Notes under the pieces: generated by a model
What the model was told of the DNA's origin: nothing
Databases searched by the model: none
The model's input: only the letters and a program-made list of their open reading frames with translations
DNA from: an uncultured Bryobacterales bacterium
Lineage (GTDB): Bacteria > Acidobacteriota > Terriglobia > Bryobacterales > UBA6623
Reading direction: 5' to 3'
Length of the DNA stretch: 64,000 nt
Assembly: GCA_951813065.1 (NCBI GenBank)
Contig: CATOTH010000010.1
Span: 248,001-312,000, forward strand
Shown here: positions 1-64,000 of the stretch, in pieces
Layout: each line of letters begins with the position of its first letter
How positions within the stretch are numbered: position 1 is the first letter of the stretch
Translations under genes and position numbers: made by a program

Positions 1-1014
1 CTGCTGCACCTCTTTCGACGGCATTTCGGGATCCCGGTCACGGTGCTGATTGTCGTCTCGCTGGCGGCGACCCAACTCACGTCGATCATCGGCGTGATGG
101 CGATCGTGGTGGATGTTCTACGGGAGTGGAGCGCGAATGCCCTGGGGATTTCAATCGACCCGCTGGGCGCGGCCGTTGGCTTCACGGTGTTGCTGCTGTC
201 CCTGTACTGGGTCGGAAGGCACGCGTTCTTTCTCAAGGTTCTGGCCTCCCTGGTGGGCGTGATGGGCTTGGCCTTCTTCTTCACGGCCGGTACAGTGCTG
301 CCGGACTTCCGCGAACTGGCGGCTGGATTCGTCCCCAGCATTCCCGACAGCGGCAACCCACGACTCCTGATTGCGGGGATGGTCGGCACGACGATGGCCT
401 CGGTGGTCTTGTTCACCCGGAGCGTGCTGGTCAAGGAGGAGGGCTGGCAGGTTCGGCAACTGCCGCACGTCACCCGAGACTCGGCGTTCTCGATGACCGT
501 GCTCTTCTTCATCAATGCCGCCATCATGGCCTGCGCCGCCGGGACCCTGCACCGCCAGGGGATGGAGATCGACGCGGCGATCGACATGGTGAAGACACTG
601 GAGCCTCTTGCAGGCGGGCTGGCGGCGGGCGGGTTCGTGATCGGCATCGTGGCCGCGGGCCTCTCGTCCCTGTTTCCCAACTACCTTCTCGGGCCCTGGA
701 TGGCGGCCGACTTCCTGGGACTGCCGCGCGATATGGGCCGCCGAGCCTTCCGGGCGATGGTCGTGGGAGCCTCCCTGTTCGGTTTGGTCGTCCCGGTTCT
801 TGGGGGCAGCCCCGTTCAGATCATGATCGCGTCGCAGGCCGTGAGTCCAGTCGCGATGCCGTTGCTGGCGCTCTTCGTCCTGATTCTCCTGAACAAGAAG
901 GGAGTTGTGGGCGACTTGCGACCGACCCTGGCGCTCAACGCGGGGCTCTGTGTCACGGTCGTGTTCTCGTTCTATATGTGCTTGATCGCACTGGCAGGCT
1001 TCTTCGGGGGCTGA
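1..1014 (+). CDS. Nramp-family divalent metal transporter, C-terminal part
   Basis: The frame is open from the first base, so the gene starts outside the window; the GTG at 43 is internal to this frame. The 337 visible codons encode about eight hydrophobic segments. The pattern fits Nramp-fold proton/metal symporters: a TM6-like segment GTTMASVVLFTRS with the characteristic methionine, a TM8-like GIVAAGLSS segment, and a late segment SQAVSPVAMPLLALF resembling the Nramp TM10/11 region. Family knowledge predicts uptake of Mn2+ or Fe2+ across the inner membrane. The substrate cannot be assigned because the TM1 DPGN motif lies upstream. The gene converges on pyrE four bases after its stop. Confidence 0.75.
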   Translation: MLHLFRRHFGIPVTVLIVVSLAATQLTSIIGVMAIVVDVLREWSANALGISIDPLGAAVGFTVLLLSLYWVGRHAFFLKVLASLVGVMGLAFFFTAGTVLPDFRELAAGFVPSIPDSGNPRLLIAGMVGTTMASVVLFTRSVLVKEEGWQVRQLPHVTRDSAFSMTVLFFINAAIMACAAGTLHRQGMEIDAAIDMVKTLEPLAGGLAAGGFVIGIVAAGLSSLFPNYLLGPWMAADFLGLPRDMGRRAFRAMVVGASLFGLVVPVLGGSPVQIMIASQAVSPVAMPLLALFVLILLNKKGVVGDLRPTLALNAGLCVTVVFSFYMCLIALAGFFGG

Positions 1015-1018
1015 GACC

Positions 1019-1672
1019 TCAGCCGTCCGGCCGCTTCCGGTAGACGTGCGCGAGGGCAAGCCGCGCCGTTTCCTCGCTGACCATGCCCCGTTCCCGGTAG
1101 TACGAGACGACGTCGCTGATGCGATACAGGCTGTGCACCGGATAGCCTTCCGCCCGGACGACCCGATCGCCGCCCTGCTCCCGGTCCACCACGACCAGTA
1201 CCCGCGTCACGTCGAGGCCAGCTTCGCGCAAGTAGCGTGCCGACCAGATCTTCGTCCCACCGGACGCAATCACGTCATCCACCAGCGTGATTTCCCGTGC
1301 CGGGTCGCACGTGCCCATGTACGCGCTCGTGCCTGCGTCGCCGCCGGGATAGGCGGCAGGCTGCTTGCGCAGCTGGCCGTAAGCGAGCGGCTCGTCCGTT
1401 CCCCGCGAGAATAGCGCCGCGGTCAGGGCGAGCGGCGTGGCGGTGTCTGGAATGCCGACGACTTCTTGCGCTTGGCTCGAGCCCGCCGCCAGATCCATGA
1501 TCTTGCGGTGCAGTGCCCGGCCGAGATCCCACAGCAGATCGAGATCGTCGTACAGGCCGTGTCGCAGGTCGATGAAGATTGGGGTATTCAGCGCGTACTG
1601 CTCACGCACGCGGTCGCCCAGTAGAATCAGGCCGCGCCGCCAAAGCGCGTCAAGGAGCGGGTCCGGTGGCAT
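1019..1672 (-). CDS. pyrE: Orotate phosphoribosyltransferase
   Basis: This 217-aa cytosolic protein has the type I phosphoribosyltransferase signature VDDVIASGGTK, the PRPP loop, at about residues 130-140. A VGIPDTATPLA segment corresponds to the pyrophosphate-binding loop of OPRTases. The length matches PyrE (about 210-220 aa). The reaction would be orotate plus PRPP to OMP, the fifth step of pyrimidine synthesis. The start is the ATG at 1672; no strong Shine-Dalgarno precedes it. The usual TTGG of the PRPP loop is ASGG here, within the variation seen in this superfamily. No other pyrimidine gene is nearby, so a paralogous PRTase role cannot be fully excluded. Confidence 0.8.
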   Translation of the reverse strand: MPPDPLLDALWRRGLILLGDRVREQYALNTPIFIDLRHGLYDDLDLLWDLGRALHRKIMDLAAGSSQAQEVVGIPDTATPLALTAALFSRGTDEPLAYGQLRKQPAAYPGGDAGTSAYMGTCDPAREITLVDDVIASGGTKIWSARYLREAGLDVTRVLVVVDREQGGDRVVRAEGYPVHSLYRISDVVSYYRERGMVSEETARLALAHVYRKRPDG

Positions 1673-1757
1673 CGCGTGTTGCTTTGGCGCGCCCGGAAGG
1701 ATCCGGGCAGGCGCGGATTCGCCCGATTGTACCTCCCGCGAGGCCGGCCAAGGGCCG

Positions 1758-3041
1758 TCAGCAGGCTAGCTGCTCGCGCTCGATCCGCGTGTCGCCCAGG
1801 TTCCCGAGCACGCTCAATGCGATCCGCTCCGGGCTGAACCACTCGTTCGAGAGCGCATGCACCTGCTCGGCCGTGACGCCCTCGACCTGCTCACAGATCT
1901 CGTCAAGGAACCGGAGGCGCCCGTGGTACATCTCTTGTCGCGCAAGGTTCGCCATGCGGCTGCCGGGGGATTCCAGACTGAGCATCAAGCTGCCTTTGAG
2001 GTAGTTCTTGGCTCGGCGGATCTCCTCCACTGGCGCCGGTCTCTCCTTGAGGTCACGGAATTCGCGCAGCGTGTACTCCAGCACTAGCGGGAGCGCTTCG
2101 AGCGCCGTGCCGGCGCCGATAACGAGGCAGCCGGTGTCCGAGTACAGTCCGAGATCGGAGTAAATGCTGTATGCCAGGCCGGCTTCCTCGCGGATTTTCT
2201 GGAACAGCCGGGAACTGAATCCCCCGCCGAGAAGCGTGCTGAGCACGAACCCCGCGAATCGCCTGGAGTCTGTGGCGGAAAACGTACCGACGCCGAGGGT
2301 GAGATGGACCTGCTCCAATGACGGCTTGTCGTGCAGGACGATCTCCGGACTGAAGGCTGGCGGGGGCGTGCGCTCTGCCCGTCCCGCGCCATTGACGCCC
2401 CCGAGACGGCGTTCCGTCTCTCGCACGAGCGAGTCGTGCTCCAAATTGCCCGCAGCGGTCACCAGGAGGTTCGGCGCACGGAACGTGCCGCCAAAGAAGC
2501 GCCGCAGCTGTGGTCGGTCGAAGGCGCGGATCGATCCCTGGTTGCCGATGACAGGGCGACCCATTCCATGGCCTTTCCAGAAGCTGCGCGCGAAGATCGT
2601 GCCGAGCAGGTATTCCGGGTTGTCCTCGTCCATTTTCAGCTCCTCGAGCACGACTCCCTTTTCGCGCTCAATGTCGTCCTCGGCAAACGTCGGGTTCCGG
2701 ACCATGTCCGCGAGGATGTCCAGGGCCTGCGGCCAGTGATCGTCCAGCACCTTGGCGGTAAACGCGGTGGTTTCTTTCGACGTAAATGCGTCGAGGTTGC
2801 CCCCGAGGCCGTCGATCGCGTATGCGATATCCCGGGCCGTGAAGCGTTCCGTCCCCTTGAAAACCATGTGCTCCGTGAAATGCGTGATCCCGCTGTCGGG
2901 CTCGGATTCGTGGCGCGAACCGGCGTCCAGCCAGATGCCCAGCGAGACGGATCGCACCGACGGGATGGACTCGCTGAGAATTTTCAGGCCATTTGGCAAC
3001 ACGGTCTTGCGGATACCTGCCGGCTGTGGTGTGTCGGTCAT
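1758..3041 (-). CDS. M16-family zinc peptidase (processing-peptidase-like)
   Basis: The 427-aa protein has an N-terminal M16 domain with the inverted zinc motif HFTEH (HxxEH) at about residues 52-56. The downstream glutamate lies in EREKGVVLEEL, giving the HxxEH...E zinc site. A second M16_C domain follows and contains the R/Y-type substrate-binding region SSRLFQKIREEAGLAYS. Such proteins degrade or process unfolded peptides as clamshell dimers. I chose the ATG at 3041, which gives MTDTPQPAGIRKTVLPNGLKI, because homologs begin just before the TVLPNGL strand; the open frame further upstream reads as low-complexity arginine-rich sequence. There is no signal peptide, so a cytosolic location is likely. 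Confidence 0.85.
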   Translation of the reverse strand: MTDTPQPAGIRKTVLPNGLKILSESIPSVRSVSLGIWLDAGSRHESEPDSGITHFTEHMVFKGTERFTARDIAYAIDGLGGNLDAFTSKETTAFTAKVLDDHWPQALDILADMVRNPTFAEDDIEREKGVVLEELKMDEDNPEYLLGTIFARSFWKGHGMGRPVIGNQGSIRAFDRPQLRRFFGGTFRAPNLLVTAAGNLEHDSLVRETERRLGGVNGAGRAERTPPPAFSPEIVLHDKPSLEQVHLTLGVGTFSATDSRRFAGFVLSTLLGGGFSSRLFQKIREEAGLAYSIYSDLGLYSDTGCLVIGAGTALEALPLVLEYTLREFRDLKERPAPVEEIRRAKNYLKGSLMLSLESPGSRMANLARQEMYHGRLRFLDEICEQVEGVTAEQVHALSNEWFSPERIALSVLGNLGDTRIEREQLAC

Positions 3042-3271
3042 CTTGCTCTCTATTGCGGAATGTAGCGCGCTGCCGGCGACTCGGCGGGATCCGCGCATTG
3101 GCTCACCGAGCCGTCTCGCGTAGGAGCCCCGGGGGTGTAGCAAGGGCACCGATCCGGTGCTTGTCCGGGGACGTTCCCGCGAGGGGAATCCATCCCGATC
3201 CGACAGAACCGGTCGGTGCCGCCCGCTTGTCTCATGGTAGACCGCGCCGTTAGGGGCGTGATCCCCTGCGT

Positions 3272-5095
3272 CTATTCCGGAGCCTGCAGCGCGTACGGGC
3301 GGAACGCTTCGAAGAGTCGTCCCGCCCCGTCTATCCCGACAAGACGTACCGAAAGCGTGGCGGGATATCGCGGGGTAAGGTCGCCGGGAACCGCGAATCG
3401 GCCCGACTGGACGGTGCCCAGCACGCGCGGCCCTCGATCGGTTCCGGCCACTTCTCCCGTCCAGAGCCAGAGCATTCGCCTCGCTGCGATGGTGTTCTTG
3501 CGCAGCGTGGCGTTGAACTCGTGATCGCGACCCGCTTGGATCTCGTTCCCGGACGGCAGCTCGATTTCGAACGGGAGTTCGGACGGCGAGTGTTCGACTT
3601 CGCGGATCAGCGGCTTCTTGGATTCCAGCACGAATGACTTGTTGTGGCCCTCTTTCTTGCCTTCGCGACGGACGTACAGCACCCAGTCGCGTTCGTTGTC
3701 CGGCGTATGCGACCGGTAGCGGTCGCCCTTGAATTTCTTCTTCTGGTCGAACCAAGCCCCGTTTGACGGGTCGTACCAACTGACCTTGTACTCGTGCTTG
3801 GGCATCACGAGTTCGATCTGCCCGGGCTGTTCGGCATAGACGATGTATTCGACCCCCATCGGATTTTCGGCCCAGCGTGGTACCCGCTGCAGGGCCAGAG
3901 CGGCCCCTCCGACGACCCTGTAGTGAGGTTGGAGGTCGAAATAGCGCGACTGCGCGAAGAATCTCTCCAGGACAGCCATTTGCTCGGCGGCAGGCGACTC
4001 TGCCGACGCGCCGGAGTCGGAAAGCGTGACGTAGTGTCCGCGCATGGCGGCACCCCAAGCCTGCTTGCGCGCGATCTCGGTGGTCGCTCCGACACCGACG
4101 CCGGTATTTACGAACGGGGACGGGTGTGATTCGTATTCGATCGCCGCGAGAGCGGGATCGACGCGGTTCTGAATGAGATAGTCCTGCCACCCGTCCTCGA
4201 ACAAGGGAGCCGAGGTGACCGTGGCCCCGGTCGACTTGGGATGCTTGTACGGGTCGTGCTTTGCGACGGACTTGCCGACCTCCTCGGCGAGAGCCGCACC
4301 TGACGGGTGGCTCTCCCACTCCAAGAGCGACTGCCAGGTGACGCTGTAGCCGGCGTAGCGCGCGCAAATGTACCGCACGTAGGCGTCACGTTGGGTGCGA
4401 CGGGGGAAGAGCCGTTCCAGTTCGCCGCCTGACCCGGCCAGAACCAGGTCGGTGACCAGTCCCAAGCCATGCAGATGGGCGACCCGCCTGTCCAACTCGC
4501 GAAAGTGATCGATCTGCGGCTGGTCCGGCTCGGCGAACACCCTGGAGCCCTGGCCGGCCGGCCCGAGCACCATTGCCCGCATGTGCGTGAACCCTTGCTC
4601 GGCACGCTTGTCGGCGATCGCCCGAAACTCGTCCCACGGCACGGCCGCCATGTCGAGCACGGTGTCTCCGAGCCAGAAGTGCGCAGTGTTGCTCAAGGGG
4701 TACTTGAAGTACCGCTGGTTGAAGACCTCGATGAAGCCGGGCGTCCGAGCGGCGATAGCTTCAAAGCTGCCAGTCTGCTTGTCCAGCGACCGGATGTTCG
4801 AGATGATCCGGAAATCCCACCGGCCTTCGAAGTCCGGGGCGTACCGGAGAACGAATCGCGATCCGCCGTCCCAGAAGGCCGGCAGGACCTTCGTGCGCCC
4901 GCCCTTTGGCGAGCGAAACTCCGCCCGAAGGGTCACGCTGGCGTACGGGTTGGAATGCTCGGCCGCGTCTGCCTGGGAAAGCTCGATCCTGATTTCGCAC
5001 GGGTCGTAGACCGGGACGGACCCGCATCCGGAAATCTCTTGGGCTAAACCTGGCGCGGCGGCGAGCAACGCCACTGCTGAAAGAAGCGACCGCAT
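3272..5095 (-). CDS. Secreted DUF5060/DUF4038 glycosidase-like protein
   Basis: The 607-aa protein starts at the ATG at 5095 with a clear signal peptide, MRSLLSAVALLAAAPGLAQ. Residues about 20-115 form a DUF5060-type beta-sandwich. The middle part, with FLGD-like HFWLGDTVLDMAAVPWDEFRAIADKRAEQGF split by short gaps, resembles the DUF4038 apiosidase-like TIM barrel of the GH140 neighbourhood. The C-terminal 150 residues look like additional beta-sandwich modules. Role by family: hydrolysis of plant or algal polysaccharide side chains outside the cytoplasm. The barrel is poorly conserved (for example YESHPSPFVNTG where the catalytic region should lie), so activity is not assured. It is divergent from tilS. 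Confidence 0.65.
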   Translation of the reverse strand: MRSLLSAVALLAAAPGLAQEISGCGSVPVYDPCEIRIELSQADAAEHSNPYASVTLRAEFRSPKGGRTKVLPAFWDGGSRFVLRYAPDFEGRWDFRIISNIRSLDKQTGSFEAIAARTPGFIEVFNQRYFKYPLSNTAHFWLGDTVLDMAAVPWDEFRAIADKRAEQGFTHMRAMVLGPAGQGSRVFAEPDQPQIDHFRELDRRVAHLHGLGLVTDLVLAGSGGELERLFPRRTQRDAYVRYICARYAGYSVTWQSLLEWESHPSGAALAEEVGKSVAKHDPYKHPKSTGATVTSAPLFEDGWQDYLIQNRVDPALAAIEYESHPSPFVNTGVGVGATTEIARKQAWGAAMRGHYVTLSDSGASAESPAAEQMAVLERFFAQSRYFDLQPHYRVVGGAALALQRVPRWAENPMGVEYIVYAEQPGQIELVMPKHEYKVSWYDPSNGAWFDQKKKFKGDRYRSHTPDNERDWVLYVRREGKKEGHNKSFVLESKKPLIREVEHSPSELPFEIELPSGNEIQAGRDHEFNATLRKNTIAARRMLWLWTGEVAGTDRGPRVLGTVQSGRFAVPGDLTPRYPATLSVRLVGIDGAGRLFEAFRPYALQAPE

Positions 5096-5184
5096 ACAAG
5101 AAAAGCATAAACCGGATTGCGAGGCTTCGCTGGCGCGGCCACACAATCGCTCCCGGCGCGGACTGATTCGCCTACAGTGAGGTT

Positions 5185-6570
5185 GTGCTGCAAAAGGTCG
5201 CGGAACGAATCGACCGCGAGGGCATGTTCGCCGAGGACGGCCCTGTCGGCGTCGCTGTCTCTGGCGGGCCGGACTCGGTCGCATTGCTGCACGTTCTCCG
5301 CGACTTGTTCGGTGCGCGCCCGTTCGCCGTCCTGCATGTCAACCACTGCTTGCGGGGGGCCGATTCCGATTCGGACGAGGAATTCGTCCGCCGCCTGGCG
5401 GCGAGTCTCGGGTGCGGGTTTCACGTCCGGCGATGTGACCTGTCGCCTGCCGGCAAGGGCGGCCGCGGCAACCTTGAGCAGGAAGGGCGCCGCTGTCGCT
5501 ATGGGTTTTTTCGGGAGGTTGTTGCGGCGGGCACCTGCGCCGTGGTCGCAACCGGGCACACTCGCTCCGACCAGGCCGAGACTGTTCTATTCCGTTTGTT
5601 GCGCGGCGCCGCGGGTGCCGGCCTGAGCGGGATTTGGCCGGTTCACGAGGGGCGGGTTGTCCGGCCGATGCTGGATGTGTCTCGAGCGGAGGTGCTGGAA
5701 TATCTGCGTGGTGGTGGCATCGCCTGGAGGGAGGACGCCAGCAACGCCAGCCAAGTATTTGCCCGCAACCGCCTGCGGCACGAGCTTCTTCCTGCGTTGC
5801 GGCGCGACTGGAACCCCGGTGTCGAGACGGCGCTTGCGAACACCGCCGACTGGGCCGTCGAGGAGGAACGCTTCTGGCGCCTGCGCACAGCCGAACTCCG
5901 TAGCGGTTGCGTCCGTGAGGAGGCCGGCGGGCTCGAGTTGGATGTCGATGCGGTGCGCTCCCTCCACGTGGCGGAACAGCGCCGGCTGATCGGATCGGTC
6001 ATGGCCTCCCCCCTGCTGGGGGCGAGGTCCGCCGACTTCGGCCACATTGAGGCCGTGCGGGCCCTGGTCCTGGCCCGGCGTGGAAATGGTTCCGCCGATC
6101 TCCGCGGCGTGCGGGCAGAGCGATCGTTCGGCGCGGTCCTGTTGCGTTCCCGGGATACCGCCTGCCGCCTCGAGTACGATCTTCCATTGCCCGTCCCCGG
6201 TCGGGTCAGGCTGCCGGGAGGGGCGGAAACTGCTGTCCGCACGCGTCTTGTTGCTGAGTCCGTGTCGAAACCGCTGTATACTGAAGCAGGGTTAGACTTG
6301 CTTGACTGGGATCGTGTCCCCGGGCCGTTGCGTCTCCGGAACTGGCGGGCTGGCGATCAGTATTGGCCTTCCGGGCAGCGTTCGCCGCGGAAGATCAAGG
6401 AACTATTTCAGCGCGGCCGTGTCAAAGCCTGGAGGCGCAGGGGATGGCCCGTGGTGACGTCATTGGATCGGATCGTCTGGGTCCGGAAGTTCGGCCCGGC
6501 GGCGGATTTCGCTTCTCGACCCGGCTCTCGGCGGCTGCTGGCGGTGGACGAATCGAGCGTGGCGGGCTGA
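5185..6570 (+). CDS. tilS: tRNA(Ile)-lysidine synthetase TilS
   Basis: This 461-aa cytosolic enzyme converts C34 of the CAU-anticodon isoleucine tRNA to lysidine using ATP and lysine. The PP-loop SGGPDS is at residues 26-31, followed by the HVNHCLRG motif and the GHTRSDQAETVLFRLLRG segment typical of TilS. The C-terminal domain contains LRLRNWRAGDQYWPSGQ and the KIKELF element of the TilS C-terminal fold. The start is GTG at 5185; GAGG lies just upstream, and a TACAGT hexamer six bases before the start could be a -10 box. It precedes ftsH on the same strand, a gene order seen in several phyla. Confidence 0.92.
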   Translation: MLQKVAERIDREGMFAEDGPVGVAVSGGPDSVALLHVLRDLFGARPFAVLHVNHCLRGADSDSDEEFVRRLAASLGCGFHVRRCDLSPAGKGGRGNLEQEGRRCRYGFFREVVAAGTCAVVATGHTRSDQAETVLFRLLRGAAGAGLSGIWPVHEGRVVRPMLDVSRAEVLEYLRGGGIAWREDASNASQVFARNRLRHELLPALRRDWNPGVETALANTADWAVEEERFWRLRTAELRSGCVREEAGGLELDVDAVRSLHVAEQRRLIGSVMASPLLGARSADFGHIEAVRALVLARRGNGSADLRGVRAERSFGAVLLRSRDTACRLEYDLPLPVPGRVRLPGGAETAVRTRLVAESVSKPLYTEAGLDLLDWDRVPGPLRLRNWRAGDQYWPSGQRSPRKIKELFQRGRVKAWRRRGWPVVTSLDRIVWVRKFGPAADFASRPGSRRLLAVDESSVAG

Positions 6571-6643
6571 TGCTTGGTATCGGAATCGCCTCGGGATGCG
6601 TCTTATTTGGTAGCGGGTCCATCGCAGCGAAGGAAAAACGGAC

Positions 6644-8560
6644 GTGAACGCCACATTCAAGACCGCAGTTTTTTGGATCGTGATGCTTTGCACGGCCGTG
6701 CTGCTGTGGAAGGCGGTCAACACGAAGAGCGGGGAGAAGGTCGAAGTTCTGAACTACAGCGACTTCATGAACGAGGTCGAGGATGGGAACATCTCGGAAG
6801 TGACCGTGGCGAACCAGCAGGTCGAAGGACAGTCCAGTTCTGGCGAGTTCAAGACCACAATTCCCCAGAACTCAGAGACGATCATCGAGCGGATCAGGGA
6901 GAAGGGAGTGACGGTCGATGTCAAGGACCAGGGGTCGCTCGGGTTCTGGTCGGTCTTCTGGCGCGTTTCGCCGATCATTCTGATCGTCTTCTTCTGGATC
7001 TTCATGATGCGCCAGTTGCAGGCCGGCGGCAATCGCGCGCTGAGTTTCGGCAAGAGCCGCGCGCGGCTGCTCACGGCGCAGCAAAAGAAGGTGACCTTCA
7101 AGGACGTCGCCGGCGTGAACGAGGCCAAGGAGGAACTCCTGGAGATCATCGAGTTCCTGAAGGAGCCGCAGAAGTTCCAGAATCTCGGGGGGCGCATTCC
7201 CAAGGGCGTCCTCCTGATTGGCTCTCCGGGTACAGGCAAGACGCTGCTAGCGAGGGCGGTGGCCGGCGAGGCCAACGTGCCGTTCTTCTCGATTTCCGGG
7301 TCGGACTTCGTCGAGATGTTCGTCGGGGTCGGCGCCAGCCGCGTGCGCGACCTGTTTGAGCAGGGCAAGAAGAGTTCGCCATGCATCGTCTTCATCGACG
7401 AGATCGACGCCGTGGGTCGTCACCGGGGAGCCGGTGTCGGCGGCGGCCACGACGAGCGCGAGCAGACCTTGAACCAGTTGCTCGTCGAGATGGACGGGTT
7501 CGACTCCAACGAGGGCGTCATTCTGATGGCGGCGACAAACCGTCCGGACGTGCTCGACCCGGCGCTGCTGCGCCCAGGGCGCTTCGACCGCCGGGTCGTG
7601 GTTTCCCGTCCGGATGTGCGTGGACGCCAAGGCATCCTGCAGGTGCACACGGTCAAGGTGCCGCTGGCGAACGACGTGGATCTGATGGTTCTGGCCAGAG
7701 GCACCCCGGGCTTTTCCGGCGCCGACCTGGCGAACCTCGCCAACGAGGCCGCGCTGTTTGCGGCGCGCCAGAACCGCAAGGTCGTCACCATGGTCGACTT
7801 CGAACTGGCCAAGGACAAGGTCATGATGGGTGCCGAGCGCCGCTCGATGATCCTTCGCGACGACGAGAAAAAGAACACGGCCTACCACGAAGCCGGCCAC
7901 GCGGTCGTGGCCGCGCTCATCGACCAGGCTGACCCCCTGCACAAGGTGACGATCATCCCGCGCGGCCAGGCACTGGGTGTCACGATGCAATTGCCGCTGG
8001 ATGACAAGCACACCTATACCCGTGATTACCTGTGCGGCCAACTGGCCATCCTGATGGGCGGCCGGATTGCGGAAGAGCTGTTCATGGAGCACATGACCAC
8101 CGGCGCGGGCAACGATCTCGAGCGGGCCACTGCACTGGCACGGCAGATGGTTTGCGAGTGGGGCATGAGCGGCATCGGGCCGCTGACATTCGGGGGCAAG
8201 AACGAGGAGGTTTTCCTCGGACGCGAGATCACCCAGGGCCGGAACTACTCCGAGGCGACCGCGATTCGCATCGACAAGGAAGTTCAGACCCTCGTCTCCA
8301 AGAGCTACGACGCGGCCAAGAAGCTGATTCAGGACAACTCCGACGGACTCGTGCGGATCGCCGAGGCACTGCTGGAGCGGGAAGTGCTGGACGGAAGTGA
8401 GGTCGCGGCGCTTCTCGAAGGCCGCGAGCTTGAGCCTCTTGTGGTCGCGCCCGCGGCAACCAACGAGGATGCTGGCGGGCCCGACGCGCCGACGCCCGAG
8501 CAACCCGAAACTCCGCCGGCGTTGCCGGGCTTGGAGGAAGGCCACCCCTCCCCCGCGTGA
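6644..8560 (+). CDS. ftsH: ATP-dependent zinc metalloprotease FtsH
   Basis: The 638-aa inner-membrane AAA+ protease has a first transmembrane helix at residues about 7-23, a short periplasmic domain, a second helix at about 106-122, the AAA module with Walker A GSPGTGKT (193-200), Walker [10 protein letters not shown], the second region of homology, and the zinc motif HEAGH (415-419). Length and order are canonical. It degrades misassembled membrane proteins and regulatory proteins as a hexamer. The start is a GTG with AAGGA about eight bases upstream. The C-terminus is a proline- and glutamate-rich tail. It follows tilS by 73 bases and may be co-transcribed. Confidence 0.96.
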
Positions 8561-8574
8561 GCGCTCCCAGCGCT
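8560..8574 (+). terminator. Small hairpin after ftsH
   Basis: AGCGCT-CCC-AGCGCT is a perfect six-base-pair stem with a three-base loop, starting on the last base of the ftsH stop codon and lying between the convergent ftsH and ssb genes. There is no T-tract, so this is at best a weak or structure-only terminator. Confidence 0.25.
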
Positions 8575-8599
8575 TGGTGAACGGTTCGCGCTGCCGGTC

Positions 8600-9073
8600 C
8601 TAGAACGGGATGTCGTCGTCCATGGATGGCGAGCCGCTCGGCTCGCCGCCGCTCGGGGTGCTCGAACTGGACTCTCCGCCCTGGCCGTAGCCGCCCGAAG
8701 GGCCTTGGCCTAGGCCCCCGCCGCCCGGGGCAGCGTCGCGACCTCCCAGGAGGATCACGCCCATCGTCTCGCAAACGACTTCGGTCCGATAGCGCTTCTG
8801 CCCATTCTGATCATCCCAGGAGCGCGTCTTGAGGCGGCCCTCGATGCCAACTTTCTTGCCTTTGGTCAGGTATTTGGCGATGTTTTCGCCCCGCCACATG
8901 ACCACGTCGTGCCAATCCGTGCTTTCACGCCACTCCCCTGATTGCGGATCCTTGGTTCGGAAGGTCGTGGCGACGCTGAAGTTGGTTACGGCGACCCCGC
9001 TCGGCGTATGGCGCGTCTCGGCGTCCTTGCCAAGGTTGCCGATCAACAGGACTTTGTTCAGGCTTGAGGGCAT
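8600..9073 (-). CDS. ssb: Single-stranded DNA-binding protein
   Basis: This 157-aa protein contains an OB-fold domain at residues about 1-110 (SLNKVLLIGNLGKDAE, WHDVVMWRGENIAKYLTKG, VGIEGRLKTRSW), a glycine- and serine-rich linker, and the acidic tip MDDDIPF. The tip is the docking peptide by which SSB recruits replication and repair enzymes. It binds single-stranded DNA as a tetramer. I chose the ATG at 9073 rather than a TTG at 9088, because SSB proteins begin within a few residues of the SLNKV strand. It is divergent from the YVTN gene, with only 41 bases between start codons. Confidence 0.94.
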   Translation of the reverse strand: MPSSLNKVLLIGNLGKDAETRHTPSGVAVTNFSVATTFRTKDPQSGEWRESTDWHDVVMWRGENIAKYLTKGKKVGIEGRLKTRSWDDQNGQKRYRTEVVCETMGVILLGGRDAAPGGGGLGQGPSGGYGQGGESSSSTPSGGEPSGSPSMDDDIPF

Positions 9074-9114
9074 CGCCCCACGATACAATCAAGGGGCTGC
9101 CGATTACAAGCTCG

Positions 9115-10116
9115 ATGCCCGCAATCGTCCTCTCGCTCTTACTGGTTTCCGCGCTGGCAGCCGCGGAGCGCGCCGACCTCGTGGTTGTCGAGAAGAAGAA
9201 CAACTCCGTGGGGTTCTACGCCTCCTCGGGAAATCGCGTGGCGGGGGTCCTCGTTGGCGAGACTCCGCATGAGATGAGCCTGTCGCCCGATGGCCGGTAC
9301 GCGTATGTCTCCGACAACGGCGTCCTGTGGATGGACTACGATGGACCCGGGGGCAACACGGTTTCGATTGTCGATCTCGACAAGCGCCGACGCGTCGGCA
9401 TCGTACCCCTTGGCAAGTTTCACCGCCCGCACGGCATTGCCCTGGCCCCCCGCTCGAGCCGGGCTTTCGTGACTTCCGAGAACCCGGATCGACTGGTCTT
9501 GGTGGACCTTGATGCTCGGGCCGTGATCACCGACTTCGACAACGGTGGCGTCGATCCCCACATGGTTACTTTCGGCTCGCGTGGCCGCTGGGGCTACGTC
9601 TCCAATACCGGGAGCGCCACCGTGGGTGCGGTGCATGCCGTCACGGGTGAACTGCATCTGATCGACGTGGGCAAGGGGCCCCAGGGCAGCCTGCTCTCCC
9701 AAGACGGGTCCAGGCTGTGGGTCACCTGCCGCGACGAGGGCCGGATCGACATCATCGATACGGCCGCCAAGGCCAGGGTCGGCTCGATCAAGACCGGCCT
9801 GGGCGTGAATCGGGTGGCTGCCACGAAGGACGAGAAGCTGCTGGTGTATTCCCTGCAGAGCGGGGAAGCCGTGGGCATCGCTGACGCGGCTGGCGGGAAG
9901 GAGGTCGCACAGATACCCTTGGGCGGACCGCCCCTCTCGATCTCGTTGTCGAGGGATGACCGCCACGCATTCGCCGGTGTGCAGGACGGCGACCAGATCT
10001 GGATCGTTTCCGTCCCCGAGCGAAGGGTCGTGCAAGTAATCGACACCCCGCCGGGGATGGGGCCGGACCCGGTGCTGGAAATCGGAACGTACGTGCCCCC
10101 CAAGGACCGCCAATGA
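9115..10116 (+). CDS. Exported YVTN-type beta-propeller protein
   Basis: The 333-aa protein has an N-terminal signal peptide ([17 protein letters not shown]) and then repeating blades with [42 protein letters not shown] and [18 protein letters not shown]. These are the YVTN/SMP-30-like repeat pattern of a seven-bladed propeller. Such proteins are periplasmic or surface proteins; some bind metabolites or partner proteins, but no catalytic residues can be recognised. The ATG at 9115 is preferred because it begins the signal peptide. The stop overlaps the larB start (ATGA), so the two are translationally coupled, although their functions have no obvious link. A TACAAT hexamer at 9084-9089 is a possible -10 box. 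Confidence 0.7.
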
Positions 10117-10859
10117 ACGACAAGCGACTGCGAGAGCTCCTCCAGGACGTGCAGCAGGGCGACTGCGACATCGACCGGGCTGTCGGGGAGCTGCGGCACA
10201 TGCCGTACGAAGACCTCGGTTTCGCCAAGGTCGACCATCACCGTGAATTGCGGCACGGGATGCCGGAAGTGATCCTCGGACAGGGCAAGACCGTTGCCGA
10301 AGTGCGGGCGATTTCCGAGAAACTGCTTGACCGCTCGCCCAACCTGCTGGTGACGCGGGCAAGCGAGGCAATGCACGAGGCGGTGAGCGAACTGACCCCG
10401 GATGCGGAGTTCTTCCCGCGTTCCGGCGTTGTGCGGGCCTGGGGCGAGCGCAAGGTTCTCGGCAAGGCCAAGATCGCGGTCGTTTGCGCCGGCACCAGCG
10501 ACATACCGGTGGCCGAGGAGGCGCGTGTCACCGCCGAAGTGATGGGCAACGAGGTGGACGCCATTTACGATGTCGGTGTCGCCGGGATTCATCGGCTGTT
10601 CTCGAAGATCGATCGAATCGAAGCGGCGCGTGTGGTGATCTGCTGCGCCGGGATGGAAGGGGCGCTTCCGAGCGCGCTCGGCGGACTGGTTTCGGTGCCG
10701 GTTATCGCCGTCCCCACCAGCGTCGGTTACGGCGCGAGCTTCAACGGGCTTTCCGCGCTGCTCGGCATGCTGAACTCATGCGCCAGCAACGTCTCCGTGG
10801 TTAATATCGACAACGGTTTCGGTGCTGCCTACGTCGCGACCCTCATCAACCGGCTGTAG
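10113..10859 (+). CDS. larB: LarB, nickel-pincer cofactor biosynthesis carboxylase
   Basis: This 248-aa protein belongs to the PurE-like LarB family. LarB carboxylates and hydrolyses nicotinic acid adenine dinucleotide to pyridinium-3,5-biscarboxylate mononucleotide, the first step toward the nickel-pincer nucleotide of lactate racemase. Diagnostic segments are [53 protein letters not shown] and the C-terminal NIDNGFGAA. The length matches the family. No larC, larE or larA is in the window, so the partner enzymes must be elsewhere. The start overlaps the preceding stop by four bases. Confidence 0.93.
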
Positions 10860-10884
10860 ATCTCCCTGTGCGAGACTGTCTGCT

Positions 10885-11718
10885 ATGAATGCAATCCGGT
10901 CCACCCCGATGCTGGCGCTCGTCGCCGCGTGCCTGCTTGTCACGGCTTCGGCCGCCCGCGCCGACTCCGGAGAGAAAAAACACTTGCTCGTGCTGGGAGG
11001 GTCCGCATTCTTCGCCCACGACTCTGTGTCTCATGCCATGTACACCATGGCCAAGATCGGCGAGCGGACGGAACTGTTCGACGTGAGGTTCCGCACGGAC
11101 ATGGAACTCGTCACCAAGGGCCGGCTCAGAGGGAATCGCAAGAATCTCGATTACTTCGATGCGGTGATGTTCTACACCCAGGGGGACATCGCCCTCTCAG
11201 ACGAGCAGAAGGCCGATCTGATCCGTTTCGTCAAGGAGGATGGCAAGGCCATTCTCGTGGCGCACAGCGGAGTGGATTCCTTTCGCGAGAGCTGGCCCGA
11301 GTACATCGACATGGTCGGCGGGGCGTTTGTCAATCATCCGTGGAACCAGGAGGTCCGCGTTCGCGTGGAGGACCGCTCCCATCCGATCACCAAACACTTC
11401 CCGGAAAGCGTTGTCCTCGCCGACGAGATCTACCAGGTCAATCGCTACTCCCGCGAGAAAGTGCGGGTGTTGATGAGCTTGGACCCGTCCAGCGTCGACT
11501 TGACCAAGAGGGGCGTGCAACGGGATGACAAGGACTTTGCGATCGCCTGGGTGCGCGAGTTCGGCAAGGGTCGCGTATTCACCTGCGTGCTGGGCCACCG
11601 CAACGAGGTTTGGGACAACTCGGGGATCCAGAAGATGTGGTTGGAGGCCTTCCGCTGGGCCGTCGGCATCACCGACGGCGAAACCGCCTCGCTGCCGCTC
11701 CCGACAGACGGCGACTGA
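10885..11718 (+). CDS. Exported ThuA-domain protein
   Basis: The 277-aa protein has a signal peptide (residues 1 to about 23, ending ASAARA) and a ThuA-type, type-1-glutamine-amidotransferase-like domain. Typical segments are HLLVLGGSAFFAHDSVSHAM, YFDAVMFYTQGDI, AILVAHSGVDSFRESWPEY, VGGAFVNHPWNQEV and GRVFTCVLGHRNEVWDN. ThuA proteins are linked to trehalose and other sugar utilisation and are frequent beside sulfatases and glycosidases, but their chemistry is not settled. The ATG at 10885 is chosen because it opens the signal peptide. The gene ends inside the convergent response-regulator gene, a 50-base overlap of coding ends. Confidence 0.78.
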   Translation: MNAIRSTPMLALVAACLLVTASAARADSGEKKHLLVLGGSAFFAHDSVSHAMYTMAKIGERTELFDVRFRTDMELVTKGRLRGNRKNLDYFDAVMFYTQGDIALSDEQKADLIRFVKEDGKAILVAHSGVDSFRESWPEYIDMVGGAFVNHPWNQEVRVRVEDRSHPITKHFPESVVLADEIYQVNRYSREKVRVLMSLDPSSVDLTKRGVQRDDKDFAIAWVREFGKGRVFTCVLGHRNEVWDNSGIQKMWLEAFRWAVGITDGETASLPLPTDGD

Positions 11719-12430
11719 GGCTCGGTTCCGGCTCGGTGACGAAGCGGTAGCCGACTCCCCGCACTGTGAGCAGGTGGCGCGGCTTGCCGGGGTCCGGTTC
11801 GATCATCCTGCGAAGCCGGACGATGAAATTGTCAATCGCCCGGGTATCGGTGTCTTCCCTCACGCCCCACACGTCGCGCAGCAAGCTCTGGCGGCTCACG
11901 TTGAGCCCTTCGTTCGCGATCAGGTAATGCAGCAGTTTCGCCTCTGTCAGCGTTAGGTAGTGGGTTTCGTCACCGACAGTGAGCTGCTGCCGCGTGAAGT
12001 TGACCGATAGCCCCGCGAATTCGTACGTGTCCGACACCGGCTGCTGCGGACTGTCCGTGATCCACCGCTGGCGCCGCAGCAAGCCGCGGAGCCTTGCCAT
12101 CAGGACGGCCAGGTCGAAGGGCTTGGGCAAGTAGTCGTCCGCTCCCGCCGAGAGCCCCTCGACGATGTCCTCGGGCCGCTTCCGGGCGGTGAGCATCATA
12201 ACCGGGACGAAACATCCCTCCGATCGGAGTCTGCGGACCACCTCGAATCCGTCAATTCCCGGTAGCATGACATCCACGAGCAGAGCATCGCATGGCGGGC
12301 CATCCCGGACCGTCTTCAAGGCAGCCTCGCCGCTTTCCTCGACTTGCGTTGCGAAGCCCTCCGCCTCCAGGTTGAACTGCAGGCCCCTGGCGAGGTGTTC
12401 TTCGTCCTCGACGATCAAGACTCGCTTCAT
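11669..12430 (-). CDS. OmpR-family response regulator
   Basis: The 253-aa protein carries an N-terminal receiver domain with acidic pocket EDE (8-10), phosphoacceptor Asp53 in LLVDVMLPGIDG, the MLTAR segment and the conserved lysine in YLPKPF. A C-terminal winged-helix DNA-binding domain follows (LTLTEAKLLHYLIANEG...VSRQSLLRDVWG...VGYRFV). It should control transcription after phosphorylation by the kinase encoded just upstream, with which it shares an ATGA overlap. The arginine-rich C-terminal 20 residues are encoded in the stretch that overlaps the convergent ThuA gene. The stimulus and targets are not evident. Confidence 0.92.
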   Translation of the reverse strand: MKRVLIVEDEEHLARGLQFNLEAEGFATQVEESGEAALKTVRDGPPCDALLVDVMLPGIDGFEVVRRLRSEGCFVPVMMLTARKRPEDIVEGLSAGADDYLPKPFDLAVLMARLRGLLRRQRWITDSPQQPVSDTYEFAGLSVNFTRQQLTVGDETHYLTLTEAKLLHYLIANEGLNVSRQSLLRDVWGVREDTDTRAIDNFIVRLRRMIEPDPGKPRHLLTVRGVGYRFVTEPEPSLSRRLSGAAARRFRRR

Positions 12431-13332
12431 GTTTGCTCCGCCAAAGGGAGCTCGATCGTGAACGTGCTGCCCAGGCCCTTGCCGCCGCTTTCGCCGAAGG
12501 CCCGCCCTCCGTGCTTCTTGGCGACCAGCCGCACGATGTACAAGCCGAGGCCTGTGCCTTTCGCTCGCAGCGACCCGTGGCTTCGGTAGAAGCGCCGGAA
12601 GACACGTTTCAGCTCATCGGGATCGATTCCAATCCCTTCGTCCCGGATCTTGATCGAGACGCCGGCGGCGCCCAGCCTGGCGATCTCGATCCAGACGCGC
12701 GCTCGCTCGCCCGAGTACTTGATGGAGTTGTCAATCAGGTTCGACACGGCGGCTCGCAGTTCTTCGCCGTTCCCCATCACCACGGCTGCCTCGCCCTCGG
12801 GGATGTCGCAGCGGATCTGCATGGCGCCCTTCTCCAGGCCGTAGGTTCGCTGGAGGCGGTCGGCGCAATCCCGAACCAGGTCGCGGACATTGACAGGCAG
12901 GCGCTGGGGCTTGCGCCGGGAGCGAACCGCTCCGGCCATTAGCACCTGCTCGATTGTGCCCTGCAATCGGTTCATGTCCAGCAGCATGGTCTCGTAGAAT
13001 TCCCGCTTGCGATCCTCGTCGAGATTGCGGGATTGCAGCGTTTCGAGATACAGCCGGAGCGACGCGACAGGAGTCTTGAGTTCATGCGTCACGGCATTGA
13101 TGAATGCGTCGTGTCTCTCGTTGCGACGGATTTCCCGCACGAGGAAGACGGTGATCAACACCAGACCTGTGATCAGCAGCAGCCCCGCGCCGATGCCCAG
13201 CACAAGCAGCACGCCGCTGCGCCAGTTGGCTACCAGCCAGCCGATGTTCAAGACGGCCGCCAGGGTGACTAGGCACACTCCGAGGATGATCCAGAAGATG
13301 ACGGATCGCTTGCGATGGCCAGCCAGGTCCAC
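12427..13332 (-). CDS. Two-component sensor histidine kinase
   Basis: This 301-aa membrane kinase has two transmembrane helices (residues about 11-34 and 40-65) with almost no periplasmic loop, a HisKA dimerisation domain with His83 in AVTHELKTPVASL, and an HATPase_c domain with N-box NLIDNSIKYS, DEGIGI and GTGLGLYI. The minimal loop suggests sensing within the membrane or through a partner rather than a periplasmic ligand. It is co-translated with the response regulator. The start is GTG at 13332 with no Shine-Dalgarno; a TATCAT hexamer ends five bases before it, suggesting a leaderless or very short leader transcript. Confidence 0.9.
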   Translation of the reverse strand: MDLAGHRKRSVIFWIILGVCLVTLAAVLNIGWLVANWRSGVLLVLGIGAGLLLITGLVLITVFLVREIRRNERHDAFINAVTHELKTPVASLRLYLETLQSRNLDEDRKREFYETMLLDMNRLQGTIEQVLMAGAVRSRRKPQRLPVNVRDLVRDCADRLQRTYGLEKGAMQIRCDIPEGEAAVVMGNGEELRAAVSNLIDNSIKYSGERARVWIEIARLGAAGVSIKIRDEGIGIDPDELKRVFRRFYRSHGSLRAKGTGLGLYIVRLVAKKHGGRAFGESGGKGLGSTFTIELPLAEQT

Positions 13333-13412
13333 GCCTCATGATAAGCACGAGATCCGAAGCGAGCCCGCCTGAAGGGGCTTCCGGCCGCTTACCGGGCGCG
13401 GTGGCGGTGTTG

Positions 13413-13418
13413 TAAGAT
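13413..13418 (+). promoter_or_regulatory. Candidate -10 box for tRNA-Arg
   Basis: TAAGAT lies 12 bases before the tRNA 5' end, the right distance for a start a few bases upstream of the mature tRNA. A weak -35-like TTACCG is at 13389-13394 with an 18-base spacer. Confidence 0.35.
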
Positions 13419-13430
13419 TAGGTCTGGAGC

Positions 13431-13507
13431 GCGCTCGTAGCTCAGCTGGATAGAGCGTCTGGCTACGGACCAGAAGGCCGGGGGTTCGAATCCTCCCGAG
13501 CGCGCCA
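13431..13507 (+). tRNA. tRNA-Arg (anticodon ACG)
   Basis: A 77-base cloverleaf with an encoded CCA tail. The acceptor stem GCGCTCG (13431-13437) pairs with CGAGCGC (13497-13503), followed by discriminator G and CCA. The anticodon stem TCTGG/CCAGA encloses the loop CTACGGA, placing ACG at 13465-13467. The T-arm has the standard GGTTCGAATCC. With A34 edited to inosine it would read CGU, CGC and CGA arginine codons. The 3' end abuts a restriction-modification remnant and has an imperfect copy at 15897-15910, consistent with use as an integration site. Confidence 0.95.
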
Positions 13508-13509
13508 TT

Positions 13510-14262
13510 TTATTGGTTCAAGTGGTTGACAACAAAGAGTTTATGAGAGTGCCCTAGGTTTGGCGCGTCGGCCGTGTGGAATGTGCTGGAGAACTGCGTG
13601 TCGAGGTCGATTCTGTCGACCACGTCGATCACCGTCCGGTTCCCCAACGAGGGGTGCAGCCGCAGCTTGCGCGCTGCGAACAGCACCAGGAGTGAATTGC
13701 CCGAACCCTGAAAGTGCCAGACCAAGCCCTTCTTGGGACGCCCGTTGACGATCCGCTTGAGAATGCGGTTCGCCGCCTCGACCTGCTCGTAGCGTGTAAC
13801 GGTCTTAGCTCGCCGTTTTCCCTTGCCCGTGGCGTAGGCTGTGTAGCTGCCAACAGATCCAGATCCGCGTTTGGGTGAAGCATCGACGAGATCGTCCGCC
13901 TGATCCGTTCGGGCGTCGGCGTGTCCGAGTAGTCGTCCGCCCGCTACGGCCCCAGAGCGCGACAGGCAGGCCGATCAATCTGGACCGTTGATCCTTCCCC
14001 TCGGTGGTGACCGAGCAGAGGCTTGGCACGAACAGCCGCGGCGCGTTGCGCTCGTAGTCGTAGTGGATCTGCGTCGCCCCGTCGAACCGACTCTGGCCCG
14101 GCCGCACCGACGTCTTCGCCTCGATGACGACCACCGGAAGGCCGTTCACCAGCAGAGCAAGATCCGCCCGACGCCGGGGCCGACGATCGTACTGTAGGTG
14201 ACGCCCCCGCAAAGAACGTCCCGGACCAGCGCCTCCACGGTGTTCGACTCAGTCAAGGTCAT
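13510..14262 (-). pseudogene. Decayed type I restriction R subunit (hsdR) 5' fragment
   Basis: Reading the minus strand from an ATG at 14262 gives MTLTESNTVEALVRDVLC, the normal HsdR N-terminus. The homology then jumps frame to RADLALLVNGLPVVVIEAKT (the HsdR nuclease motif), jumps again near 13940 to TPERIRRTISSMLHPNADLDL, and again near 13830 to TRYEQVEAANRILKRIV followed by KGLVWHFQGSGNSLLVLFA. At least three frameshifts are needed. Only about 240 of the usual roughly 1000 codons remain, and homology ends about 40 bases from the tRNA. The Walker A lysine is replaced: GSGNS instead of GSGKS. No functional nuclease or motor can be made. Confidence 0.85.
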
Positions 14263-14286
14263 GGCGGCGACTGCGTCTGCGTCGTG

Positions 14287-14643
14287 TTACGACGTGCCGA
14301 AGTTCTGGCCCGGCTCAATCACGAGCAGTGCCGTCCCCGGTTCGCTGGCAAACGTCCCGATCTCCTCGCGGTGACCACGGAGACGGCGTTCGATCTCGCT
14401 GGTCGAACAGTTCCCGAGCGCCAGCCAGATGACCTTCGGTGGAGCACCGAAGAGGGAGGAACGACCGCTGAAGTCCCCGTCCTTCGACACGATGGTGAAG
14501 CCGTGCTCCCTCGCATAGGTCCAAACGGTCGAGTCGTCCGCCGCCGCCAGACCGACCGCTCGAACGTGAACAACATCGCTCCAGATGTCACCAAGGCGGT
14601 CGCAGAGTCGCGGTGACAGATTCTGGTCGAGGAGCAGCTTCAC
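14287..14643 (-). CDS. DUF5615 PIN-like toxin
   Basis: This 118-aa protein begins MKLLLDQNLSPRLCDRL and contains DVVHVRAVGLAAADDSTVW and HGFTIVSKDGDF, the standard pattern of DUF5615 PIN-like proteins. The conserved acidic residues (D6, the AADD pair and the DGDF pair) are the probable metal ligands of a ribonuclease site. DUF5615 proteins are paired with DUF433 antitoxins in predicted type II modules. Its GTG start overlaps the antitoxin stop (GTGA), the usual antitoxin-first arrangement. The pair sits between decayed hsdS and hsdR remnants but is itself intact. Confidence 0.8.
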   Translation of the reverse strand: MKLLLDQNLSPRLCDRLGDIWSDVVHVRAVGLAAADDSTVWTYAREHGFTIVSKDGDFSGRSSLFGAPPKVIWLALGNCSTSEIERRLRGHREEIGTFASEPGTALLVIEPGQNFGTS

Positions 14644-14867
14644 CTTTCGCCGATCGCCACCAGACGGCGTTCGCGATCAGCGGCAAACGCGAGGCAGGCT
14701 CGGATGTCTTCGGCGCTCAGGTCCGGAAAGTCCCGGAGCACATCCTCCTCGGACATTCCGGACGCCAAGTAGTCGAGCACGTCGGCGACCGTGATGCGCA
14801 GACCACGGATGCAGGGCTTGCCGCTCCGCTTTCCCGGCTCGATCGAGATCCGGTCCGAATGCCCCAT
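14640..14867 (-). CDS. DUF433 antitoxin
   Basis: The 75-aa protein (ATG at 14867) reads MGHSDRISIEPGKRSGKPCI then RGLRITVADVLDYLASGMSEEDVLRDFP and LSAEDIRACLAFAADRERRL. This is the DUF433 fold, a small winged-helix-like DNA-binding domain that acts as antitoxin and autorepressor for DUF5615 or PIN toxins. The longer frame upstream of this ATG lacks family similarity. The start codon lies seven bases after a possible -10 box, so the mRNA may be leaderless. It overlaps the toxin gene by four bases. Confidence 0.82.
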   Translation of the reverse strand: MGHSDRISIEPGKRSGKPCIRGLRITVADVLDYLASGMSEEDVLRDFPDLSAEDIRACLAFAADRERRLVAIGER

Positions 14868-14874
14868 CGAACTC

Positions 14875-14903
14875 AGGTTACGCAACGTCCCACCATCGGT
14901 CAA
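14875..14903 (-). promoter_or_regulatory. Candidate promoter of the DUF433/DUF5615 pair
   Basis: On the minus strand TTGACC (14898-14903) is followed after exactly 17 bases by TAACCT (14875-14880), seven bases before the antitoxin ATG. The -35 matches five of six consensus bases and the -10 only three. Confidence 0.4.
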
Positions 14904-15138
14904 GCACCTGAGCACCGGCCAGCTATAATGACCCGGCCCCTGGCAACCTCGCGTTGCGCTCACTCACGGGAGCGATTCTGCTAGTCGGTGTGCCGCCGTG
15001 ATTCATGCGGAGGCATGTGCGTACCGGTCAACCCCCTATTGGGGATCTGCTGGCGGTCTCGCGGCGAAACGGCTCGCAGACAAGCGCCTTCAATGTCGTA
15101 GACGCTTCTCCCGGTCCACAGTTGCTGGCATGACAGCG

Positions 15139-15889
15139 TCAATCGCGGATTAGGCGCCTGGAGAGTGCAAGCTGTCGGTCCTTGTTGGGAATGGGTATTG
15201 GCAGGTCCGCCAAGCTCTGCGCCCCCAGGTGAGCGATGGAGGTCGTTTGCTTGGCTATGGCCGCGAAGGTGCCAGAATTCAGACAGTACTGAAAATACCG
15301 TTGGGCGAACGCAGAGAGGTTCGACGGCGCCAACCGAAAACGGACGAGCGTCTGAAAGCAAGCGCCCCGCACCTCGCCTCGGAAAATGGCGCTCCGTCCC
15401 ACAAGTTCGCGGCTGTGCCCTTCATTCAGCAGGATGTCGCCATCTCGGAGCACATACCGACGGGACTCGCCGCACGGCTGCATCTTCCAGCAGCTGTCCG
15501 AAACCGCGCATCGGCGCGCGCTTGCGAAGCGTTGTTGACTCAGCGCGAACGTCCAGGAGCGCCTGGGAGGTGGCTTCGACGCGCATCAACAGCTCGGCCA
15601 TCCTGTGCTGTTCGTCCAGCGGCGGCAGGGCGAACTCGTAGGCGGCAAGGTTCCGGTAGTTGGTCCGTGGCGACAGTGACTCTGCTGAGGTGCCGATAGC
15701 GTGCTGAAAAAACGCTTCTTGTTGGGGTATCGCGTCGGTATCAGATTCGCCCTCATTCTGTCCCACACAAGGCGCGCGATGGAAGGAGTCCGCGTGGAAA
15801 CTAACGAAACATATTGATACCACGAACAAATTTATTATCAGTAACTTTTGGCTGTACGAGACCAGTTGAAACAACCGAAAACCTCGCAT
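15139..15889 (-). pseudogene. Decayed type I restriction specificity subunit (hsdS)
   Basis: Minus-strand frames 15889-15422 and 15483-15139 together give HsdS-like sequence. The first has NYRNLAAYEFALPPLDEQHRM split across the conserved central repeat, followed by AELLMRVEATSQALLDVRAE, the coiled-coil spacer. The second has YVLRDGDILLNEGHSRELVG and LADLPIPIPNKDRQLALSRRL, a target-recognition half plus the C-terminal conserved element. A frameshift near 15480-15500 separates them and the N-terminal recognition domain is degraded. No hsdM is present. The order hsdS, toxin-antitoxin, hsdR on one strand matches type I loci that carry a small module between S and R. Confidence 0.75.
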
Positions 15890-15896
15890 TGGAAAA

Positions 15897-15910
15897 TCCC
15901 GCGCGCGCCA
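15897..15910. repeat. Imperfect copy of the tRNA-Arg 3' end (possible attachment site)
   Basis: TCCCGCGCGCGCCA matches the last 14 bases of tRNA-Arg, TCCCGAGCGCGCCA (13494-13507), at 13 positions in the same orientation. It lies between the hsdS remnant and the next intact chromosomal gene, where the far end of a tRNA-integrated island is expected. The GC-rich composition makes a chance match possible. Confidence 0.45.
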
Positions 15911-15962
15911 CGCTCACCGGACACAGGCGCGGTGATTTCACGCTCCGACTCTGGAGCAGTGC

Positions 15963-17195
15963 TCAGCCGGCGAACACCCGTCCCCGGTGCTGGCCGACCA
16001 ACAACTGGAACAGTCGGTGCGCCATTAACTCGTGGAGCGTGAGCAGCTCCTTGTTGGCATCGACGATGTCATCCACGTTGTCCGAGCCGCCCCCCCCGCC
16101 CTTGAGTGCTTCCGTGGCCTCGCGCATCACGGGATCCTCGAGGACCTCGCCCGCAATGTTCCAAAGGGTGATGAAGCGGTCCACCGCGGAGGGGAAGCTG
16201 ACCTTCCAGACGCCGTAGTTCGATGTCGTGCGGGGCGGCTTGAAGTCAAGGTTGAACGGGCCTTCGTATCCGTGTGACCGCAGCAGGACCAGCACGTTCA
16301 GCCAATCGAGCGGATTGACGACGCCGACCCCCAGGTCGACGTCGTGCTTGAGGGGGTAGCCGTCGTTGATGTCGAAGTGGAACAGCTTCTTGCAGATCAA
16401 GGCGCGGGCGAGCACCGCACGAGTCGCCCCGCCCCACATGAGTTCGTGGAGGTACTCGGGATTGAGACCCACCATCTCGGGGTGGTCGAGCAGGCCGCTT
16501 GAAATAAACGCCAGCATGGCGTCGCTGCTCGGCAGGAGGATTTGCGCCTGCGGCTCGAAGGGCTTGGCCTCAAGGCAGTGTTTCAGGGTCGAACGGCCTT
16601 TTTCCTCGGCCAGTTCCAGATCACGGGCGCAGGCTGCGTTCAGACCGTCCGCAAACCACCGCAACGTGTCGGTCTCGTCGATCGCCCCTTGGACCATGTA
16701 GCCCAGCGTGCCGGGCCAGTACACGGCGAACTGGGCACCCAGTTCGTGGCCGATCTCGACGGTGTTCTGCAGGCGCCTGGCGGCGTACTGCCGGACTTCG
16801 GGAGCTTCTGCCGCCGCGCTGGCGGCAAAGACCGGATGGAAGAAGGTCTCACAAGTGACCATCGAGCAGCGCACGCCGTTCTCGCGGAGGGACGTGTTGA
16901 TCCGCTCGACAACCCCCCATTGTCTGTCCGACAGGAGATCGTCCGTGGCGATCACGTCGCTGTCGTGGGTTGCCCAGCACGGGATTCCGATCTCGCCGAG
17001 ATTCCGGATGACTTCTTCGAATCCCACCGGCTCGCGTGTCGGAGCGTGGAACAGCGCCTGGCCTTCGTAGGCCCCTGCCCACTGCGGCCCGCTGATGAAG
17101 TACCGCCGTCGTTGCTCGGGCGTGTAGCTGCCTCCCGCGAGTTGCATGAGGCGGTCCGTAAGAGACCGTTGCTGGTCTCGGGGAATTGCTGGCAT
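15963..17195 (-). CDS. Xylose isomerase family TIM-barrel protein
   Basis: The 410-aa protein has a xylose-isomerase-like barrel. IRNLGEIGIPCWATHDSDVI corresponds to the segment with the catalytic histidine, CLEAKPFEP to the metal-ligand EPKP strand, GLNPEYLHEL to the next ligand region, KLFHFDINDGY to the HIDLN strand, and GPFNLDFKPPRT to the conserved C-terminal FDFKPPR element. The family interconverts aldoses and ketoses using two divalent metals. The true substrate may differ from xylose, since several loops diverge. A polyglycine stretch (GGGGGSD) near the C-terminus is a flexible linker. There is no signal peptide and no sugar kinase beside it. Confidence 0.7.
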   Translation of the reverse strand: MPAIPRDQQRSLTDRLMQLAGGSYTPEQRRRYFISGPQWAGAYEGQALFHAPTREPVGFEEVIRNLGEIGIPCWATHDSDVIATDDLLSDRQWGVVERINTSLRENGVRCSMVTCETFFHPVFAASAAAEAPEVRQYAARRLQNTVEIGHELGAQFAVYWPGTLGYMVQGAIDETDTLRWFADGLNAACARDLELAEEKGRSTLKHCLEAKPFEPQAQILLPSSDAMLAFISSGLLDHPEMVGLNPEYLHELMWGGATRAVLARALICKKLFHFDINDGYPLKHDVDLGVGVVNPLDWLNVLVLLRSHGYEGPFNLDFKPPRTTSNYGVWKVSFPSAVDRFITLWNIAGEVLEDPVMREATEALKGGGGGSDNVDDIVDANKELLTLHELMAHRLFQLLVGQHRGRVFAG

Positions 17196-17250
17196 TGATC
17201 CTAGTAGACCGGTAGCGAGCGACGAACGTCAAGCCGGCCAGACAGGCGCG

Positions 17251-18366
17251 CTACCGGCCCTCCGGGGGGCTGTCCCGCACGCCGAGCTCGACCGGCTTAT
17301 CGTAGCCGGTCATCTCGAGATAACCGACCCCTTTGACTGGCTCTCCACGCCGGTCTCCCCGATACCGCACGGCGCCTTCCCAGTAGACCGGGGCGGCGTT
17401 TCTGGGACTGACCACCTCCTGTCTGTCCATGAGCGGCTGGCAGGCAAGTCGGTAGCCAAGCTTGGGAATCTCCAATGACCACTCAACGGGGTATTCCGCG
17501 CCTGTTTCGCTGCTGCGCCAAGTGCGCCCCGGGCTCAGAGTGAACTCCGATCCGGCTAGACTGACTTTCTGACCGTCCCGGTCAACGAACGTGCCGAACG
17601 TGAACGCGTCGTGATTGCCCTGCGCGTCGCGCATCCCGTACACCATCAGGTCGTTGCCGTCGTCCAGTTGGATGCTCAGCCAGGTCCAGCCGGTCTGCCC
17701 TTCGGCCAGTCCGCCAGTCGAGAATTCGTGATCCATCCAAGCCGACCCTTCAACGTCGTATAGCTCTCCGTCCAGGCCTAGTCTGCCGGTCGCGCGCAGC
17801 CGGGTGAATGAGACGTAGTGCGATGCCGTGCCGCCGTCGGCCTGTTTGCGCGCGATGCCGTCCTCGCCGTGGATGACGAACGGTCTGGATGGATCCAGTT
17901 GCAGGTCGATGGACATACCCGCAGCGGCGGCTTGCAGTCGCTGGGCTGGCCTGCCGGGACGATCGAACTCCCACGTCGCACTCCAGTTGCCGTTCCAGAT
18001 CACCTTCTCCGTCTCCGAGGCACCGGCCAGCCCGGGGCCTCTCCGATTGATGCGCTCGGCGCGGTGGAACTTTCCCGAGGCAACGTCGCTCACCGCAAGG
18101 TGCGCCAGGTAGACCTGGCTGACGTCCCAAGCGGTTTCAGGAGGTTTGCCGGGCTCGACAGCGAGCCGGAAGAACGTGAGCTCGAATCCGAAGGGCCGGC
18201 CGCTCGAATCCCTTAGATTGCCTGTGTAGTACCACCATTCGTGCTCGAAACGGGGATGCTCGAAGTGATCGCGCGGAAAGGCGAACTCGTAGCCCGGTAC
18301 GACCGGTTCGAAGGCGCTCAGTCCGATTGCCGCCAGGAGCGGCAGTACCATTTTCCAGGGCCTCAT
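17251..18366 (-). CDS. AttH-like / carotenoid 1,2-hydratase-fold exported protein
   Basis: The 371-aa protein has a short N-terminal signal sequence (MRPWKMVLPLLAAIGLSAF) and a two-domain lipocalin-like fold. Diagnostic elements are FPRDHFEHPRFEHEWWYYTG, WMDHEFST and GWTWLSIQLDDGNDLMVYGM, typical of AttH and CrtC-like proteins. The neighbourhood fits the att arrangement: it overlaps an FtsX-type permease by four bases, and that permease follows an ATPase. In that context AttH is probably an extracytoplasmic partner of the export system rather than a carotenoid enzyme. No carotenoid genes are nearby. Confidence 0.75.
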   Translation of the reverse strand: MRPWKMVLPLLAAIGLSAFEPVVPGYEFAFPRDHFEHPRFEHEWWYYTGNLRDSSGRPFGFELTFFRLAVEPGKPPETAWDVSQVYLAHLAVSDVASGKFHRAERINRRGPGLAGASETEKVIWNGNWSATWEFDRPGRPAQRLQAAAAGMSIDLQLDPSRPFVIHGEDGIARKQADGGTASHYVSFTRLRATGRLGLDGELYDVEGSAWMDHEFSTGGLAEGQTGWTWLSIQLDDGNDLMVYGMRDAQGNHDAFTFGTFVDRDGQKVSLAGSEFTLSPGRTWRSSETGAEYPVEWSLEIPKLGYRLACQPLMDRQEVVSPRNAAPVYWEGAVRYRGDRRGEPVKGVGYLEMTGYDKPVELGVRDSPPEGR

Positions 18367-20894
18367 TCTTCGTGCAGTACCTCGATTGGATCACGGGCCG
18401 CTGCGATCCGGGCCGGGTAGACACCGGCCACCAGACTGGCCCCATACACCGCCGTCAGCGCGGCGAGCAGGAACCCGACGGGCCAGTGGAACTGGATTGT
18501 CCAGCCAAAGGACTGCTTGTTGATCACCTTGATCAACACCAGCGACAGTGCGCCGCCCAGCAGGCATCCGATCAGGTTCGAGACCAATCCCAGCATGCCG
18601 GACTGCGCCAGCACGAGGGATCGCACCTGGGCCTTGGTCGCTCCCAGGACCCGCAGCACTCCCAACTCGGCGCGACGGTCCAGCACAAGGGTCAGCAACG
18701 CTCCGGCCATGCCCAGGATTGCCACGACGATGGCGACTGCTTCCAATGCGTAGGCGATCGCGAAGGTTCGGTCGAAAACGACCAGCGAGCGCTCTCGCAC
18801 CTCGCGGTTGCGAACGATCTGGACATTGTGCATCGCGACGGACCTGGCAATTTCCTCCTGGGCCTGAACGATGTCGGCGCCGGGCTTCAGGTAGATTGCG
18901 ATGCTCGAAGGCCTGGAGTCGGGGATGTACCGCTGGAGAATCGACCGGTCGCACATCAGCAGGCCCTCTTCCCGAGCGTAGCTGTAGTTCACTGCCGCGA
19001 CCGTGAATCCGACGCGGTTCGAGCCCAATCGAAGCTCGATCGTGTCGCCGACATGGACGTCATGCTTTCGATTGAACGGCTCACTGACGATCAGGCTGTC
19101 GCTGGTCGCCAGCTGGTCCCAGATCGTGTCGGGCTCCGGGCCCTCCAGGAAACGTGTAGTGGAACGGGCGGCGTGGAGTCGGATGTCTCGGCTGGCGAGA
19201 GTCGCCGGCAGACCCCCGTAGCTGATGTCGTAGGTGCGGAACCGGTCCACGGCAGCGACGTGCCGCGAACCTTCGACCTTGGTCACGACCGCTGGGCTCA
19301 GTGTGGCCCTGTCATTGGACCCCTCGACTCCTTCGGGCCGCAGATAGAGGTCCGCGCGTAGCTCCTCCTGGATCCACAGGTCAACGGTCTCGCGGAAGCT
19401 GCCGACCATGATTCCGACGCTGATCATCATGGCGGTAGCGATCGACATCGCAGCCACAATCACGGAGGTGCGCGCCAGCGAGGCCGCGAGGCTCCGCGCG
19501 CCAAGCATCCCGGCGACCCCGAATGGCAGGGTGAAGAGACGCTCGGAGGCCTTAAGGCAAGCCGCTGAAACCCGGGGCGTCAGCATGGCCGCTGAAGCGA
19601 CGAGCCCCAAGGCGCCGACGTATCCCGCAAACGGGATACGTTCCCACGCGGGCAGCAAGCATAGTCCGGCGGACACGATCGCGCAGCCGAGGGCTCGCCA
19701 GGCCCACTTGCCGCGGGTGGTTGCCGCATCGTACTCAAGCCTGGCCCTCGCCATCGCCTCGGAGGGGGTTGCTCCTGCGGCTTCGCGCGCGGGCCACCAC
19801 GATGCCGCCAGCGCGATGCCGATACCAACGCATGCTGCGAGCGCGCCTGTCAGGGGCCGGATGCCGATTTCCCCTGGAGCGCTGCTCACATACAGCGCCT
19901 GCACTGTCCGACCCATCGTCTCGACCGCCCCGATCGCCAGGGCCCGCCCCAGCGGTAGCCCCAGCGCCGCCCCGGCGGCGCCAAGCAGGCAGCCTTCAGC
20001 CAGGAAAGCCACGCGGACCATGCTTCGAGACGCTCCGAGCGCCCGCACTACGCCGATCTGCGGCCGTCGTCGAACGACGGACACCGATACCGTGTTGTAG
20101 ATGAGGAACGCCCCGACAATCAGTGCGATATAGCTGAGCACACGGACGTTCCAGCGGAACGCTCGCAGCATTGCTCGGCTCTGTTGCGAGCGGACTCCCG
20201 CGGCGCTGAGCACTGCGCCGGGCGGCAGGTGCTGCCGGATCGCCTCGGATCGGTCACGTTCCTCGCCGTCCGGCTCGTGGACGTAGATCCTGTCGAGTCG
20301 ACCGACTCGGTCGAGCGCTCTTTGTGCCTCGGACAGGTCCATCACGACCATCGCCCCGACCGGGCCGCCATCGGCCTGCGAGGTGTCGATAACGCCACCC
20401 ACGGTGAAGGTCTCGGTGCGATCGTTGACAAGGAGCTGGACTTCTTCGCCCTCGGCGACGCCGAGCGACGGGGTGACCCAAACGGCGTCTGAGTCCATGA
20501 TGTCGCTCAGTGCCGGAGCCGGCAGGTCGCCGCGCTCGCTTAGCAGCGCATCACCGATCAGGTCCACGCCAAACACCGGTACGCGCTCGCCCCTCCCGAG
20601 CACTGTGCCGAAACCCTCGATCCGGGCGGAAAACCGCAATGGTCCGGGCATTCGCACCAATTCACCGAACACGGCCTCCGGGATCCCGCCCACTTGATGG
20701 ATTTCGTAACTCGCGGAACCCTGCAACGTCTCGATCGAGGACCGGAACGAATTCGTCGACGCCTCTCCGGCCAGGTCGATTGCCACCACCACGGAGACGC
20801 CCAAGGCGACCGCCAGGACCGTGAGGGTCGTTCGTGCCTTCTCCCGAAGAAGAGGCCGTACGATCAGGCGGTACAGGAGTTGAGCGTGACGCAT
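18363..20894 (-). CDS. FtsX/MacB-family ABC transporter permease
   Basis: The 843-aa membrane protein has an N-terminal helix, an extracytoplasmic domain, an FtsX domain of three helices (around residues 250-390), further central helices, a second extracytoplasmic domain, and a C-terminal FtsX domain ending in YPARIAAARDPIEVLHEE. This ten-helix fused permease class works as a mechanotransmission exporter or lipoprotein extractor with a cytosolic ATPase. RRRPQIGVVRALGASRSMV and DRRAELGVLRVLGATKAQV are the duplicated coupling-helix motifs. It lies seven bases after the ATPase gene and overlaps the AttH-like gene. The substrate is unknown. Confidence 0.88.
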   Translation of the reverse strand: MRHAQLLYRLIVRPLLREKARTTLTVLAVALGVSVVVAIDLAGEASTNSFRSSIETLQGSASYEIHQVGGIPEAVFGELVRMPGPLRFSARIEGFGTVLGRGERVPVFGVDLIGDALLSERGDLPAPALSDIMDSDAVWVTPSLGVAEGEEVQLLVNDRTETFTVGGVIDTSQADGGPVGAMVVMDLSEAQRALDRVGRLDRIYVHEPDGEERDRSEAIRQHLPPGAVLSAAGVRSQQSRAMLRAFRWNVRVLSYIALIVGAFLIYNTVSVSVVRRRPQIGVVRALGASRSMVRVAFLAEGCLLGAAGAALGLPLGRALAIGAVETMGRTVQALYVSSAPGEIGIRPLTGALAACVGIGIALAASWWPAREAAGATPSEAMARARLEYDAATTRGKWAWRALGCAIVSAGLCLLPAWERIPFAGYVGALGLVASAAMLTPRVSAACLKASERLFTLPFGVAGMLGARSLAASLARTSVIVAAMSIATAMMISVGIMVGSFRETVDLWIQEELRADLYLRPEGVEGSNDRATLSPAVVTKVEGSRHVAAVDRFRTYDISYGGLPATLASRDIRLHAARSTTRFLEGPEPDTIWDQLATSDSLIVSEPFNRKHDVHVGDTIELRLGSNRVGFTVAAVNYSYAREEGLLMCDRSILQRYIPDSRPSSIAIYLKPGADIVQAQEEIARSVAMHNVQIVRNREVRERSLVVFDRTFAIAYALEAVAIVVAILGMAGALLTLVLDRRAELGVLRVLGATKAQVRSLVLAQSGMLGLVSNLIGCLLGGALSLVLIKVINKQSFGWTIQFHWPVGFLLAALTAVYGASLVAGVYPARIAAARDPIEVLHEE

Positions 20895-20901
20895 CGGTTT
20901 A

Positions 20902-21588
20902 TCAGACCGGCCTGGTGGGTGATTCGGGGGACAGGCGGCCGTCGCTCAGCCTCAGGATGCGTCCGGCCCGCGCGGCCGAATCCCGGCTATGAGTCGCCAT
21001 CACGATGGTGGTGCCTAGATCCGTGTTGATGTGCTGGAGGAGATCCAGAATGCCACTTGAGGTTTCGGTGTCCAGGTTTCCGATCGGTTCGTCGGCAAGC
21101 AGCACAGCCGGGGAATGCACCAGGGCGCGCGCAACGGCAACGCGTTGCATCTGGCCTCCCGAGAGCTGGTAGGGGAGGCGGTCCCCCAAGCCGTTCAGGC
21201 CGACGAGTTCCATCAGTTCCAGAGCCCGATGTCTTGGGCGCGGCTGCGACGCCAGCTGCAGCGGAAGTTCGACGTTTTCTACGGCGCTCAGTGTCGGTAG
21301 CAGCTGGAAGAACTGGAAGATGAAACCGACTTGCTCACGACGGACGGCAGTCAGCTCCGCATCGCCCATCCGAGCCGTTGAGACCCCGCCGATGTGGACT
21401 TCGCCATGGGTGGGCAGGTCCATAGCCCCCGCGAGGTTGAGGAACGTGCTCTTGCCGCAACCGCTACGGCCGATCAAGGCAACGAATTCGCCAGGATCGA
21501 TCTCGACCGTGACGTCACTCAACGCCGTCACGGATTGACCAGACAGTCCGTAGAGCTTCGAGACGTTTGCAAAGCGCAGGACCGACAA
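20902..21588 (-). CDS. ABC transporter ATP-binding protein (MacB/LolD type)
   Basis: The 228-aa ATPase has Walker [11 protein letters not shown]-loop [21 protein letters not shown], signature [15 protein letters not shown], Walker B AVLLADEP and the H-loop TIVMATHS. The Q-loop and length place it with LolD/MacB-type subunits that pair with FtsX permeases, here the next gene. The start is an unusual TTG at 21588 with no Shine-Dalgarno; TATTCT ends six bases upstream, another possible near-leaderless start. The three genes 21588-17251 look like one operon. Confidence 0.9.
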
Positions 21589-21603
21589 TCGACAAGAATA
21601 TCA

Positions 21604-22227
21604 ACCGCGCTGTCGACTCCCTCGCCCACGTTGCTTGCCCACACACAGCGCAGGGTGCCATCCTCGGGGTTTGGGGGTGTGCAGTTGGCGGTCGGCGATT
21701 CAACGTGAAATCGGCCAATCAAGATCCACATCCCTTTCCCTTGCGCGCTAGCGTGGTGTATCCCGCAGGGAGAGTAGCAAACGATACCTTGCACCACTTC
21801 AAGATCCTCGAACTTCGGCGGGTGCCGGAACCGGACGTTGACCTTGAAGAGCATTGCTTCTTTCGGTCACGGGGGGATTCAGGTAGGGAGCCAGGAATCG
21901 TTGACGGCCAGACCAGTCCGTCCGTTCTGTCGGTCCAAGGCTCACCCCGGCCGCTCGCGCGGCGCTATCGATTTGATCCCTGAGTTCGACAGCGCCGTTC
22001 GTATCGAAGTCTAGCGAGGTTTCGCTCAGGCCAACGAGGGCAGCCGTTGAACCCCAGAACGTAACGCAACGATCAGCATCGCGCCAAGGCAGGCAGACTG
22101 GTCGGACAAGGGACTCTCGGGCCTGGATGGGGATTCATGGGAATCAGTCGGCGCTCTACCGGGTGCCAGTGCCTGGCTCGGTCCCAGTGTGACCGGTCGG
22201 CTGTCTCATGGACTGGAGGGCTCGTCC
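21604..22227. other. Gene-poor stretch with a degraded minus-strand reading frame
   Basis: No intact gene can be supported. On the minus strand an open stretch from about 22120 down to a stop at 21799 reads like protein (TFWGSTAALVGLSETSLDFD, then AARAAGVSLGPTERTDW) but has no ATG start. A second frame (ATG at 21854, ending inside the ATPase gene at 21528) encodes 108 residues of unknown type. I take this as remnants of one or two decayed genes. Confidence 0.35.
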
Positions 22228-23169
22228 CTAGGAATCTAGCCCCGAGGGGCGGGAACGACTCGCGACGCTCCGGAGTCGCTCCTCCAGTTTCTGCACTCGA
22301 TCCTCGGCGGCGAGAGCCCGGTCCCGCTCGGCGGTCACTCGATTCTCGGCGGCGAGAGCCCGGTCCCGCTCCGCATCGGCCCGGTCCCGCTCCGCATCGG
22401 CCCGGTCCCGCTCGGCGGTCGCCCGGTCCCGCTCGGCGGCCGCCCGGTTCCGCTCCGCATCGGCCCGGTCCCGCTCGGCGGTCGCCCGGTCCTCGGCAAT
22501 CCGCCGCCGACGCTCCGCTTCCTCCAGCGCCCCGTCGAACTCCTCGCCCGTCCGCGGGTCGGCGAACACCAGCACCGTCGCTCCGTCCCGCTTGCGGCTG
22601 CGCAGATCCAGCCCCAGTACCCGGCTCCGCAGGTGCCGGCCACGGCCCGGGCGCTCGACGGACTCCACCGGCTCGTACCGCCCCCCGGTCGCCGCATAGC
22701 CCTCCAGGGCTGTCCCCATCAGCGCTCCTTCCGGGTCCAGCCGCCAGTACTCGCGCACTCCGATTCGGGCGTACTCGCCCGCCTTGTAGCGGGCGTCGTG
22801 TTTCACCGTCGACGGCGACGCCACTTCCAGCACGAAGTCCGGCGCCTTGCCTTCGGCCCAGACCCTGTACGTGCTGCGGTTCCCCCCGCGCCCGACACCG
22901 AACACCACCTGCACGTCCGGGTGCAGCCAGGCCGCGTTGTCTCCGCGCTCGTAGTACACCACCAGTTCCATGGCCACCAGCACGTCCTCGCGGTCCCGGA
23001 AGCGGTTGCGTAATGCGGCCGTGGCCAGCAGGACCGCGTCCCCGTGCCAGACGCTCTGCGCGATCCATTGCCGTTCCGGGTACTCGACGGCGTCGGGTTC
23101 CCCCGCCGCCTCGGCGGCCGAGTTGGCCGCGGCGGCAAGTGCAGTCGGTGTATGGGTCTTGAGCGACAT
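22228..23169 (-). CDS. Uma2-family (DUF820) putative nuclease with heptad-repeat tail
   Basis: Residues about 30-205 form a PD-(D/E)xK-like Uma2 domain: DVLVAMELVVYYERGD, HPDVQVVFGV, KAPDFVLEVASPSTVKHD and YKAGEYARIGVREYWRLDPE. The acidic residues in APDFVLEVASP are the probable catalytic ones. The last 100 residues are charged repeats of ERDRADA type, a long coiled coil or charged single helix. Uma2 proteins are numerous in cyanobacteria and other lineages and their function is unproven. I start at the ATG at 23169 (MSLKTHT); a TTG at 23181 is an alternative. Confidence 0.8.
   Translation of the reverse strand: MSLKTHTPTALAAAANSAAEAAGEPDAVEYPERQWIAQSVWHGDAVLLATAALRNRFRDREDVLVAMELVVYYERGDNAAWLHPDVQVVFGVGRGGNRSTYRVWAEGKAPDFVLEVASPSTVKHDARYKAGEYARIGVREYWRLDPEGALMGTALEGYAATGGRYEPVESVERPGRGRHLRSRVLGLDLRSRKRDGATVLVFADPRTGEEFDGALEEAERRRRIAEDRATAERDRADAERNRAAAERDRATAERDRADAERDRADAERDRALAAENRVTAERDRALAAEDRVQKLEERLRSVASRSRPSGLDS
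22303..22486. repeat. Tandem 21-bp repeats within the Uma2 gene
   Basis: Six 21-base units run from 22361 to 22486 (unit like CGGTCCCGCTCCGCATCGGC plus one base), each coding for one seven-residue repeat. A 42-base offset copy of CTCGGCGGCGAGAGCCCGGT at 22303 and 22345 extends the array. Unit variants alternate between ERDRADA and ERDRATA types. Confidence 0.85.
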
Positions 23170-23253
23170 CCCGGATCCCAATCCGCGCCAGCGTCCTTCC
23201 TTCGTGATTATAGGGCTGTCGTTCAGGGGGCCATACCTCTCTCCGGCACTTCT

Positions 23254-23397
23254 TCAAGATAAGAGGTCGGTTGAATGGCGGTTGAAACCGCGAGTGACTG
23301 CGAGCCCAGTGCCTCCATTCAGGACCAAGCCCAAGTCTTGGACACGTGTCACGACATCCCGCATCAAGCGCTCATGTAACTCTTGGTGCGGAGTTAG
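23254..23397 (-). pseudogene. Truncated AbiEii-like nucleotidyltransferase fragment
   Basis: Minus-strand frame LTPHQELHERLMRDVVTRVQ then DLGLVLNGGTGLAVTRGFNRHSTDLLS and a stop. This resembles the N-terminus of AbiEii/AbiGii nucleotidyltransferase-like toxins, which have an ancient GGTALA...DLDFF motif. Only about 47 residues are present, and the second acidic residue of the DLD motif is lost. It begins next to the stop of the upstream 137-aa gene. It appears to be a broken gene rather than a short functional one. Confidence 0.5.
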
Positions 23398-23807
23398 TCG
23401 TACATCACGCCGTATACGACCGTGGGGAGCCACTGGTCGAACGCCTCCCTGCGAGGTCCTCGAGTCTGTCCTCGCAACGGCTTCAGATAGTCTTCCACCA
23501 GGACATCGATGTCCTCTTGGGTCCACATCCAGTCGTTAATCTGGCAGGCTGGCAGTACTTCGGCCGAACACCGACCTTGCAGCATGCTCATCGCCATGTC
23601 AGCGATCGCCCGGTAGTGATTGGCCACCCATACCGGTCCGTCGTACGGTTTGATGCCGCGGTTTGCGATCTGGTGACCCATGTCTCGTACCCCGCGGGAC
23701 CCCAGAGTTAGCGTTGTATCAACCAAGCCATTCCTGCCTGCGAGCCTGGCGTACGAGCGTGCCGGATAGCCGAAGAAGCTCACTTCAAAGCGCCAGTCTC
23801 CGGTCAT
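23394..23807 (-). CDS. Hypothetical protein (137 aa)
   Basis: An ATG at 23807 with a GGGAG Shine-Dalgarno a few bases upstream opens a 137-residue protein with mixed alpha/beta character (MTGDWRFEVSFFGYPARSYA, then WVANHYRAIADMAMSMLQGR, then EDIDVLVEDYLKPL). I do not recognise the family. There is no signal peptide or membrane helix. The AbiEii-like remnant begins at its stop codon and a small interrupted frame precedes it by 43 bases, so it is probably the middle of a three-gene accessory operon. The downstream partner is broken. Confidence 0.55.
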   Translation of the reverse strand: MTGDWRFEVSFFGYPARSYARLAGRNGLVDTTLTLGSRGVRDMGHQIANRGIKPYDGPVWVANHYRAIADMAMSMLQGRCSAEVLPACQINDWMWTQEDIDVLVEDYLKPLRGQTRGPRREAFDQWLPTVVYGVMYD

Positions 23808-23850
23808 TTCTCCCGGAAGCCGGAGGTTGAGGGCACGTTTGAAGGAAATG

Positions 23851-24087
23851 TTAGGAAGTTGGGCTGGTCTCCGGGATCAGTACAGGATGCCTCCGGTCCG
23901 GCTCCCGGAGTTGCACTCGGGAATCCAGCCACGCGATAAACCTCTCCCAGCGTTCCTTCGAAAGGCCCAAGAGTCTCGGATGCTGGAGAAGATTCCCTCA
24001 TCCTTGGGCAAGGCCCCACGCGATCTTCTTCAGGTCCTCGTTGGAGACGGATTCGGGAATCGTAAGATCACACTTACTTTCACCCAT
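23851..24087 (-). pseudogene. Small reading frame interrupted by an in-frame TGA
   Basis: An ATG at 24087 is preceded by a strong Shine-Dalgarno (GGAGG, seven bases upstream) and begins MGESKCDLTIPESVSNEDLK, continuing to 29 residues. TGA at 23998-24000 ends this frame, but the same frame continues with GNLLQHPRLLGLSKERWERF and IAWLDSRVQLREPDRRHPVL to a TAA at 23851. The sequence after the stop is helix-like and of normal composition, so TGA probably replaced a sense codon such as TGG. It is either a pseudogene or a real 29-aa leader peptide. Confidence 0.5.
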
Positions 24088-24247
24088 TGTTCGCCTCCAA
24101 TGTAATCAGTATACCAGTAGGGCATATCCAATGGGACGTGTTGTCGGATTCGTCTGGGAACGGCCCGCCCAGCCGTCACCGGGTGACTGCCGAAGCCTGC
24201 CTCCCATCGTGGCATCCACGGGACCGCAGGTCGCTGTCCGCTGTCCC

Positions 24248-24847
24248 TCAGGCCTTGTCGCGCGACGAGGCCGTGCCACGCAGCAACCGAATCGGCTTCG
24301 TTACCAGGATGTCGAACAGCTCGCCGGGAAGCTGGAAAATATCAACCAGCAACGGCCTGGATCCCTCGCCCACGATCAGGACGTCGCGTCGATGAAGCAA
24401 GTAGCTGAGCACGCACGTGAACATGGAAAACCCTACTGACGCGGCCACGCTTTCGTAGAGCTTCGCCGTACCCCGCAGGGAGTGAATGGCGAACTCGATT
24501 CCATGCGCCAATGCCGGCAGCGCGACCATGATCATCAGGCTGGCCTTCCAAGCCGGTTGCACGCGGCGAAACGTCTGCGAGACGGCCGCCAACGTGCCCA
24601 CCATCGGTGCGCGGTAAAAGAGTTCGGTGAGAACCGCGCTGATCGCGCTGTCCAGGCTAGAGGTCAGATTCACGGCGAAGAAGATCGAAGATCTCATCGC
24701 GGCGCTCAAGACTGCCGCCTTCCAATTCCAGCGCCGGAGCACCAGTTGCACCGGGTGCCGGGCCAGGCTGGAAAGCACTCCAACAATAGTGATTGCAAGC
24801 GGGGCGCCCGCACGTGTCGAGGTCGTTGGATCCATGGTCGGGGGCAT
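24248..24847 (-). CDS. Hypothetical membrane protein (199 aa)
   Basis: The protein has about four hydrophobic segments: LAITIVGVLSSL, MRSSIFFAVNLTSSLDSAIS through MVGTLAAVS, ASLMIMVALPALAHGIEFAI, and VAASVGFSMFTCVLSYLL. An RRW/RRD-rich cytosolic side suggests an inner-membrane location. No family is recognised. It lies 81 bases downstream of the cytochrome c gene on the same strand and could be the last gene of a TPP-enzyme/cytochrome/membrane-protein operon; a membrane anchor for that system is possible but unproven. Confidence 0.55.
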   Translation of the reverse strand: MPPTMDPTTSTRAGAPLAITIVGVLSSLARHPVQLVLRRWNWKAAVLSAAMRSSIFFAVNLTSSLDSAISAVLTELFYRAPMVGTLAAVSQTFRRVQPAWKASLMIMVALPALAHGIEFAIHSLRGTAKLYESVAASVGFSMFTCVLSYLLHRRDVLIVGEGSRPLLVDIFQLPGELFDILVTKPIRLLRGTASSRDKA

Positions 24848-24928
24848 CCGGCCTCAGTCGTGCCGCAAGGCTGGTTCCATTCACATCATCGCAGTCTCGC
24901 CGCCTCACGCCGGAGAGGAGGCCCGGCA

Positions 24929-25441
24929 CTACTGGCCGAGGTCATGACACAGAAAGCATTCGACGGAAGCCTTGCGTTCCGCATGGCAGTTCATGCAGGC
25001 CACCATATTGGTCGAAATCTCTTGGTCCAACACCGTGCGCGAAGCCACCGGTCCGTGGCAGGTGACGCAATCCAACCCCGCCTTTGAATGCTCCCCGTGG
25101 CTGAAGAAGACGTAGTCAGGCACTTGGTAGACGCGCTCCCAGCGAATCCTGCTACCGGGCGCCATGGCTGCGAGCTCGCGGACTGCCGGATTGTCCGTTG
25201 CAATGGCTTGGTGGCAGACCATGCAATCGTCTCGTTGCGGAACACCGGCACGCTCGGCTCGTGCCGCCCCGGGGTGGCAGTCGGTGCAGGCCATGCGTTG
25301 ATCCATATGCGCTTTGTGACTGAACGCAACCGGTTGCGCGGGAACTACCCGGGGCAACTGCTCAGGAGGGGGTTCGTAAGTCGCCTGGGCCCATAGCGCT
25401 GCCGGCAATAGCGACGCCCCGAGCTTTCGTCGCCACGTCAT
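24929..25441 (-). CDS. Exported five-heme c-type cytochrome
   Basis: The 170-aa protein has a signal sequence (MTWRRKLGASLLPAALWAQ) and five CxxCH heme-binding motifs: CTDCH, CMVCH, CVTCH, CMNCH and CFLCH. Several additional histidines, such as FSHKAHMD and FFSHGEHSKAG, are positioned as distal ligands. This fits the cytochrome c3/c7-like periplasmic electron carriers. It begins eight bases after the stop codon of the TPP-dependent enzyme, so the two are probably co-transcribed. The ATG at 25441 is chosen because upstream sequence overlaps the previous gene and lacks signal-peptide character. Confidence 0.82.
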   Translation of the reverse strand: MTWRRKLGASLLPAALWAQATYEPPPEQLPRVVPAQPVAFSHKAHMDQRMACTDCHPGAARAERAGVPQRDDCMVCHQAIATDNPAVRELAAMAPGSRIRWERVYQVPDYVFFSHGEHSKAGLDCVTCHGPVASRTVLDQEISTNMVACMNCHAERKASVECFLCHDLGQ

Positions 25442-25448
25442 CGGGCGG

Positions 25449-27119
25449 CTACCGGGCCCGCCGGTCGATCTGGTATTGCGTGAAGGGCGAGCCGGCGCCG
25501 TCGATTTCGACATTCACCAAGAATGGCCTCTCGCTCCGGAATGCCCGTTTGAATGCGTCGGGAAGCTGCTCCCGTGACGTGACATGCGCCCCGTCGCCGC
25601 CAAAGCCCTTCATCACCAGGTCGTAGCGGGTCCTGCGCAGTTCGCACGCTACGGTATCCGACTCGGGATAAAACCCTCGCTGCAACTCGCGCTCGACGCC
25701 CCATCCGCCGTCGTTGCCGACGATCACGACGAGCGGCAGGCCGAGGCGCACGGCGGTGTCGAGTTCGCCGATGTAGAACCCTAGCGACCCGTCTCCGGTG
25801 ATCACGACCGACTTCGAGTCCGGGCGCAGGATCTGGGCGCTGAGGCCGATAGGCAGGCCGACTCCGAGACCCGCGAGCGAACCCAGTCGCATCCAGCGGC
25901 CCACATGGCGCGCTTGGAGCATGAACCGACCCCAGTGGACGAAATCGCCGCCGTCCCAGCAGATCGTGGCGTCGGAAGGGATCGAGCGCCGGAGCGCGTC
26001 GTAGACATGGACCGAGTGCATCGGCGACCGGGGCGTGGCGGTCAGCCGAGCGACTTCGGCGGCGTATGTGTCGCAGCCGTGTCGCACCTCCCCGATCCAA
26101 CTTGACCGATCCACGGGCGTCCGGTTCGCCAGTTCCGCATTGAGCACTTCCAATGTCGTCCTGGCGTCCGCCTGGATGCCGACTTCCAGCGATCGGTTGA
26201 GGCCCAGTTCCGTCCCGCAAACGTCGATCTGGACAGTCTTCGCCCGCTCGTTGAACAGTTGCGGGCCTCCCATTCGAAGGCCGTAGTCCAGGCGCTTACC
26301 CACGACGATCACCAGGTCGGACTGTCGTAGCGCGGTTTCCGCGCCTCGGTTGATTGTTCCGTCCGCGTAACCGAAGCAGAGCGGGTGCTCGTCCGACACC
26401 ATGCCCCGCGCAAGGTTTGTCGTGAACAGCGGCGCGCCGACACTTTCGACGAACGCTTGCAGCTCGGTCTCCGCCCCGGACCAATACGCACCTGACCCGG
26501 CGACGATGACGGGCCGCTCGGCCGCCAAGAGCAGGTCCATCACGCTGTCGACATCGCTGTTCGAGGGGGCATTGCGAAGGATCCCGACCGGCTCGGTAGG
26601 AATCGGGTAGTGGCTGTCATTGCGTTCGGTGAACAAGTCGACAGGAATGCTCAGGTGAGCGACGCCTGGACGGCCATGCAGCATCGCTTGGTAGGAGCGC
26701 TTGACATAGAACGGCAGCTGGCTCGAACGGGCTGGAACTGCTGCGTACTTGCTAATGCCCTGCACCAGCTTGAGCTGGTCCATGTCCTGGAATGCAAAGC
26801 GGTCCCGCAAGCTCGAATCGCTCATCCCGCTGACCGACAGCATGGGAACGGCGGTTGCGTTTGCCGTGGCGATGCCTGTGATCGAGTTGGTGTGGCCCGG
26901 CGCCCCCGTCACCATCGACACCCCCGGCGTCCGGGTTAGGCGGGTCCAGCCGTCGGCCATGTGAACAGCCGCCGACTCGTGACGCGTGTCATAGACGGAG
27001 ATCCCCTCCCGAGCGGCAACTTGAAGCACATCGTTGAGGTGGTCGCCTACGAGCGTGAAGATCCTGTCGACGCCCTGCCTCGCAAGGCTGCGGACGAATA
27101 GCTCGGATCCAGACGGCAT
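25449..27119 (-). CDS. Thiamine-diphosphate-dependent enzyme (acetolactate synthase-like)
   Basis: The 556-aa protein has the three-domain layout of the POX/AHAS family. The PYR domain carries the catalytic glutamate Glu48 in DTRHESAAVHMADG. The central domain contains RPVIVAGSGAYWSGA. The PP domain has the thiamine motif GDGSLGFYIGELDTAVRL ending in VIVGNDGGWG (GDG...N). Family members include acetolactate synthase, oxalyl-CoA decarboxylase, benzaldehyde lyase and sulfopyruvate decarboxylase; the substrate is not deducible. There is no adjacent small regulatory subunit, which argues against branched-chain synthesis. Its close partner is a multiheme cytochrome, which is unusual. Confidence 0.82.
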   Translation of the reverse strand: MPSGSELFVRSLARQGVDRIFTLVGDHLNDVLQVAAREGISVYDTRHESAAVHMADGWTRLTRTPGVSMVTGAPGHTNSITGIATANATAVPMLSVSGMSDSSLRDRFAFQDMDQLKLVQGISKYAAVPARSSQLPFYVKRSYQAMLHGRPGVAHLSIPVDLFTERNDSHYPIPTEPVGILRNAPSNSDVDSVMDLLLAAERPVIVAGSGAYWSGAETELQAFVESVGAPLFTTNLARGMVSDEHPLCFGYADGTINRGAETALRQSDLVIVVGKRLDYGLRMGGPQLFNERAKTVQIDVCGTELGLNRSLEVGIQADARTTLEVLNAELANRTPVDRSSWIGEVRHGCDTYAAEVARLTATPRSPMHSVHVYDALRRSIPSDATICWDGGDFVHWGRFMLQARHVGRWMRLGSLAGLGVGLPIGLSAQILRPDSKSVVITGDGSLGFYIGELDTAVRLGLPLVVIVGNDGGWGVERELQRGFYPESDTVACELRRTRYDLVMKGFGGDGAHVTSREQLPDAFKRAFRSERPFLVNVEIDGAGSPFTQYQIDRRAR

Positions 27120-27351
27120 GACCTAGCAGGATACTACCGTCGTCGGCGCGACAGCCGCACGGCTTCACCGTGGCCATTCTGCCGGGAGCGCTTTCGAATC
27201 GGCAGGGATTTGCTCCGATCCCGGGGATCCGCGCCCCCTGAGCGCGTGTCTTCCTTGAAGGATCGGTCCTGCAGGGTTAGGATGGGAGTTGGAGTCGTTG
27301 TCACGGGCCGATGCGTAGCGGCGTTTCGGCTTCTCCATTGGAAGGCAAGGG

Positions 27352-28236
27352 ATGTTCCTGACGGACGAATTCAGGCTCAAGGTTGGCTTGGCCGAGCAGT
27401 TGAAGGGCGGCGTGATCATGGACGTCACCGATGCCGATCAGGCCAAAGTCGCCGAGCAAGCCGGTGCTGTGGCCGTGATGGCGCTGGAGCGCGTTCCCGC
27501 CGACATTCGCAAGGAAGGCGGCGTGGCCCGGATGGCCAACATCGAGAAGATCCGGGAAATCATGGCGACCGTGACGATCCCCGTCATGGCCAAGACCCGC
27601 ATCGGCCATTTCGCCGAGGCGATGGTGCTGCAGGCTCTCAAGGTGGACTACATCGACGAGAGCGAAGTGCTGACCCCCGCAGATGAGGAGCATCACATCG
27701 ACAAGCACGGTTTCCGGACTCCCTTTGTTTGCGGCGCTCGGAACTTGGGGGAGGCGTTGCGCCGGATCGCTGAAGGTGCGGCAATGATCCGGACCAAGGG
27801 CGAGGCCGGTTCGGGCAATGTCGTGGAGGCCGTCCGCCATATGCGCGCGATCCAGCGGCAGATGCGGCAGCTGAAGGTGGCCAGCCGGGACGAGCTCGCG
27901 GGCATTGCCAAGGAGTTGCAAGCGCCGTTAGAACTCGTCGAGTCGGTTGCGCACGAGGGCAAGCTTCCGGTTCCGAACTTCTCGGCCGGGGGCATTGCCA
28001 CTCCAGCCGATGCGGCACTCGTGATGAGCCTCGGAGCGGAGGCCGTGTTCGTCGGCTCCGGGATATTCAAGTCCGAGGACCCCGAGCGCAGGGCGGCTGC
28101 CGTCGTCAAGGCGACGACTTTCTTCAGTGATCCCGAGAAGCTGTTGGAGGCGTGCCGGGACTTGGGCGAGCCGATGCCGGGGCTGGATGTCGCGACCCTC
28201 GACGAGAGCGAACTCCTCCAGACTCGCGGCTGGTAG
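27352..28236 (+). CDS. pdxS: Pyridoxal 5'-phosphate synthase subunit PdxS
   Basis: The 294-aa protein matches PdxS/Pdx1 along its whole length: [80 protein letters not shown] and [17 protein letters not shown]. It forms a dodecamer that condenses ribose 5-phosphate, glyceraldehyde 3-phosphate and ammonia into PLP. The lysines of [10 protein letters not shown] and VMAKTRIGH are the usual imine-forming residues. The start ATG has GGAAGGCAAGGG immediately upstream. The partner pdxT follows 47 bases downstream. Confidence 0.97.
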
Positions 28237-28283
28237 TCCGCGACGACCGCCAGCCCGCCCGCCAATTGCTTCGGCGAAGCGTC

Positions 28284-28874
28284 ATGAAGATTGGGGTGCT
28301 TTCCCTGCAGGGCGATTTCGACGCCCATGCAAAGCGGCTCGCTCAGTTGGGTGCCGACCCGGTCGAAGTGCGTTACGGCGAGCAGCTTGACCGCGTTCAG
28401 GGCTTGGTCTTGCCGGGCGGGGAGAGCACGACGAACCTGATCCTCTTGGAGGAGGAGGGCTTGTGGTGCCCCCTCCATTCGTTCGCGGCGGAGAAGCCGA
28501 TTCTGGGGACGTGCGCCGGGGCGATCCTGCTTGCCAGGGAGGTGGAGAACCCGTCCCAACCGTCGCTGGCCGCGATCGACATGCGCATCGAGCGGAACGC
28601 CTACGGAAGGCAATCCGACAGTTCGATCCGAGTGGTCGAACCCGAACCGATGTTCGCGCGGCGTGCGTCCGGGGATGCGCTGGAGGCCGTCTTCATCCGA
28701 GCGCCCATCATCCGTTCTGTGGGGCCGTCCGTCGATGTGCTGTTGCGTGACGCCGGAAATCCGATCCTGGTGGAGCAAGGGCGGCATTTGGCGGCCACCT
28801 TCCACGCCGAGTTGACCGACGACACCAGGCTGCACGAACTGTTCCTGGGCAAGGTGAAATCCGGCCATCGCTAG
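28284..28874 (+). CDS. pdxT: PLP synthase glutaminase subunit PdxT
   Basis: The 196-aa class I glutamine amidotransferase has the nucleophile elbow LGTCAGAILLA with Cys77 and the His174/Glu176 pair in FHAELTDD. The LPGGEST oxyanion segment is at residues 43-49. It releases ammonia from glutamine and passes it to PdxS. Length and motifs are standard. The ATG at 28284 begins MKIGVLSLQGDF, the invariant PdxT start; the frame is open further upstream but overlaps pdxS. Confidence 0.97.
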   Translation: MKIGVLSLQGDFDAHAKRLAQLGADPVEVRYGEQLDRVQGLVLPGGESTTNLILLEEEGLWCPLHSFAAEKPILGTCAGAILLAREVENPSQPSLAAIDMRIERNAYGRQSDSSIRVVEPEPMFARRASGDALEAVFIRAPIIRSVGPSVDVLLRDAGNPILVEQGRHLAATFHAELTDDTRLHELFLGKVKSGHR

Positions 28875-28907
28875 CCGCGTCGCCTTTCCGGGTGGGATAC
28901 TGACGGC

Positions 28908-29192
28908 ATGCCATTTCTCAAGAGTTTGGTCGGGCAAGCCGTGCGGCGCGTGGCCCAGGATCCTCGTGTCCGCGAAAAAGCCAGGGATATCATCGAGAAA
29001 GAGATCAAGCCGAGGGCCAAGAACGCCTGGGAGCAGGCCCAGCCCGAGATCGAGGCGGCTTGGGAGAAAGCCAAGCCAGAGGTAGAGGCGGCGAAGAAGC
29101 GGGCCGCCAAGGGTGCGGCCAATATTGCGCAACGCGTGAAGCGGGAGATCAAGGAATCTCGAGCCGCGCCGAAAACGGATTCCGAGGCGTGA
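28908..29192 (+). CDS. Small charged helical protein (94 aa)
   Basis: MPFLKSLVGQAVRRVAQDPR is followed by lysine-, glutamate- and alanine-rich helix to residue about 85 (EKARDIIEKEIKPRAKNAWE, AAKKRAAKGAANIAQRVKRE). It could be a coiled coil or amphipathic helix. No family is recognised. It follows pdxT by 33 bases on the same strand. GATACT ends six bases before the ATG with no Shine-Dalgarno, so it may have its own leaderless transcript. Confidence 0.55.
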   Translation: MPFLKSLVGQAVRRVAQDPRVREKARDIIEKEIKPRAKNAWEQAQPEIEAAWEKAKPEVEAAKKRAAKGAANIAQRVKREIKESRAAPKTDSEA

Positions 29193-29272
29193 CGGCGAAT
29201 CCTGGCAGATGCAGGTCAGTCGCGCTTTGGACGGGTGCCTGCGACTCTGATGTGGACTGGGGACGCTAGGTC

Positions 29273-30379
29273 TTGTCTGGTCCAGGCGTTTATGTTTCGA
29301 TTCCGTTCTGCGCGCAGAAATGCACCTACTGCAACTTTCGCTCGGACGTCTACTCGCGCCCTCTGCGGTCCGAGTACCTGAATCAACTTGCACGGGAGCT
29401 CTGCCGCGCCGAGATTGCGCCCGGCGGCACGCTCTACTTCGGCGGAGGCAGCCCCAGCTTGCTGGAACCCCAGGAGTTCTCGGTCGTTTCGTCGAACCTT
29501 CCGGACGGGGGTTGGGACGAGGCGACCTTGGAAATCGCTCCCGGAGAGGCGACTCCCGACAGAGTCCGTGCGTGGGCCGCTTGTGGCATTGACCGAGCGA
29601 GCCTCGGCGTACAGTCGTTCGATCGGGCAGTCGCGCGGGCCGCGGGGCGGAAACACGGTCCCGAGACCGTGGAGGCCGAGATCGACCGGCTGGTGGCAGC
29701 CGGAATCCGCACAATCTCGGTTGACCTGATCGCGGGGCTAGCACACCAGACGCCGGCAACATGGAGCCGATCGCTTGAATGGGTCGAGCGGCTGGCTGTC
29801 GATCACGTCTCCGTCTACATGCTGGAGACAGACGACGACAGCCGGCTGGGACGGGAGCTGCGTTCGGGTGGAACGCGCTACGGCGCGCCGGACGTGCCGT
29901 CTGAGGACCTGATCCTGGACCTCTACCTGGAAGCGGTCGAACGGTTGGTGGCAATCGGCTTCGAACGTTACGAGGTGTCCAATTTCGCCCGCCGCGGCAA
30001 GCGTAGCCGGCACAATCTCAGGTACTGGACGCTGCAGCCCTACCTCGGATTCGGCAGCGACGCGCACTCCTTCGACGGACATCGGAGGTGGTCGAACGTT
30101 TCCACGGCCCCGGAGTACGTGGAGCGGATGAAGACCGCGGGGTCGGCGCGCGCGACGTTCGAAGAGCTCGGCCCGGAACAGCTGCTTGAGGACAAGGTGC
30201 TCACCGGGCTGCGCACGAGGGCCGGGGTCCGGTTCGATTCGAGGGAGTGGCGCAAGGTCGGACCGCGCGCGGAGCCGCTAGTGGCACAGGGGTGGCTAGT
30301 GGCGGACGGGCCGTCGCTGCGCCTGACGGATCGCGGACTGCTATTCGCCGACGAGGCGATCGCCGACCTGCTCGCCTGA
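29273..30379 (+). CDS. hemW: Radical SAM heme chaperone HemW
   Basis: The 368-aa protein starts with YVSIPFCAQKCTYCNF, the CxxxCxxC radical-SAM cluster motif at about residues 15-22, and continues with LYFGGGSPSLL, SLGVQSF, ISVDLIAGLAHQTPATW, the HemN_C-like region SRHNLRYWTLQPYLGFGSDAHSF in pieces, and a winged C-terminus. HemW inserts heme into target proteins and differs from true HemN oxidase by lacking its longer N-terminus. The start is TTG at 29273; no ATG lies close enough to keep the first strand. Confidence 0.85.
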   Translation: MSGPGVYVSIPFCAQKCTYCNFRSDVYSRPLRSEYLNQLARELCRAEIAPGGTLYFGGGSPSLLEPQEFSVVSSNLPDGGWDEATLEIAPGEATPDRVRAWAACGIDRASLGVQSFDRAVARAAGRKHGPETVEAEIDRLVAAGIRTISVDLIAGLAHQTPATWSRSLEWVERLAVDHVSVYMLETDDDSRLGRELRSGGTRYGAPDVPSEDLILDLYLEAVERLVAIGFERYEVSNFARRGKRSRHNLRYWTLQPYLGFGSDAHSFDGHRRWSNVSTAPEYVERMKTAGSARATFEELGPEQLLEDKVLTGLRTRAGVRFDSREWRKVGPRAEPLVAQGWLVADGPSLRLTDRGLLFADEAIADLLA

Positions 30380-30392
30380 GGTGGCCGTGGGG

Positions 30393-32507
30393 TCAGGCCG
30401 GACGCTGGAAGAAGTTCGCCACATCATCCAGGCTGCTAGTCCTGGGGTAGTCCGGCAGGCTCTTGAGGAAGATGCGCCCGTAGCCCTTGGTGACGACTCG
30501 GCTGTCCAGAAGCGCTAGCACGCCACGATCCGAGGCAGTCCGGATCAGGCGCCCGAAGCCCTGCTTCAGCGTGAGCACCGCCGAGGGGATCTGATATTGC
30601 TGGAACGGATTGCCTCCCTCGGCGCGAATCTGCTCGATCCGCGCTCCGACCACCGGATCTGACGGCACCGCGAAGGGCAGCTTGTCCACGATCACGCAGC
30701 TGAGCTGGTCCCCAGGCACATCGACGCCCTGCCAGAAGCTCATCGTCGCGAAGAGCACGCAGTTCTTGGTCGCGCGGAACCTGTCCAGCAGCGCCGCGTT
30801 CGAGCCTTGCCCCTGCATCAGGCAGGGATACGGCAGGAAGGACGACACCCGCTTGTGGATGTCTGTCATCTGGCGATAGCTCGTGAAGAGCACGAAAGCC
30901 CGACCCCGCGAAAGGTCCAGGAGCCGGGTGATCTCTTCGGCGGCGCGTTCGCTGTACGTGTTGGCCCTCGGGTCGGGCATGTTGTCGGGGATATACAGCA
31001 GGCATTGGCGGCGGTAGTCGAAGTGGCCGGCCACGATCAATTCGTTCGAGTTGCCCATACCCAGCCGTCCGCGGACGTAGTCGAAGGTGTCGTCAACCGC
31101 CAGCGTCGCCGATGTCAGCAGCGCGCTGCCTTCCCGCTGGAAGAGGGTTTCCGCCAGGATGGGGGCCACGTCGATCGGCGTCGCCCGAAGGTGCACGGCC
31201 TTGCCCCGCTTTTCGACCCAGTGGACGAAGTTTTCCCGCCGATCATCGATCATCAGGCTCAATGCCGGGTGCCCGGCCGCGGCGTCCGCCAGGTCCGAAT
31301 CGATGTCATCCATCAGTGCGCGAAGCGTCACGAGCAGCGACTGGGCCCTGTTCGAGAACGGTTCGGCTTCCTCCGAATGGCCGGCGACAAGGCTGATGTG
31401 CGAATGGAGTCCCTCAAGCGCAGAGGCCAGGGAGTCGTACTGCTTCCCGTGGCGGCGGCGGAACTCGCTCCGCTCTCGCAACGTTGTGCGCGATTCCATG
31501 TCGCTGAACAGATCGAAGAAATTCTTTCCCGCTGTCCTCAGGCCCTTCAGCAATCGGTCCAGCTGCTTGGAGCCGAACTTGGCCTTGGAGGCGACGCCTT
31601 GGACATCGCGGGAAAGTTCGTCGAGTTGCGAATTGCCCAGGCTAACACCGAAGAATTGTCCGATGACGCTCTCGATCTCGTGCGCCTCGTCGAAGACAAC
31701 GGCCTGGTGATGGGGGATGATCGCTCCGAAGTCGTCCTTGCTCAAAGCGAGGTCGGCGAAAAAGAGGTGGTGGTTGACGACAATCAGGTCGGCCTCCCGG
31801 GCCCGCTGGTGCATCCGGGTCACGTAGCAGCGGTCGAAGAATTCGCACTGCTTTCCGGAACACGTCTCTCGGCGCGCATCGATCTGCGGCCACAGCCTGC
31901 TGTCAGTGCGTAAGGTTTGCAGCTCGGACCGATCGCCCGTCTCCGTGCCACTCGCCCAATCGTGGATGAGGCCGAAGTCCGTGAGGTCGGCAGTGCCTTC
32001 CAGCATCGGCTTGCGGACCCGTTCCTCCCATTTCTGTAGGCATAGGAAGTTGCCGCGCCCCTTCATCAATGCGACATGCAGCTTGTGGCCCAGCAGGCTT
32101 TCCAGCAAGGGCACGTCCTTTCGAAGCAACTGCTCTTGCAGGTTCTTGGTGCCGGTGGAAATCACGGCGCGAATGCCTGCCAATACCAGCGGAACCAGGT
32201 ACGCCAGGGTCTTGCCCGTGCCGGTTCCGGCCTCGACGATCAGGTGCCTCCTGCTTCCGATGGCGGCCGCCACACCGCTCGCCATCTCCCACTGGCCGGG
32301 GCGATCTTCCCAGCTCTCCATGCGTCCTGACAGGATTCCGCCTGGCTGGAAGAATTTATCGACGGTCAGATCAGATTGGGCTGGACCCGGATTCGGTCCC
32401 TGCCCTGGATTCCACTCATCGTGGTCCCGGCCATATGGGTCGGGATCGGGAGTGCGGTCCCGCTCTTCGAGGGCCCGTTTCCGGACTCTGTCCCCAGCTG
32501 TTCTCAT
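30393..32507 (-). CDS. DinG/YoaA-type ATP-dependent DNA helicase
   Basis: The roughly 704-aa superfamily 2 helicase has Walker A EAGTGTGKTLAYLVP, a DEAH box in AVVFDEAHEIES, and the iron-sulfur cysteine set of XPD-like enzymes (NFLCLQKW, then CSGKQCEFFDRC). Late motifs include ATMSFWQGVDVPGDQL and QGFGRLIRTASDRGVLALLD. It unwinds DNA 5' to 3' during repair or R-loop removal. DKFFQPGGILSGRMESWEDR is the conserved N-terminus; the start may be the ATG at 32507 or the GTG at 32570, and I prefer the ATG. It converges on hemW. Confidence 0.88.
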   Translation of the reverse strand: MRTAGDRVRKRALEERDRTPDPDPYGRDHDEWNPGQGPNPGPAQSDLTVDKFFQPGGILSGRMESWEDRPGQWEMASGVAAAIGSRRHLIVEAGTGTGKTLAYLVPLVLAGIRAVISTGTKNLQEQLLRKDVPLLESLLGHKLHVALMKGRGNFLCLQKWEERVRKPMLEGTADLTDFGLIHDWASGTETGDRSELQTLRTDSRLWPQIDARRETCSGKQCEFFDRCYVTRMHQRAREADLIVVNHHLFFADLALSKDDFGAIIPHHQAVVFDEAHEIESVIGQFFGVSLGNSQLDELSRDVQGVASKAKFGSKQLDRLLKGLRTAGKNFFDLFSDMESRTTLRERSEFRRRHGKQYDSLASALEGLHSHISLVAGHSEEAEPFSNRAQSLLVTLRALMDDIDSDLADAAAGHPALSLMIDDRRENFVHWVEKRGKAVHLRATPIDVAPILAETLFQREGSALLTSATLAVDDTFDYVRGRLGMGNSNELIVAGHFDYRRQCLLYIPDNMPDPRANTYSERAAEEITRLLDLSRGRAFVLFTSYRQMTDIHKRVSSFLPYPCLMQGQGSNAALLDRFRATKNCVLFATMSFWQGVDVPGDQLSCVIVDKLPFAVPSDPVVGARIEQIRAEGGNPFQQYQIPSAVLTLKQGFGRLIRTASDRGVLALLDSRVVTKGYGRIFLKSLPDYPRTSSLDDVANFFQRPA

Positions 32508-32579
32508 CCCGTCATGCGCCCCGTCCGGATCCACCGTCAGGGCCGGGGAGCCCGAGCCCGGCACTCGCACGCCCCGCCC

Positions 32580-33725
32580 TCAACGACCGGTTGGAATTAC
32601 TACTGTACGCGGCCGGCGGGTCCTTGCAGGGATCCGCGCGATGTCTTCCAGGATGCGCTCGTACGCGTCCGCGACCGTCTCCCAGTCATAGCGGATCTTT
32701 GCTTCGCGAACTCCCGCGTCGCGCAAGTCTTGGAGGCTCTGCGAGTCGGCCGCGGCCAGCTCCTCGATTCGCGCGCACAGCGATCCGCGTCCGGAAGTGA
32801 ACGGCAGGCCGGGCCCGCCCGCCACTTCGCGGTTCTCTGGCGTGTCGAGGTAGAGCACGGGGCAGCCCCTGGCCATTGCCTCCACGAGCGCTGGATGCGT
32901 CCCTCCCACCTCGGTGGCGTGGACGTATCCGAGGCAATGGGATTGCAGCTCCCTATAGCCTGTGCCGTAGACGGCCCCGGGGAACAGGATCCGGGTGTCT
33001 TGGGTGGACTTCACCCTCTCGATATAGGAGGCCGAGTAGGGCGCGTCACCGACCATGACGAGCTTGCAGTCCGTCGTGCTCTGCTCGAATTCCTTCACCA
33101 CCAGCAGGGCGTTGTTTTCCGGTTCGAAGCGGCTGACGTAAAGGAAGTAACCCTGCTCTTGCAGTCCGAGTTCGGCAACCTTCGCCATCGAGGCCGTGGT
33201 TCCGCGCGAGGCGCCGTACGCGATGAACTGCGTATCCAATCCGTGGCGCTCGCTGTAGTATTGCTGGATCACTCGGGCGTCCGTCACGACGGCGTCCGGG
33301 CAGAGAGTCGCAAGCCGTTCCGAGAAGCGGTACCAGGCCCGAGCGGCCTTCCCCCACTTCTTGCGTTTTCGTTCCAGGCCGTCCACGTTGAGCACCGTCG
33401 GAATCCCCAGCAGCCGCGGCCAGTACGTGAACACCGCATTGGCGCCGTTGCAGAAGATCGCTGCGTCCGCTCCTTGCGTCCACAGGTGCAGGCACGACAG
33501 CGCCGAATGAACCGGTGTGTCCAAGTGCTTGGTCCGGATTGTAGGGAGGACGACCAACTGGGCCCCGCGGAACTCGCTGAGTCCTTCCATCGCGTAATGC
33601 GATCGACAGTAGACCGTGACCTGGTGCCCGCGCTTGACCAGGCGGGCGGACAGCTCCTCCGCGAATGTCTCGAAGCCGCCGTAGCTGGCAGGTATGCCGC
33701 GTGTGCCCAGCAGGGCGATTCTCAT
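32580..33725 (-). CDS. Glycosyltransferase, GT4 family with DUF1972 N-domain
   Basis: The 381-aa protein begins MRIALLGTRGIPASYGGFET, the DUF1972 signature found in rhamnosyltransferase-like GT4 enzymes. The C-terminal GT-B half has YFLYVSRFEPENNALLVVKE and YVHATEVGGTHPALVEAMARG, containing the donor-binding ExxGxHP-type region. It should transfer a sugar from a nucleotide donor during surface polysaccharide assembly at the inner membrane. Its ATG overlaps the stop of the upstream GT2 gene (ATGA). The longer upstream frame is another gene's wrong frame. Confidence 0.85.
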   Translation of the reverse strand: MRIALLGTRGIPASYGGFETFAEELSARLVKRGHQVTVYCRSHYAMEGLSEFRGAQLVVLPTIRTKHLDTPVHSALSCLHLWTQGADAAIFCNGANAVFTYWPRLLGIPTVLNVDGLERKRKKWGKAARAWYRFSERLATLCPDAVVTDARVIQQYYSERHGLDTQFIAYGASRGTTASMAKVAELGLQEQGYFLYVSRFEPENNALLVVKEFEQSTTDCKLVMVGDAPYSASYIERVKSTQDTRILFPGAVYGTGYRELQSHCLGYVHATEVGGTHPALVEAMARGCPVLYLDTPENREVAGGPGLPFTSGRGSLCARIEELAAADSQSLQDLRDAGVREAKIRYDWETVADAYERILEDIARIPARTRRPRTVVIPTGR

Positions 33726-34795
33726 GCTGCCGGCCGGCCGAGCCGTTGTGAGAGGAACTCCGTCGCGTGCCCGATGGCGCCTCCGGCTTCGCCGCGGAAC
33801 GGGAAGCTGACGGGGCGGTACCGGAACCAACTTGCCATGTACGATTCGCTCACGCGCCGTCGCGCCTGGATCTGACGACGTTTGCGCCACGTGTCTTCGA
33901 TATCCCGAGCCAGGTAGTAGAACGCGCGTAGCGAGGTGCGCTCGACCACCAGGCAGTACGCGACGATGCCCAGATCGCGGATTGTGATCGGCACGAGGTT
34001 GCGCAAGTACAGTGCCGGCGTGATGTTCTTGATCCGCATCAGGAAGCGGTTCTTCACCGAGTGCATGTTGATTTCGGCGGGCAGCTGGTTCCGCATGCCC
34101 GGTCTCAACCTGCGTACATGGTACGCGCAGGCGTGCGGATCGAACAGGCACTTCCAGCCCAGCAGCTGGGCCCGCCAGGCGACGTCGGCGTCCTCGCGGT
34201 AGGCGAAGAATGCCGGGTCGAAGAACTCGCCGTCGACAGAGATGTCCTCGATCATCTCCCGTCGGTAGCAAGCCGCCGCAGCTGTTGCCCCGAACACGTA
34301 CTCGTGCCGCCTGTAGTGACCGTTGTTGGTCTCAAGGCAGCCCCGGTCCTTGTGGCGCAACGTGGGCGTGAAGTACAATCCCGTTGAATCCAGCTGCCGG
34401 CCGCATTCCAGACCGAACGAGGCGTCGGCCAGGAGAAGCTTGCCGCACACAGTGCCGATCCGCGGATCGGTCTCGGCGGTCGCGATCAGGTTTGCGACGA
34501 AATTCGAGAGCAGGAACATGTCGGGGTTGAGCGTCAGCACCCATTCGCCGCGGGCAATCGCGATCGCCTGGTTCTGGGCGGCCGCGAATCCGACATTCTC
34601 CTCGTTGTAAATCACGCGGCAACGGCTCTCGAACGGCTCCAGGATGTCGCAGGTGCCGTCGGTCGAGGCGTTGTCGATCACGATCACTTCCAGCGGCTCG
34701 TGAAGCTGGTCAAGGACCGATTCCAGGCAGCGGCGAATGAAGCGCCCGCTGTTGTAAGTGACAACTGTTACCGATACGAGGGGCTTGCCTAACAT
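33722..34795 (-). CDS. Glycosyltransferase family 2
   Basis: The 357-aa protein has a GT-A domain: VSVTVVTYNSGRFIRRCLES, EVIVIDNASTDGT, NVGFAAAQNQAIAIARGEWV, the DxD-like LTLNPDM and AYREDADVAWRAQLLGW. This is the GT2 subfamily of rhamnosyl- or mannosyl-transferases acting on cell-surface glycans. No transmembrane helices are obvious. It lies 52 bases downstream of another GT2 gene and overlaps the GT4 gene that follows, so the four glycosyltransferases form one tight block. Confidence 0.87.
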   Translation of the reverse strand: MLGKPLVSVTVVTYNSGRFIRRCLESVLDQLHEPLEVIVIDNASTDGTCDILEPFESRCRVIYNEENVGFAAAQNQAIAIARGEWVLTLNPDMFLLSNFVANLIATAETDPRIGTVCGKLLLADASFGLECGRQLDSTGLYFTPTLRHKDRGCLETNNGHYRRHEYVFGATAAAACYRREMIEDISVDGEFFDPAFFAYREDADVAWRAQLLGWKCLFDPHACAYHVRRLRPGMRNQLPAEINMHSVKNRFLMRIKNITPALYLRNLVPITIRDLGIVAYCLVVERTSLRAFYYLARDIEDTWRKRRQIQARRRVSESYMASWFRYRPVSFPFRGEAGGAIGHATEFLSQRLGRPAA

Positions 34796-34847
34796 GCCGT
34801 GTCGTCCGAGCCTAGGACTGGTGGGATCGAGTAATGCGTCGAGCCTG

Positions 34848-35771
34848 CTAGGGCCTGTTCCGGATCGGGAATCCAGATCTCGCCAGACGGAGGACGGAAT
34901 AGTAGGTTCCCGCCTCAGCGCAGCTCAATCTCCTTGAGCACGAGTAGATACTTCTCAGTGCCAATCCCGCTAGCACACCTAGTCGCACTCGACGATATGT
35001 GCGATGCGGGTAGTGCTTATTAGCATAACGCAGCATCCCACCATACCAAGCCTCGAGGCGCTCTTGCAGCGGAAGCTCCCGGAAGGAATGACCGCCGATG
35101 TGCCGGGCGGTCGCGCGCGGAGCGAAGCGGAGCCTGTACCCGGAGTCGCGCAATCTGCGGCACAGGTCTACGTCCTCCCACCACGCGGGGTAGAAGCACT
35201 CGTCCAGGCCGCCCACTGCTTCCAGCGCTTGGCGCCTCAGCAAGAGGAATGCGCCTGCCGGTTGCTCGACATCCTGTCCCGTCGCGGGGTCCATTTCCGT
35301 GAGCCGGTAGCGCCGGTTGATCGGGTTGCGTTTCCAGATGCCGTTCAGTCCCACTGCTTCAAATGCCAGCGTCCAGGCTGACGGCAGCGACCGGGCGAAG
35401 AAGCCGGTCTGGGGTGAACCATCCATGTTGACAAGCAATCCCCCGGCACCGGCGACATCGGATGGTCCGCAAGCCTCCACAAGGGCTTCCACACCGGAAA
35501 GGATCTGGCAGTCCGGGTTCAGAAGCAGCACGAGCGGCGCACTGGTCGTGTCGACCCCTTGGTTCACCGCTGCAGCGAAGCCGCGGTTTTCCTGGTTGTC
35601 GACCCATCTCACCCACGGGTGCGCCTGACGCAACGTCGGCGGAGCCGAGGAGCCCGCGCCGTTGTCTACGACGACGGCCTCGCCGACCATGCCGCGGAGC
35701 GCTCCCAGGCACCCGGGCAACTCCGCGTTCGAACGGTATGCCACGATGACCGCGGCGACCTCCGGGTTCAT
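34848..35771 (-). CDS. Glycosyltransferase family 2 (rhamnosyltransferase-like)
   Basis: The 307-aa protein starts at the ATG at 35771 (MNPEVAAVIVAYRSNAELPG). It carries GEAVVVDNGAGSS, ENRGFAAAVNQGVDTTSAPL, VLLLNPDCQIL and FYPAWWEDVDLCRRLRDSGY, the WbbL-like GT2 arrangement. The ATG overlaps the preceding stop (ATGA), so the 972-base frame extending upstream is not used. Predicted role: adding a deoxysugar to a polysaccharide or lipid-linked acceptor at the cytoplasmic face. Confidence 0.86.
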   Translation of the reverse strand: MNPEVAAVIVAYRSNAELPGCLGALRGMVGEAVVVDNGAGSSAPPTLRQAHPWVRWVDNQENRGFAAAVNQGVDTTSAPLVLLLNPDCQILSGVEALVEACGPSDVAGAGGLLVNMDGSPQTGFFARSLPSAWTLAFEAVGLNGIWKRNPINRRYRLTEMDPATGQDVEQPAGAFLLLRRQALEAVGGLDECFYPAWWEDVDLCRRLRDSGYRLRFAPRATARHIGGHSFRELPLQERLEAWYGGMLRYANKHYPHRTYRRVRLGVLAGLALRSIYSCSRRLSCAEAGTYYSVLRLARSGFPIRNRP

Positions 35772-36784
35772 CCGCGCCCGCTTTCGGCTGGCCACGCCAG
35801 GCGGAAGTACCACTTCCAAAAGCGATCCCAGCCGGCTGCCTGCTGGTACCTGGCGATCTCGGCCTCACTGGCGCAAAGCGCCGCCGCGAGCGGAGCCCGA
35901 CCGGCCCGCGATGCCGCGGACCACCGGGTCTTGCAGTCCGCCAGCCCCAGCTTCAGGCCCCTGAGCCATGGCCTGAACCGGCCTCGCGAGACGGCCATGG
36001 TCGCCCACAGTAGCTGGGCGGCAACGATGGGCATGGCGAACCTCAGCAGCATCGGTTGCGAATAGTGCTTGGCGATCAGCAGAATCTGGTGGCGGGTGAT
36101 CCAGGTCACGCTGCGGGCGCTCCACTGGCCACCGGTCTCGCTGCCAAGGTGCCACGCCTCCGCCTCGGGCAGGTAGACGCCTTGGAGGCCAAGGGCGGCG
36201 GCGCGCATACCCAGGTCCACGTCTTCGAGATACGCGAAGAACGCTTCGTCATACAGTCCCGTCCGCTCGAAGAATTCACGGCGGAACAGCACGGCCGTGG
36301 CCGATGGGAAGTGGGTTGTCCGCTGGTTCGAGAATGCAGGCCCGTCTGCCTTGCCGTGTCCCAGCCGCCAGGCCGCCCCGCCCCTGCAAACTGCGTCGCC
36401 GGCTCCGTCAAGCAGACTCTCCCGGTTAGCGTCGTAGATCTTCCCGGTGGCGAACCAAGCGCTCGAGCGGAGCGCTCCGTTCAGCAGCAGAGCCAGCCAG
36501 TCCCCCTTCAACCGGACGTCGTTGTTGAGCAGCACGATCCACTCGCCGCGGGCCTCCTTGATGCCGCGATTGAGTGCCAGGCTGACCCCGTGGTTGGAAC
36601 CGAGTTCGATCACTCGGGCGCCGAGTTCGCGGGCGGTCGCTGTCGAGTCGTCTGCGGAACCGTTGTCAACGACGATGACCTCGAGTTCCGAGCCCGGCGG
36701 CATGCGCAGCGAGTTGACGGACCTCAGCGCTGGCCCCAGCAGGTCGGCGCGATTGAGGTGCGGAATTACCACGGACACGGTCAT
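35768..36784 (-). CDS. Glycosyltransferase family 2
   Basis: The protein opens MTVSVVIPHLNRADLLGPAL and contains EVIVVDNGSADDST, NHGVSLALNRGIKEARGEWI, VLLNNDVRLKGDW and FFAYLEDVDLGMRAAALGLQ, a GT2 fold with a C-terminal helical region that may associate with the membrane. The start at 36784 (338 aa) is preferred because GT2 enzymes begin at the first strand; an ATG ten codons upstream at 36814 is possible. It is the first gene of the glycosyltransferase block and is divergent from the aminotransferase. Confidence 0.86.
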   Translation of the reverse strand: MTVSVVIPHLNRADLLGPALRSVNSLRMPPGSELEVIVVDNGSADDSTATARELGARVIELGSNHGVSLALNRGIKEARGEWIVLLNNDVRLKGDWLALLLNGALRSSAWFATGKIYDANRESLLDGAGDAVCRGGAAWRLGHGKADGPAFSNQRTTHFPSATAVLFRREFFERTGLYDEAFFAYLEDVDLGMRAAALGLQGVYLPEAEAWHLGSETGGQWSARSVTWITRHQILLIAKHYSQPMLLRFAMPIVAAQLLWATMAVSRGRFRPWLRGLKLGLADCKTRWSAASRAGRAPLAAALCASEAEIARYQQAAGWDRFWKWYFRLAWPAESGRG

Positions 36785-36885
36785 CGCTGAGGTCGCGAAG
36801 GGTGCGGGAACCATCCGCTACTAACCTATATCCTTACCTAAGGGGATCGCGGACTGCCCGACGGGCTCGGCCGCTTGCCGCAGGA

Positions 36886-38154
36886 ATGGAGCCAGCCTTC
36901 GACATCTCTTGGGTCCGCCAACAGTTTCCGGCACTCACGCGCGGGCCCCGTGCTGGCTCGGAGGTTTTCTTCGACGGTCCGGGCGGCACGCAAGTGCCCG
37001 ACCAGGTGATCCAGGCGGTTTCAGCTTACCTGGCGGGTTCCAACGCCAATCTCCACGGCCCCTTCCGCACCAGCCGCGAGAGCGACCGGGTCGTGGAAGA
37101 AGCGCACCGAGCGGTTGCCGACCTGCTCGGTTGCTCGGAACGGGAAGTCGTGTTCGGCCCGAACATGACGACGCTCACGTTCTGGCTCAGCCGCGCGCTC
37201 TCGAGGGACTTCGAGCCCGGCGACGAGATCGTGGTGACCCGGCTTGACCATGACGCGAACCATGCCCCGTGGAAGAGCTTGGAGGAGCACGGGCTGAAGG
37301 TTCGCGAGGCGCGCTTCAACCCTGACGATTGCACGCTCGATCTTGCCGATCTGCGGAACAAGCTGACTTCGAGAACCAAGCTAGTCGCGGTCGGCTACGC
37401 CTCGAACGCCGTCGGCACGGTCAATGACATCAGGGCGATCACCCGGGATGCGCACTCCGTCGGGGCGAGCGTCTTCGTAGATGCAGTGCATTATGCGCCG
37501 CACGGCCCTATCGACGTGCGGCATATCGGCTGCGACTTCCTGGCCTGTTCGGCATACAAGTTCTTCGGCCCGCACCAAGGCCTGCTCTATGGCAAGGCGG
37601 AGCACTTGGAGCGCCTGCGTGCATACAAGGTGCGCCCGGCCGAGGAGAGCTTGCCCGGGCGCTTCGAGACCGGCACGCAGAACCACGAATGCATGGCCGG
37701 GACGACCGCTGCCATCGAGTATCTGGCTGCTCTCGGGCGACGCTGCGGGGCGAGAGCCGGAGATGCTCGCCGGGAATGCCTACTAGCGGCCATGAACGCG
37801 ATCAGGACGTACGAGCGCGGACTGGCGAGACGCCTGGTTCGGGAACTGCTGCGAATCGATGGACTGGAGTTCTACGGGATTCGCGACGAAGACCGTTTCG
37901 AATGGCGCGTTCCGACCGTGGCCGTGAGACTGGGCGGGAGGAGGCCGCGCCAAGTCGCCGAATTCCTGGGCGACCGCGGAATCTTCGTGTGGGACGGGAA
38001 CTTCTATGCGCTCAACGTAACGGACGATCTGGGTCTGGAACAGTCCGGAGGGCTGGTCCGGATCGGGCTCGCGCACTACAACACCGATGCAGAAGTCGAC
38101 CTGCTGCTGGATGCAGTCCTCACCCTGCGGAATCAGATCCGCAACGGCCGCTGA
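36886..38154 (+). CDS. Class V aminotransferase, cysteine desulfurase-like
   Basis: The 422-aa PLP enzyme has the fold type I pattern: FFDGPGGTQVPDQVIQAVSA, the HDANHAPW segment, VDAVHYAPHGPIDV and the Schiff-base Lys225 in FLACSAYKFFGPHQG. The family of SufS-like proteins with this DGPGGTQ start includes cysteine desulfurase-like and isopenicillin epimerase-like members. No conserved SufS cysteine loop could be picked out, so desulfurase activity is uncertain. The ATG at 36886 has a CAGGA Shine-Dalgarno only one base away from ideal; earlier in-frame starts add a non-conserved arginine-rich leader. Confidence 0.78.
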   Translation: MEPAFDISWVRQQFPALTRGPRAGSEVFFDGPGGTQVPDQVIQAVSAYLAGSNANLHGPFRTSRESDRVVEEAHRAVADLLGCSEREVVFGPNMTTLTFWLSRALSRDFEPGDEIVVTRLDHDANHAPWKSLEEHGLKVREARFNPDDCTLDLADLRNKLTSRTKLVAVGYASNAVGTVNDIRAITRDAHSVGASVFVDAVHYAPHGPIDVRHIGCDFLACSAYKFFGPHQGLLYGKAEHLERLRAYKVRPAEESLPGRFETGTQNHECMAGTTAAIEYLAALGRRCGARAGDARRECLLAAMNAIRTYERGLARRLVRELLRIDGLEFYGIRDEDRFEWRVPTVAVRLGGRRPRQVAEFLGDRGIFVWDGNFYALNVTDDLGLEQSGGLVRIGLAHYNTDAEVDLLLDAVLTLRNQIRNGR

Positions 38155-38179
38155 CCGGTGCGTTGCATTCGATTCCGCC

Positions 38180-38959
38180 CTAGAACTCGGGCAGGTTCCG
38201 CATCATCGAAGACGTGTCGCCGCCTCTGGCGAACTGGGCCGAGTCGAGCACCCGGCGTGAAGGGTCGTGCAACGTTCCCAGATAGCGCATCTCGGCCCGG
38301 CTGCCGCCCATCATGACGATGATGTAGCCTCGCGAGCCATAGTGGAGGGCCTGGAACTGGAGCTCGTCCTCTTCGCCGCTAATCCACTGCTCCTCCTCTG
38401 GCGCCGACAACCTGTTCACGACTTCAAAATAGGAGTCGTTTCTTTGCAGACCCAGATAGCGCTGGTCGGCGGTCGAGGTGTCGGGCGCGAACAGCACCTC
38501 CAGAGGATTGTGCAGACCGCCCACCACGCCCAGGAATCCAACGAGCCCTGCCATCAGGGCGACGCTGATCGCGACCACGAGGAGCCGTAGCATCGTGGCG
38601 TCCGATCTGCTGATCCTGCTGGGCTTGGGCGGCGTTGCGGCGTCGGTCGAGCGCTGCGACGAGCGGCCTGCCGCGGTGGTTGGTATCTCGGTAACGACCA
38701 TCCGGCGCGGAAACACTCCGCCGGCCTTGGCTTCGAGCTCGCGCTCCAAACCCAGGATGAGCACCGGGGAGTCCGTGCTGCTCACGGTGCCCAGATGGTT
38801 CTTGGGGATCCAGAACTCCTGGCCCGACCCCGAATTGCGGACCTGGATCTCCGCCCAGGTCGACTCCGTCAGCGTCCACTCGTTGTGATCGACGCCGTGA
38901 ATCGCGGGATAAAACGAGAACCGCCGGTCGCGCAGAGAGTCTAGGGTCAATTGAGACAC
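38180..38959 (-). CDS. Hypothetical single-pass membrane protein (259 aa)
   Basis: An N-terminal cytosolic part (residues 1 to about 115; WAEIQVRNSGSGQEFWIPKN) is followed by one transmembrane helix (MLRLLVVAISVALMAGLVGF) and an extracytoplasmic domain of about 110 residues with YIIVMMGGSRAEMRYLGTLH. I do not recognise the family. The start is GTG at 38959. A TATACT hexamer lies about 30 bases upstream. It converges on the aminotransferase gene. Confidence 0.55.
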   Translation of the reverse strand: MSQLTLDSLRDRRFSFYPAIHGVDHNEWTLTESTWAEIQVRNSGSGQEFWIPKNHLGTVSSTDSPVLILGLERELEAKAGGVFPRRMVVTEIPTTAAGRSSQRSTDAATPPKPSRISRSDATMLRLLVVAISVALMAGLVGFLGVVGGLHNPLEVLFAPDTSTADQRYLGLQRNDSYFEVVNRLSAPEEEQWISGEEDELQFQALHYGSRGYIIVMMGGSRAEMRYLGTLHDPSRRVLDSAQFARGGDTSSMMRNLPEF

Positions 38960-38993
38960 GCGGAACTCGGTTCCCTCGCAGGTAAGTATATCT

Positions 38994-39959
38994 CTACCCC
39001 TTGCGCATCACGAGCGCGCGGAACGTCTCGCCGAGGCCGAACAGGAGCGATTTGAGTAGCATGCGCAGCGCCGTTCTTCGCATTTCCGTGCCGGCTGCCA
39101 GCGCGTAGGCGAAGCTGTCCGGCTCGCCCACGCCAAGCAGGAACGCCTGCTGCGTCTGCAGCGGGAAGACCTCGAGCCCTGCGGCCCGCCCGCAGTCCTC
39201 CAGGGCGCTGAAGTTCACATGCGCTGTGATGTCGCGCCGGCCAGGCTCGACGAGCACATCGGGATCCGCCCTGTGCCTGTAGTAGCCCATCAGAGAGCCG
39301 TCAGGGAAGCGGCCTGCCCGTTCAACCTCATCGTGTGTGTAGCCATAGTCGATCGCCAAGACCCAGCCCTGCGCGAGGACGGAGTCGATGCGCTCCATTG
39401 CCGCGACTTGTCGCTCGCAGGTTTCGATCCGACGGCCCTCGCCGATTCGAGGCAGCCCGCGCCGTGTCACGTGACACCCCCCGGGCTGCCAGGCGAAACC
39501 GCTCTCGGAGAGCCCCACCCGCCACTCGATCCATCCGTTGCCGCGCCGTTCGACAAGGTCGACTGGCAGGGCGTCGAAGAACTCGTTGCAGAAAACGGCG
39601 CCTACCACCGGACGGTCGGGCCAGCACCCGTCATGCTCTACAGGAATCCAGTTGACGTCCGGCATACAGCGCCGGATCTCGTCTCCGGTCTCTCCGCGGC
39701 CGGGCCCGAGCTCCAGCACGGTGAAGGAGTCCGGCGAGCCCATGGCGCGCCTCCAGCGGTCCAGTTGCTGCGCTACCAGTCGGCCGAACACCGGCTGCAG
39801 TTGCGCGTTGGTGTAGAAGTCGCCCTCGTGCCCGAAGGGATCCCGGGTCCCCGCGTAGTACCCGAACCGCGGATGGTACAGCGCCAACTCCATGAACCGA
39901 TGGAACGGCATCGGGCCGTTTGCGCGGATTTCGGATGCCATGATTTCCGCGAGTTCCAA
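38994..39959 (-). CDS. MidA/NDUFAF7-family SAM-dependent methyltransferase
   Basis: The 321-aa protein matches the DUF185 family: FHRFMELALYHPRFGYYAGT, GHEGDFYTNAQLQPVFGRLV, the SAM motif LELGPGRGE and NEFFDALPVDLVERRG. The mitochondrial member NDUFAF7 dimethylates an arginine of complex I; bacterial targets are unknown. I use the TTG at 39959 because AGGAGG lies five bases upstream; the ATG at 39941 lacks this. The gene follows a small conserved hypothetical by ten bases, suggesting co-transcription. Confidence 0.85.
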   Translation of the reverse strand: MELAEIMASEIRANGPMPFHRFMELALYHPRFGYYAGTRDPFGHEGDFYTNAQLQPVFGRLVAQQLDRWRRAMGSPDSFTVLELGPGRGETGDEIRRCMPDVNWIPVEHDGCWPDRPVVGAVFCNEFFDALPVDLVERRGNGWIEWRVGLSESGFAWQPGGCHVTRRGLPRIGEGRRIETCERQVAAMERIDSVLAQGWVLAIDYGYTHDEVERAGRFPDGSLMGYYRHRADPDVLVEPGRRDITAHVNFSALEDCGRAAGLEVFPLQTQQAFLLGVGEPDSFAYALAAGTEMRRTALRMLLKSLLFGLGETFRALVMRKG

Positions 39960-39969
39960 GGAGCCCTCC

Positions 39970-40281
39970 TCAGCGCTCGAGTTCGTATGGCCCCGCAGGG
40001 TTGTCGAGGCTTTGCGGCGTGTATTCGAACATTTCCACGAAGTAGTCGTGCAAGCCCTCGAAGATCATCCGCTGGAGGATCCAGCGAAACTGCGGGTGCG
40101 CCAGGTCCCTCGGATGGACCTCCAAGTAGTATGTATGAATATTGGCGGGCTTGTTCCGGAGATCAATGACGAGTTCGATCCGTCCGCCCGGCGATTCGCG
40201 CACATCGAACCGCAGCAGCGGGTGCGCGTATTTTTCCAGTTCCTTGCGCACGGCGGCCAGCGCCTCCGGATTGCCGCCCAT
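39970..40281 (-). CDS. Hypothetical protein (103 aa)
   Basis: MGGNPEALAAVRKELEKYAH is followed by beta-rich segments (LLRFDVRESPGGRIELVIDL) and a helical C-terminus (HPQFRWILQRMIFEGLHDYF). It looks like a compact alpha/beta domain with no signal peptide. The family is not recognised. It is immediately upstream of the MidA-type gene, whose Shine-Dalgarno overlaps its end. The start is taken at the ATG at 40281; a TTG three codons upstream is also possible. Confidence 0.55.
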   Translation of the reverse strand: MGGNPEALAAVRKELEKYAHPLLRFDVRESPGGRIELVIDLRNKPANIHTYYLEVHPRDLAHPQFRWILQRMIFEGLHDYFVEMFEYTPQSLDNPAGPYELER

Positions 40282-40338
40282 ATCCGGCAAGCATAGCAGC
40301 GGCTATCGGATTTCCCCTCGGCGACCGGCGGGTGTGCG

Positions 40339-41706
40339 ATGACGGGTTGGCTCGACGCGGAGGCTGATCGATCCGACTCCGCTGCCGACGGCTGGACCCC
40401 TGCAGCTGGACGGCTCATCGCCGTCTGCATGCTGTTGCTCGGGGTCGCGGCGGCGTGGTTGGTCCTGACTCGGCCCGTGCACCGTATCGAGGGCGATTTT
40501 CTGGAGCGGGAAGACCGCCTCGTGACCGACACCTGGCTCCTCGAGCAGCTACGCAATCCGGTCGCTGAAATCCGGGCCCGCGCCGTCCTGGCGATTTCGC
40601 GCATTCAAGGCGGCGATGCGCTTGGCCTGCTCGTCGAGGCGATGCGAGATTCCGCCCCATCCGTCCGGGCCAGCGCCGCGTTTGCCGTGGGAAACGTGCT
40701 GGACAGCCGCGCCAGCGGCGCTCCCGTGCCCGAATATGTCGAATCCGTCCTGCGCGCACTTCTCGTGGACGAGAATCGTCTAGTCGGAACTCGCGCGGTT
40801 GCTGCCTTGGGCAAGCTCGGGCGCCGGGACACGGCGGCCGAGCTCACCCGGACCGCGGCGCCCATCACGACGACCATGACCGCCCTGATGCGCATGGACG
40901 CGGCAGACCAGGCCGACTTCGTTGCCGAGTACTTGGACTCGGACGACCAGGACAGCCGCTGGGCCGCGGCACTGGCGGCGGCTGACCTGCGACTGGCGTC
41001 CCGCCCCGTGGTGTCGGAGCGCCTGCGCCCGCTGCTCTCGGACGCAAACGCGTTCGTTCGGGCCGCCGCGCTCCGCGCCATCGCTCTCGGGCCGTCCGAT
41101 CCCGGCCTGATCGCGGTCGTGCGGGGCAATCTCGACAATTCGGATCCGAAGGTGCGGTACGAAGCCGCGGTCGGTCTGGCCGCTTTCGAGGGCTCTGCAC
41201 AGTCCAGCCCGCTCCCTTCCGGAGAGCCGCTGCTCGATCTGGAGCGTCTTGCCTCTCCACCAGGCTCGCTGCTGGAAGCGAACGAGTACCAGCGGGTCGC
41301 GAAGACGATCGGGGCGCGCCTGCGCATGCGCACGGCGCTCGGGGACTTCGACATCGAACTGGACTACGATCAAGCCCCTCTCACGGCGGAGCACTTCCGG
41401 AAGCTCGCGTTGCGGGGCGCGCTCGACTCGAGCGTCTTCACCGCCGTGCGGCCCAACGGCTACGCTGTCGCGGTAGCGCGCTTGGATCCGATTCGCTCCG
41501 AACTCAATCCCAAGCCGTTCTTGCGAGGCAGTCTCGGTCTGCTGCGCCAGGGAGAGGCGTCGGGAGGCGGGTTCTTCGTGTGCCTGACGGCGCTCCCGCT
41601 AGCGGATGGCCGCTACGTGAACTTCGGCCGGCTGGTGTCGGGCGACAGCCGCATGGACAGCATAGCCGCCGGAATGGCCGTCCATTCGATCCGGCAGATC
41701 CCTTGA
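40339..41706 (+). CDS. HEAT-repeat protein with C-terminal cyclophilin-like domain
   Basis: The 455-aa protein has a short cytosolic N-terminus, one transmembrane helix (RLIAVCMLLLGVAAAWLVL, residues about 28-46), then HEAT-like repeats to residue about 300 (EIRARAVLAISRIQGGDALG, SVRASAAFAVGNVLD, RLVGTRAVAALGKLGRRDTA, KVRYEAAVGLAAFEG). A C-terminal cyclophilin-type domain follows (TALGDFDIELDYDQAPLTAE, FVCLTALPLADGRYVNFGRL). It should sit in the inner membrane facing the periplasm and combine peptide binding with prolyl isomerisation. Several cyclophilin active-site positions are altered (no clear FHRV motif), so catalysis may be lost. Confidence 0.72.
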   Translation: MTGWLDAEADRSDSAADGWTPAAGRLIAVCMLLLGVAAAWLVLTRPVHRIEGDFLEREDRLVTDTWLLEQLRNPVAEIRARAVLAISRIQGGDALGLLVEAMRDSAPSVRASAAFAVGNVLDSRASGAPVPEYVESVLRALLVDENRLVGTRAVAALGKLGRRDTAAELTRTAAPITTTMTALMRMDAADQADFVAEYLDSDDQDSRWAAALAAADLRLASRPVVSERLRPLLSDANAFVRAAALRAIALGPSDPGLIAVVRGNLDNSDPKVRYEAAVGLAAFEGSAQSSPLPSGEPLLDLERLASPPGSLLEANEYQRVAKTIGARLRMRTALGDFDIELDYDQAPLTAEHFRKLALRGALDSSVFTAVRPNGYAVAVARLDPIRSELNPKPFLRGSLGLLRQGEASGGGFFVCLTALPLADGRYVNFGRLVSGDSRMDSIAAGMAVHSIRQIP

Positions 41707-41784
41707 CGTGGGCGACTGCTGCCTGCGAATCACCCGTGAACAGACTCGACCTTCAGATTCGGCACATATTGCGATTCGGGGCGG

Positions 41785-41810
41785 TTGCCTTGCGCGTTCT
41801 CTGCTATAGT
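41785..41810 (+). promoter_or_regulatory. Candidate extended -10 promoter for the molybdenum oxidoreductase operon
   Basis: TATAGT at 41805-41810 is preceded by TGC, giving an extended -10 (TGnTATAGT). The only -35-like hexamer, TTGCCT at 41785, is too close (14 bases), so the extended -10 would have to carry recognition. It lies 63 bases before the GTG start of the operon. Confidence 0.45.
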
Positions 41811-41872
41811 CTCAATGCAAAGCTGGTCTGGGCTAGCGCTCGACCGGACAATTCTGGAAAGGAGACCGCCAG

Positions 41873-42514
41873 GTGAGTTCCAATAAACCCTGTGACGGCC
41901 CCGTCAAGGGGCCTCAGCACGAGCCACGCAAAGGCTTTTCGCGGCGCACGTTTATCGAAGGTGTCGGCATCGGAGCTGGCGCGGTCGGCGCGGTCGGGAT
42001 GGCGCCCGAGGCGCGTGCCGATAGCTCCGAACTGATGGGGCCGAGCCCAGTTCCCATCACATTGAACATCAATGGAAAAAGCGTTGACCTGAAAGTCGAG
42101 CCGCGGGTGACGCTGATTGATGCCTTGCGAAACCAGCTCGACCACACGGGAGCCAAGAAGGTCTGTGACCGGGCGACATGCGGTGCCTGCACCGTAATCG
42201 TGGACGGCAGCCCGGTGTATTCCTGCACGCTGCTTGCGATCGAGGCCCAGGGCCGTAGGATCGAGACCATCGAAGGGATCTCGACCGAGGATTCCATGCA
42301 CCCAGTGCAAGTGCAGTTCGTTGAGAACGACGCTCAGCAGTGCGGCTTCTGCACGCCAGGTCTGGTGATGGCCGGCAAGGTGGTCGCGGATCGCAACCCG
42401 CCCCCCTCGATGGCGGACGTCGAGAGTGCCCTGAGCGGCAACATCTGCCGTTGCGGTACGTACGTTGGAGTTCGCAAGGCCGTCTACGAAGCGGCCAGGC
42501 AGGGAGGTGCGTGA
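41873..42514 (+). CDS. Tat-exported 2Fe-2S subunit of molybdenum hydroxylase (PaoA-like)
   Basis: The 213-aa protein has a twin-arginine signal (SRRTF at residues 23-27 followed by GVGIGAGAVGAVGMAPEARA). A plant-type ferredoxin domain follows with CDRATCGACTVIVDGSPVYSC in two pieces, then the all-helical second cluster domain with CGFCTPG and CRCGTY. It relays electrons from the molybdenum site to FAD. In PaoABC of E. coli the small subunit also carries the only Tat signal and brings the complex to the periplasm; the same is inferred here. The GTG start has AAAGGAG about nine bases upstream. Confidence 0.9.
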   Translation: MSSNKPCDGPVKGPQHEPRKGFSRRTFIEGVGIGAGAVGAVGMAPEARADSSELMGPSPVPITLNINGKSVDLKVEPRVTLIDALRNQLDHTGAKKVCDRATCGACTVIVDGSPVYSCTLLAIEAQGRRIETIEGISTEDSMHPVQVQFVENDAQQCGFCTPGLVMAGKVVADRNPPPSMADVESALSGNICRCGTYVGVRKAVYEAARQGGA

Positions 42515-44676
42515 TGGCGACCAAGTACGATTGGCCGGCAGCCGAGGACCGCAGCCTGATCGGCAAGCGGCACAATCGCGTCGATGGGCCCGCCAAGGCC
42601 CGTGGCGCGGCGAAATATTCCTACGACCGCAACCTCGACGGAATGCTGGTCGCTCGCCTGGTGACCTCACCGGTCCCGCATGGGCGGATCATCAGCATCG
42701 ACACCTCGGTGGCGGAGAAGGTCGAGGGCTACAAGGGACACGTCAACATCATGAATGTTGGCGACGAGGTCCAGTGGGTCGGCACGGAGGTCCTCGCGAT
42801 CTGCGCCGACACCGAGGAGCATGCCCGGGATGCAGCGGCCGCTGTGAATCTTCATTTCGAGATTCTTCCCCACTGGGTGAAAGACGAAGACGTCAAGAAG
42901 GCGGGCGAGGCGAATCGTGTCCAGCCGGCCAAGGACGACACGAAGGGGCCGGATTTCGCTGCCGCCTGGGACAGCGCGGATGAGACGGTGGAAGGCTACT
43001 ACGGCCTTGGCATCATCACCCACTGCTGCCTCGAGCCGCACGGCCAGGTCGTGGACTGGACTGGTGACGACATCAAGGTGTATGCCTCCACGCAGGCCGT
43101 GGCCCGCATTCCCGCGGACCTTGCCAGAGGGCTCTCTCGCGACGAGTCCATCGGCACGGTTGAGGCGGACAGCGTCGAGGTGATCACGCCGTACATGGGT
43201 GGGGGGTTTGGTTCCAAGTTCAACATCGACACTTGGGGAATCGCTTGCGCCAAGCTCTCCAAGAAGACCGGCCGGCCGGTCAAGCTGATGCTGGACCGTG
43301 ACGAGGAACTGATGGTCGCGGGTGGCCGTCCTTCCGACTACGGCAACGTCAAGATCGGGGCCAAGAGGGACGGTACTCTGGTCGCCTACGAATCCGAGAC
43401 GTGGTCGACCGGCGGCATCGCGGGCCGCGGAAGTCCCCCGCTGCCCTACGTTTACAACAACGAGGAGCGCCTGGCCCAAAAGGCCCGCCACCTCAACGTG
43501 GCGACCAATATCGGTCCGGCCCGCGCCTGGCGCGCGCCGAACCATCCGCAGGCCGCCGTCCTGACGATGTGCCCGATGGACGACCTAGCCGCCAAGCTCG
43601 ACATGGACCCGGTGGAATTCTTCAAGAAGAACGCCGACCTGACGGCCCGCCCCGAAGTCTATCGCTACGAGATCGACAAGTGCGCGGAGATGATCGGCTG
43701 GAAGGAGAAATGGCACAAGCGAGGAGACTCCGGCCCCGGCCCGGTCAAGCGCGGTCTCGGCCTGTCGCTCCACACTTGGGGCGGACGTCCGCACGACTCG
43801 ACCTGCGAGGTCCGCATCCAGCCGGATGGCGGCGTTTCGGTGAACCTGGCCAGCCAGGATCTGGGAGTCGGAACGTACACGACCCTTTCGGTCGTGGCCG
43901 CGGAGACGCTTGGGCTGCAGATTCCCGACGTCAAGATCAACATCGGCAACTCCAAGCTCCCCATTTCGGGGGCTTCGGGAGGTTCCACCACCGTTGGCGG
44001 GACTTCAGCCTCGACACGCCGCGCCACGGTGAACGCCTTGGAGGAACTCAAGGGCGTCGTGGCCGGTTCGCTCGGGGTCGGCGCGGATGACTTGGTGGCC
44101 AAGGACGGGAAGGTCTTCGCGAAGTCCGATCCCTCGAAGTCGCTGTCGTGGGCGGATGCCTGCAGGAAGCTCGGCAACCGCACGATCACCGGGCAGGGCA
44201 AGCAGCCGGACCGCGACGGCGGGAAGCTGAACGATTCCGGCGTGGGCGGCGTCCAGATGGCCGATGTCTCGGTCGATGTCGAGACCGGCGTCGTGTCGAT
44301 CAACAAGCTCGCCGCCGTCCAGGACGTGGGCTTGGTGCTGTGCCTGGAGCAATCCGAGAGCCAGGTTTACGGAGCCATGATCCAAGGGGTGGCCTGGGCG
44401 CTTTACGAGGAATCCATCTACGACCAGGCGACTGGCAAGATGCTCAACCCGGATATGGAGTTCTACAAGCTCCCCGGGGCGGGCGACATCGGCGAGATGG
44501 AAGTCCACATGGTCCAGAACAAGTACGACGATCGAGGCGTGATCGGGATCGGTGAGCCGCCCGCTATCTCGCCTGGCGCGGCGATTTCGAACGCCGTGGC
44601 GAATGCCATCGGCGTTCGAGTGCCCACCTTGCCACTAACGCCAGATCGTGTTCTGGCTGCACTTGCGAGCGCATAA
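42514..44676 (+). CDS. Molybdopterin-binding subunit of xanthine/aldehyde oxidase family (PaoC-like)
   Basis: The 720-aa catalytic subunit contains KRHNRVDGPAKARGAAKYSY at the N-terminus, YMGGGFGSKFNIDTWGIACA (cofactor-binding), RAWRAPNHPQAA and the catalytic glutamate Glu681 in GIGEPPAISPGAAISNAVAN. It hydroxylates aldehydes or N-heterocycles using water. The length matches PaoC (about 730 aa). Its ATG overlaps the stop of the Fe-S subunit by one base. There is no export signal of its own, consistent with co-export with the Tat subunit. The exact substrate cannot be read from the sequence. Confidence 0.9.
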   Translation: MATKYDWPAAEDRSLIGKRHNRVDGPAKARGAAKYSYDRNLDGMLVARLVTSPVPHGRIISIDTSVAEKVEGYKGHVNIMNVGDEVQWVGTEVLAICADTEEHARDAAAAVNLHFEILPHWVKDEDVKKAGEANRVQPAKDDTKGPDFAAAWDSADETVEGYYGLGIITHCCLEPHGQVVDWTGDDIKVYASTQAVARIPADLARGLSRDESIGTVEADSVEVITPYMGGGFGSKFNIDTWGIACAKLSKKTGRPVKLMLDRDEELMVAGGRPSDYGNVKIGAKRDGTLVAYESETWSTGGIAGRGSPPLPYVYNNEERLAQKARHLNVATNIGPARAWRAPNHPQAAVLTMCPMDDLAAKLDMDPVEFFKKNADLTARPEVYRYEIDKCAEMIGWKEKWHKRGDSGPGPVKRGLGLSLHTWGGRPHDSTCEVRIQPDGGVSVNLASQDLGVGTYTTLSVVAAETLGLQIPDVKINIGNSKLPISGASGGSTTVGGTSASTRRATVNALEELKGVVAGSLGVGADDLVAKDGKVFAKSDPSKSLSWADACRKLGNRTITGQGKQPDRDGGKLNDSGVGGVQMADVSVDVETGVVSINKLAAVQDVGLVLCLEQSESQVYGAMIQGVAWALYEESIYDQATGKMLNPDMEFYKLPGAGDIGEMEVHMVQNKYDDRGVIGIGEPPAISPGAAISNAVANAIGVRVPTLPLTPDRVLAALASA

Positions 44677-44690
44677 GGAGGTCAGGAACC

Positions 44691-45659
44691 ATGCAGAATT
44701 TCGAATACATCGCTCCTACCGAAACGATTACCGCCGCGCAGGCGCTGAGCCCGCACGATGGCGTGACAGCCGTGCTGGCGGGTGGCACCGACCTTCTCAG
44801 CCTGATGAAGGAACGGATCGAGACGCCTACCCGAGTCGTCAGTCTCCGGAACATCCGCGCGCTTCGCGGCGTGCACGGCACGGGCGGCGCGCTGCGCATC
44901 GGCGCGATGGCGTCCGTCGAGGGGGTGCTCGGATCCAGCGGCGCGTCCTCGTACAAGTCGCTCCTGCAAGCGGGCCGCGGAATCACCGCGCCGCAAGTTC
45001 GCGCGATGGGCACCGTCGTCGGTGATCTACTGCAGCGGCCCCGCTGCTGGTACTACCGCAACGGGTACGGCCTGCTGGCAATGCACGAGGGCAAGTCGCT
45101 GGTGCCCAACGGTGAGAACCGCTATCACGCGATCCTCGGGAACAAGGGTCCGGCGTACTTCGTCAACGCGTCGAGCTTCGCTCCCGCGTTGATCTCGCTG
45201 GGCGCGTCGGTTACAGTGGCCGGACCCGAGGGCGAGCGCGAGATGCCGCTGGCCGATCTGTTCAGGATCCCGGCCTCGGAATCGGAGCGGGAGAACACCC
45301 TGATGCCGAACGAGATCGTGACCGAGATCATGGTTCCGAGCGCGTCCGGCTGGCGCACGGCAACTTACGAAGTGCGTCAGCGCCAGCTCCTGGACTGGCC
45401 GCTCGTGACCGCTTCGGTAGCCGTCAGGTTACGTGGCGGCAAGATCGCGGACGCTCGCGTCGTGATGGGCCACGTCGCCCCGATTCCGTGGCGCTCGTCG
45501 GAGGCCGAAACCGCCCTGAAGGGTCAGGCTCTCGGCGAGAGTGCCGGAGAAGCCGCTGGCAAGGCTGCCGTTGCGGCCGCTACGCCCTTGAGCCAGAACC
45601 AGGCCAAGGTGCAGCTGGCCAGCGTGGCGGTGAAGCGGGCGGTCGCAATGGTTGCGTAG
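44691..45659 (+). CDS. FAD-binding subunit of molybdenum hydroxylase (PaoB-like)
   Basis: The 322-aa protein has the FAD-binding motif AVLAGGTDLLSLMKE and the second flavin motif APQVRAMGTVVGDLLQRPRC. The PaoB-type insertion loop follows with GENRYHAILGNKGPAYFVNA. In PaoB and 4-hydroxybenzoyl-CoA reductase that loop binds an extra 4Fe-4S cluster through four cysteines; here only Cys119 remains and the others are replaced, so the cluster is probably absent. The gene follows the large subunit by 14 bases with AAGGAGG upstream. Gene order here is small-large-FAD, not the A-B-C order of E. coli. Confidence 0.87.
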   Translation: MQNFEYIAPTETITAAQALSPHDGVTAVLAGGTDLLSLMKERIETPTRVVSLRNIRALRGVHGTGGALRIGAMASVEGVLGSSGASSYKSLLQAGRGITAPQVRAMGTVVGDLLQRPRCWYYRNGYGLLAMHEGKSLVPNGENRYHAILGNKGPAYFVNASSFAPALISLGASVTVAGPEGEREMPLADLFRIPASESERENTLMPNEIVTEIMVPSASGWRTATYEVRQRQLLDWPLVTASVAVRLRGGKIADARVVMGHVAPIPWRSSEAETALKGQALGESAGEAAGKAAVAAATPLSQNQAKVQLASVAVKRAVAMVA

Positions 45660-45763
45660 CCCGCTTCCGGGCGGACTGCGCCGAAACCCGGGGCCGCGGA
45701 CGCTAGGGCTGGGCAGCCAGTCCCCGTTGGCGGCTCCGTGACTTGGAACGAACGAGGCACGAA

Positions 45764-45985
45764 ATGTCCCGCAACAGAGGCGCCGGCTTGAAGGCCCTGG
45801 TCCATCGCTGTTCGGATCTGCGTTGGAAAGGAATGTACATCGACGCGGACGACGACCCGTCGGTACAGTTGTCGAACACGCGCATCTACTGGTGCGACCA
45901 GACGCAGAAGCCGATTGGCCCCGACGGGGACATCGTCGACGAAGACACTTGCTCGATGTCCCGCAAGTGCTTCGAAGCGCTCTAA
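45764..45985 (+). CDS. Small cysteine-containing protein (73 aa)
   Basis: MSRNRGAGLKALVHRCSDLR continues to DTCSMSRKCFEAL, with four cysteines and acidic central sequence (YIDADDDPSVQLSNTRIYWC). A GAGG motif precedes the ATG. No family is recognised; the cysteines could bind metal. It lies 104 bases after the FAD subunit on the same strand and may belong to that operon, but nothing ties it functionally. Confidence 0.5.
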   Translation: MSRNRGAGLKALVHRCSDLRWKGMYIDADDDPSVQLSNTRIYWCDQTQKPIGPDGDIVDEDTCSMSRKCFEAL

Positions 45986-46007
45986 GGTCGCGGCTTCCGG
46001 CGGCCCC

Positions 46008-47468
46008 CTACCGCGACGAGAGCCGCCCGTAGGGTGGCTCGAAGTACTTCTCGATGATCCACTCGGGTTGCCATCGGTCCGGGTTTCGCTCCCTGCCGGT
46101 CAGGTCGATTTCCTTTGATTCCGGCTCGGGTACCTGCAGGGGGTCGTTGTCGCCGACTTTCTGCTGCCAGCTCCGCATCGATTCCATCATCGCTGCTATC
46201 CGGCCGGCGTGGGCTGGGTCCGACGCGAGGTTTCGCATTTCGTGCGGATCCGTCGCCAGGTCGAACAGCTGCGTATAGTCGGTCTTGGGGTATCGAATCA
46301 GCTTCCAGCGGTCGTCGCGAACGGCCCTCATCACGTCGCGGAATGATGTGAAGATCGAGTCCCGCACGGAGTCCGTCTCTCCACGCCAAACAGGCGCCAG
46401 GTCGTACCCGTCCGTGCCGTCCGGAACTTCCACCCCGGCCAGTGCGCAAAGCGTCGGGAAGATGTCCAGCAGATAGCACAACGCGTCCGACTCGTCACCT
46501 TGCGGCACCCCCGGACCCGAGAACACCAACGGCGCCCCCATCGAGTGCTCGTAGAGGTTCTGCTTTCCGAGCAGGCCATGGCTTCCGACTGCCAGGCCGT
46601 GGTCGGCCGTGTACACGATGATCGTGTTGTCGGCGTGCGGCCCGGCCGCGAGTTCGCGGAGGATTCGCCCGACCTGCCGGTCAAGCTGCGTGATCAGCCC
46701 GTAGTACTCGGACAGCTGGTCCTGGACCACGGTCCTGGTGCGCGGCCAGGGGCCGAGGCTCTCGTCGCGCAGGGTCATGTGCCCGTTGTTGAACGGATGC
46801 TGGGGCGCGAAATTCGGCGGCAGCGGAGGCGGGTTTCGGTAGTACATCCGCCGGTATTTGGGCGGCGGGTTGCGCGGGTCGTGCGGCGCGGTGAAAGCGA
46901 CGTACGCGAAGAACGGCTGCTCCTCCCTGTAGTTGCGCAGGAAATCGATCGCGGCGTCCGCGAACAGCGTGCTCGAGAATCGGACGCCCTCGCGCTCCTC
47001 CGTGAGCTCGCCGTCCTGGCCGAGGTCGACGAGCGGGACCTTGAGGTGGTCCGACATGCCCCCGATCATGATGTTGCGGCCCTGCTGGAAACTCTTGAGC
47101 CACGACTCCCGGCCGTTGTGCCACTTTCCGGTGGCGAAGGTCGCGAAGCCGTTACGACCGAGCAGCTGACCCAGGGTCGTCTCGCCCTCCATGTCCATTG
47201 GGATGCGGAAATAGCTCTTGCCCGTGTTCAGCATCGCGCGGCTGGGAACGCAAACTGCCCCTCCTCGGGAACCCAGGCAGTACGTGCGCCGGAAACTGAA
47301 GCCCTCGGCGACGAGCCGGTCAATGTTGGGCGTGCGGATGTAGGGGTTGCCGTGGGCGCCGATCGTGTCGGGACGCTGGTCGTCGGCGAACAGCAGGAGG
47401 ATATTCGGTGTCTGGGCCTGGATGGCGCAAGCGCAGGCCAGCGGCAGAATCAGATGCCAGAGTTTCAT
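46008..47468 (-). CDS. Secreted sulfatase (type I)
   Basis: The 486-aa protein has a signal peptide (MKLWHLILPLACACAIQAQ), metal-binding NILLLFADDQRPD, and the formylglycine signature C73 in CVPSRAMLNTG (CxPSR). GKWHNGRESW, APHDPRNPPP and DHGLAVGSHGLLGKQNLYEH supply further metal and sulfate ligands. It hydrolyses sulfate esters of polysaccharides after conversion of Cys73 by a formylglycine-generating enzyme not seen here. The ATG at 47468 is chosen for the signal peptide. It is divergent from a second sulfatase across a 32-base gap. Confidence 0.92.
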   Translation of the reverse strand: MKLWHLILPLACACAIQAQTPNILLLFADDQRPDTIGAHGNPYIRTPNIDRLVAEGFSFRRTYCLGSRGGAVCVPSRAMLNTGKSYFRIPMDMEGETTLGQLLGRNGFATFATGKWHNGRESWLKSFQQGRNIMIGGMSDHLKVPLVDLGQDGELTEEREGVRFSSTLFADAAIDFLRNYREEQPFFAYVAFTAPHDPRNPPPKYRRMYYRNPPPLPPNFAPQHPFNNGHMTLRDESLGPWPRTRTVVQDQLSEYYGLITQLDRQVGRILRELAAGPHADNTIIVYTADHGLAVGSHGLLGKQNLYEHSMGAPLVFSGPGVPQGDESDALCYLLDIFPTLCALAGVEVPDGTDGYDLAPVWRGETDSVRDSIFTSFRDVMRAVRDDRWKLIRYPKTDYTQLFDLATDPHEMRNLASDPAHAGRIAAMMESMRSWQQKVGDNDPLQVPEPESKEIDLTGRERNPDRWQPEWIIEKYFEPPYGRLSSR

Positions 47469-47482
47469 GGGAATTGCCGCCC

Positions 47483-47490
47483 AGTATACT
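47483..47490. promoter_or_regulatory. Palindromic -10-like element between divergent sulfatases
   Basis: AGTATACT is a perfect palindrome, so TATACT (five of six consensus bases) can be read on both strands. It lies 10 bases before the plus-strand ATG (47501) and 14 before the minus-strand ATG (47468). A shared bidirectional -10 would explain how both genes are expressed from a 32-base gap. Confidence 0.45.
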
Positions 47491-47500
47491 CGTAGCCGAC

Positions 47501-49012
47501 ATGCGGATATTGATGTACGTTGCGGCACTGGCTGCGGTCCCTGTCGCGGGTTCGGCCGCGGACCGGCCGAACATCCTGTTCCTGATGTCCGACGACCACG
47601 CTGCGCACGCGCTCGGTGCGTACGACGGGCGCCTGGCGAAACTGGATCCGACCCCAGCTCTGGACGGCCTCGCACGGGACGGGATGCTCTTCGAGAATGC
47701 TTTCTGCACCAACTCGATCTGCACGCCGAGCCGGGCGACGCTACTGACCGGACAGTACAGCCACGTGAATCGGGTGACAACGTTGAGCGGCCACCTGGAA
47801 GGGGACCGCCAGTACGTCGCCAACCTGATTCGTGATGCCGGTTACCAGACCGCGATGATCGGCAAGTGGCACCTGAAGCGGGAGCCGTCGTTCGACTACT
47901 ACTGCGTTCTGCCGGGCCAGGGATCGTACTTCAACCCCGTGATGCGAGAGTCGGGCCGGCCGTGGCCGGACAACTTGCGGCGGTTTTCCGGATACGACTC
48001 ATCACACTCATCGGACGCGATCGTCAAGGCGTCGATCGAGTGGCTCGCAAGGAGGGACAGGAAACGCCCGTTCTTCCTGATGCACCATTTCAAGGCGCCG
48101 CACGACAATTTCGAAAATGCCGAGAGGTACGATTTCCTGTACGAAGACGCCTCGGTCCCGGAGCCGGCCAGCCTCTGGAAGGTGCCCAACCACGGCTCCG
48201 TCTCGACAGACGGAGCGGGTACGTCGATCGGCAAGCGCAATGCCCGGCGCAACATGGGCCATCACATGTTCGTCGATCCCGAACTCGGAGCCGAGGCGTA
48301 CAAGCGGACAGCGTATCAGCGCTACCTGAAGAAATACCTCCGCACCGTGCGGGGAGTCGATGACGGCGTTGCGCGGCTGCTGGCGTTCCTGGAGGAGGAT
48401 GGCGTGCTGGACAACACCGTGGTGCTGTACACCTCCGACCAGGGGTTCATGCTGGGAGAGCATGACTACATCGACAAGCGCTGGATGTACGAAGAGTCGC
48501 AGCGTATCCCTCTGTTAGTCCGGTACCCGGGAGCCGTCGCGGCCGGCTCGCGCAACGACGACTTGGTAAACAACACCGATCTGGCCCCGACCCTCCTCGA
48601 ACTCGCCGGCGTGACACCGCCGTCGTTCATGCAGGGCCGCAGTGTTGTGCCGTTGCTGAAGGGGCGGCGGCTGGAGGACTGGCGCGAGGCCACCTACTAC
48701 CGGTACTGGATGAACTATGCCCACCATGACGTGCCCGCTCACTACGGGATCCGCACCAAGGAATTCAAGTTGATCTTCTTCTACGGCCTGCCGCTAGACG
48801 CGCCCGGAGCCAGGGAGTCGACGACCACGCCCGGATGGGAACTCTACGACCTGAGAAGGGACCCTCGCGAAGCGCGGAACGTCTACGGGGATCCGGCCTA
48901 CGCGGAAGAGACCCGGAGACTGAAGCACGAACTGTTACGCATCAAGGCCGAAATCGGCGATACCGACGAGAAGTACCCGGAACTGATGGCGATCCGGCAG
49001 CAGCATTGGTAG
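47501..49012 (+). CDS. Secreted sulfatase (type I)
   Basis: The 503-aa protein has a signal peptide (MRILMYVAALAAVPVAGSAA), NILFLMSDDHAAHALGAYDG, formylglycine site C74 in CTPSRATLLTG, IGKWHLKREPSFDYYCVLPG, HHFKAPHDNFENAERY and SDQGFMLGEHDYIDKRWMYE. The C-terminal subdomain ends in RNVYGDPAYAEETRRLK. It resembles sulfatases of the choline-sulfatase/N-sulfoglucosamine type that act on sulfated glycans. No Shine-Dalgarno is seen before the ATG; a -10-like TATACT ends ten bases upstream. It differs enough from its divergent neighbour to suggest different substrates. Confidence 0.92.
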   Translation: MRILMYVAALAAVPVAGSAADRPNILFLMSDDHAAHALGAYDGRLAKLDPTPALDGLARDGMLFENAFCTNSICTPSRATLLTGQYSHVNRVTTLSGHLEGDRQYVANLIRDAGYQTAMIGKWHLKREPSFDYYCVLPGQGSYFNPVMRESGRPWPDNLRRFSGYDSSHSSDAIVKASIEWLARRDRKRPFFLMHHFKAPHDNFENAERYDFLYEDASVPEPASLWKVPNHGSVSTDGAGTSIGKRNARRNMGHHMFVDPELGAEAYKRTAYQRYLKKYLRTVRGVDDGVARLLAFLEEDGVLDNTVVLYTSDQGFMLGEHDYIDKRWMYEESQRIPLLVRYPGAVAAGSRNDDLVNNTDLAPTLLELAGVTPPSFMQGRSVVPLLKGRRLEDWREATYYRYWMNYAHHDVPAHYGIRTKEFKLIFFYGLPLDAPGARESTTTPGWELYDLRRDPREARNVYGDPAYAEETRRLKHELLRIKAEIGDTDEKYPELMAIRQQHW

Positions 49013-49060
49013 GTCGGTACCGGGAAGCTACATCGGCCGCCGTGCGAAACTGAGGCTGCG

Positions 49061-50038
49061 GTGATTTCCGGGCTGTTCCGCTTGATGGCCGTCGCGGCGC
49101 TGGTCTGCATGCTGGCGGACGCCGAGTCGCTTTCGCTCCACGGCACCGTCGAACCGCGGTTGGATCGGGGCCTCGCGGCGATTTCCGCGGTCAACAGCCC
49201 GTATTACGACGAGGTTGCGGTCCGAAGCAGCCAGTTCGTGTTTCGCAGGCTCGCGCCGGGAGCGTACGCGCTGACCGTCATGGATCCCGAATGGGGAGTC
49301 ACCCGCAAGACCGTGCAGGTCACGCCGTCGTTTGCCGACGGCAGCGGGAGGGTTCGGATCGAAGTCGACCTGGAACGGTCGGACGCCGCGCGGTCGAGAC
49401 GGATACAGCAAGAGGGAACGGTCTCGGTCGGGGCCCTGAAGGTCTCGGCGAAGGCGAAGGAGGCTCGGCGCAAGGCGCAGGCCAGGCTTCGGCGAGGTGA
49501 CGAGGCCGGTGGAGTCGAACTGCTGCTCAGGGCGGTCGAGATCTCGCCCTCCTATTCGGAGGTCTGGAACGAGCTGGGCACGATCTCATACAAGGCCGGC
49601 CGATACGTGGAAGCCGAGGAGCGATTCCACAAGGCCCTTGAGTACGACCCGCTCGCCTACGCACCCATGGTGAACATGGGGGGTGCGCTGCTCTCCCAGA
49701 ATCGGTTCGACGACGCGCTCAGCTTCAACCTGATGGCCCGCAGCATGCAACCCGAGGACGCTCTGGCCAATTCACAGCTCGGCATGAACTTCTTCTACAA
49801 GGGACAGTACCAGAAGGCGCGCGAGTTTCTGCTTCGAGCCAAGGAAGTCGATCCATCGCATTTCAGCATTCCGCAACTCTTCCTCGCCGAGATCTACACG
49901 AAACAGGGAGATCTGTCGGAGGCGCGCGCGGAACTCGAGGAGATCTTGCGTCTGCATCCCGACTCGCCGGTGAGGGCTGTCGTCGCCGACGCCCTGCGAC
50001 GGCTCGAGGCGGAACTGCCGCTTCCCGACACTCGTTGA
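49061..50038 (+). CDS. Exported TPR-repeat protein with N-terminal beta domain
   Basis: The 325-aa protein has a signal peptide (MISGLFRLMAVAALVCMLAD), a carboxypeptidase-regulatory-like beta-sandwich (residues about 25-110; FVFRRLAPGAYALTVMDPEW), and three to four TPR repeats (SEVWNELGTISYKAGRYVEA, YAPMVNMGGALLSQNRFDDA, ALANSQLGMNFFYKGQYQKA, PQLFLAEIYTKQGDLSEARA). TPR arrays bind protein partners, here probably in the periplasm. The start is GTG with GAGG upstream. It is the last clearly chromosomal gene before the mobile region. Confidence 0.75.
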   Translation: MISGLFRLMAVAALVCMLADAESLSLHGTVEPRLDRGLAAISAVNSPYYDEVAVRSSQFVFRRLAPGAYALTVMDPEWGVTRKTVQVTPSFADGSGRVRIEVDLERSDAARSRRIQQEGTVSVGALKVSAKAKEARRKAQARLRRGDEAGGVELLLRAVEISPSYSEVWNELGTISYKAGRYVEAEERFHKALEYDPLAYAPMVNMGGALLSQNRFDDALSFNLMARSMQPEDALANSQLGMNFFYKGQYQKAREFLLRAKEVDPSHFSIPQLFLAEIYTKQGDLSEARAELEEILRLHPDSPVRAVVADALRRLEAELPLPDTR

Positions 50039-50275
50039 CCCTGCCCGGACCCTGCGCCGGTTGGGACCGACTCGACCGCCGTACGGGCCACCAGTTCGGC
50101 CTAGTCGCAGCTGTTCGTGGGGATGACACCCTCGGGCGATTCTCGCGCGAAACCCCGACCGGGCCGCCATCGTAGGCCGTGCGGAGCTCTGACGGAATCA
50201 GTGCTCAGCAAGTTCTGGTGCCTAGCGACCGGACACACTTAACGCAGGCACGGTGTTCTGTGTAGAACGGGGTTA

Positions 50276-51520
50276 GTGCGGGTAGGCCTCCGTATTTTCC
50301 GTCCGCAGACGATCGCTTGGCTGCGAGAGGCCTTGCAGCGAGGCCAGCTGTCGCGCGCGGCCCTGGGTCGCGGGATCTGCGAGCGGGAGGACTGGCGCAA
50401 TCCCAAAGGCGAGTATTGCACGGCCTCGGCGCGCACGGTGCTGCCTACGCTGGCCGCCCAACTGGACCTGCCACTGCCTGAGGCCCAGCCGGGTCCACCC
50501 GCCTGTCGCCCGCGGTCCAGCCCGGACCCGCCGGGGCCGTCGACCGGCTTCACCGGCTCGCTGGCGGAACTCGGCGAGGTCAGCGTGCACTGGGCCCGCA
50601 CCGCGGCGCAGCGGCGGCTGTGCGCCGCACTGCTCGGCCAGCACCATCCGCTGGGTCCGACCCGGGCCCACGGCTGTCGGCTGAGCTATCTGCTGGCAGC
50701 CGCTGGCGGGCCGCTGGGTGTGCTCTCGTTCGTGGCGGCGCCGTTCCGGCTGGGGCCGCGCGATGCCTTCCTGGGGTGGGACGACCGCACGCGCGGAGCG
50801 CACATCGAGCGGATCCTGAGCCACGACCGCTTTGTGCTGGTCGCGGGCGTGCAGGTCAAGAACCTGGCCTCGCACGTGTGGGGCAAGACGCTCCAGAGAC
50901 TGGCCCGGGACTGGCAGCGGGCACACGGCGTGCGGCCCTGGATGGTGGAGACCTGTGTGCAAAGTTCGCGGCCGGGCACGAGTTACAAGGCGGCCGGCTG
51001 GCAGTGCGTGGGAGCCACGCGGGGGCGGCCGCCGGGAGCGGGCGGAGCGGTGGAGGCGAAGACGGTCTGGCTGCGGGGTTTGGAGCCGGACTGGCAGCAA
51101 AAGCTGTGCCAGCAGCCGGAGCAGACGCTGGGGCAGTACCCGGAGCTGGTGCATGATCACAGCTCAAGCCACGGCTCCCCTTGTGCGACCGTCTTCATAA
51201 CCACTCACCATCACGTCCCCGAGCATAGGCACCGCCTCGGTGGAATGTGGAGGGGCGAGGGCCGTGAACAGCGACACGATCACACCGGCACGGCCACGAG
51301 CGTCTCAGCGTCGTTAGGCGTGGCCGTGCCGGTGTCGCCTGAGGGTGGTTCGGTCGGCGTTTCCAAGAAGGTTCCTCTCTGTCGGGTGTCGCCCGCGTTG
51401 GCATTACGTTCGCGCCCTGTGACGAGAGCGGCTCGCCTAACTAGTTACCAATCGGAAGCGGGCATCGAGCGCCGGGGGCGCTGGAGGAGTGGGACATCGC
51501 GGATCGGCGATTCAGTGTAA
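50276..51520 (+). CDS. DruA-like (DUF4338) protein, truncated, with unrelated C-terminal tail
   Basis: Residues 1 to about 290 form a DUF4338 domain, the fold of DruA in Druantia anti-phage systems and of the N-terminal half of some IS4 transposases: LSRAALGRGICEREDWRNPK, PLGPTRAHGCRLSYLLAAAG, RDAFLGWDDRTRGAHIERIL, GVQVKNLASHVWGK, RPWMVETCVQSSRPGTSYKA and AGWQCVGATRGR. The related gene at 53038 continues into a transposase domain; this copy loses similarity after about 51150 and runs on through unrelated sequence to 51520. No other Druantia genes are present, so it is more likely an insertion-sequence relic than a defence gene. The start is GTG. Confidence 0.65.
   Translation: MRVGLRIFRPQTIAWLREALQRGQLSRAALGRGICEREDWRNPKGEYCTASARTVLPTLAAQLDLPLPEAQPGPPACRPRSSPDPPGPSTGFTGSLAELGEVSVHWARTAAQRRLCAALLGQHHPLGPTRAHGCRLSYLLAAAGGPLGVLSFVAAPFRLGPRDAFLGWDDRTRGAHIERILSHDRFVLVAGVQVKNLASHVWGKTLQRLARDWQRAHGVRPWMVETCVQSSRPGTSYKAAGWQCVGATRGRPPGAGGAVEAKTVWLRGLEPDWQQKLCQQPEQTLGQYPELVHDHSSSHGSPCATVFITTHHHVPEHRHRLGGMWRGEGREQRHDHTGTATSVSASLGVAVPVSPEGGSVGVSKKVPLCRVSPALALRSRPVTRAARLTSYQSEAGIERRGRWRSGTSRIGDSV
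51282..51335. repeat. 17-bp perfect inverted repeat (hairpin)
   Basis: ACACCGGCACGGCCACG (51282-51298) pairs with CGTGGCCGTGCCGGTGT (51319-51335) across a 20-base loop. It lies in the 51150-51558 stretch where no gene can be supported, downstream of the DUF4338 homology. There is no T-tract on either side. Confidence 0.85.
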
Positions 51521-51558
51521 GTTAAGCGGTGGGCTTCGTGCTCATTCGTCAGCGTTAC

Positions 51559-51587
51559 TTGACAAACGAACCGGAAAACCATATTAT
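51559..51587 (+). promoter_or_regulatory. Strong sigma-70-like promoter of the abiE operon
   Basis: TTGACA (51559-51564, full consensus) and TATTAT (51582-51587, five of six) are separated by exactly 17 bases in a local AT-rich patch. Predicted transcription starts near 51594, leaving a leader of about 100 bases before abiEi. AbiEi antitoxins normally repress such promoters. Confidence 0.65.
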
Positions 51588-51696
51588 AACTATGGGATTT
51601 CTGTGAGAACTGCAAACGCACATGTCCTCGGTTCCCCGGGACAACAGCACGGAAGACCCATAACTTAATTCTGGGAAATACGACAGGAAGTCAAGT

Positions 51697-52512
51697 GTGC
51701 CCGTCGTGAAGCATGAGCCGTTCTTCCGTCAGCATCCGGTTTTCACCGCGGAGGATCTGGCCGCCCATCTTGCGTCCCGTGGTGCAGTCGGGTGCCGAGG
51801 CCAGGAAGCACTTCTGGCTTACTACACCAAGGCCAGCCGCGTCATCCGCGTGCGGCGTGGGCTTTATGCCGTAGTTCCTTCGGGAGCCGAACCCGAGTCC
51901 TATCCGGTCGACCCGTATCTCATTGCCGCGAAGCTGACCCCGGATGCGGTGCTTTCCCATCACACCGCACTCGAGTTTCATGGCCGGGCCTAGTCGGCCT
52001 GGAATCAACTGATCTACTCCGCATCCCGGCCGATCGGATCCCTCACGTTCCGCTCGCACGGGTTCCGAGGCGCCAAATTTCCCGAGGCGCTTCGCCGCTC
52101 CGGGACGGAACACTTTGACGTGCTGGGCCGTGAGCGCTCAGGTGTGGGTGTGCGAGTTGCCAGCCTGGAAAGGACGCTGGTGGACGTCCTGCATCGCCCG
52201 AATCTGTCGGGAGGCTGGGAGGAGATCTGGCGTTCCCTGGAATCGGTCGAGTTCTTCAACTTCGACCGGGTAGTGGAGTATGTGCTTCTGCTCGGTAACG
52301 CGACGACGGCCGCAAAGGTGGGGTTTTTCCTCGAGCAACACCGCGATGGCCTGATGGTCGAGGAGTGCCATCTCCGGCCGCTTCGCGAGCGCCGACCGCG
52401 ACAACCGCACTACCTGGACCGTAACGGGCGAAAGCCCGGATGCCTGATGGCGGATTGGAACCTCGTGGTTCCGAACGACGTGCTCGAACGGTCGTGGGGG
52501 AAGGTCCTGTGA
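51697..52512 (+). pseudogene. AbiEi-type antitoxin gene with in-frame amber codon
   Basis: A GTG start with AGGAAG upstream opens FFRQHPVFTAEDLAAHLASR, the AbiEi winged-helix domain, then VIRVRRGLYAVVPSGAEPES and LTPDAVLSHHTALEFHGRA. TAG at 51991-51993 stops this 98-residue product. The same frame continues for 173 codons: SAWNQLIYSASRPIGSLTFR, VRVASLERTLVDVLHRPNLS, GLMVEECHLRPLRERRPRQP, ending at 52512. Related antitoxins usually have a tyrosine or similar residue at the TAG position. The DNA-binding half could still be made, the toxin-neutralising half not. Confidence 0.75.
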
Positions 52513-53012
52513 GGATTTCTCCCGAGATCCTGACGGTGGAAGCCGAGGCAACCGGATTCAGGGCCGAGATGCTGGAGAAGTCGGTCCGGATGCTGGCCCT
52601 GCTCGACGCCATTCGCGATCATCCCCTGCTTGACGGGAAGCTTGCGCTCAAGGGCGGAACGGCTCTGAACCTGTTCGTGTTCAATGTCCCGAGATTGTCC
52701 GTGGACATCGATCTGAACTACGTGGGTGCCGCAAGCCGGGACGACATGCTGGAAGAGCGCCCCAAGATCGAAGCCGCGATCCAGGCCGTGTTTCGCCGCG
52801 AGGACTTCGCGGTTCGACGGATGCCCGAAGAACATGCTGGAGGGAAGTGGTCGATCCGCTATGCTGGCGCGTCAGGGCACAGCGGCCGGCTCGACGTGGA
52901 TCTGAATTTCATGTACCGCGTCCCCTTGTGGCCGGTCACGACCATGGATTCGCGCCCGCTCGGAAGTTGGCGCGCCCTGCCGATGCCACACAAGTTGACA
53001 CTTGACTTTTGA
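52509..53012 (+). pseudogene. AbiEii-type nucleotidyltransferase toxin, truncated by insertion
   Basis: GTG at 52509 overlaps the antitoxin stop (GTGA). The 167 residues include HPLLDGKLALKGGTALNLFV, the GGTALN motif, and LSVDIDLNYVGAASRDDMLE, the DID metal-binding pair of nucleotidyltransferase-fold type IV toxins, then GRLDVDLNFMYRVPLWPVTT. Similarity stops near SWRALPMP at about 52985, and the frame ends in seven unrelated residues at the left edge of the DUF4338-IS4 element. The normal protein has roughly 100 more residues, so the toxin is most likely inactive. Confidence 0.75.
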
Positions 53013-53037
53013 CATCGCTCTGTGCCATTTCTGGAGC

Positions 53038-54765
53038 ATGTATGAGCAACATCGGATCCCGACCACATTGGCGCGGGGCCCTGCGCTGATCCAGGTCCGC
53101 AAACTCGTGGCCGACGCGGGCGACGCCAGCCGCACCGAAATTGGCCGGCAGGTCTGCGCCCGGTTCGGATTCCTCGATGCCCACGGCAAGCCGCAGGTCG
53201 CCAGTTGCATGCAGGCCTTGCGCGCTCTCGCAGCCGCCCGCCAGATCGACTTGCCCGCGCCCCGGCACAACCGCCAGCGTGGCCGCCCGCGCCGCCTGGA
53301 CCGTCCCGTGCCCCCGCCCGTCGGCCTGCCCGCCCGGGTCGACCGGGTGCGCGACCTGCAACTCGTCGCGGTCCGCGACGAGCACCAGCGCCGCGTCTGG
53401 AACGAACTCATCGCCCGCGAGCATCCCCGCGGAGCTGTCCTCCACGCCGGAGCCCAGTTGCGCTACCTGCTGGTCTGCGAACATGGCGTGCTCGGCGCGC
53501 TCGGCTTCGCCGCGGCCGCTCTCACGCTGGCCGCCCGCGACGCCTTCATCGGCTGGGACCCCGCCACCCGCTCGCGCCACCTGCATCGCGTGCTCGGCCT
53601 GAGCCGCTTCCTGATCCGACCCTCCGCCGCCTGCCGCAATCTCGCCTCCAAGGCCCTCTCGCTGGCCCTGCGCCGGCTGCCCGACGACTGCCTGCGGCGC
53701 TACGGCTACCGCCCCCTGCTGGTGGAAACCTTTGTCTCTCAAGACCAAGCGGGCACCTCGCTGGCGGCCGCCAACTGGCAGCGCATCGGCGTGACCGCCG
53801 GGCGGGGCCGCTTGGCGGCCGCCGGCACGCAGGTGGACGTGAAGGCCATCTGGCTGTATCCGCTGGCGCGCAACTGGCGCGCGCAACTGGGCCTGCCAGC
53901 GCCGGGCGTGCCGGCGCTGGCACTGGGGGCGGGCCTGGCCTCCGGCGAGTGGGCGCACAACGAGTTCGGGACCGCGCCGCTGGGCGATGTACGCTTGACT
54001 CGGAGGCTGGTGCAGAGCGTGGAGATCCAGGCGGCAGCGCCCACCAAGTCGTTTCCCGGAGCGGCGCAGAAGGACTTGGCGGCAGTGCGGGGCTACTACC
54101 GGATGATCGACCAGCCGGCGGATTCGGAGGTGACGCCGGAGCACATCCTGGCGCCGCACCGGGAGCGCACGCTGCAGCGCATGCAGGGCCAGTCGGCAGT
54201 GCTGTGCATCCAGGACGGGACGGACCTGAATTTCGCGGAGCATCCGGGCTGCGTGGGACTGGGCCTGATCAGCAAGAACAAGGGCTCGGCGGGGACGCTG
54301 GGGATCCACATGCACTCGACGCTGGTGGTCAACGGGGAGGGGATCCCGTTGGGGGTGCCGCAGATCCAGTACGAGGCCCCGGACGGGCAGGCGGAGCAGG
54401 GCAAGCCGCTGGAGGAGCGCAAGACGATGCGCTGGATCCGGGGGTTGCGGGAGTGTGCGGAACTGGCGGAGCAGTTACAAGGGGTGCGGCCGGTAGCGGT
54501 GCTGGACCGGGAAGGGGACGTGTACGCGATCTTCGCCGAGCAGCGGCGGTTGGGGACGGTGGACCTGCTGGTGCGGGCGCAGCACGACCGGGTGCTGGGC
54601 AAGGGGGTGCCGAAGCTGTTCGAGGCGGTGCGGCAGGAGGCCGCGCAGGGGCGTTTGGAGATTCACGTGGCGCGGCAGAGCGCGCGGCGGTCGAGCCGCG
54701 GGCAGCCGGGCCGGCCGGCGCGCGAGGAACGCGTGGCGGAGGTGGATCTGAGATGGCAGTGTTGA
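53038..54765 (+). CDS. DUF4338-IS4 transposase fusion, C-terminus missing
   Basis: The 575-aa protein starts at ATG 53038 (GGAG upstream). Residues about 15-300 are DUF4338 (RDAFIGWDPATRSRHLHRVL, NLASKALSLALRRLPDDCLR, RPLLVETFVSQDQAGTSLAA, NWQRIGVTAGRGR). Residues about 310-375 are a Tn5-like DNA-binding domain (EFGTAPLGDVRLTRRLVQSV, AAVRGYYRMIDQP). Then comes an IS4 RNase-H-fold domain (AVLCIQDGTDLNFAEHPGCV, GIHMHSTLVVNGEGIPLGVP, PVAVLDREGDVYAIFAEQ) with the first two acidic catalytic positions. It stops after AEVDLRWQC, before the YREK region with the catalytic glutamate, so it is truncated by about 130 residues. It interrupts abiEii. Confidence 0.82.
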   Translation: MYEQHRIPTTLARGPALIQVRKLVADAGDASRTEIGRQVCARFGFLDAHGKPQVASCMQALRALAAARQIDLPAPRHNRQRGRPRRLDRPVPPPVGLPARVDRVRDLQLVAVRDEHQRRVWNELIAREHPRGAVLHAGAQLRYLLVCEHGVLGALGFAAAALTLAARDAFIGWDPATRSRHLHRVLGLSRFLIRPSAACRNLASKALSLALRRLPDDCLRRYGYRPLLVETFVSQDQAGTSLAAANWQRIGVTAGRGRLAAAGTQVDVKAIWLYPLARNWRAQLGLPAPGVPALALGAGLASGEWAHNEFGTAPLGDVRLTRRLVQSVEIQAAAPTKSFPGAAQKDLAAVRGYYRMIDQPADSEVTPEHILAPHRERTLQRMQGQSAVLCIQDGTDLNFAEHPGCVGLGLISKNKGSAGTLGIHMHSTLVVNGEGIPLGVPQIQYEAPDGQAEQGKPLEERKTMRWIRGLRECAELAEQLQGVRPVAVLDREGDVYAIFAEQRRLGTVDLLVRAQHDRVLGKGVPKLFEAVRQEAAQGRLEIHVARQSARRSSRGQPGRPAREERVAEVDLRWQC

Positions 54766-55135
54766 ATCCCTATTTATTTCGGCAGTAGGAGGGGGGTTTT
54801 TCTCGTATTAGTTTGACGCTGAAATGCTTGGAAATCAGTTGTAGAGCGGAAATCCGAGAGGGGCGTTGATGGGGCAGTGAGGCAGGTGCAGGAGGAGCAG
54901 CGGGACCGGTTGGAGGGACCCGGATTCTTCTGGCAGTAGTTGTGGCCAGCGAGCGGGTCCGGATGGAACAGGGCCCGTCGCTGTAGGGCCCCGATGGGCC
55001 GGCCTGTGGAGCAGTCAGCCGGTCAGGCCAGTTTTGAGGTGGGCAGGGTGGCGCCGCGGCTCAGGGATGGGGTAAGACACAGGGTGTGGCCCGCACGGTT
55101 GCAGCCGCCGGGCCGTGGTCGGTCCTGCCGTGCAG
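54760..55135. other. Non-coding junction, possible left end of the DUF6431/DDE transposon
   Basis: The IS4 reading frame loses family similarity at TGT (54760-54762), and the following stretch (TGTTGAATCCCTATTTATTT) is AT-rich compared with its surroundings. Tn7- and Mu-like elements begin with TGT, so this is the best candidate for the element's left end. No gene, clear terminal repeat or promoter can be supported in the remaining 370 bases. Confidence 0.3.
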
Positions 55136-55759
55136 ATGCGTTTCGCAACTAACCTGACCGACAAGGAATATGTTAGCCGACGGGCCTGGAATACTGTCAG
55201 CGCTCCGCCGTGTCCGTGGTGCAAGCCGGGCACGTGCGAACTGGCCCCGCACGGGTTTTACCCGCGCGTGAAGCCGCAGGGGGCCTGGATCCGGCGCTTC
55301 ATCTGCCGGACGGTGAAGCGCACAGTGAGCCTGTTGCCGGACTGTTTCGCGGCGTGGGTCCAGGGAACTCTGGAGGAGCAGGAAGAGCCGGTGCGGGTGG
55401 CGGAGAGGGCCGCGACGCAGGCGGCGGCGGTGGAGCAGGTGCGGCCACCCGGGGAGTGCAGTCTGGCGAGCGCACAGCGCTGGCTGCAGCGGCGGATGCG
55501 GTGGGTGGGGGTCCTGCTGGTGGCGGTCAAGGGGCTGTACCCGGAGCGGTTCACGGGGGTGGAGCCGACGTTGGCTGGATTCGGGCAGCAGTTGGGCAGC
55601 GAGACGGTGCTGCGAACGCTGCGGGAGGTGGCGGAGGCGCAGTTGGGGAATCTGCCAGCTCCGGTGGGATTCCGCCGCGTGAGTGTGACGCTGAGAACAG
55701 GGCCCCGGGCGGCAACAAAACAAGCCTCTGGACTGTCTCCACCGCCTGGCAGCGGCTAG
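55136..55759 (+). CDS. DUF6431 transposon-associated zinc-ribbon protein
   Basis: The 207-aa protein contains CPWCKPGTCELAPHGFYPRV followed by WIRRFICRTVKRTVSLLPDC. This is the DUF6431 pattern of a zinc-ribbon DNA-binding domain in small proteins encoded beside integrase-fold transposases. The spacing of one ribbon cysteine pair is altered (CRTVK where CxxC is usual), so metal binding may be weakened. It is followed 46 bases later by the transposase gene. I start at the ATG at 55136; a GTG at 55115 is possible. The role within the transposon is unknown, probably accessory DNA binding. Confidence 0.7.
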   Translation: MRFATNLTDKEYVSRRAWNTVSAPPCPWCKPGTCELAPHGFYPRVKPQGAWIRRFICRTVKRTVSLLPDCFAAWVQGTLEEQEEPVRVAERAATQAAAVEQVRPPGECSLASAQRWLQRRMRWVGVLLVAVKGLYPERFTGVEPTLAGFGQQLGSETVLRTLREVAEAQLGNLPAPVGFRRVSVTLRTGPRAATKQASGLSPPPGSG

Positions 55760-55805
55760 CGTGGGGCCCAACGGCGATTGGGCCGCCCACGGAGGCCCCC
55801 CAGCG

Positions 55806-56605
55806 ATGCCAGCAGACGCAAAGGATCCACGAGAGGCCGTGGCCCTGTTCCGGTTCGGCCTGATTGCACCCGTGCTGCATCTGGCGCCCGGGCCCGAGCG
55901 AGCGGCCGCCCTGCAGCAGATCGCCGACCGCGAGCACGCGATTCCCGGCAGCCGGCGGCGGCGTGTCGCGGTCTCCACACTGCAGACTTGGCGGCGGCGG
56001 CACCAGCAGGGCGGGTTCCAGGCGCTGCACCCGAAGCGGCGTAGCGACAGGAACCAACCGCGGCGCCTGCCGCCGGAGGTGGCCGCCCTGCTGACCGCGA
56101 TCAAGGAGCGCGAGCCGCGGCTGACGGTGAAGGCCGTCATCCGCCAGGCGCACGATTCGGGCCGGGTGCCGGACGGACTGCGCCTGGCTCCCTCGACCGT
56201 CAACCGGCTGCTCAAGCAGGCTGGCCTGATGGAGCGGCCCGCCGAGCAGCCGGCGGGAGGGGACCTGCGGCGCTACCAATGGCGGTTTGCCAACGACCTA
56301 TGGCAAGCGGATGCACTGCACGGCCCGAAGATCGCGGCGGCGGAGCCGGGGCGCAGGCAGGCCAAGGTCTACTTGCTGGCCACGCTGGATGACGCCACCC
56401 GGGTCGTGCCGCACGCGGCCTTCGCCTACTCCGAGAACGCCGACAACTTCCTGCCGTCTTCCGGCAGGCGGTGCTCAAACGGGGTGTGCCGCAACGCCTG
56501 TATTGCGACAACGGATCGACCTTCCGCAGCAAGCAGCTGGAGCTGGTCTGCGCCCAGCTGGGCACCAGTTTGGTGCATGCGCGGGTGTATCACCCATCGG
56601 GGAAG
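55806..56605 (+). pseudogene. Integrase-core (DDE) transposase, piece 1 of 3
   Basis: ATG 55806 opens an N-terminal helical domain, an HTH (RRRVAVSTLQTWRRRHQQGG, FQALHPKRRSDRNQ) and a second helical domain. The RNase-H fold follows with the first catalytic Asp in NDLWQADALHGPKI and VYLLATLDDATRVVPHAAFA. At about 56456 one base is missing: the frame must shift to read FRQAVLKRGVPQRLYCDNGS (second Asp), then QLELVCAQLGTSLVHARVYHPSGK. Similarity stops exactly at the AAG of that last lysine, where the serine-recombinase module begins. The continuation GKIERFF with the third catalytic residue is at 59913. Confidence 0.85.
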
Positions 56606-56614
56606 TCAGTGGTT

Positions 56615-58711
56615 TCATGATGCGTCCCTTCCGAACTGTTGTGCGGCGTCCGTCGGCTCCGCCCCTCGCTGATCGTAACCTGCCGGCAGCTTGTACATGC
56701 TGCGGGGCTTCTTCGCGGCCTTGATTTGGTCGCAAAGAATCCGGCCCTGCCGAGCGAGCGCTTGCACGCTCCAGCAGGGCAGCCCGAGTTGGCTGGCGAG
56801 TTCGCTGACGGTCACGTAGCCCTGCGCGCGCAGCTGCTCCCGGCGGCGCTGCAGATGCCCCTTCATCGCGACCCGCTGGCGTAGCCGGTAGACATGCCGC
56901 AGGGTGTACGGCGCCCCGTTCCACAGGCGGTGCCCGGCCTGGTTGAGCAGTTCGGCAGCCTCGGCGTCGGAATGCGTGTCCAGGGCCGCGTCCAAGGCGG
57001 CCACCGCAGCGGGACAGAGAGGGTACTTCAGCTGCCGCGGCCGGTTCAGCTGGACCTGATCGAGCGTCAGCGCCTTGCCGCCGCGCAGGCGCAGGTCGAC
57101 GCGGACCTCGTAGCCCGCGCGAGTCAGCGTGGCGTCCTCGACCAGCAGCCGCAGCAGCCGCTTGCGGTCGGCGTGGTCGGTTGTCGGCGCGTCCCACACC
57201 TGAGCGAAGTCGCGGGCCAGCTCCTCGATGCGCCGCAGCTGTTCGGCTGACATCTCCGCGTCGCGGGCCGCCTGCCGCTCCTCGCGTTCCCGCCCGGCCT
57301 CCTCCAGCTCCCGCAGGCGCTCGTTCCAGGCGGCCTCCAGCGGGGCCGCCACCAGGCGGTTGACCGGGTCCGCCGCATAGTAGCGCCTCTGGGCCAGCTC
57401 GGCCTCATAGACCAGCCGCTCGATGCGCAGGGCGCGCTGCGCGTCCGCCTCGGCGAAGTCAGCCCGCACTTGCTCCTGCACGGCCAGCGCGAGCGCAATG
57501 TTCTCGCCGTTCATCGCCCCGACCGCGAACCGCCCGACCGCGGCGTCGACGGCCTCCGCGCGGATCCACAGGCAGCCCTTCTCGCCCTTCCGCACGGTCG
57601 CCTCCTTGCAGGTGTAGTGCACTTGCGCAGGCTGGTTCCGATCCGGCCGCGCCCGGCTGTATTTCACGTTCAGGCGGCCACCGCACTGGCCGCACAGCGC
57701 GATGCCCTGCAACAACGCCGCCCCGTTCCGCGGCGCGCTGAGGCGGGCCGGGTTGGCGGCGAAGCAGCTCCCGTTGCGGGCCAGAGTCGCGAGGTTGCGG
57801 CCGTACTCCTCCCAGTCGATGAAGCCGACATGGTGGCCGGGGATGCACACCTCCCACTCGTCCAGCGGCAGCGTCCGGTAGCGGACGCTGCCGTCGGCCT
57901 GGCGCAGGGTGCGGGTCTGGCCGTAGGCGAAGGCCCCCGCGTAGGCGGGATTCCTGAGAATGCGCCGGATCTTGGGGTGGTCGGGCAGGTTCCAGCGCAG
58001 CACGCCGCGGCAGGGCCCGGTGCGGGCGCGGTGCGGCAGCAGGATGTTCTCGTCGCGGAACCACTTCACGACTTGCATCGCCGAGCCCTTGTCACGGAAG
58101 GCCGTGAACACGCGGCGGATCGCCGCGACCACCTGGCGGTCGGGGTCGAACACGACCTGGCCGTCCTCGTCGTAGACCAGCCCCAGCGGCAGCGGCACGC
58201 GCAGCTCGCCGCGGGCCGCCTTGCTGCGCTGCCCGCCCAGCAGGCGGGCGCGGATGCCCGCCAGCTCGAATTCACTGAGACTGCCCTTGATGTCGAGCAG
58301 CAGCTTGTCCGAACTGTCGTTGGGGTCGTGCACGCCGTACTCGTCGAGGATCAGCGTGTCGGCGAGGCGGGCGAACTGCACCAGCTGGGCCCAGTCGCAG
58401 TTGTCGCGGGCCAGCCGCGAAACCTCCAGGCAGAGCACGATGCCGATCTCTCCGGCGGCGATGCGGGCGGTCAAGTCGCGGAAGCCGCTGCGGTTGGCGG
58501 CATACGCCCCCGACAGGCCCTGGTCGTCGTCGATCAGGCGAATGCGGTCCTCGCTCCAGCCCAGCGCGATCGCCGAGCGGCGCAGGTCGTACTGGCGGTG
58601 CGTGCTCTCGGTGTTGCAGGCGACTTGCTTGAGTGAGGACTGGCGGATGTACAGGCAGGCCTCGCGGGCGAGGTGGCGCGGCTTGACCTTGCCGGCGGCG
58701 GTTTCAAGCAT
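56615..58711 (-). CDS. Large serine recombinase
   Basis: The 698-aa protein starts at ATG 58711 with AAGGAG six bases upstream. The resolvase domain begins ACLYIRQSSLKQVACNTEST with catalytic Ser25 in YxRxS, and continues with GIVLCLEVSRLARDNCDWAQ and LLLDIKGSLSEFELAGIRAR. A recombinase domain follows (HPKIRRILRNPAYAGAFAYG), then the zinc ribbon (CGQCGGRLNVKYSR ... YTCK), a long coiled coil (AQRRYYAADPVNRLVAAPLE, LEEAGREREERQAARDAEMS) and an extra HTH-like C-terminus (YVTVSELASQLGLPCWSVQA). It would mediate integration and excision of the module. Confidence 0.92.
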   Translation of the reverse strand: MLETAAGKVKPRHLAREACLYIRQSSLKQVACNTESTHRQYDLRRSAIALGWSEDRIRLIDDDQGLSGAYAANRSGFRDLTARIAAGEIGIVLCLEVSRLARDNCDWAQLVQFARLADTLILDEYGVHDPNDSSDKLLLDIKGSLSEFELAGIRARLLGGQRSKAARGELRVPLPLGLVYDEDGQVVFDPDRQVVAAIRRVFTAFRDKGSAMQVVKWFRDENILLPHRARTGPCRGVLRWNLPDHPKIRRILRNPAYAGAFAYGQTRTLRQADGSVRYRTLPLDEWEVCIPGHHVGFIDWEEYGRNLATLARNGSCFAANPARLSAPRNGAALLQGIALCGQCGGRLNVKYSRARPDRNQPAQVHYTCKEATVRKGEKGCLWIRAEAVDAAVGRFAVGAMNGENIALALAVQEQVRADFAEADAQRALRIERLVYEAELAQRRYYAADPVNRLVAAPLEAAWNERLRELEEAGREREERQAARDAEMSAEQLRRIEELARDFAQVWDAPTTDHADRKRLLRLLVEDATLTRAGYEVRVDLRLRGGKALTLDQVQLNRPRQLKYPLCPAAVAALDAALDTHSDAEAAELLNQAGHRLWNGAPYTLRHVYRLRQRVAMKGHLQRRREQLRAQGYVTVSELASQLGLPCWSVQALARQGRILCDQIKAAKKPRSMYKLPAGYDQRGAEPTDAAQQFGRDAS

Positions 58712-58973
58712 GGGAGTCTCCTTGCGGGGCGCACAGCAGTGCGCGGATCTGGCGGGCCGCCTCGGCCACGGCGGTCGGGGCCGAGGCGGCCCGTGCCGCG
58801 CCATCCGAGCGGGGCTCGGCAGCCGGGGCCGGCGCGGGGCGCGCGGCGGTCAGGGCCAAGGTCGCCGCCAGACCGTGCCAGCGGAACGTGGCCAGCGCCC
58901 GGCTGTCGTGGCTGGCCAGCCACTGCCAGCGCCAGCGCTCGTAGCGCCCGCTGGCATCGGCACCCCAGTTCAT
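58704..58973 (-). CDS. 89-aa accessory protein of the recombinase module
   Basis: Reads MNWGADASGRYERWRWQWLA, continuing SHDSRALATFRWHGLAATLA, then an alanine- and proline-rich linker and VAEAARQIRALLCAPQGDSHA. The ATG overlaps the HTH stop (TGATG) and the stop lies inside the recombinase start region (8-base overlap), so it is translationally locked between them. It is tryptophan-rich at the N-terminus. No family is recognised; an accessory or directionality role is a guess from position. Confidence 0.6.
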   Translation of the reverse strand: MNWGADASGRYERWRWQWLASHDSRALATFRWHGLAATLALTAARPAPAPAAEPRSDGAARAASAPTAVAEAARQIRALLCAPQGDSHA

Positions 58974-59488
58974 CAGGGGCGCTCCGAGCGTTTTTTTTCG
59001 CGGCGCGCAAGCGCCTTCTCGAGGCCGCGCGGGTGCAGCCGGACGCCGAAGCGCTGTTCGATCAGCGCAACCAGCGTGGCACTGGAGGTGCGGCCGTGCG
59101 CGGCCCGGTAGTCGTCGACAAAGTCCAGCATCGCGGGCGTGATCTTGTGCGGGCCGCGGGGGCCGCGCCGCTCGGGGATGAGGCCCCGCAGGCCGTCCCG
59201 GGCGAAGGCCTTGACGGCCCGGAAGCAGGTCGGCAGGGAGACGCCGAAGCGCTCGGCGGCCTTGGCCAGCGTGAGCTTGTCGAAGTGGACGCGACGGACC
59301 ATTTCGTAGCGCACCTGCAGGATGTCGCGAGGATCGAAGAACTCGCTTTGGTCGAAGCGCGGATCGCGGACACGTTCGGGATGCGGGTTGAGCAGGCCGG
59401 CTTGGCGGAGGCGTGCGTCCTTGTCGGAGGGTGGGGGCGCGGAGTCTGGCATGGCTGGCATGGGTAGATGGGCAGGGAGGAATTTCAT
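58973..59488 (-). CDS. Helix-turn-helix protein of the recombinase module
   Basis: The 171-aa protein has a Helix_turn_helix domain: FFDPRDILQVRYEMVRRVHF, LTLAKAAERFGVSLPTCFRA, VKAFARDGLRGLIPERRGPR. A winged helix follows: HKITPAMLDFVDDYRAAHGR, SATLVALIEQRFGVRLHPRG. The arrangement resembles the DNA-binding N-terminus of IS630/IS481-type transposases without the catalytic domain. It probably binds element DNA or regulates the operon. The first ATG (59488) is two bases from a TATAAT, so if that -10 is used, translation must start at a later methionine (59461 or 59452). Confidence 0.75.
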   Translation of the reverse strand: MKFLPAHLPMPAMPDSAPPPSDKDARLRQAGLLNPHPERVRDPRFDQSEFFDPRDILQVRYEMVRRVHFDKLTLAKAAERFGVSLPTCFRAVKAFARDGLRGLIPERRGPRGPHKITPAMLDFVDDYRAAHGRTSSATLVALIEQRFGVRLHPRGLEKALARREKKRSERP

Positions 59489-59490
59489 AA

Positions 59491-59496
59491 ATTATA
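59491..59496 (-). promoter_or_regulatory. Candidate -10 box inside the recombinase module
   Basis: The minus strand reads TATAAT (full consensus) in an AT-rich gap of 98 bases between the DUF5372 and HTH genes. No convincing -35 is found. Its closeness to the annotated HTH start argues for a shorter HTH protein if it is active. Confidence 0.4.
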
Positions 59497-59586
59497 ACGC
59501 ACCACAGGGGCCAGTCTGGGCAGAAATCCCCTGTAATTTGGCTATTAGCGGCAGATAGCGCCCTAATTTCTGAAAAATAACCATAC

Positions 59587-59856
59587 TTATTTATGATCAT
59601 ACGATGCCCCCCTCTGCAGCAACGCATCCACAACCGCCCGCAACTCGAGCAGATCGTCGACACGCCACGGCGAGCGCCCCGCCGAGGCGCGTTCGAAATC
59701 GTCCGCCAGCCGGTAGCTCGTCCATGCAAGCGGAAGCGTAAGCAGGGTTTCGTCCTCCCGCACGCAGCGCACCAGGCGCACGCCGCCGGTCGTCAATCGG
59801 GAGTAGAACGGAAACGATCGCCCGCGCAGCGGATGGTGCGGATGGGTGATGACCAC
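59587..59856 (-). CDS. DUF5372 protein of the recombinase module
   Basis: The 89-aa protein reads MVITHPHHPLRGRSFPFYSR, then LVRCVREDETLLTLPLAWTS, the pattern of DUF5372 (ITHPxHPLxGxxF ... PLxWT), small proteins found next to serine recombinases and integrase-fold transposases. The start is GTG at 59856. The fold is probably a small beta barrel like those of Mu-transposase C-terminal domains. It is the first gene of the module, 53 bases from its right edge. Confidence 0.7.
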   Translation of the reverse strand: MVITHPHHPLRGRSFPFYSRLTTGGVRLVRCVREDETLLTLPLAWTSYRLADDFERASAGRSPWRVDDLLELRAVVDALLQRGASYDHK

Positions 59857-59909
59857 CTCATCCGGACTCCCCGCTTGTTCGGGCTGGCCCGCTTTCGGGA
59901 ACTTTTGAT

Positions 59910-60041
59910 AAGGGCAAGATCGAAAGATTTTTTCGTCGAGTCCGCGCCGAGTTGTTGCCCACCTTGCGTCCCGAGGACTATGCCAGCCTGGCGGCCTTGA
60001 ACCGCCGTCTCGCCGCCTGGATCGAAGGCGAGTACCACCAT
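59910..60041 (+). pseudogene. Integrase-core (DDE) transposase, piece 2 of 3
   Basis: The frame reads KGKIERFFRRVRAELLPTLR then PEDYASLAALNRRLAAWIEG and EYHH. GKIERFF carries the third catalytic residue (Glu) and continues piece 1 without gap or overlap. Similarity ends at CACCAT (60036-60041), where the RIT element begins. The next residues of the family pattern, a PHxGL segment, are found at 63485. There is no start codon of its own. Confidence 0.85.
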
Positions 60042-60061
60042 AAATGTTGCGCGCAACATTT
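60042..60061. repeat. 20-bp perfect palindrome at the left RIT border
   Basis: AAATGTTGCGCGCAACATTT is self-complementary over all 20 bases and lies directly inside the left border, outside the 108-bp inverted repeat. Its half-site TGTTGCG recurs within the inverted repeat. It has no counterpart at the right border, so the two ends are not equivalent. Confidence 0.85.
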
Positions 60062-60063
60062 GC

Positions 60064-60171
60064 GGTGACATGTTGCGGTGCGGGGAATGTTGCGACGCGC
60101 CGGAATGCGCTTGTCTCTCAGCGGTGAAGCCGGACTCTCCGCAACATTCCTTTCTGCGCTCAGAGTGACCG
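60064..60171 (+). repeat. Left 108-bp inverted repeat of the RIT element
   Basis: Begins GGTGACATGTTGCGGTGCGG and ends CTCAGAGTGACCG. It matches the reverse complement of 63375-63482 at every position but one (C at 60095 against T). It contains an internal inverted pair GGAATGTTGCG (60084-60094) and CGCAACATTCC (60140-60150), likely recombinase-binding arms. Confidence 0.95.
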
Positions 60172-60206
60172 ATGATCGTCGTTTTGAATTCCAAGGAGAG
60201 ACGATC

Positions 60207-61451
60207 ATGTTCGACAATCTGTTCAAATGTCCCGATACGATTGAGGCGTACAGCTCGGCGCCGCTTGCCGATGAGCGGCTGAGCTTTCTGCACCATCTAC
60301 GGGAATCCGGATCCGGGACAACCTCCCTGCGGCATCATGCGTGCAGCCAGCTACGCCTGGTTCGGCTCCTGGAACTGACCGACGACCAGTCGGTCAGCGT
60401 TGTCCGGATCGAGGCCGCGGTCCGTTCGGCTGGGGGCGGATCAGGATTTCCCCGACAGGCGTCGGCCAGTGTCATCAAGGTTTTTGTTGCTAACGCCGTG
60501 CGGTGGATGCGGTTCCTCGGTCGGCTGGAAGAGCCGGGAGCGGTGCGCCACTCCCATGCCGTCGAACTCGATGTCTGGGTGGACTGGATGCGCCGAGACC
60601 GCGGGCTCTCGCAGACAACCGTCGGTGCTCTACGTCGGGTCGTCGAAGACTTCTTCGACCGGCTTGCTCCGAGCGGCACCGTCCTGTCTGCAATCACCAT
60701 CTCCGACATCGACCGAACATGCGCCGCATGGTACGCCGAGAGACAGCTCGGCCGGAGGACGCGGAACATCTACGCGCGGCGTCTTCGCGCTTTCTTCCTC
60801 TTCGCAGAATCCCGCGGCTTGTGCACACCGGACCTGTCCGTGGCGATCGTGCCGCCCCGGGTGTATGCGGAGACCGGGATCCCGCGCGGGTTCGCCCGCG
60901 GCGATGTCCTTCGCCTGCTGGCCACGACCGAGGGCGACCAGCCGTCCGATATCCGCGACCGGGCCATGCTGATGCTGTTGATCACCTACGGTCTCCGGTC
61001 CGGCGAGGTCGCCGGCCTGCGGCTTGACGATGTCGACTGGCTGGAGGAGACGCTTCGCGTCCGCTGCCCGAAGCCGGGAACCACGCGTCTCCTTCCGCTC
61101 TCGCCCGCTGCCGGACACGCGCTCCTGCGCTATCTTCGCGAGGTCCGTCCCCGACATCCTGACCGGACCCTGTTCCTCACCCTCAAGGCCCCGTTCCAGG
61201 CGATCGACAGTCGTGCTTGCTCCGGTGTCGTCAGGCGTCGCGCAGACCGCCTCGGCATACGGGCACCGTGTCGCGGGGCGCATGCGCTGCGCCATGCGGC
61301 AGCCCAGCACCTTCTCGACCAGGGGATGTCGATGAAGGTGATCGGAGACTATCTCGGCCACCGCAGCCCCTCCACCACGGCGATCTACGCAAGAATCGAT
61401 CTCAAGGCCCTGCGCGAGGTTGCGGATTGCGATCCGGGAGACCTGTCATGA
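60207..61451 (+). CDS. ritA: RIT tyrosine recombinase A
   Basis: The 414-aa protein starts at ATG 60207 with AAGGAG eight bases upstream. An N-terminal SAM-like core-binding domain is followed by the catalytic domain with first Arg in TYGLRSGEVAGLRLDDVDW, the HxLRH box HALRHAAAQHLLDQG, and DYLGHRSPSTTAIYARI with the final His and nucleophilic Tyr. All catalytic residues are visible. It is the first of three recombinases, and its stop overlaps the next ATG (ATGA). In RIT elements the three proteins act together, but the division of labour is unknown. Confidence 0.9.
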   Translation: MFDNLFKCPDTIEAYSSAPLADERLSFLHHLRESGSGTTSLRHHACSQLRLVRLLELTDDQSVSVVRIEAAVRSAGGGSGFPRQASASVIKVFVANAVRWMRFLGRLEEPGAVRHSHAVELDVWVDWMRRDRGLSQTTVGALRRVVEDFFDRLAPSGTVLSAITISDIDRTCAAWYAERQLGRRTRNIYARRLRAFFLFAESRGLCTPDLSVAIVPPRVYAETGIPRGFARGDVLRLLATTEGDQPSDIRDRAMLMLLITYGLRSGEVAGLRLDDVDWLEETLRVRCPKPGTTRLLPLSPAAGHALLRYLREVRPRHPDRTLFLTLKAPFQAIDSRACSGVVRRRADRLGIRAPCRGAHALRHAAAQHLLDQGMSMKVIGDYLGHRSPSTTAIYARIDLKALREVADCDPGDLS

Positions 61452-62398
61452 CTCTGGGCGAGGCCATCGACACGTACATCCTCTGGCGGCGATCCCACGG
61501 CACGAAGTTCGACGACGGTGCCAGGATACTGCGTCGGTTCCTGAAGGGGGTCGATGCGGATGCCCCCTGCGATGCGGTCACGAGGGACGCGGTCCGTACC
61601 TTCCTCGCAGGGACCCGACCGCCGACCAGCTACCGGAATGCCAAGTACACTGCTCTGTCTGGATTGTACCGCTTTGCCATCAGTCGCGGCCACGCGACCC
61701 GGTTTCCGCTGCCCGAACGGGAGAGCGAGCCGAGGGCATCGGCGCCCCTGCCGCCCTACATTTACACTGGGGACGAAGTTCGGCGTCTTCTCGGCTCGAC
61801 CGCAGCCTCCCGCGCCCGTGCAAGGCAACTGGACGGCGACACCCTAAGGACCTTGATCCTGCTGCTGCACGGATCCGGACTGCGCAGCGGCGAAGCGCTC
61901 CGACTCACGCTCGCGGATGTCGACCTTGATGACGCGGTGCTCACCGTTCGCGATTCGAAGTTCTACAAGTCGCGCCTGGTTCCGGTCGGGGAACGGCTCG
62001 CCCATGTGTTGCGCGACCACGCCGCCAGGCGCCTGCGGCGCCCGCAGCCGGAGGGACGGGATTCGGCCTTCCTCGCGAACCGTGACGGAACACCCCTGTT
62101 GGCGGGAGTCGTCAGGAATGTCTTCGCCAAGCTGCTCCGCGATGCCGGGATCGGCGGCGGGGACAGCAGGTGCCGGGGTCCCTGCCTGCATTCGTTCCGG
62201 CACGGATTCGCCGTCGGACGGCTGAACGCCTGGTACCGGCAGGGCGCCGACGTGCAGCGACTGTTGCCGGTGCTCTCCACCTACCTCGGTCACAGGAACC
62301 CGGCCGGAACCCAAGTCTACCTGAGCATGACCCCGGAAAGGCTCGTTCAGGCATCGCTCCGCTATGAACACTACATGAAGGGAGATCAAGATGCGTGA
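61448..62398 (+). CDS. ritB: RIT tyrosine recombinase B
   Basis: The 316-aa protein has a core-binding domain (LGEAIDTYILWRRSHGTKFD) and a catalytic domain with LLHGSGLRSGEALRLTLADV (first Arg), CLHSFRHGFAVGRLNAW (HxxR) and TYLGHRNPAGTQVYLSM (His and Tyr). It is shorter than ritA. The start overlaps ritA by four bases and the end overlaps ritC by eight, so the trio is translated as one unit. The ATG at 61448 is chosen because the longer open frame upstream lies inside ritA in another frame. Confidence 0.9.
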   Translation: MTLGEAIDTYILWRRSHGTKFDDGARILRRFLKGVDADAPCDAVTRDAVRTFLAGTRPPTSYRNAKYTALSGLYRFAISRGHATRFPLPERESEPRASAPLPPYIYTGDEVRRLLGSTAASRARARQLDGDTLRTLILLLHGSGLRSGEALRLTLADVDLDDAVLTVRDSKFYKSRLVPVGERLAHVLRDHAARRLRRPQPEGRDSAFLANRDGTPLLAGVVRNVFAKLLRDAGIGGGDSRCRGPCLHSFRHGFAVGRLNAWYRQGADVQRLLPVLSTYLGHRNPAGTQVYLSMTPERLVQASLRYEHYMKGDQDA

Positions 62399-63386
62399 TT
62401 GCAGGACAATGGGGGCGTGGCTCCGGCGCTACCTCGAAGAGCACATCGTCAGTGAACGGAACCTGGCGGAGAACACCCGACAGAGCTATCGGGATACGTT
62501 CACCCTCTTGCTGCCATTCATCAGCGCAGGAGCCCGGAAACCGATCGACCGGCTGGTCATCGACGATCTCACCGCCGAAAGGCTGCGCGCCTTCCTCGAC
62601 CATGTCGAGACGGAGCGTGGCTGCTCCGTGGAAACCCGGAACCGGCGCCTGACCGCCGTTCGCGCCTTCGCCCGCTTCGTGGCCAGCCGCGACCCCGCCC
62701 TGGTCGCCTGGTGCGGCCACATCCGCGCCATCCCGGTGAAGCGGGCAGCGCCGAAGCCGGTCGCCTGGCTGACCCGGGCGGAGACGGACGCCCTCCTTGC
62801 CGCCCCCGACAGGAAAACGCCAAGGGGCCGCACCGAACACGCCATCCTGATCTTCCTCGTGAACACCGGTGCCCGCGTCTCGGAGGCCTCCGGGCTCCGG
62901 ATCGCCGACATTGCGTTCAGCCAAAGAAACGGAGGCTCTGCCCTTGCCACTCTCCATGGCAAGGGCGGCAAAGTCCGCCAATGCCCGCTGTGGAAGGAAA
63001 CCGAACGGGTGGTGGCGGAACAGACAGCAGGGCGCTCAAACGGCGACCCCGTGTTCTCCAGCCGCTACGGCAGGGCCTATACCCGCTTCGGCATCTATCG
63101 CGTGGTCGAGCGCTGTGCAGCGGCAGTGCCGGAACTGTCCGGGAAGACGACAACCCCGCATGTGCTTCGACACACGGCTGCTTGCAGCCTCGTACGCGCC
63201 GGAGTCGATCTCAATACCATCCGTGCCTGGCTCGGCCATGTCAGTCTCGATACAACCAACATCTACGCCGAGATCGACCTCGAGATGAAGGCGCGGGCGA
63301 TGGCACTCTGCGATGCGGTCGAGGAGGGACCGACGCGGCCGTGGAAGGAGGATCGAGGGGTGATGGCGTTCCTCCGGTCACTCTGA
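62391..63386 (+). CDS. ritC: RIT tyrosine recombinase C
   Basis: The 331-aa protein has WLRRYLEEHIVSERNLAENT and RQSYRDTFTLLLPFI in the core-binding domain. The catalytic domain has FLVNTGARVSEASGLRIADI (first Arg), TPHVLRHTAACSLVRAG (HxLRH) and WLGHVSLDTTNIYAEI (His, Tyr). ATG 62391 lies eight bases before the ritB stop, with GGAG upstream. Its last four codons lie inside the right inverted repeat, so the inverted repeat has a coding constraint on one side only. Confidence 0.9.
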   Translation: MRDCRTMGAWLRRYLEEHIVSERNLAENTRQSYRDTFTLLLPFISAGARKPIDRLVIDDLTAERLRAFLDHVETERGCSVETRNRRLTAVRAFARFVASRDPALVAWCGHIRAIPVKRAAPKPVAWLTRAETDALLAAPDRKTPRGRTEHAILIFLVNTGARVSEASGLRIADIAFSQRNGGSALATLHGKGGKVRQCPLWKETERVVAEQTAGRSNGDPVFSSRYGRAYTRFGIYRVVERCAAAVPELSGKTTTPHVLRHTAACSLVRAGVDLNTIRAWLGHVSLDTTNIYAEIDLEMKARAMALCDAVEEGPTRPWKEDRGVMAFLRSL

Positions 63387-63482
63387 GCGCAGAAAGGAAT
63401 GTTGCGGAGAGTCCGGCTTCACCGCTGAGAGACAAGCGCATTCCGGCGCATCGCAACATTCCCCGCACCGCAACATGTCACC
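63375..63482 (-). repeat. Right 108-bp inverted repeat of the RIT element
   Basis: Reverse complement of 60064-60171 with a single mismatch. It overlaps the 3' end of ritC (63375-63386) at its inner edge and the CACCAT border repeat at its outer edge. Confidence 0.95.
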
Positions 63483-63484
63483 AT

Positions 63485-63946
63485 GCTCCCCACCACGGCC
63501 TCGCCGGTGACACGCCCTTGGATCGCTGGGCACAGGTCGGTGACCACGTGCGCTTTGCCGGCCCCGGCATCGACCTGCGGTGGATCTTCAGCTACCGCTT
63601 CGTGCGCCGCGTCAGCCGCGCCCGCACGGTCAACCTGCACGGCCGCCAGTACGAGACCGTAGCTGGGCTGGCCGGCCAGAAGGTCACCTTGGTGGTCGAG
63701 CCCGACGCCCCGCCCGAGCGGGCCCTGACGGTCCTGCACGAGGACGGCGAGAGCAGCCAGGCCACCCTGGTCGATCTCCAGGTCAACGCCCGCGCACGGC
63801 GCAGCCAGCCGCCCGCTGGGGACCCGCCGAAGCCCCCCGCCCGGCCCGCAACTCCCGACCGGGACCAGCGCCCCGCTCCGGCCAAACAGCAACTCCGGTT
63901 GCGCCAGCTGGCCGGCCCCGCTGCCGACCCCAAGGACAAACCCTGA
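63485..63946 (+). pseudogene. Integrase-core (DDE) transposase, piece 3 of 3
   Basis: The frame resumes APHHGLAGDTPLDRWAQVGD, the conserved post-catalytic segment, followed by FSYRFVRRVSRARTVNLHGR and YETVAGLAGQKVTLVVEPDA, a Mu-transposase-C-like beta barrel, and a proline- and glutamine-rich tail ending KDKP. TGA at 63944-63946 overlaps the ATG of the next gene (TGATG). Pieces 1 to 3 joined make a transposase of about 463 residues. Alone this part has no start codon in the transposase frame. Confidence 0.87.
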
Positions 63947-64000
63947 TGTACCGCCCGCATTTCGGCCTCACCGGCCTGCCCTTCGAAGCGCCCGCTGACA
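63946..64000 (+). CDS. ExeA/TnsC-like AAA ATPase of the transposon, first 18 codons
   Basis: The visible residues MYRPHFGLTGLPFEAPAD match the invariant start (MYxxHFGLxxxPF) of ExeA-type AAA ATPases that act as target selectors with integrase-fold transposases, comparable with TnsC, TniB or MuB. The ATG overlaps the transposase stop. The gene continues beyond the window, so its Walker motifs cannot be checked. Confidence 0.65.
   Translation, partial: MYRPHFGLTGLPFEAPAD

Follow-up and report, generated by a model that had tools for sequence, protein, structure and literature searches.

The usual targets of site-specific elements are tRNA genes or conserved housekeeping genes, and serine-recombinase insertion sequences of the IS607 type combine a small serine transposase with TnpB. 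Among the large serine recombinases (LSRs), the multi-targeting TndX/TnpX-like clade is typified by DUF4368, which occurs in 63% of the clade, and DNA competence genes are enriched among the LSR targets outside it (Durrant et al. 2022, PMC10083194). In the main text of that study we found no mention of insertion sequences as LSR targets. An RIT element of Acidithiobacillus lying within a Tn6049-related transposase gene was published in 2012 (PMC3414803).

The window analysed here, a stretch of 64,000 nucleotides from an uncultured Bryobacterales bacterium (contig CATOTH010000010.1), contained a Tn6049-like DDE transposase gene split into three pieces by a serine-recombinase element and an RIT (Table 1). 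The gene content originally predicted, a serine recombinase on the minus strand and ritA, ritB and ritC on the plus strand, agreed with Pfam and the open reading frames.

Table 1. Features of the split transposase gene and its two insertions (positions within the window)
Feature	Position	Strand	Basis and remarks
Tn6049-like transposase, piece 1 (HTH domains plus the greater part of the catalytic core)	55806..56602	+	Pfam HTH_32/HTH_28; homologs L133-L138
Serine-recombinase element, 3307 bp	56603..59909	-	Duplicated core AA(G) at either boundary (56603, 59910); junctions of three own-genome copies and relatives
LSR, 698 aa (Resolvase, Recombinase, Zn-ribbon)	56615..58711	-	Pfam, alignment A1, PDB and NCBIfam relatives
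Small third ORF, ~86 aa	58704..58970	-	ORF list; annotated counterparts in many related modules
HTH protein, 171 aa, without catalytic domain	58973..59488	-	Pfam, NCBIfam; resembles DNA-binding N-terminus of IS630/IS481-type transposases
DUF5372 protein, 89 aa	59587..59856	-	Pfam PF17342, E 1.5e-17
Transposase piece 2 (KGKIERFF... to EYHH), with catalytic Glu	59910..60041	+	tblastn against L133-L138
RIT element, 3443 bp	60042..63484	+	CACCAT adjoins both sides
20-bp perfect palindrome AAATGTTGCGCGCAACATTT	60042..60061		Outside ritA-side terminal inverted repeat; read as joint of circular form
RIT left terminal inverted repeat, 108 bp	60064..60171		Sequence
ritA tyrosine recombinase	60207..61451	+	Pfam Phage_integrase
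ritB tyrosine recombinase	61448..62398	+	Pfam Phage_integrase; 4 bp overlap with ritA
ritC tyrosine recombinase	62391..63386	+	Pfam Phage_integrase; 8 bp overlap with ritB
RIT right terminal inverted repeat, 108 bp	63375..63482		Sequence
Transposase piece 3, C-terminal domain	63485..63946	+	tblastn against L133-L138
ExeA-like AAA ATPase gene, start (same Tn6049-like transposon)	63946..64000	+	Runs beyond window; ORF in L022, named from sequence resemblance

Excision of 56603-59909 (3307 bp) and 60042-63484 (3443 bp) rejoined the transposase pieces as they stand in six uninterrupted homologs (L133-L138). In these the pieces were contiguous, reading (R)GKIER... at the first junction and EGEYHx, DNGYH or DQRYH followed directly by the piece-3 homolog at the second. 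The split of the gene is real and both junctions are exact. The original prediction of three exact pieces holds for the junctions but not for piece 1, whose supposed single reading frame to VYHPSGK is broken by a base missing near 56465 (146 nt in the window, 147 nt between the same two points in L133), a defect which that prediction did not contain. Because of the missing base the gene is a pseudogene even without its insertions. Since the core AAG, found at 56603-56605 and again at 59910-59912, is common to both ends of the serine-recombinase element, the exact excision is 56603-59909 (or 56606-59912). Removal of 56606-59909, originally believed to add no residues, would give HPSGKKGKIER with one Lys too many.

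The LSR showed matches above the Pfam cut-offs to PF00239, PF07508 and PF13408, its Y-x-R-Q-S motif was invariant among its relatives (alignment A1), and its closest solved relatives in a PDB search were YokA/SPbeta chains (E 5e-10). A Pfam scan revealed no DUF4368 in the LSR; this domain is common but not universal in the TndX/TnpX-like clade. Neither the ORF list nor Pfam revealed TnpB among the genes of the module, and an insertion sequence of the IS607 type could be ruled out since the recombinase has 698 aa and TnpB is lacking. Genes for the HTH protein and for the DUF5372 protein were each present in 77 of 80 related loci. Counterparts of the small third ORF were found by tblastn in 49 of the 80, a figure that is at best indicative because the query frame was incorrect. 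The structural models of the HTH and DUF5372 proteins had pLDDT values of 91 and 88, respectively, and for neither fold was a confident PDB match found. The idea that DUF5372 represents a transposase C-terminal barrel was unsupported, no PDB match lying below E 0.001.

Three identical copies of the module resided in this genome, within Tn6049-like and IS21 transposase genes, and in all three the junction fell at the codon that precedes the catalytic Glu by four residues (E-4). This codon was the same in the TnA, TnB and IS21 istA halves, the TnB protein being 53% identical. For a second LSR of the genome (C2:463 kb, L024) no clear transposase flank was found. Two copies paired halves of different transposons: in L019 the left half was of IS21 and the right half of TnA type, and in L020 the left half was of TnB and the right half of IS21, so that exchanging the right halves would restore one complete IS21. 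These flanks could be partly an assembly artefact of repeated 3.3-kb modules, which we consider unlikely though far from negligible; homologous or site-specific exchange among the copies would look alike, and finished plasmids show matched halves. In either case the question concerns those two copies and not the site.

The hypothesis of a fixed target codon was formed on the copies in this genome and on plasmid relatives, and was afterwards put to the test with 80 genome loci spread over many phyla, part of the 422 relatives found. All six plasmid relatives (LSR 43-45% identical) lay inside ISNCY, IS21 or IS3 transposase genes, five of them at E-4; the plasmid locus L029 showed a small deletion at the left junction. 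Where the left flank was readable, it ended at the active-site codon in 5/5 plasmid loci and at the same E-4 AAN codon in 40 of 45 genome loci (IS3, IS21, IS481, ISNCY). Mapped onto family models, the left pieces ended at position 313 of the NCBIfam IS3 model (10/11), at position 226 of the IS21 model (6/10; 224-228 in 9/10), at position 235 of the ISNCY_2 model (4/4) and, in four cases, at position 228 of the IS481 model. The right flanks began with KGKVER, KPKVEA, NAVAET, NGMAEA or NPYAER. The first base of several short contigs coincided with the core AAGG or lay no more than 3 bp from it, which is where the ends of a repeated element would be expected. Position, junctions, gene content and a near-constant length (mostly 3.30-3.41 kb) recurred from locus to locus, and the recurrence at one transposase codon is far beyond chance.

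The search of other genomes for the same module, which had been suggested as a check, thus returned it at the same transposase codon in dozens of them. A preference for integrase-fold transposase genes, as originally proposed, is strongly supported for this module. So is the proposal that the junctions record the target, and the target is even sharper than was claimed, because the site is the single codon E-4. Exceptions were nevertheless present. Five of 50 left flanks were off the motif (L034, L035, L044, L083, L091), and the closest relative (L031, 79%), which lay in a gene other than a transposase, was likewise off the motif; target choice may be looser in the clade immediately around the window's LSR. 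Two flanks fell within a gene for citrate synthase, where an AAG...GAG resembles the motif; this points to recognition of DNA sequence. The six unhit Tn6049-like homologs have Arg at E-4 whereas the hit gene has Lys (AAG), a contrast consistent with an AA requirement. Conservation was weak outside the core AA; GA at +12 in the right flank was part of the search pattern, so its invariance there is due to selection. More distant relatives were located in other transposase genes.

The junctions fit recombination of attP with attB at a central AA dinucleotide. It is very probable, in our judgement, that an LSR-driven, IS-like 3.3-kb element entered an attB at E-4 and that tyrosine recombination brought the RIT into the part of the same gene that encodes the C-terminus, at a site containing CACC. 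The element would be moved by its own LSR. Its joined ends would form attP with the core AA in a putative circular form, the predicted joint being ...GGGAACTTTTGAT-AAG-TCAGTGGTTTCATG..., and the LSR would recombine this attP with an attB in the chromosome, where the E-4 Asn or Lys codon supplies the AA as its first two bases. The motifs K-[GAPS]-[KR]-[VI]-E, N-A-x-x-E, N-G-x-x-E and N-P-Y-x-E share the DNA pattern AAN-(9 nt)-GAR, so that one degenerate site, recognised presumably through its DNA sequence, could serve IS3, IS21, IS481, ISNCY and Tn6049-like genes. The outcome would be an active site split by a scarless insertion of fixed orientation. The HTH and DUF5372 proteins might assist as directionality or targeting factors, which is a guess.

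It might be thought that the LSR inserts at any AA core and that only insertions into dispensable DNA, such as insertion sequences, are observed. Transposase genes are indeed abundant and dispensable, the core comprises no more than AA, and several flanks lie elsewhere (L031, L035, L091 and those in citrate synthase). However, dispensability fails to account for the use of a single codon and a single orientation in four IS families, and this explanation, already disfavoured, seems very improbable. Somewhat more credible, although still improbable, is that the HTH protein, DUF5372 or both steer the LSR to transposons and that the LSR does not read attB itself. The retention of both genes in 77/80 modules and the matches of the HTH protein to IS630/IS481 transposase N-termini and, weakly, to TnsB (E 7e-3) would suit such guidance, but the precision to one codon and the resembling site in citrate synthase suit DNA recognition at the cut site, and transposase genes also harboured two LSRs, L143 and L145, that are more distant and have no annotated HTH gene. 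Least plausible of all appears a reversible, intron-like switch kept by the transposons, in which the LSR would excise the module and make the transposase gene whole again, in the manner of XisF-like developmentally excised elements. The junctions are scarless and the LSR matched XisF below threshold (E 8e-22; 77.7 bits, the cut-off being 375), but identical modules occupy transposons of one genome that are unrelated to each other, which implies independent movement of the module, and the gene in the window is frameshifted and bears a second insertion.

There is also a wider proposal, for which the chances appear to us evenly balanced: a widespread lineage of LSR elements would be specialised parasites of mobile elements, reading the DNA for the DDE catalytic motif and disarming each transposon they enter, while sister clades would read other invariant transposase motifs (IS66 tnpB, IS66 tnpC, the IS3 C-terminus) and the transposase-like HTH protein would take part in targeting. 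A transposon that loses the catalytic motif also loses transposition.

The RIT is ordinary in anatomy and of a known kind, with three overlapping tyrosine recombinase genes, terminal inverted repeats matching at 99% and the palindrome within its 3443 bp. A 24-bp part of the joint palindrome was computed and a longer palindrome was read by eye. Three copies, one of which is inverted, sat at a single shared site in three different Tn6049-like transposase homologs. The RIT was identical over 3443 bp while the right flank differed at 9 of ~514 bp, with changes from both RIT edges; the expected chance of no change across the RIT is 4e-27, although gene conversion is an alternative that would also explain the identity. 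The originally proposed preference for integrase-fold transposase genes is supported for the RIT within this genome only. A general RIT preference for such genes was rejected because related RITs insert in varied genes: they lay in or beside IS66 tnpC, IS21 istA, toprim genes and a tyrosine-integrase gene, in the last instance at its 3' end.

It appears that the serine recombinase exploits the coding stretch that is most conserved in a very abundant class of bacterial genes, the transposases. If true, this would explain how the element can settle in nearly every genome with little burden on the host, and would make it a natural brake on insertion sequences. The loci supply dozens of natural attB/attP pairs, with an attB common to unrelated gene families, for an LSR clade that is uncharacterised as far as we found. 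Nothing relevant on LSRs in transposase genes or on DUF5372 was found in the open literature (PMC), an absence that is weak evidence; the element family is widespread and apparently undescribed. For RIT elements, the locus adds evidence of repeated insertion at one site and gives a testable two-core model of the attachment site.

The host gene apparently shares the gene order of the Tn6049 family, in which a DDE transposase is accompanied by an ExeA-like ATPase. Downstream of it an ATPase gene, named from resemblance, is followed by a toprim-like gene (by eye). The copy in the window differs in being broken three ways. The RIT resembles that of Acidithiobacillus (PMC3414803) in its three overlapping tyrosine recombinase genes, its size of ~3.5 kb, its inverted repeats and palindrome and its Tn6049-like transposase target, but here three copies, one inverted, share one site of three homologs. 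Also different is the palindrome, which was seen at either end, ritA or ritC, among related RITs. With serine integrases of the phiC31, Bxb1 and SPbeta YokA type the LSR shares the Resolvase, Recombinase and Zn-ribbon domains and scarless junctions with a dinucleotide core. It differs from them in belonging to a compact multicopy element of 3.3 kb, which also encodes the HTH and DUF5372 partners but has no phage or conjugation genes, and in an attB that is the DDE active-site motif of transposases. Like the TndX/TnpX-like clade (PMC10083194) it represents one LSR lineage with many target genes, but no DUF4368 was found in it and its many targets share one functional transposase motif.

The Tn6049-like DDE transposase gene of the window (G000:C10:248001-312000) is divided into three pieces by a serine-recombinase module, which encodes a large serine recombinase (LSR), and by a recombinase-in-trio (RIT) element. 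The original prediction that the pieces can be rejoined is borne out by six of six uninterrupted homologues from other genomes (L133-L138), in which the pieces are contiguous: a (R)GKIER motif opens the equivalent of piece 2, and the homologue of piece 3 follows directly after its end. The limits first proposed for the module (56606-59909) described a real insert but not an exact one, as an extra Lys would remain in the rejoined protein; the core AAG is duplicated, and the insert is therefore 3307 bp long. Piece 1 also lacks one base that the original prediction did not mention (146 nt versus 147 nt in L133); with or without the two insertions, the gene was therefore already, or later turned into, a pseudogene. 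Directly upstream lie more transposase-like ORFs, picked out by eye from the ORF list, which give the region the look of an island of insertion sequences.

Coordinates of the split gene, its surroundings and related loci in the same genome
Feature	Position	Remark
Split transposase gene	55806-63946	window
Serine-recombinase module	56603-59909	window
Core AAG, two copies	56603-56605; 59910-59912	window
Missing base in piece 1	near 56465	window
Upstream transposase-like ORFs	53002-54765; 55115-55759	window
Swapped halves, L019	~12998	
Swapped halves, L020	~5829; ~9143	
Second RIT type, L024	G000:C2:459000-472000	
Second RIT type, L124	G000:C5:68000-78000	

The genome holds three copies of the module, with a reported identity of 100% over ~3.3 kb and with the same left (AAG|TCAGTGG) and right (TTTTGAT|AAG) junctions. 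In every copy the break falls at the codon for the residue four positions upstream of the catalytic Glu (E-4). The window copy has the split gene (TnA) on both sides. In L019 the left flank is the N-terminal half of an IS21 istA (...CRPYRART|K) and the right flank is of TnA type, while in L020 a second Tn6049-like gene, TnB (...YQPQG|K; 53% identical to TnA), lies on the left and the C-terminal istA half (KGKVERPIRYVRES) on the right, followed by an istB-like gene. The IS21 and Tn6049-like halves are thus swapped between two loci ~490 kb apart on one contig. These mixed flanks could reflect either exchange between module copies or genome rearrangement, or else mis-assembly at repeats.

On finished plasmids, all six relatives (LSR 43-45% identical) lie inside transposase genes: ISNCY in NGR234, IS21 in Aromatoleum, Sinorhizobium meliloti and Rhizobium, and IS3 in Rhodococcus and S. 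medicae. The S. medicae locus (L029) has a small deletion at its left junction, so that placement is exact for only five of them. A scan of 84,980 genomes gave 422 relatives, from which 80 loci in many phyla were taken for study. Reading of the left flanks started at the LSR stop codon, ~5-50 bp from the junction; 50 flanks of at least 38 aa were used (45 genome and five plasmid loci). Forty-five end at E-4 of transposase genes (40/45 genome, 5/5 plasmid), which upholds the view that such genes are preferred landing sites of the module; the exceptions are L034, L035, L044, L083 and L091. A transposase HMM matched 26 flanks, and BLASTP linked 17 more to one of these, with ends no more than three residues from the same place for 16 (in L050 the alignment is 14 residues short on both sides); L032 and L074 draw support from the right flank or a motif only. 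In NCBIfam alignments of the 26 pieces, some of which match two models, the IS3 model ends at 313 in 10/11 (312 in L052), the IS21 model at 226 in 6/10 (otherwise 215, 224, 225 or 228), IS481 at 228 in L082, L087, L090 and L109, and ISNCY_2 at 235 in L025, L096, L097 and L108. Right flanks open with the complementary motif (KGKVER, KPKVEA, NAVAET, NGMAEA, NPYAER); GA at +12 was required by the search pattern, so its conservation there is by selection, and the left-flank result is independent of it.

What the LSR recognises may be judged from the sites themselves. Two contigs of one Desulfopila MAG (L083, left; L044, right) carry both parts of a citrate synthase gene split by a related module at K-I-K-P-E, i.e. 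AAG...GAG, and the E-4 residue is Arg in six unhit Tn6049-like homologues versus Lys (AAG) in the hit gene. Both observations fit a target recognised as DNA with an AA core better than one recognised as a protein or a transposon. Outside the AA core the site is weakly conserved. The gene hit by the closest relative (L031, 79%) is not a transposase gene, and L034, by eye, lies in a different part of an apparent transposase gene, so specificity may be looser among the LSRs nearest to that of the window. For seven further plasmid loci (LSR 34-43% identity), sites were assigned by visual inspection of translations and annotations, and five fell in transposase genes: IS66 tnpB (L139, L144), IS66 tnpC (L142, L143) and an IS3-type gene near its C-terminal FYN motif (L145); L140 and L141 stayed unassigned. 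This suggests that sister clades, including an IS66 tnpB clade, may use other transposase motifs.

The RIT element has gene overlaps of 4 bp and 8 bp; its inverted repeats are 108 bp long, and a 20-bp palindrome lies beyond the left one. Three copies occur in the genome (window, L019, L021); in L021 the element is reversed and, at the end of a contig, directly adjoins the equivalent point of a homologous gene (74% DNA identity). The window and L019 copies show no differences over 3443 bp, whereas their right flanks differ at nine positions in ~514 bp and their left flanks at the two crossover bases (AT versus GC) and by a deletion of 8 bp closer to the LSR module. Identical elements between differing flanks favour separate insertions, gene conversion being the alternative. 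Among related RITs the palindrome is at the ritA end in L111, L112 and L024 and at the ritC end in L113 and L124; we infer a circular joint in which inverted core sites, one on each side of the palindrome, could both serve for recombination. L024 and L124 are copies of a second RIT type in the same genome (RitC 43% identical), with the palindrome at opposite ends, and L024 contains another large serine recombinase as well as reverse-transcriptase-like ORFs. The original prediction that RITs, too, may prefer transposase genes is not supported as a general rule, because other RITs are located within or next to IS66, IS21, toprim and tyrosine-integrase genes. A RIT insertion in a Tn6049-related transposase was already published in 2012 (PMC3414803).

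Most modules measure 3.30-3.41 kb (41 loci); in the outliers (3.02, 3.11, 3.26, 3.47 and 3.50 kb) the ends may have been misassigned. Genes for the HTH and DUF5372 proteins occur in 77/80 loci. The HTH protein is similar to the N-terminal part of IS630/IS481 transposases, and its predicted structure gave weak matches only, the best being TnsB (E 7e-3); the DUF5372 protein gave no confident structural match. The open-access papers searched yielded no mention of DUF5372 or LSRs targeting transposase genes, nor did the main text of a large LSR survey (PMC10083194) mention insertion sequences as LSR targets. The solved structures nearest to the LSR are YokA/SPbeta chains, and we rate the module as a serine-integrase element whose target is unusual and defined by function.
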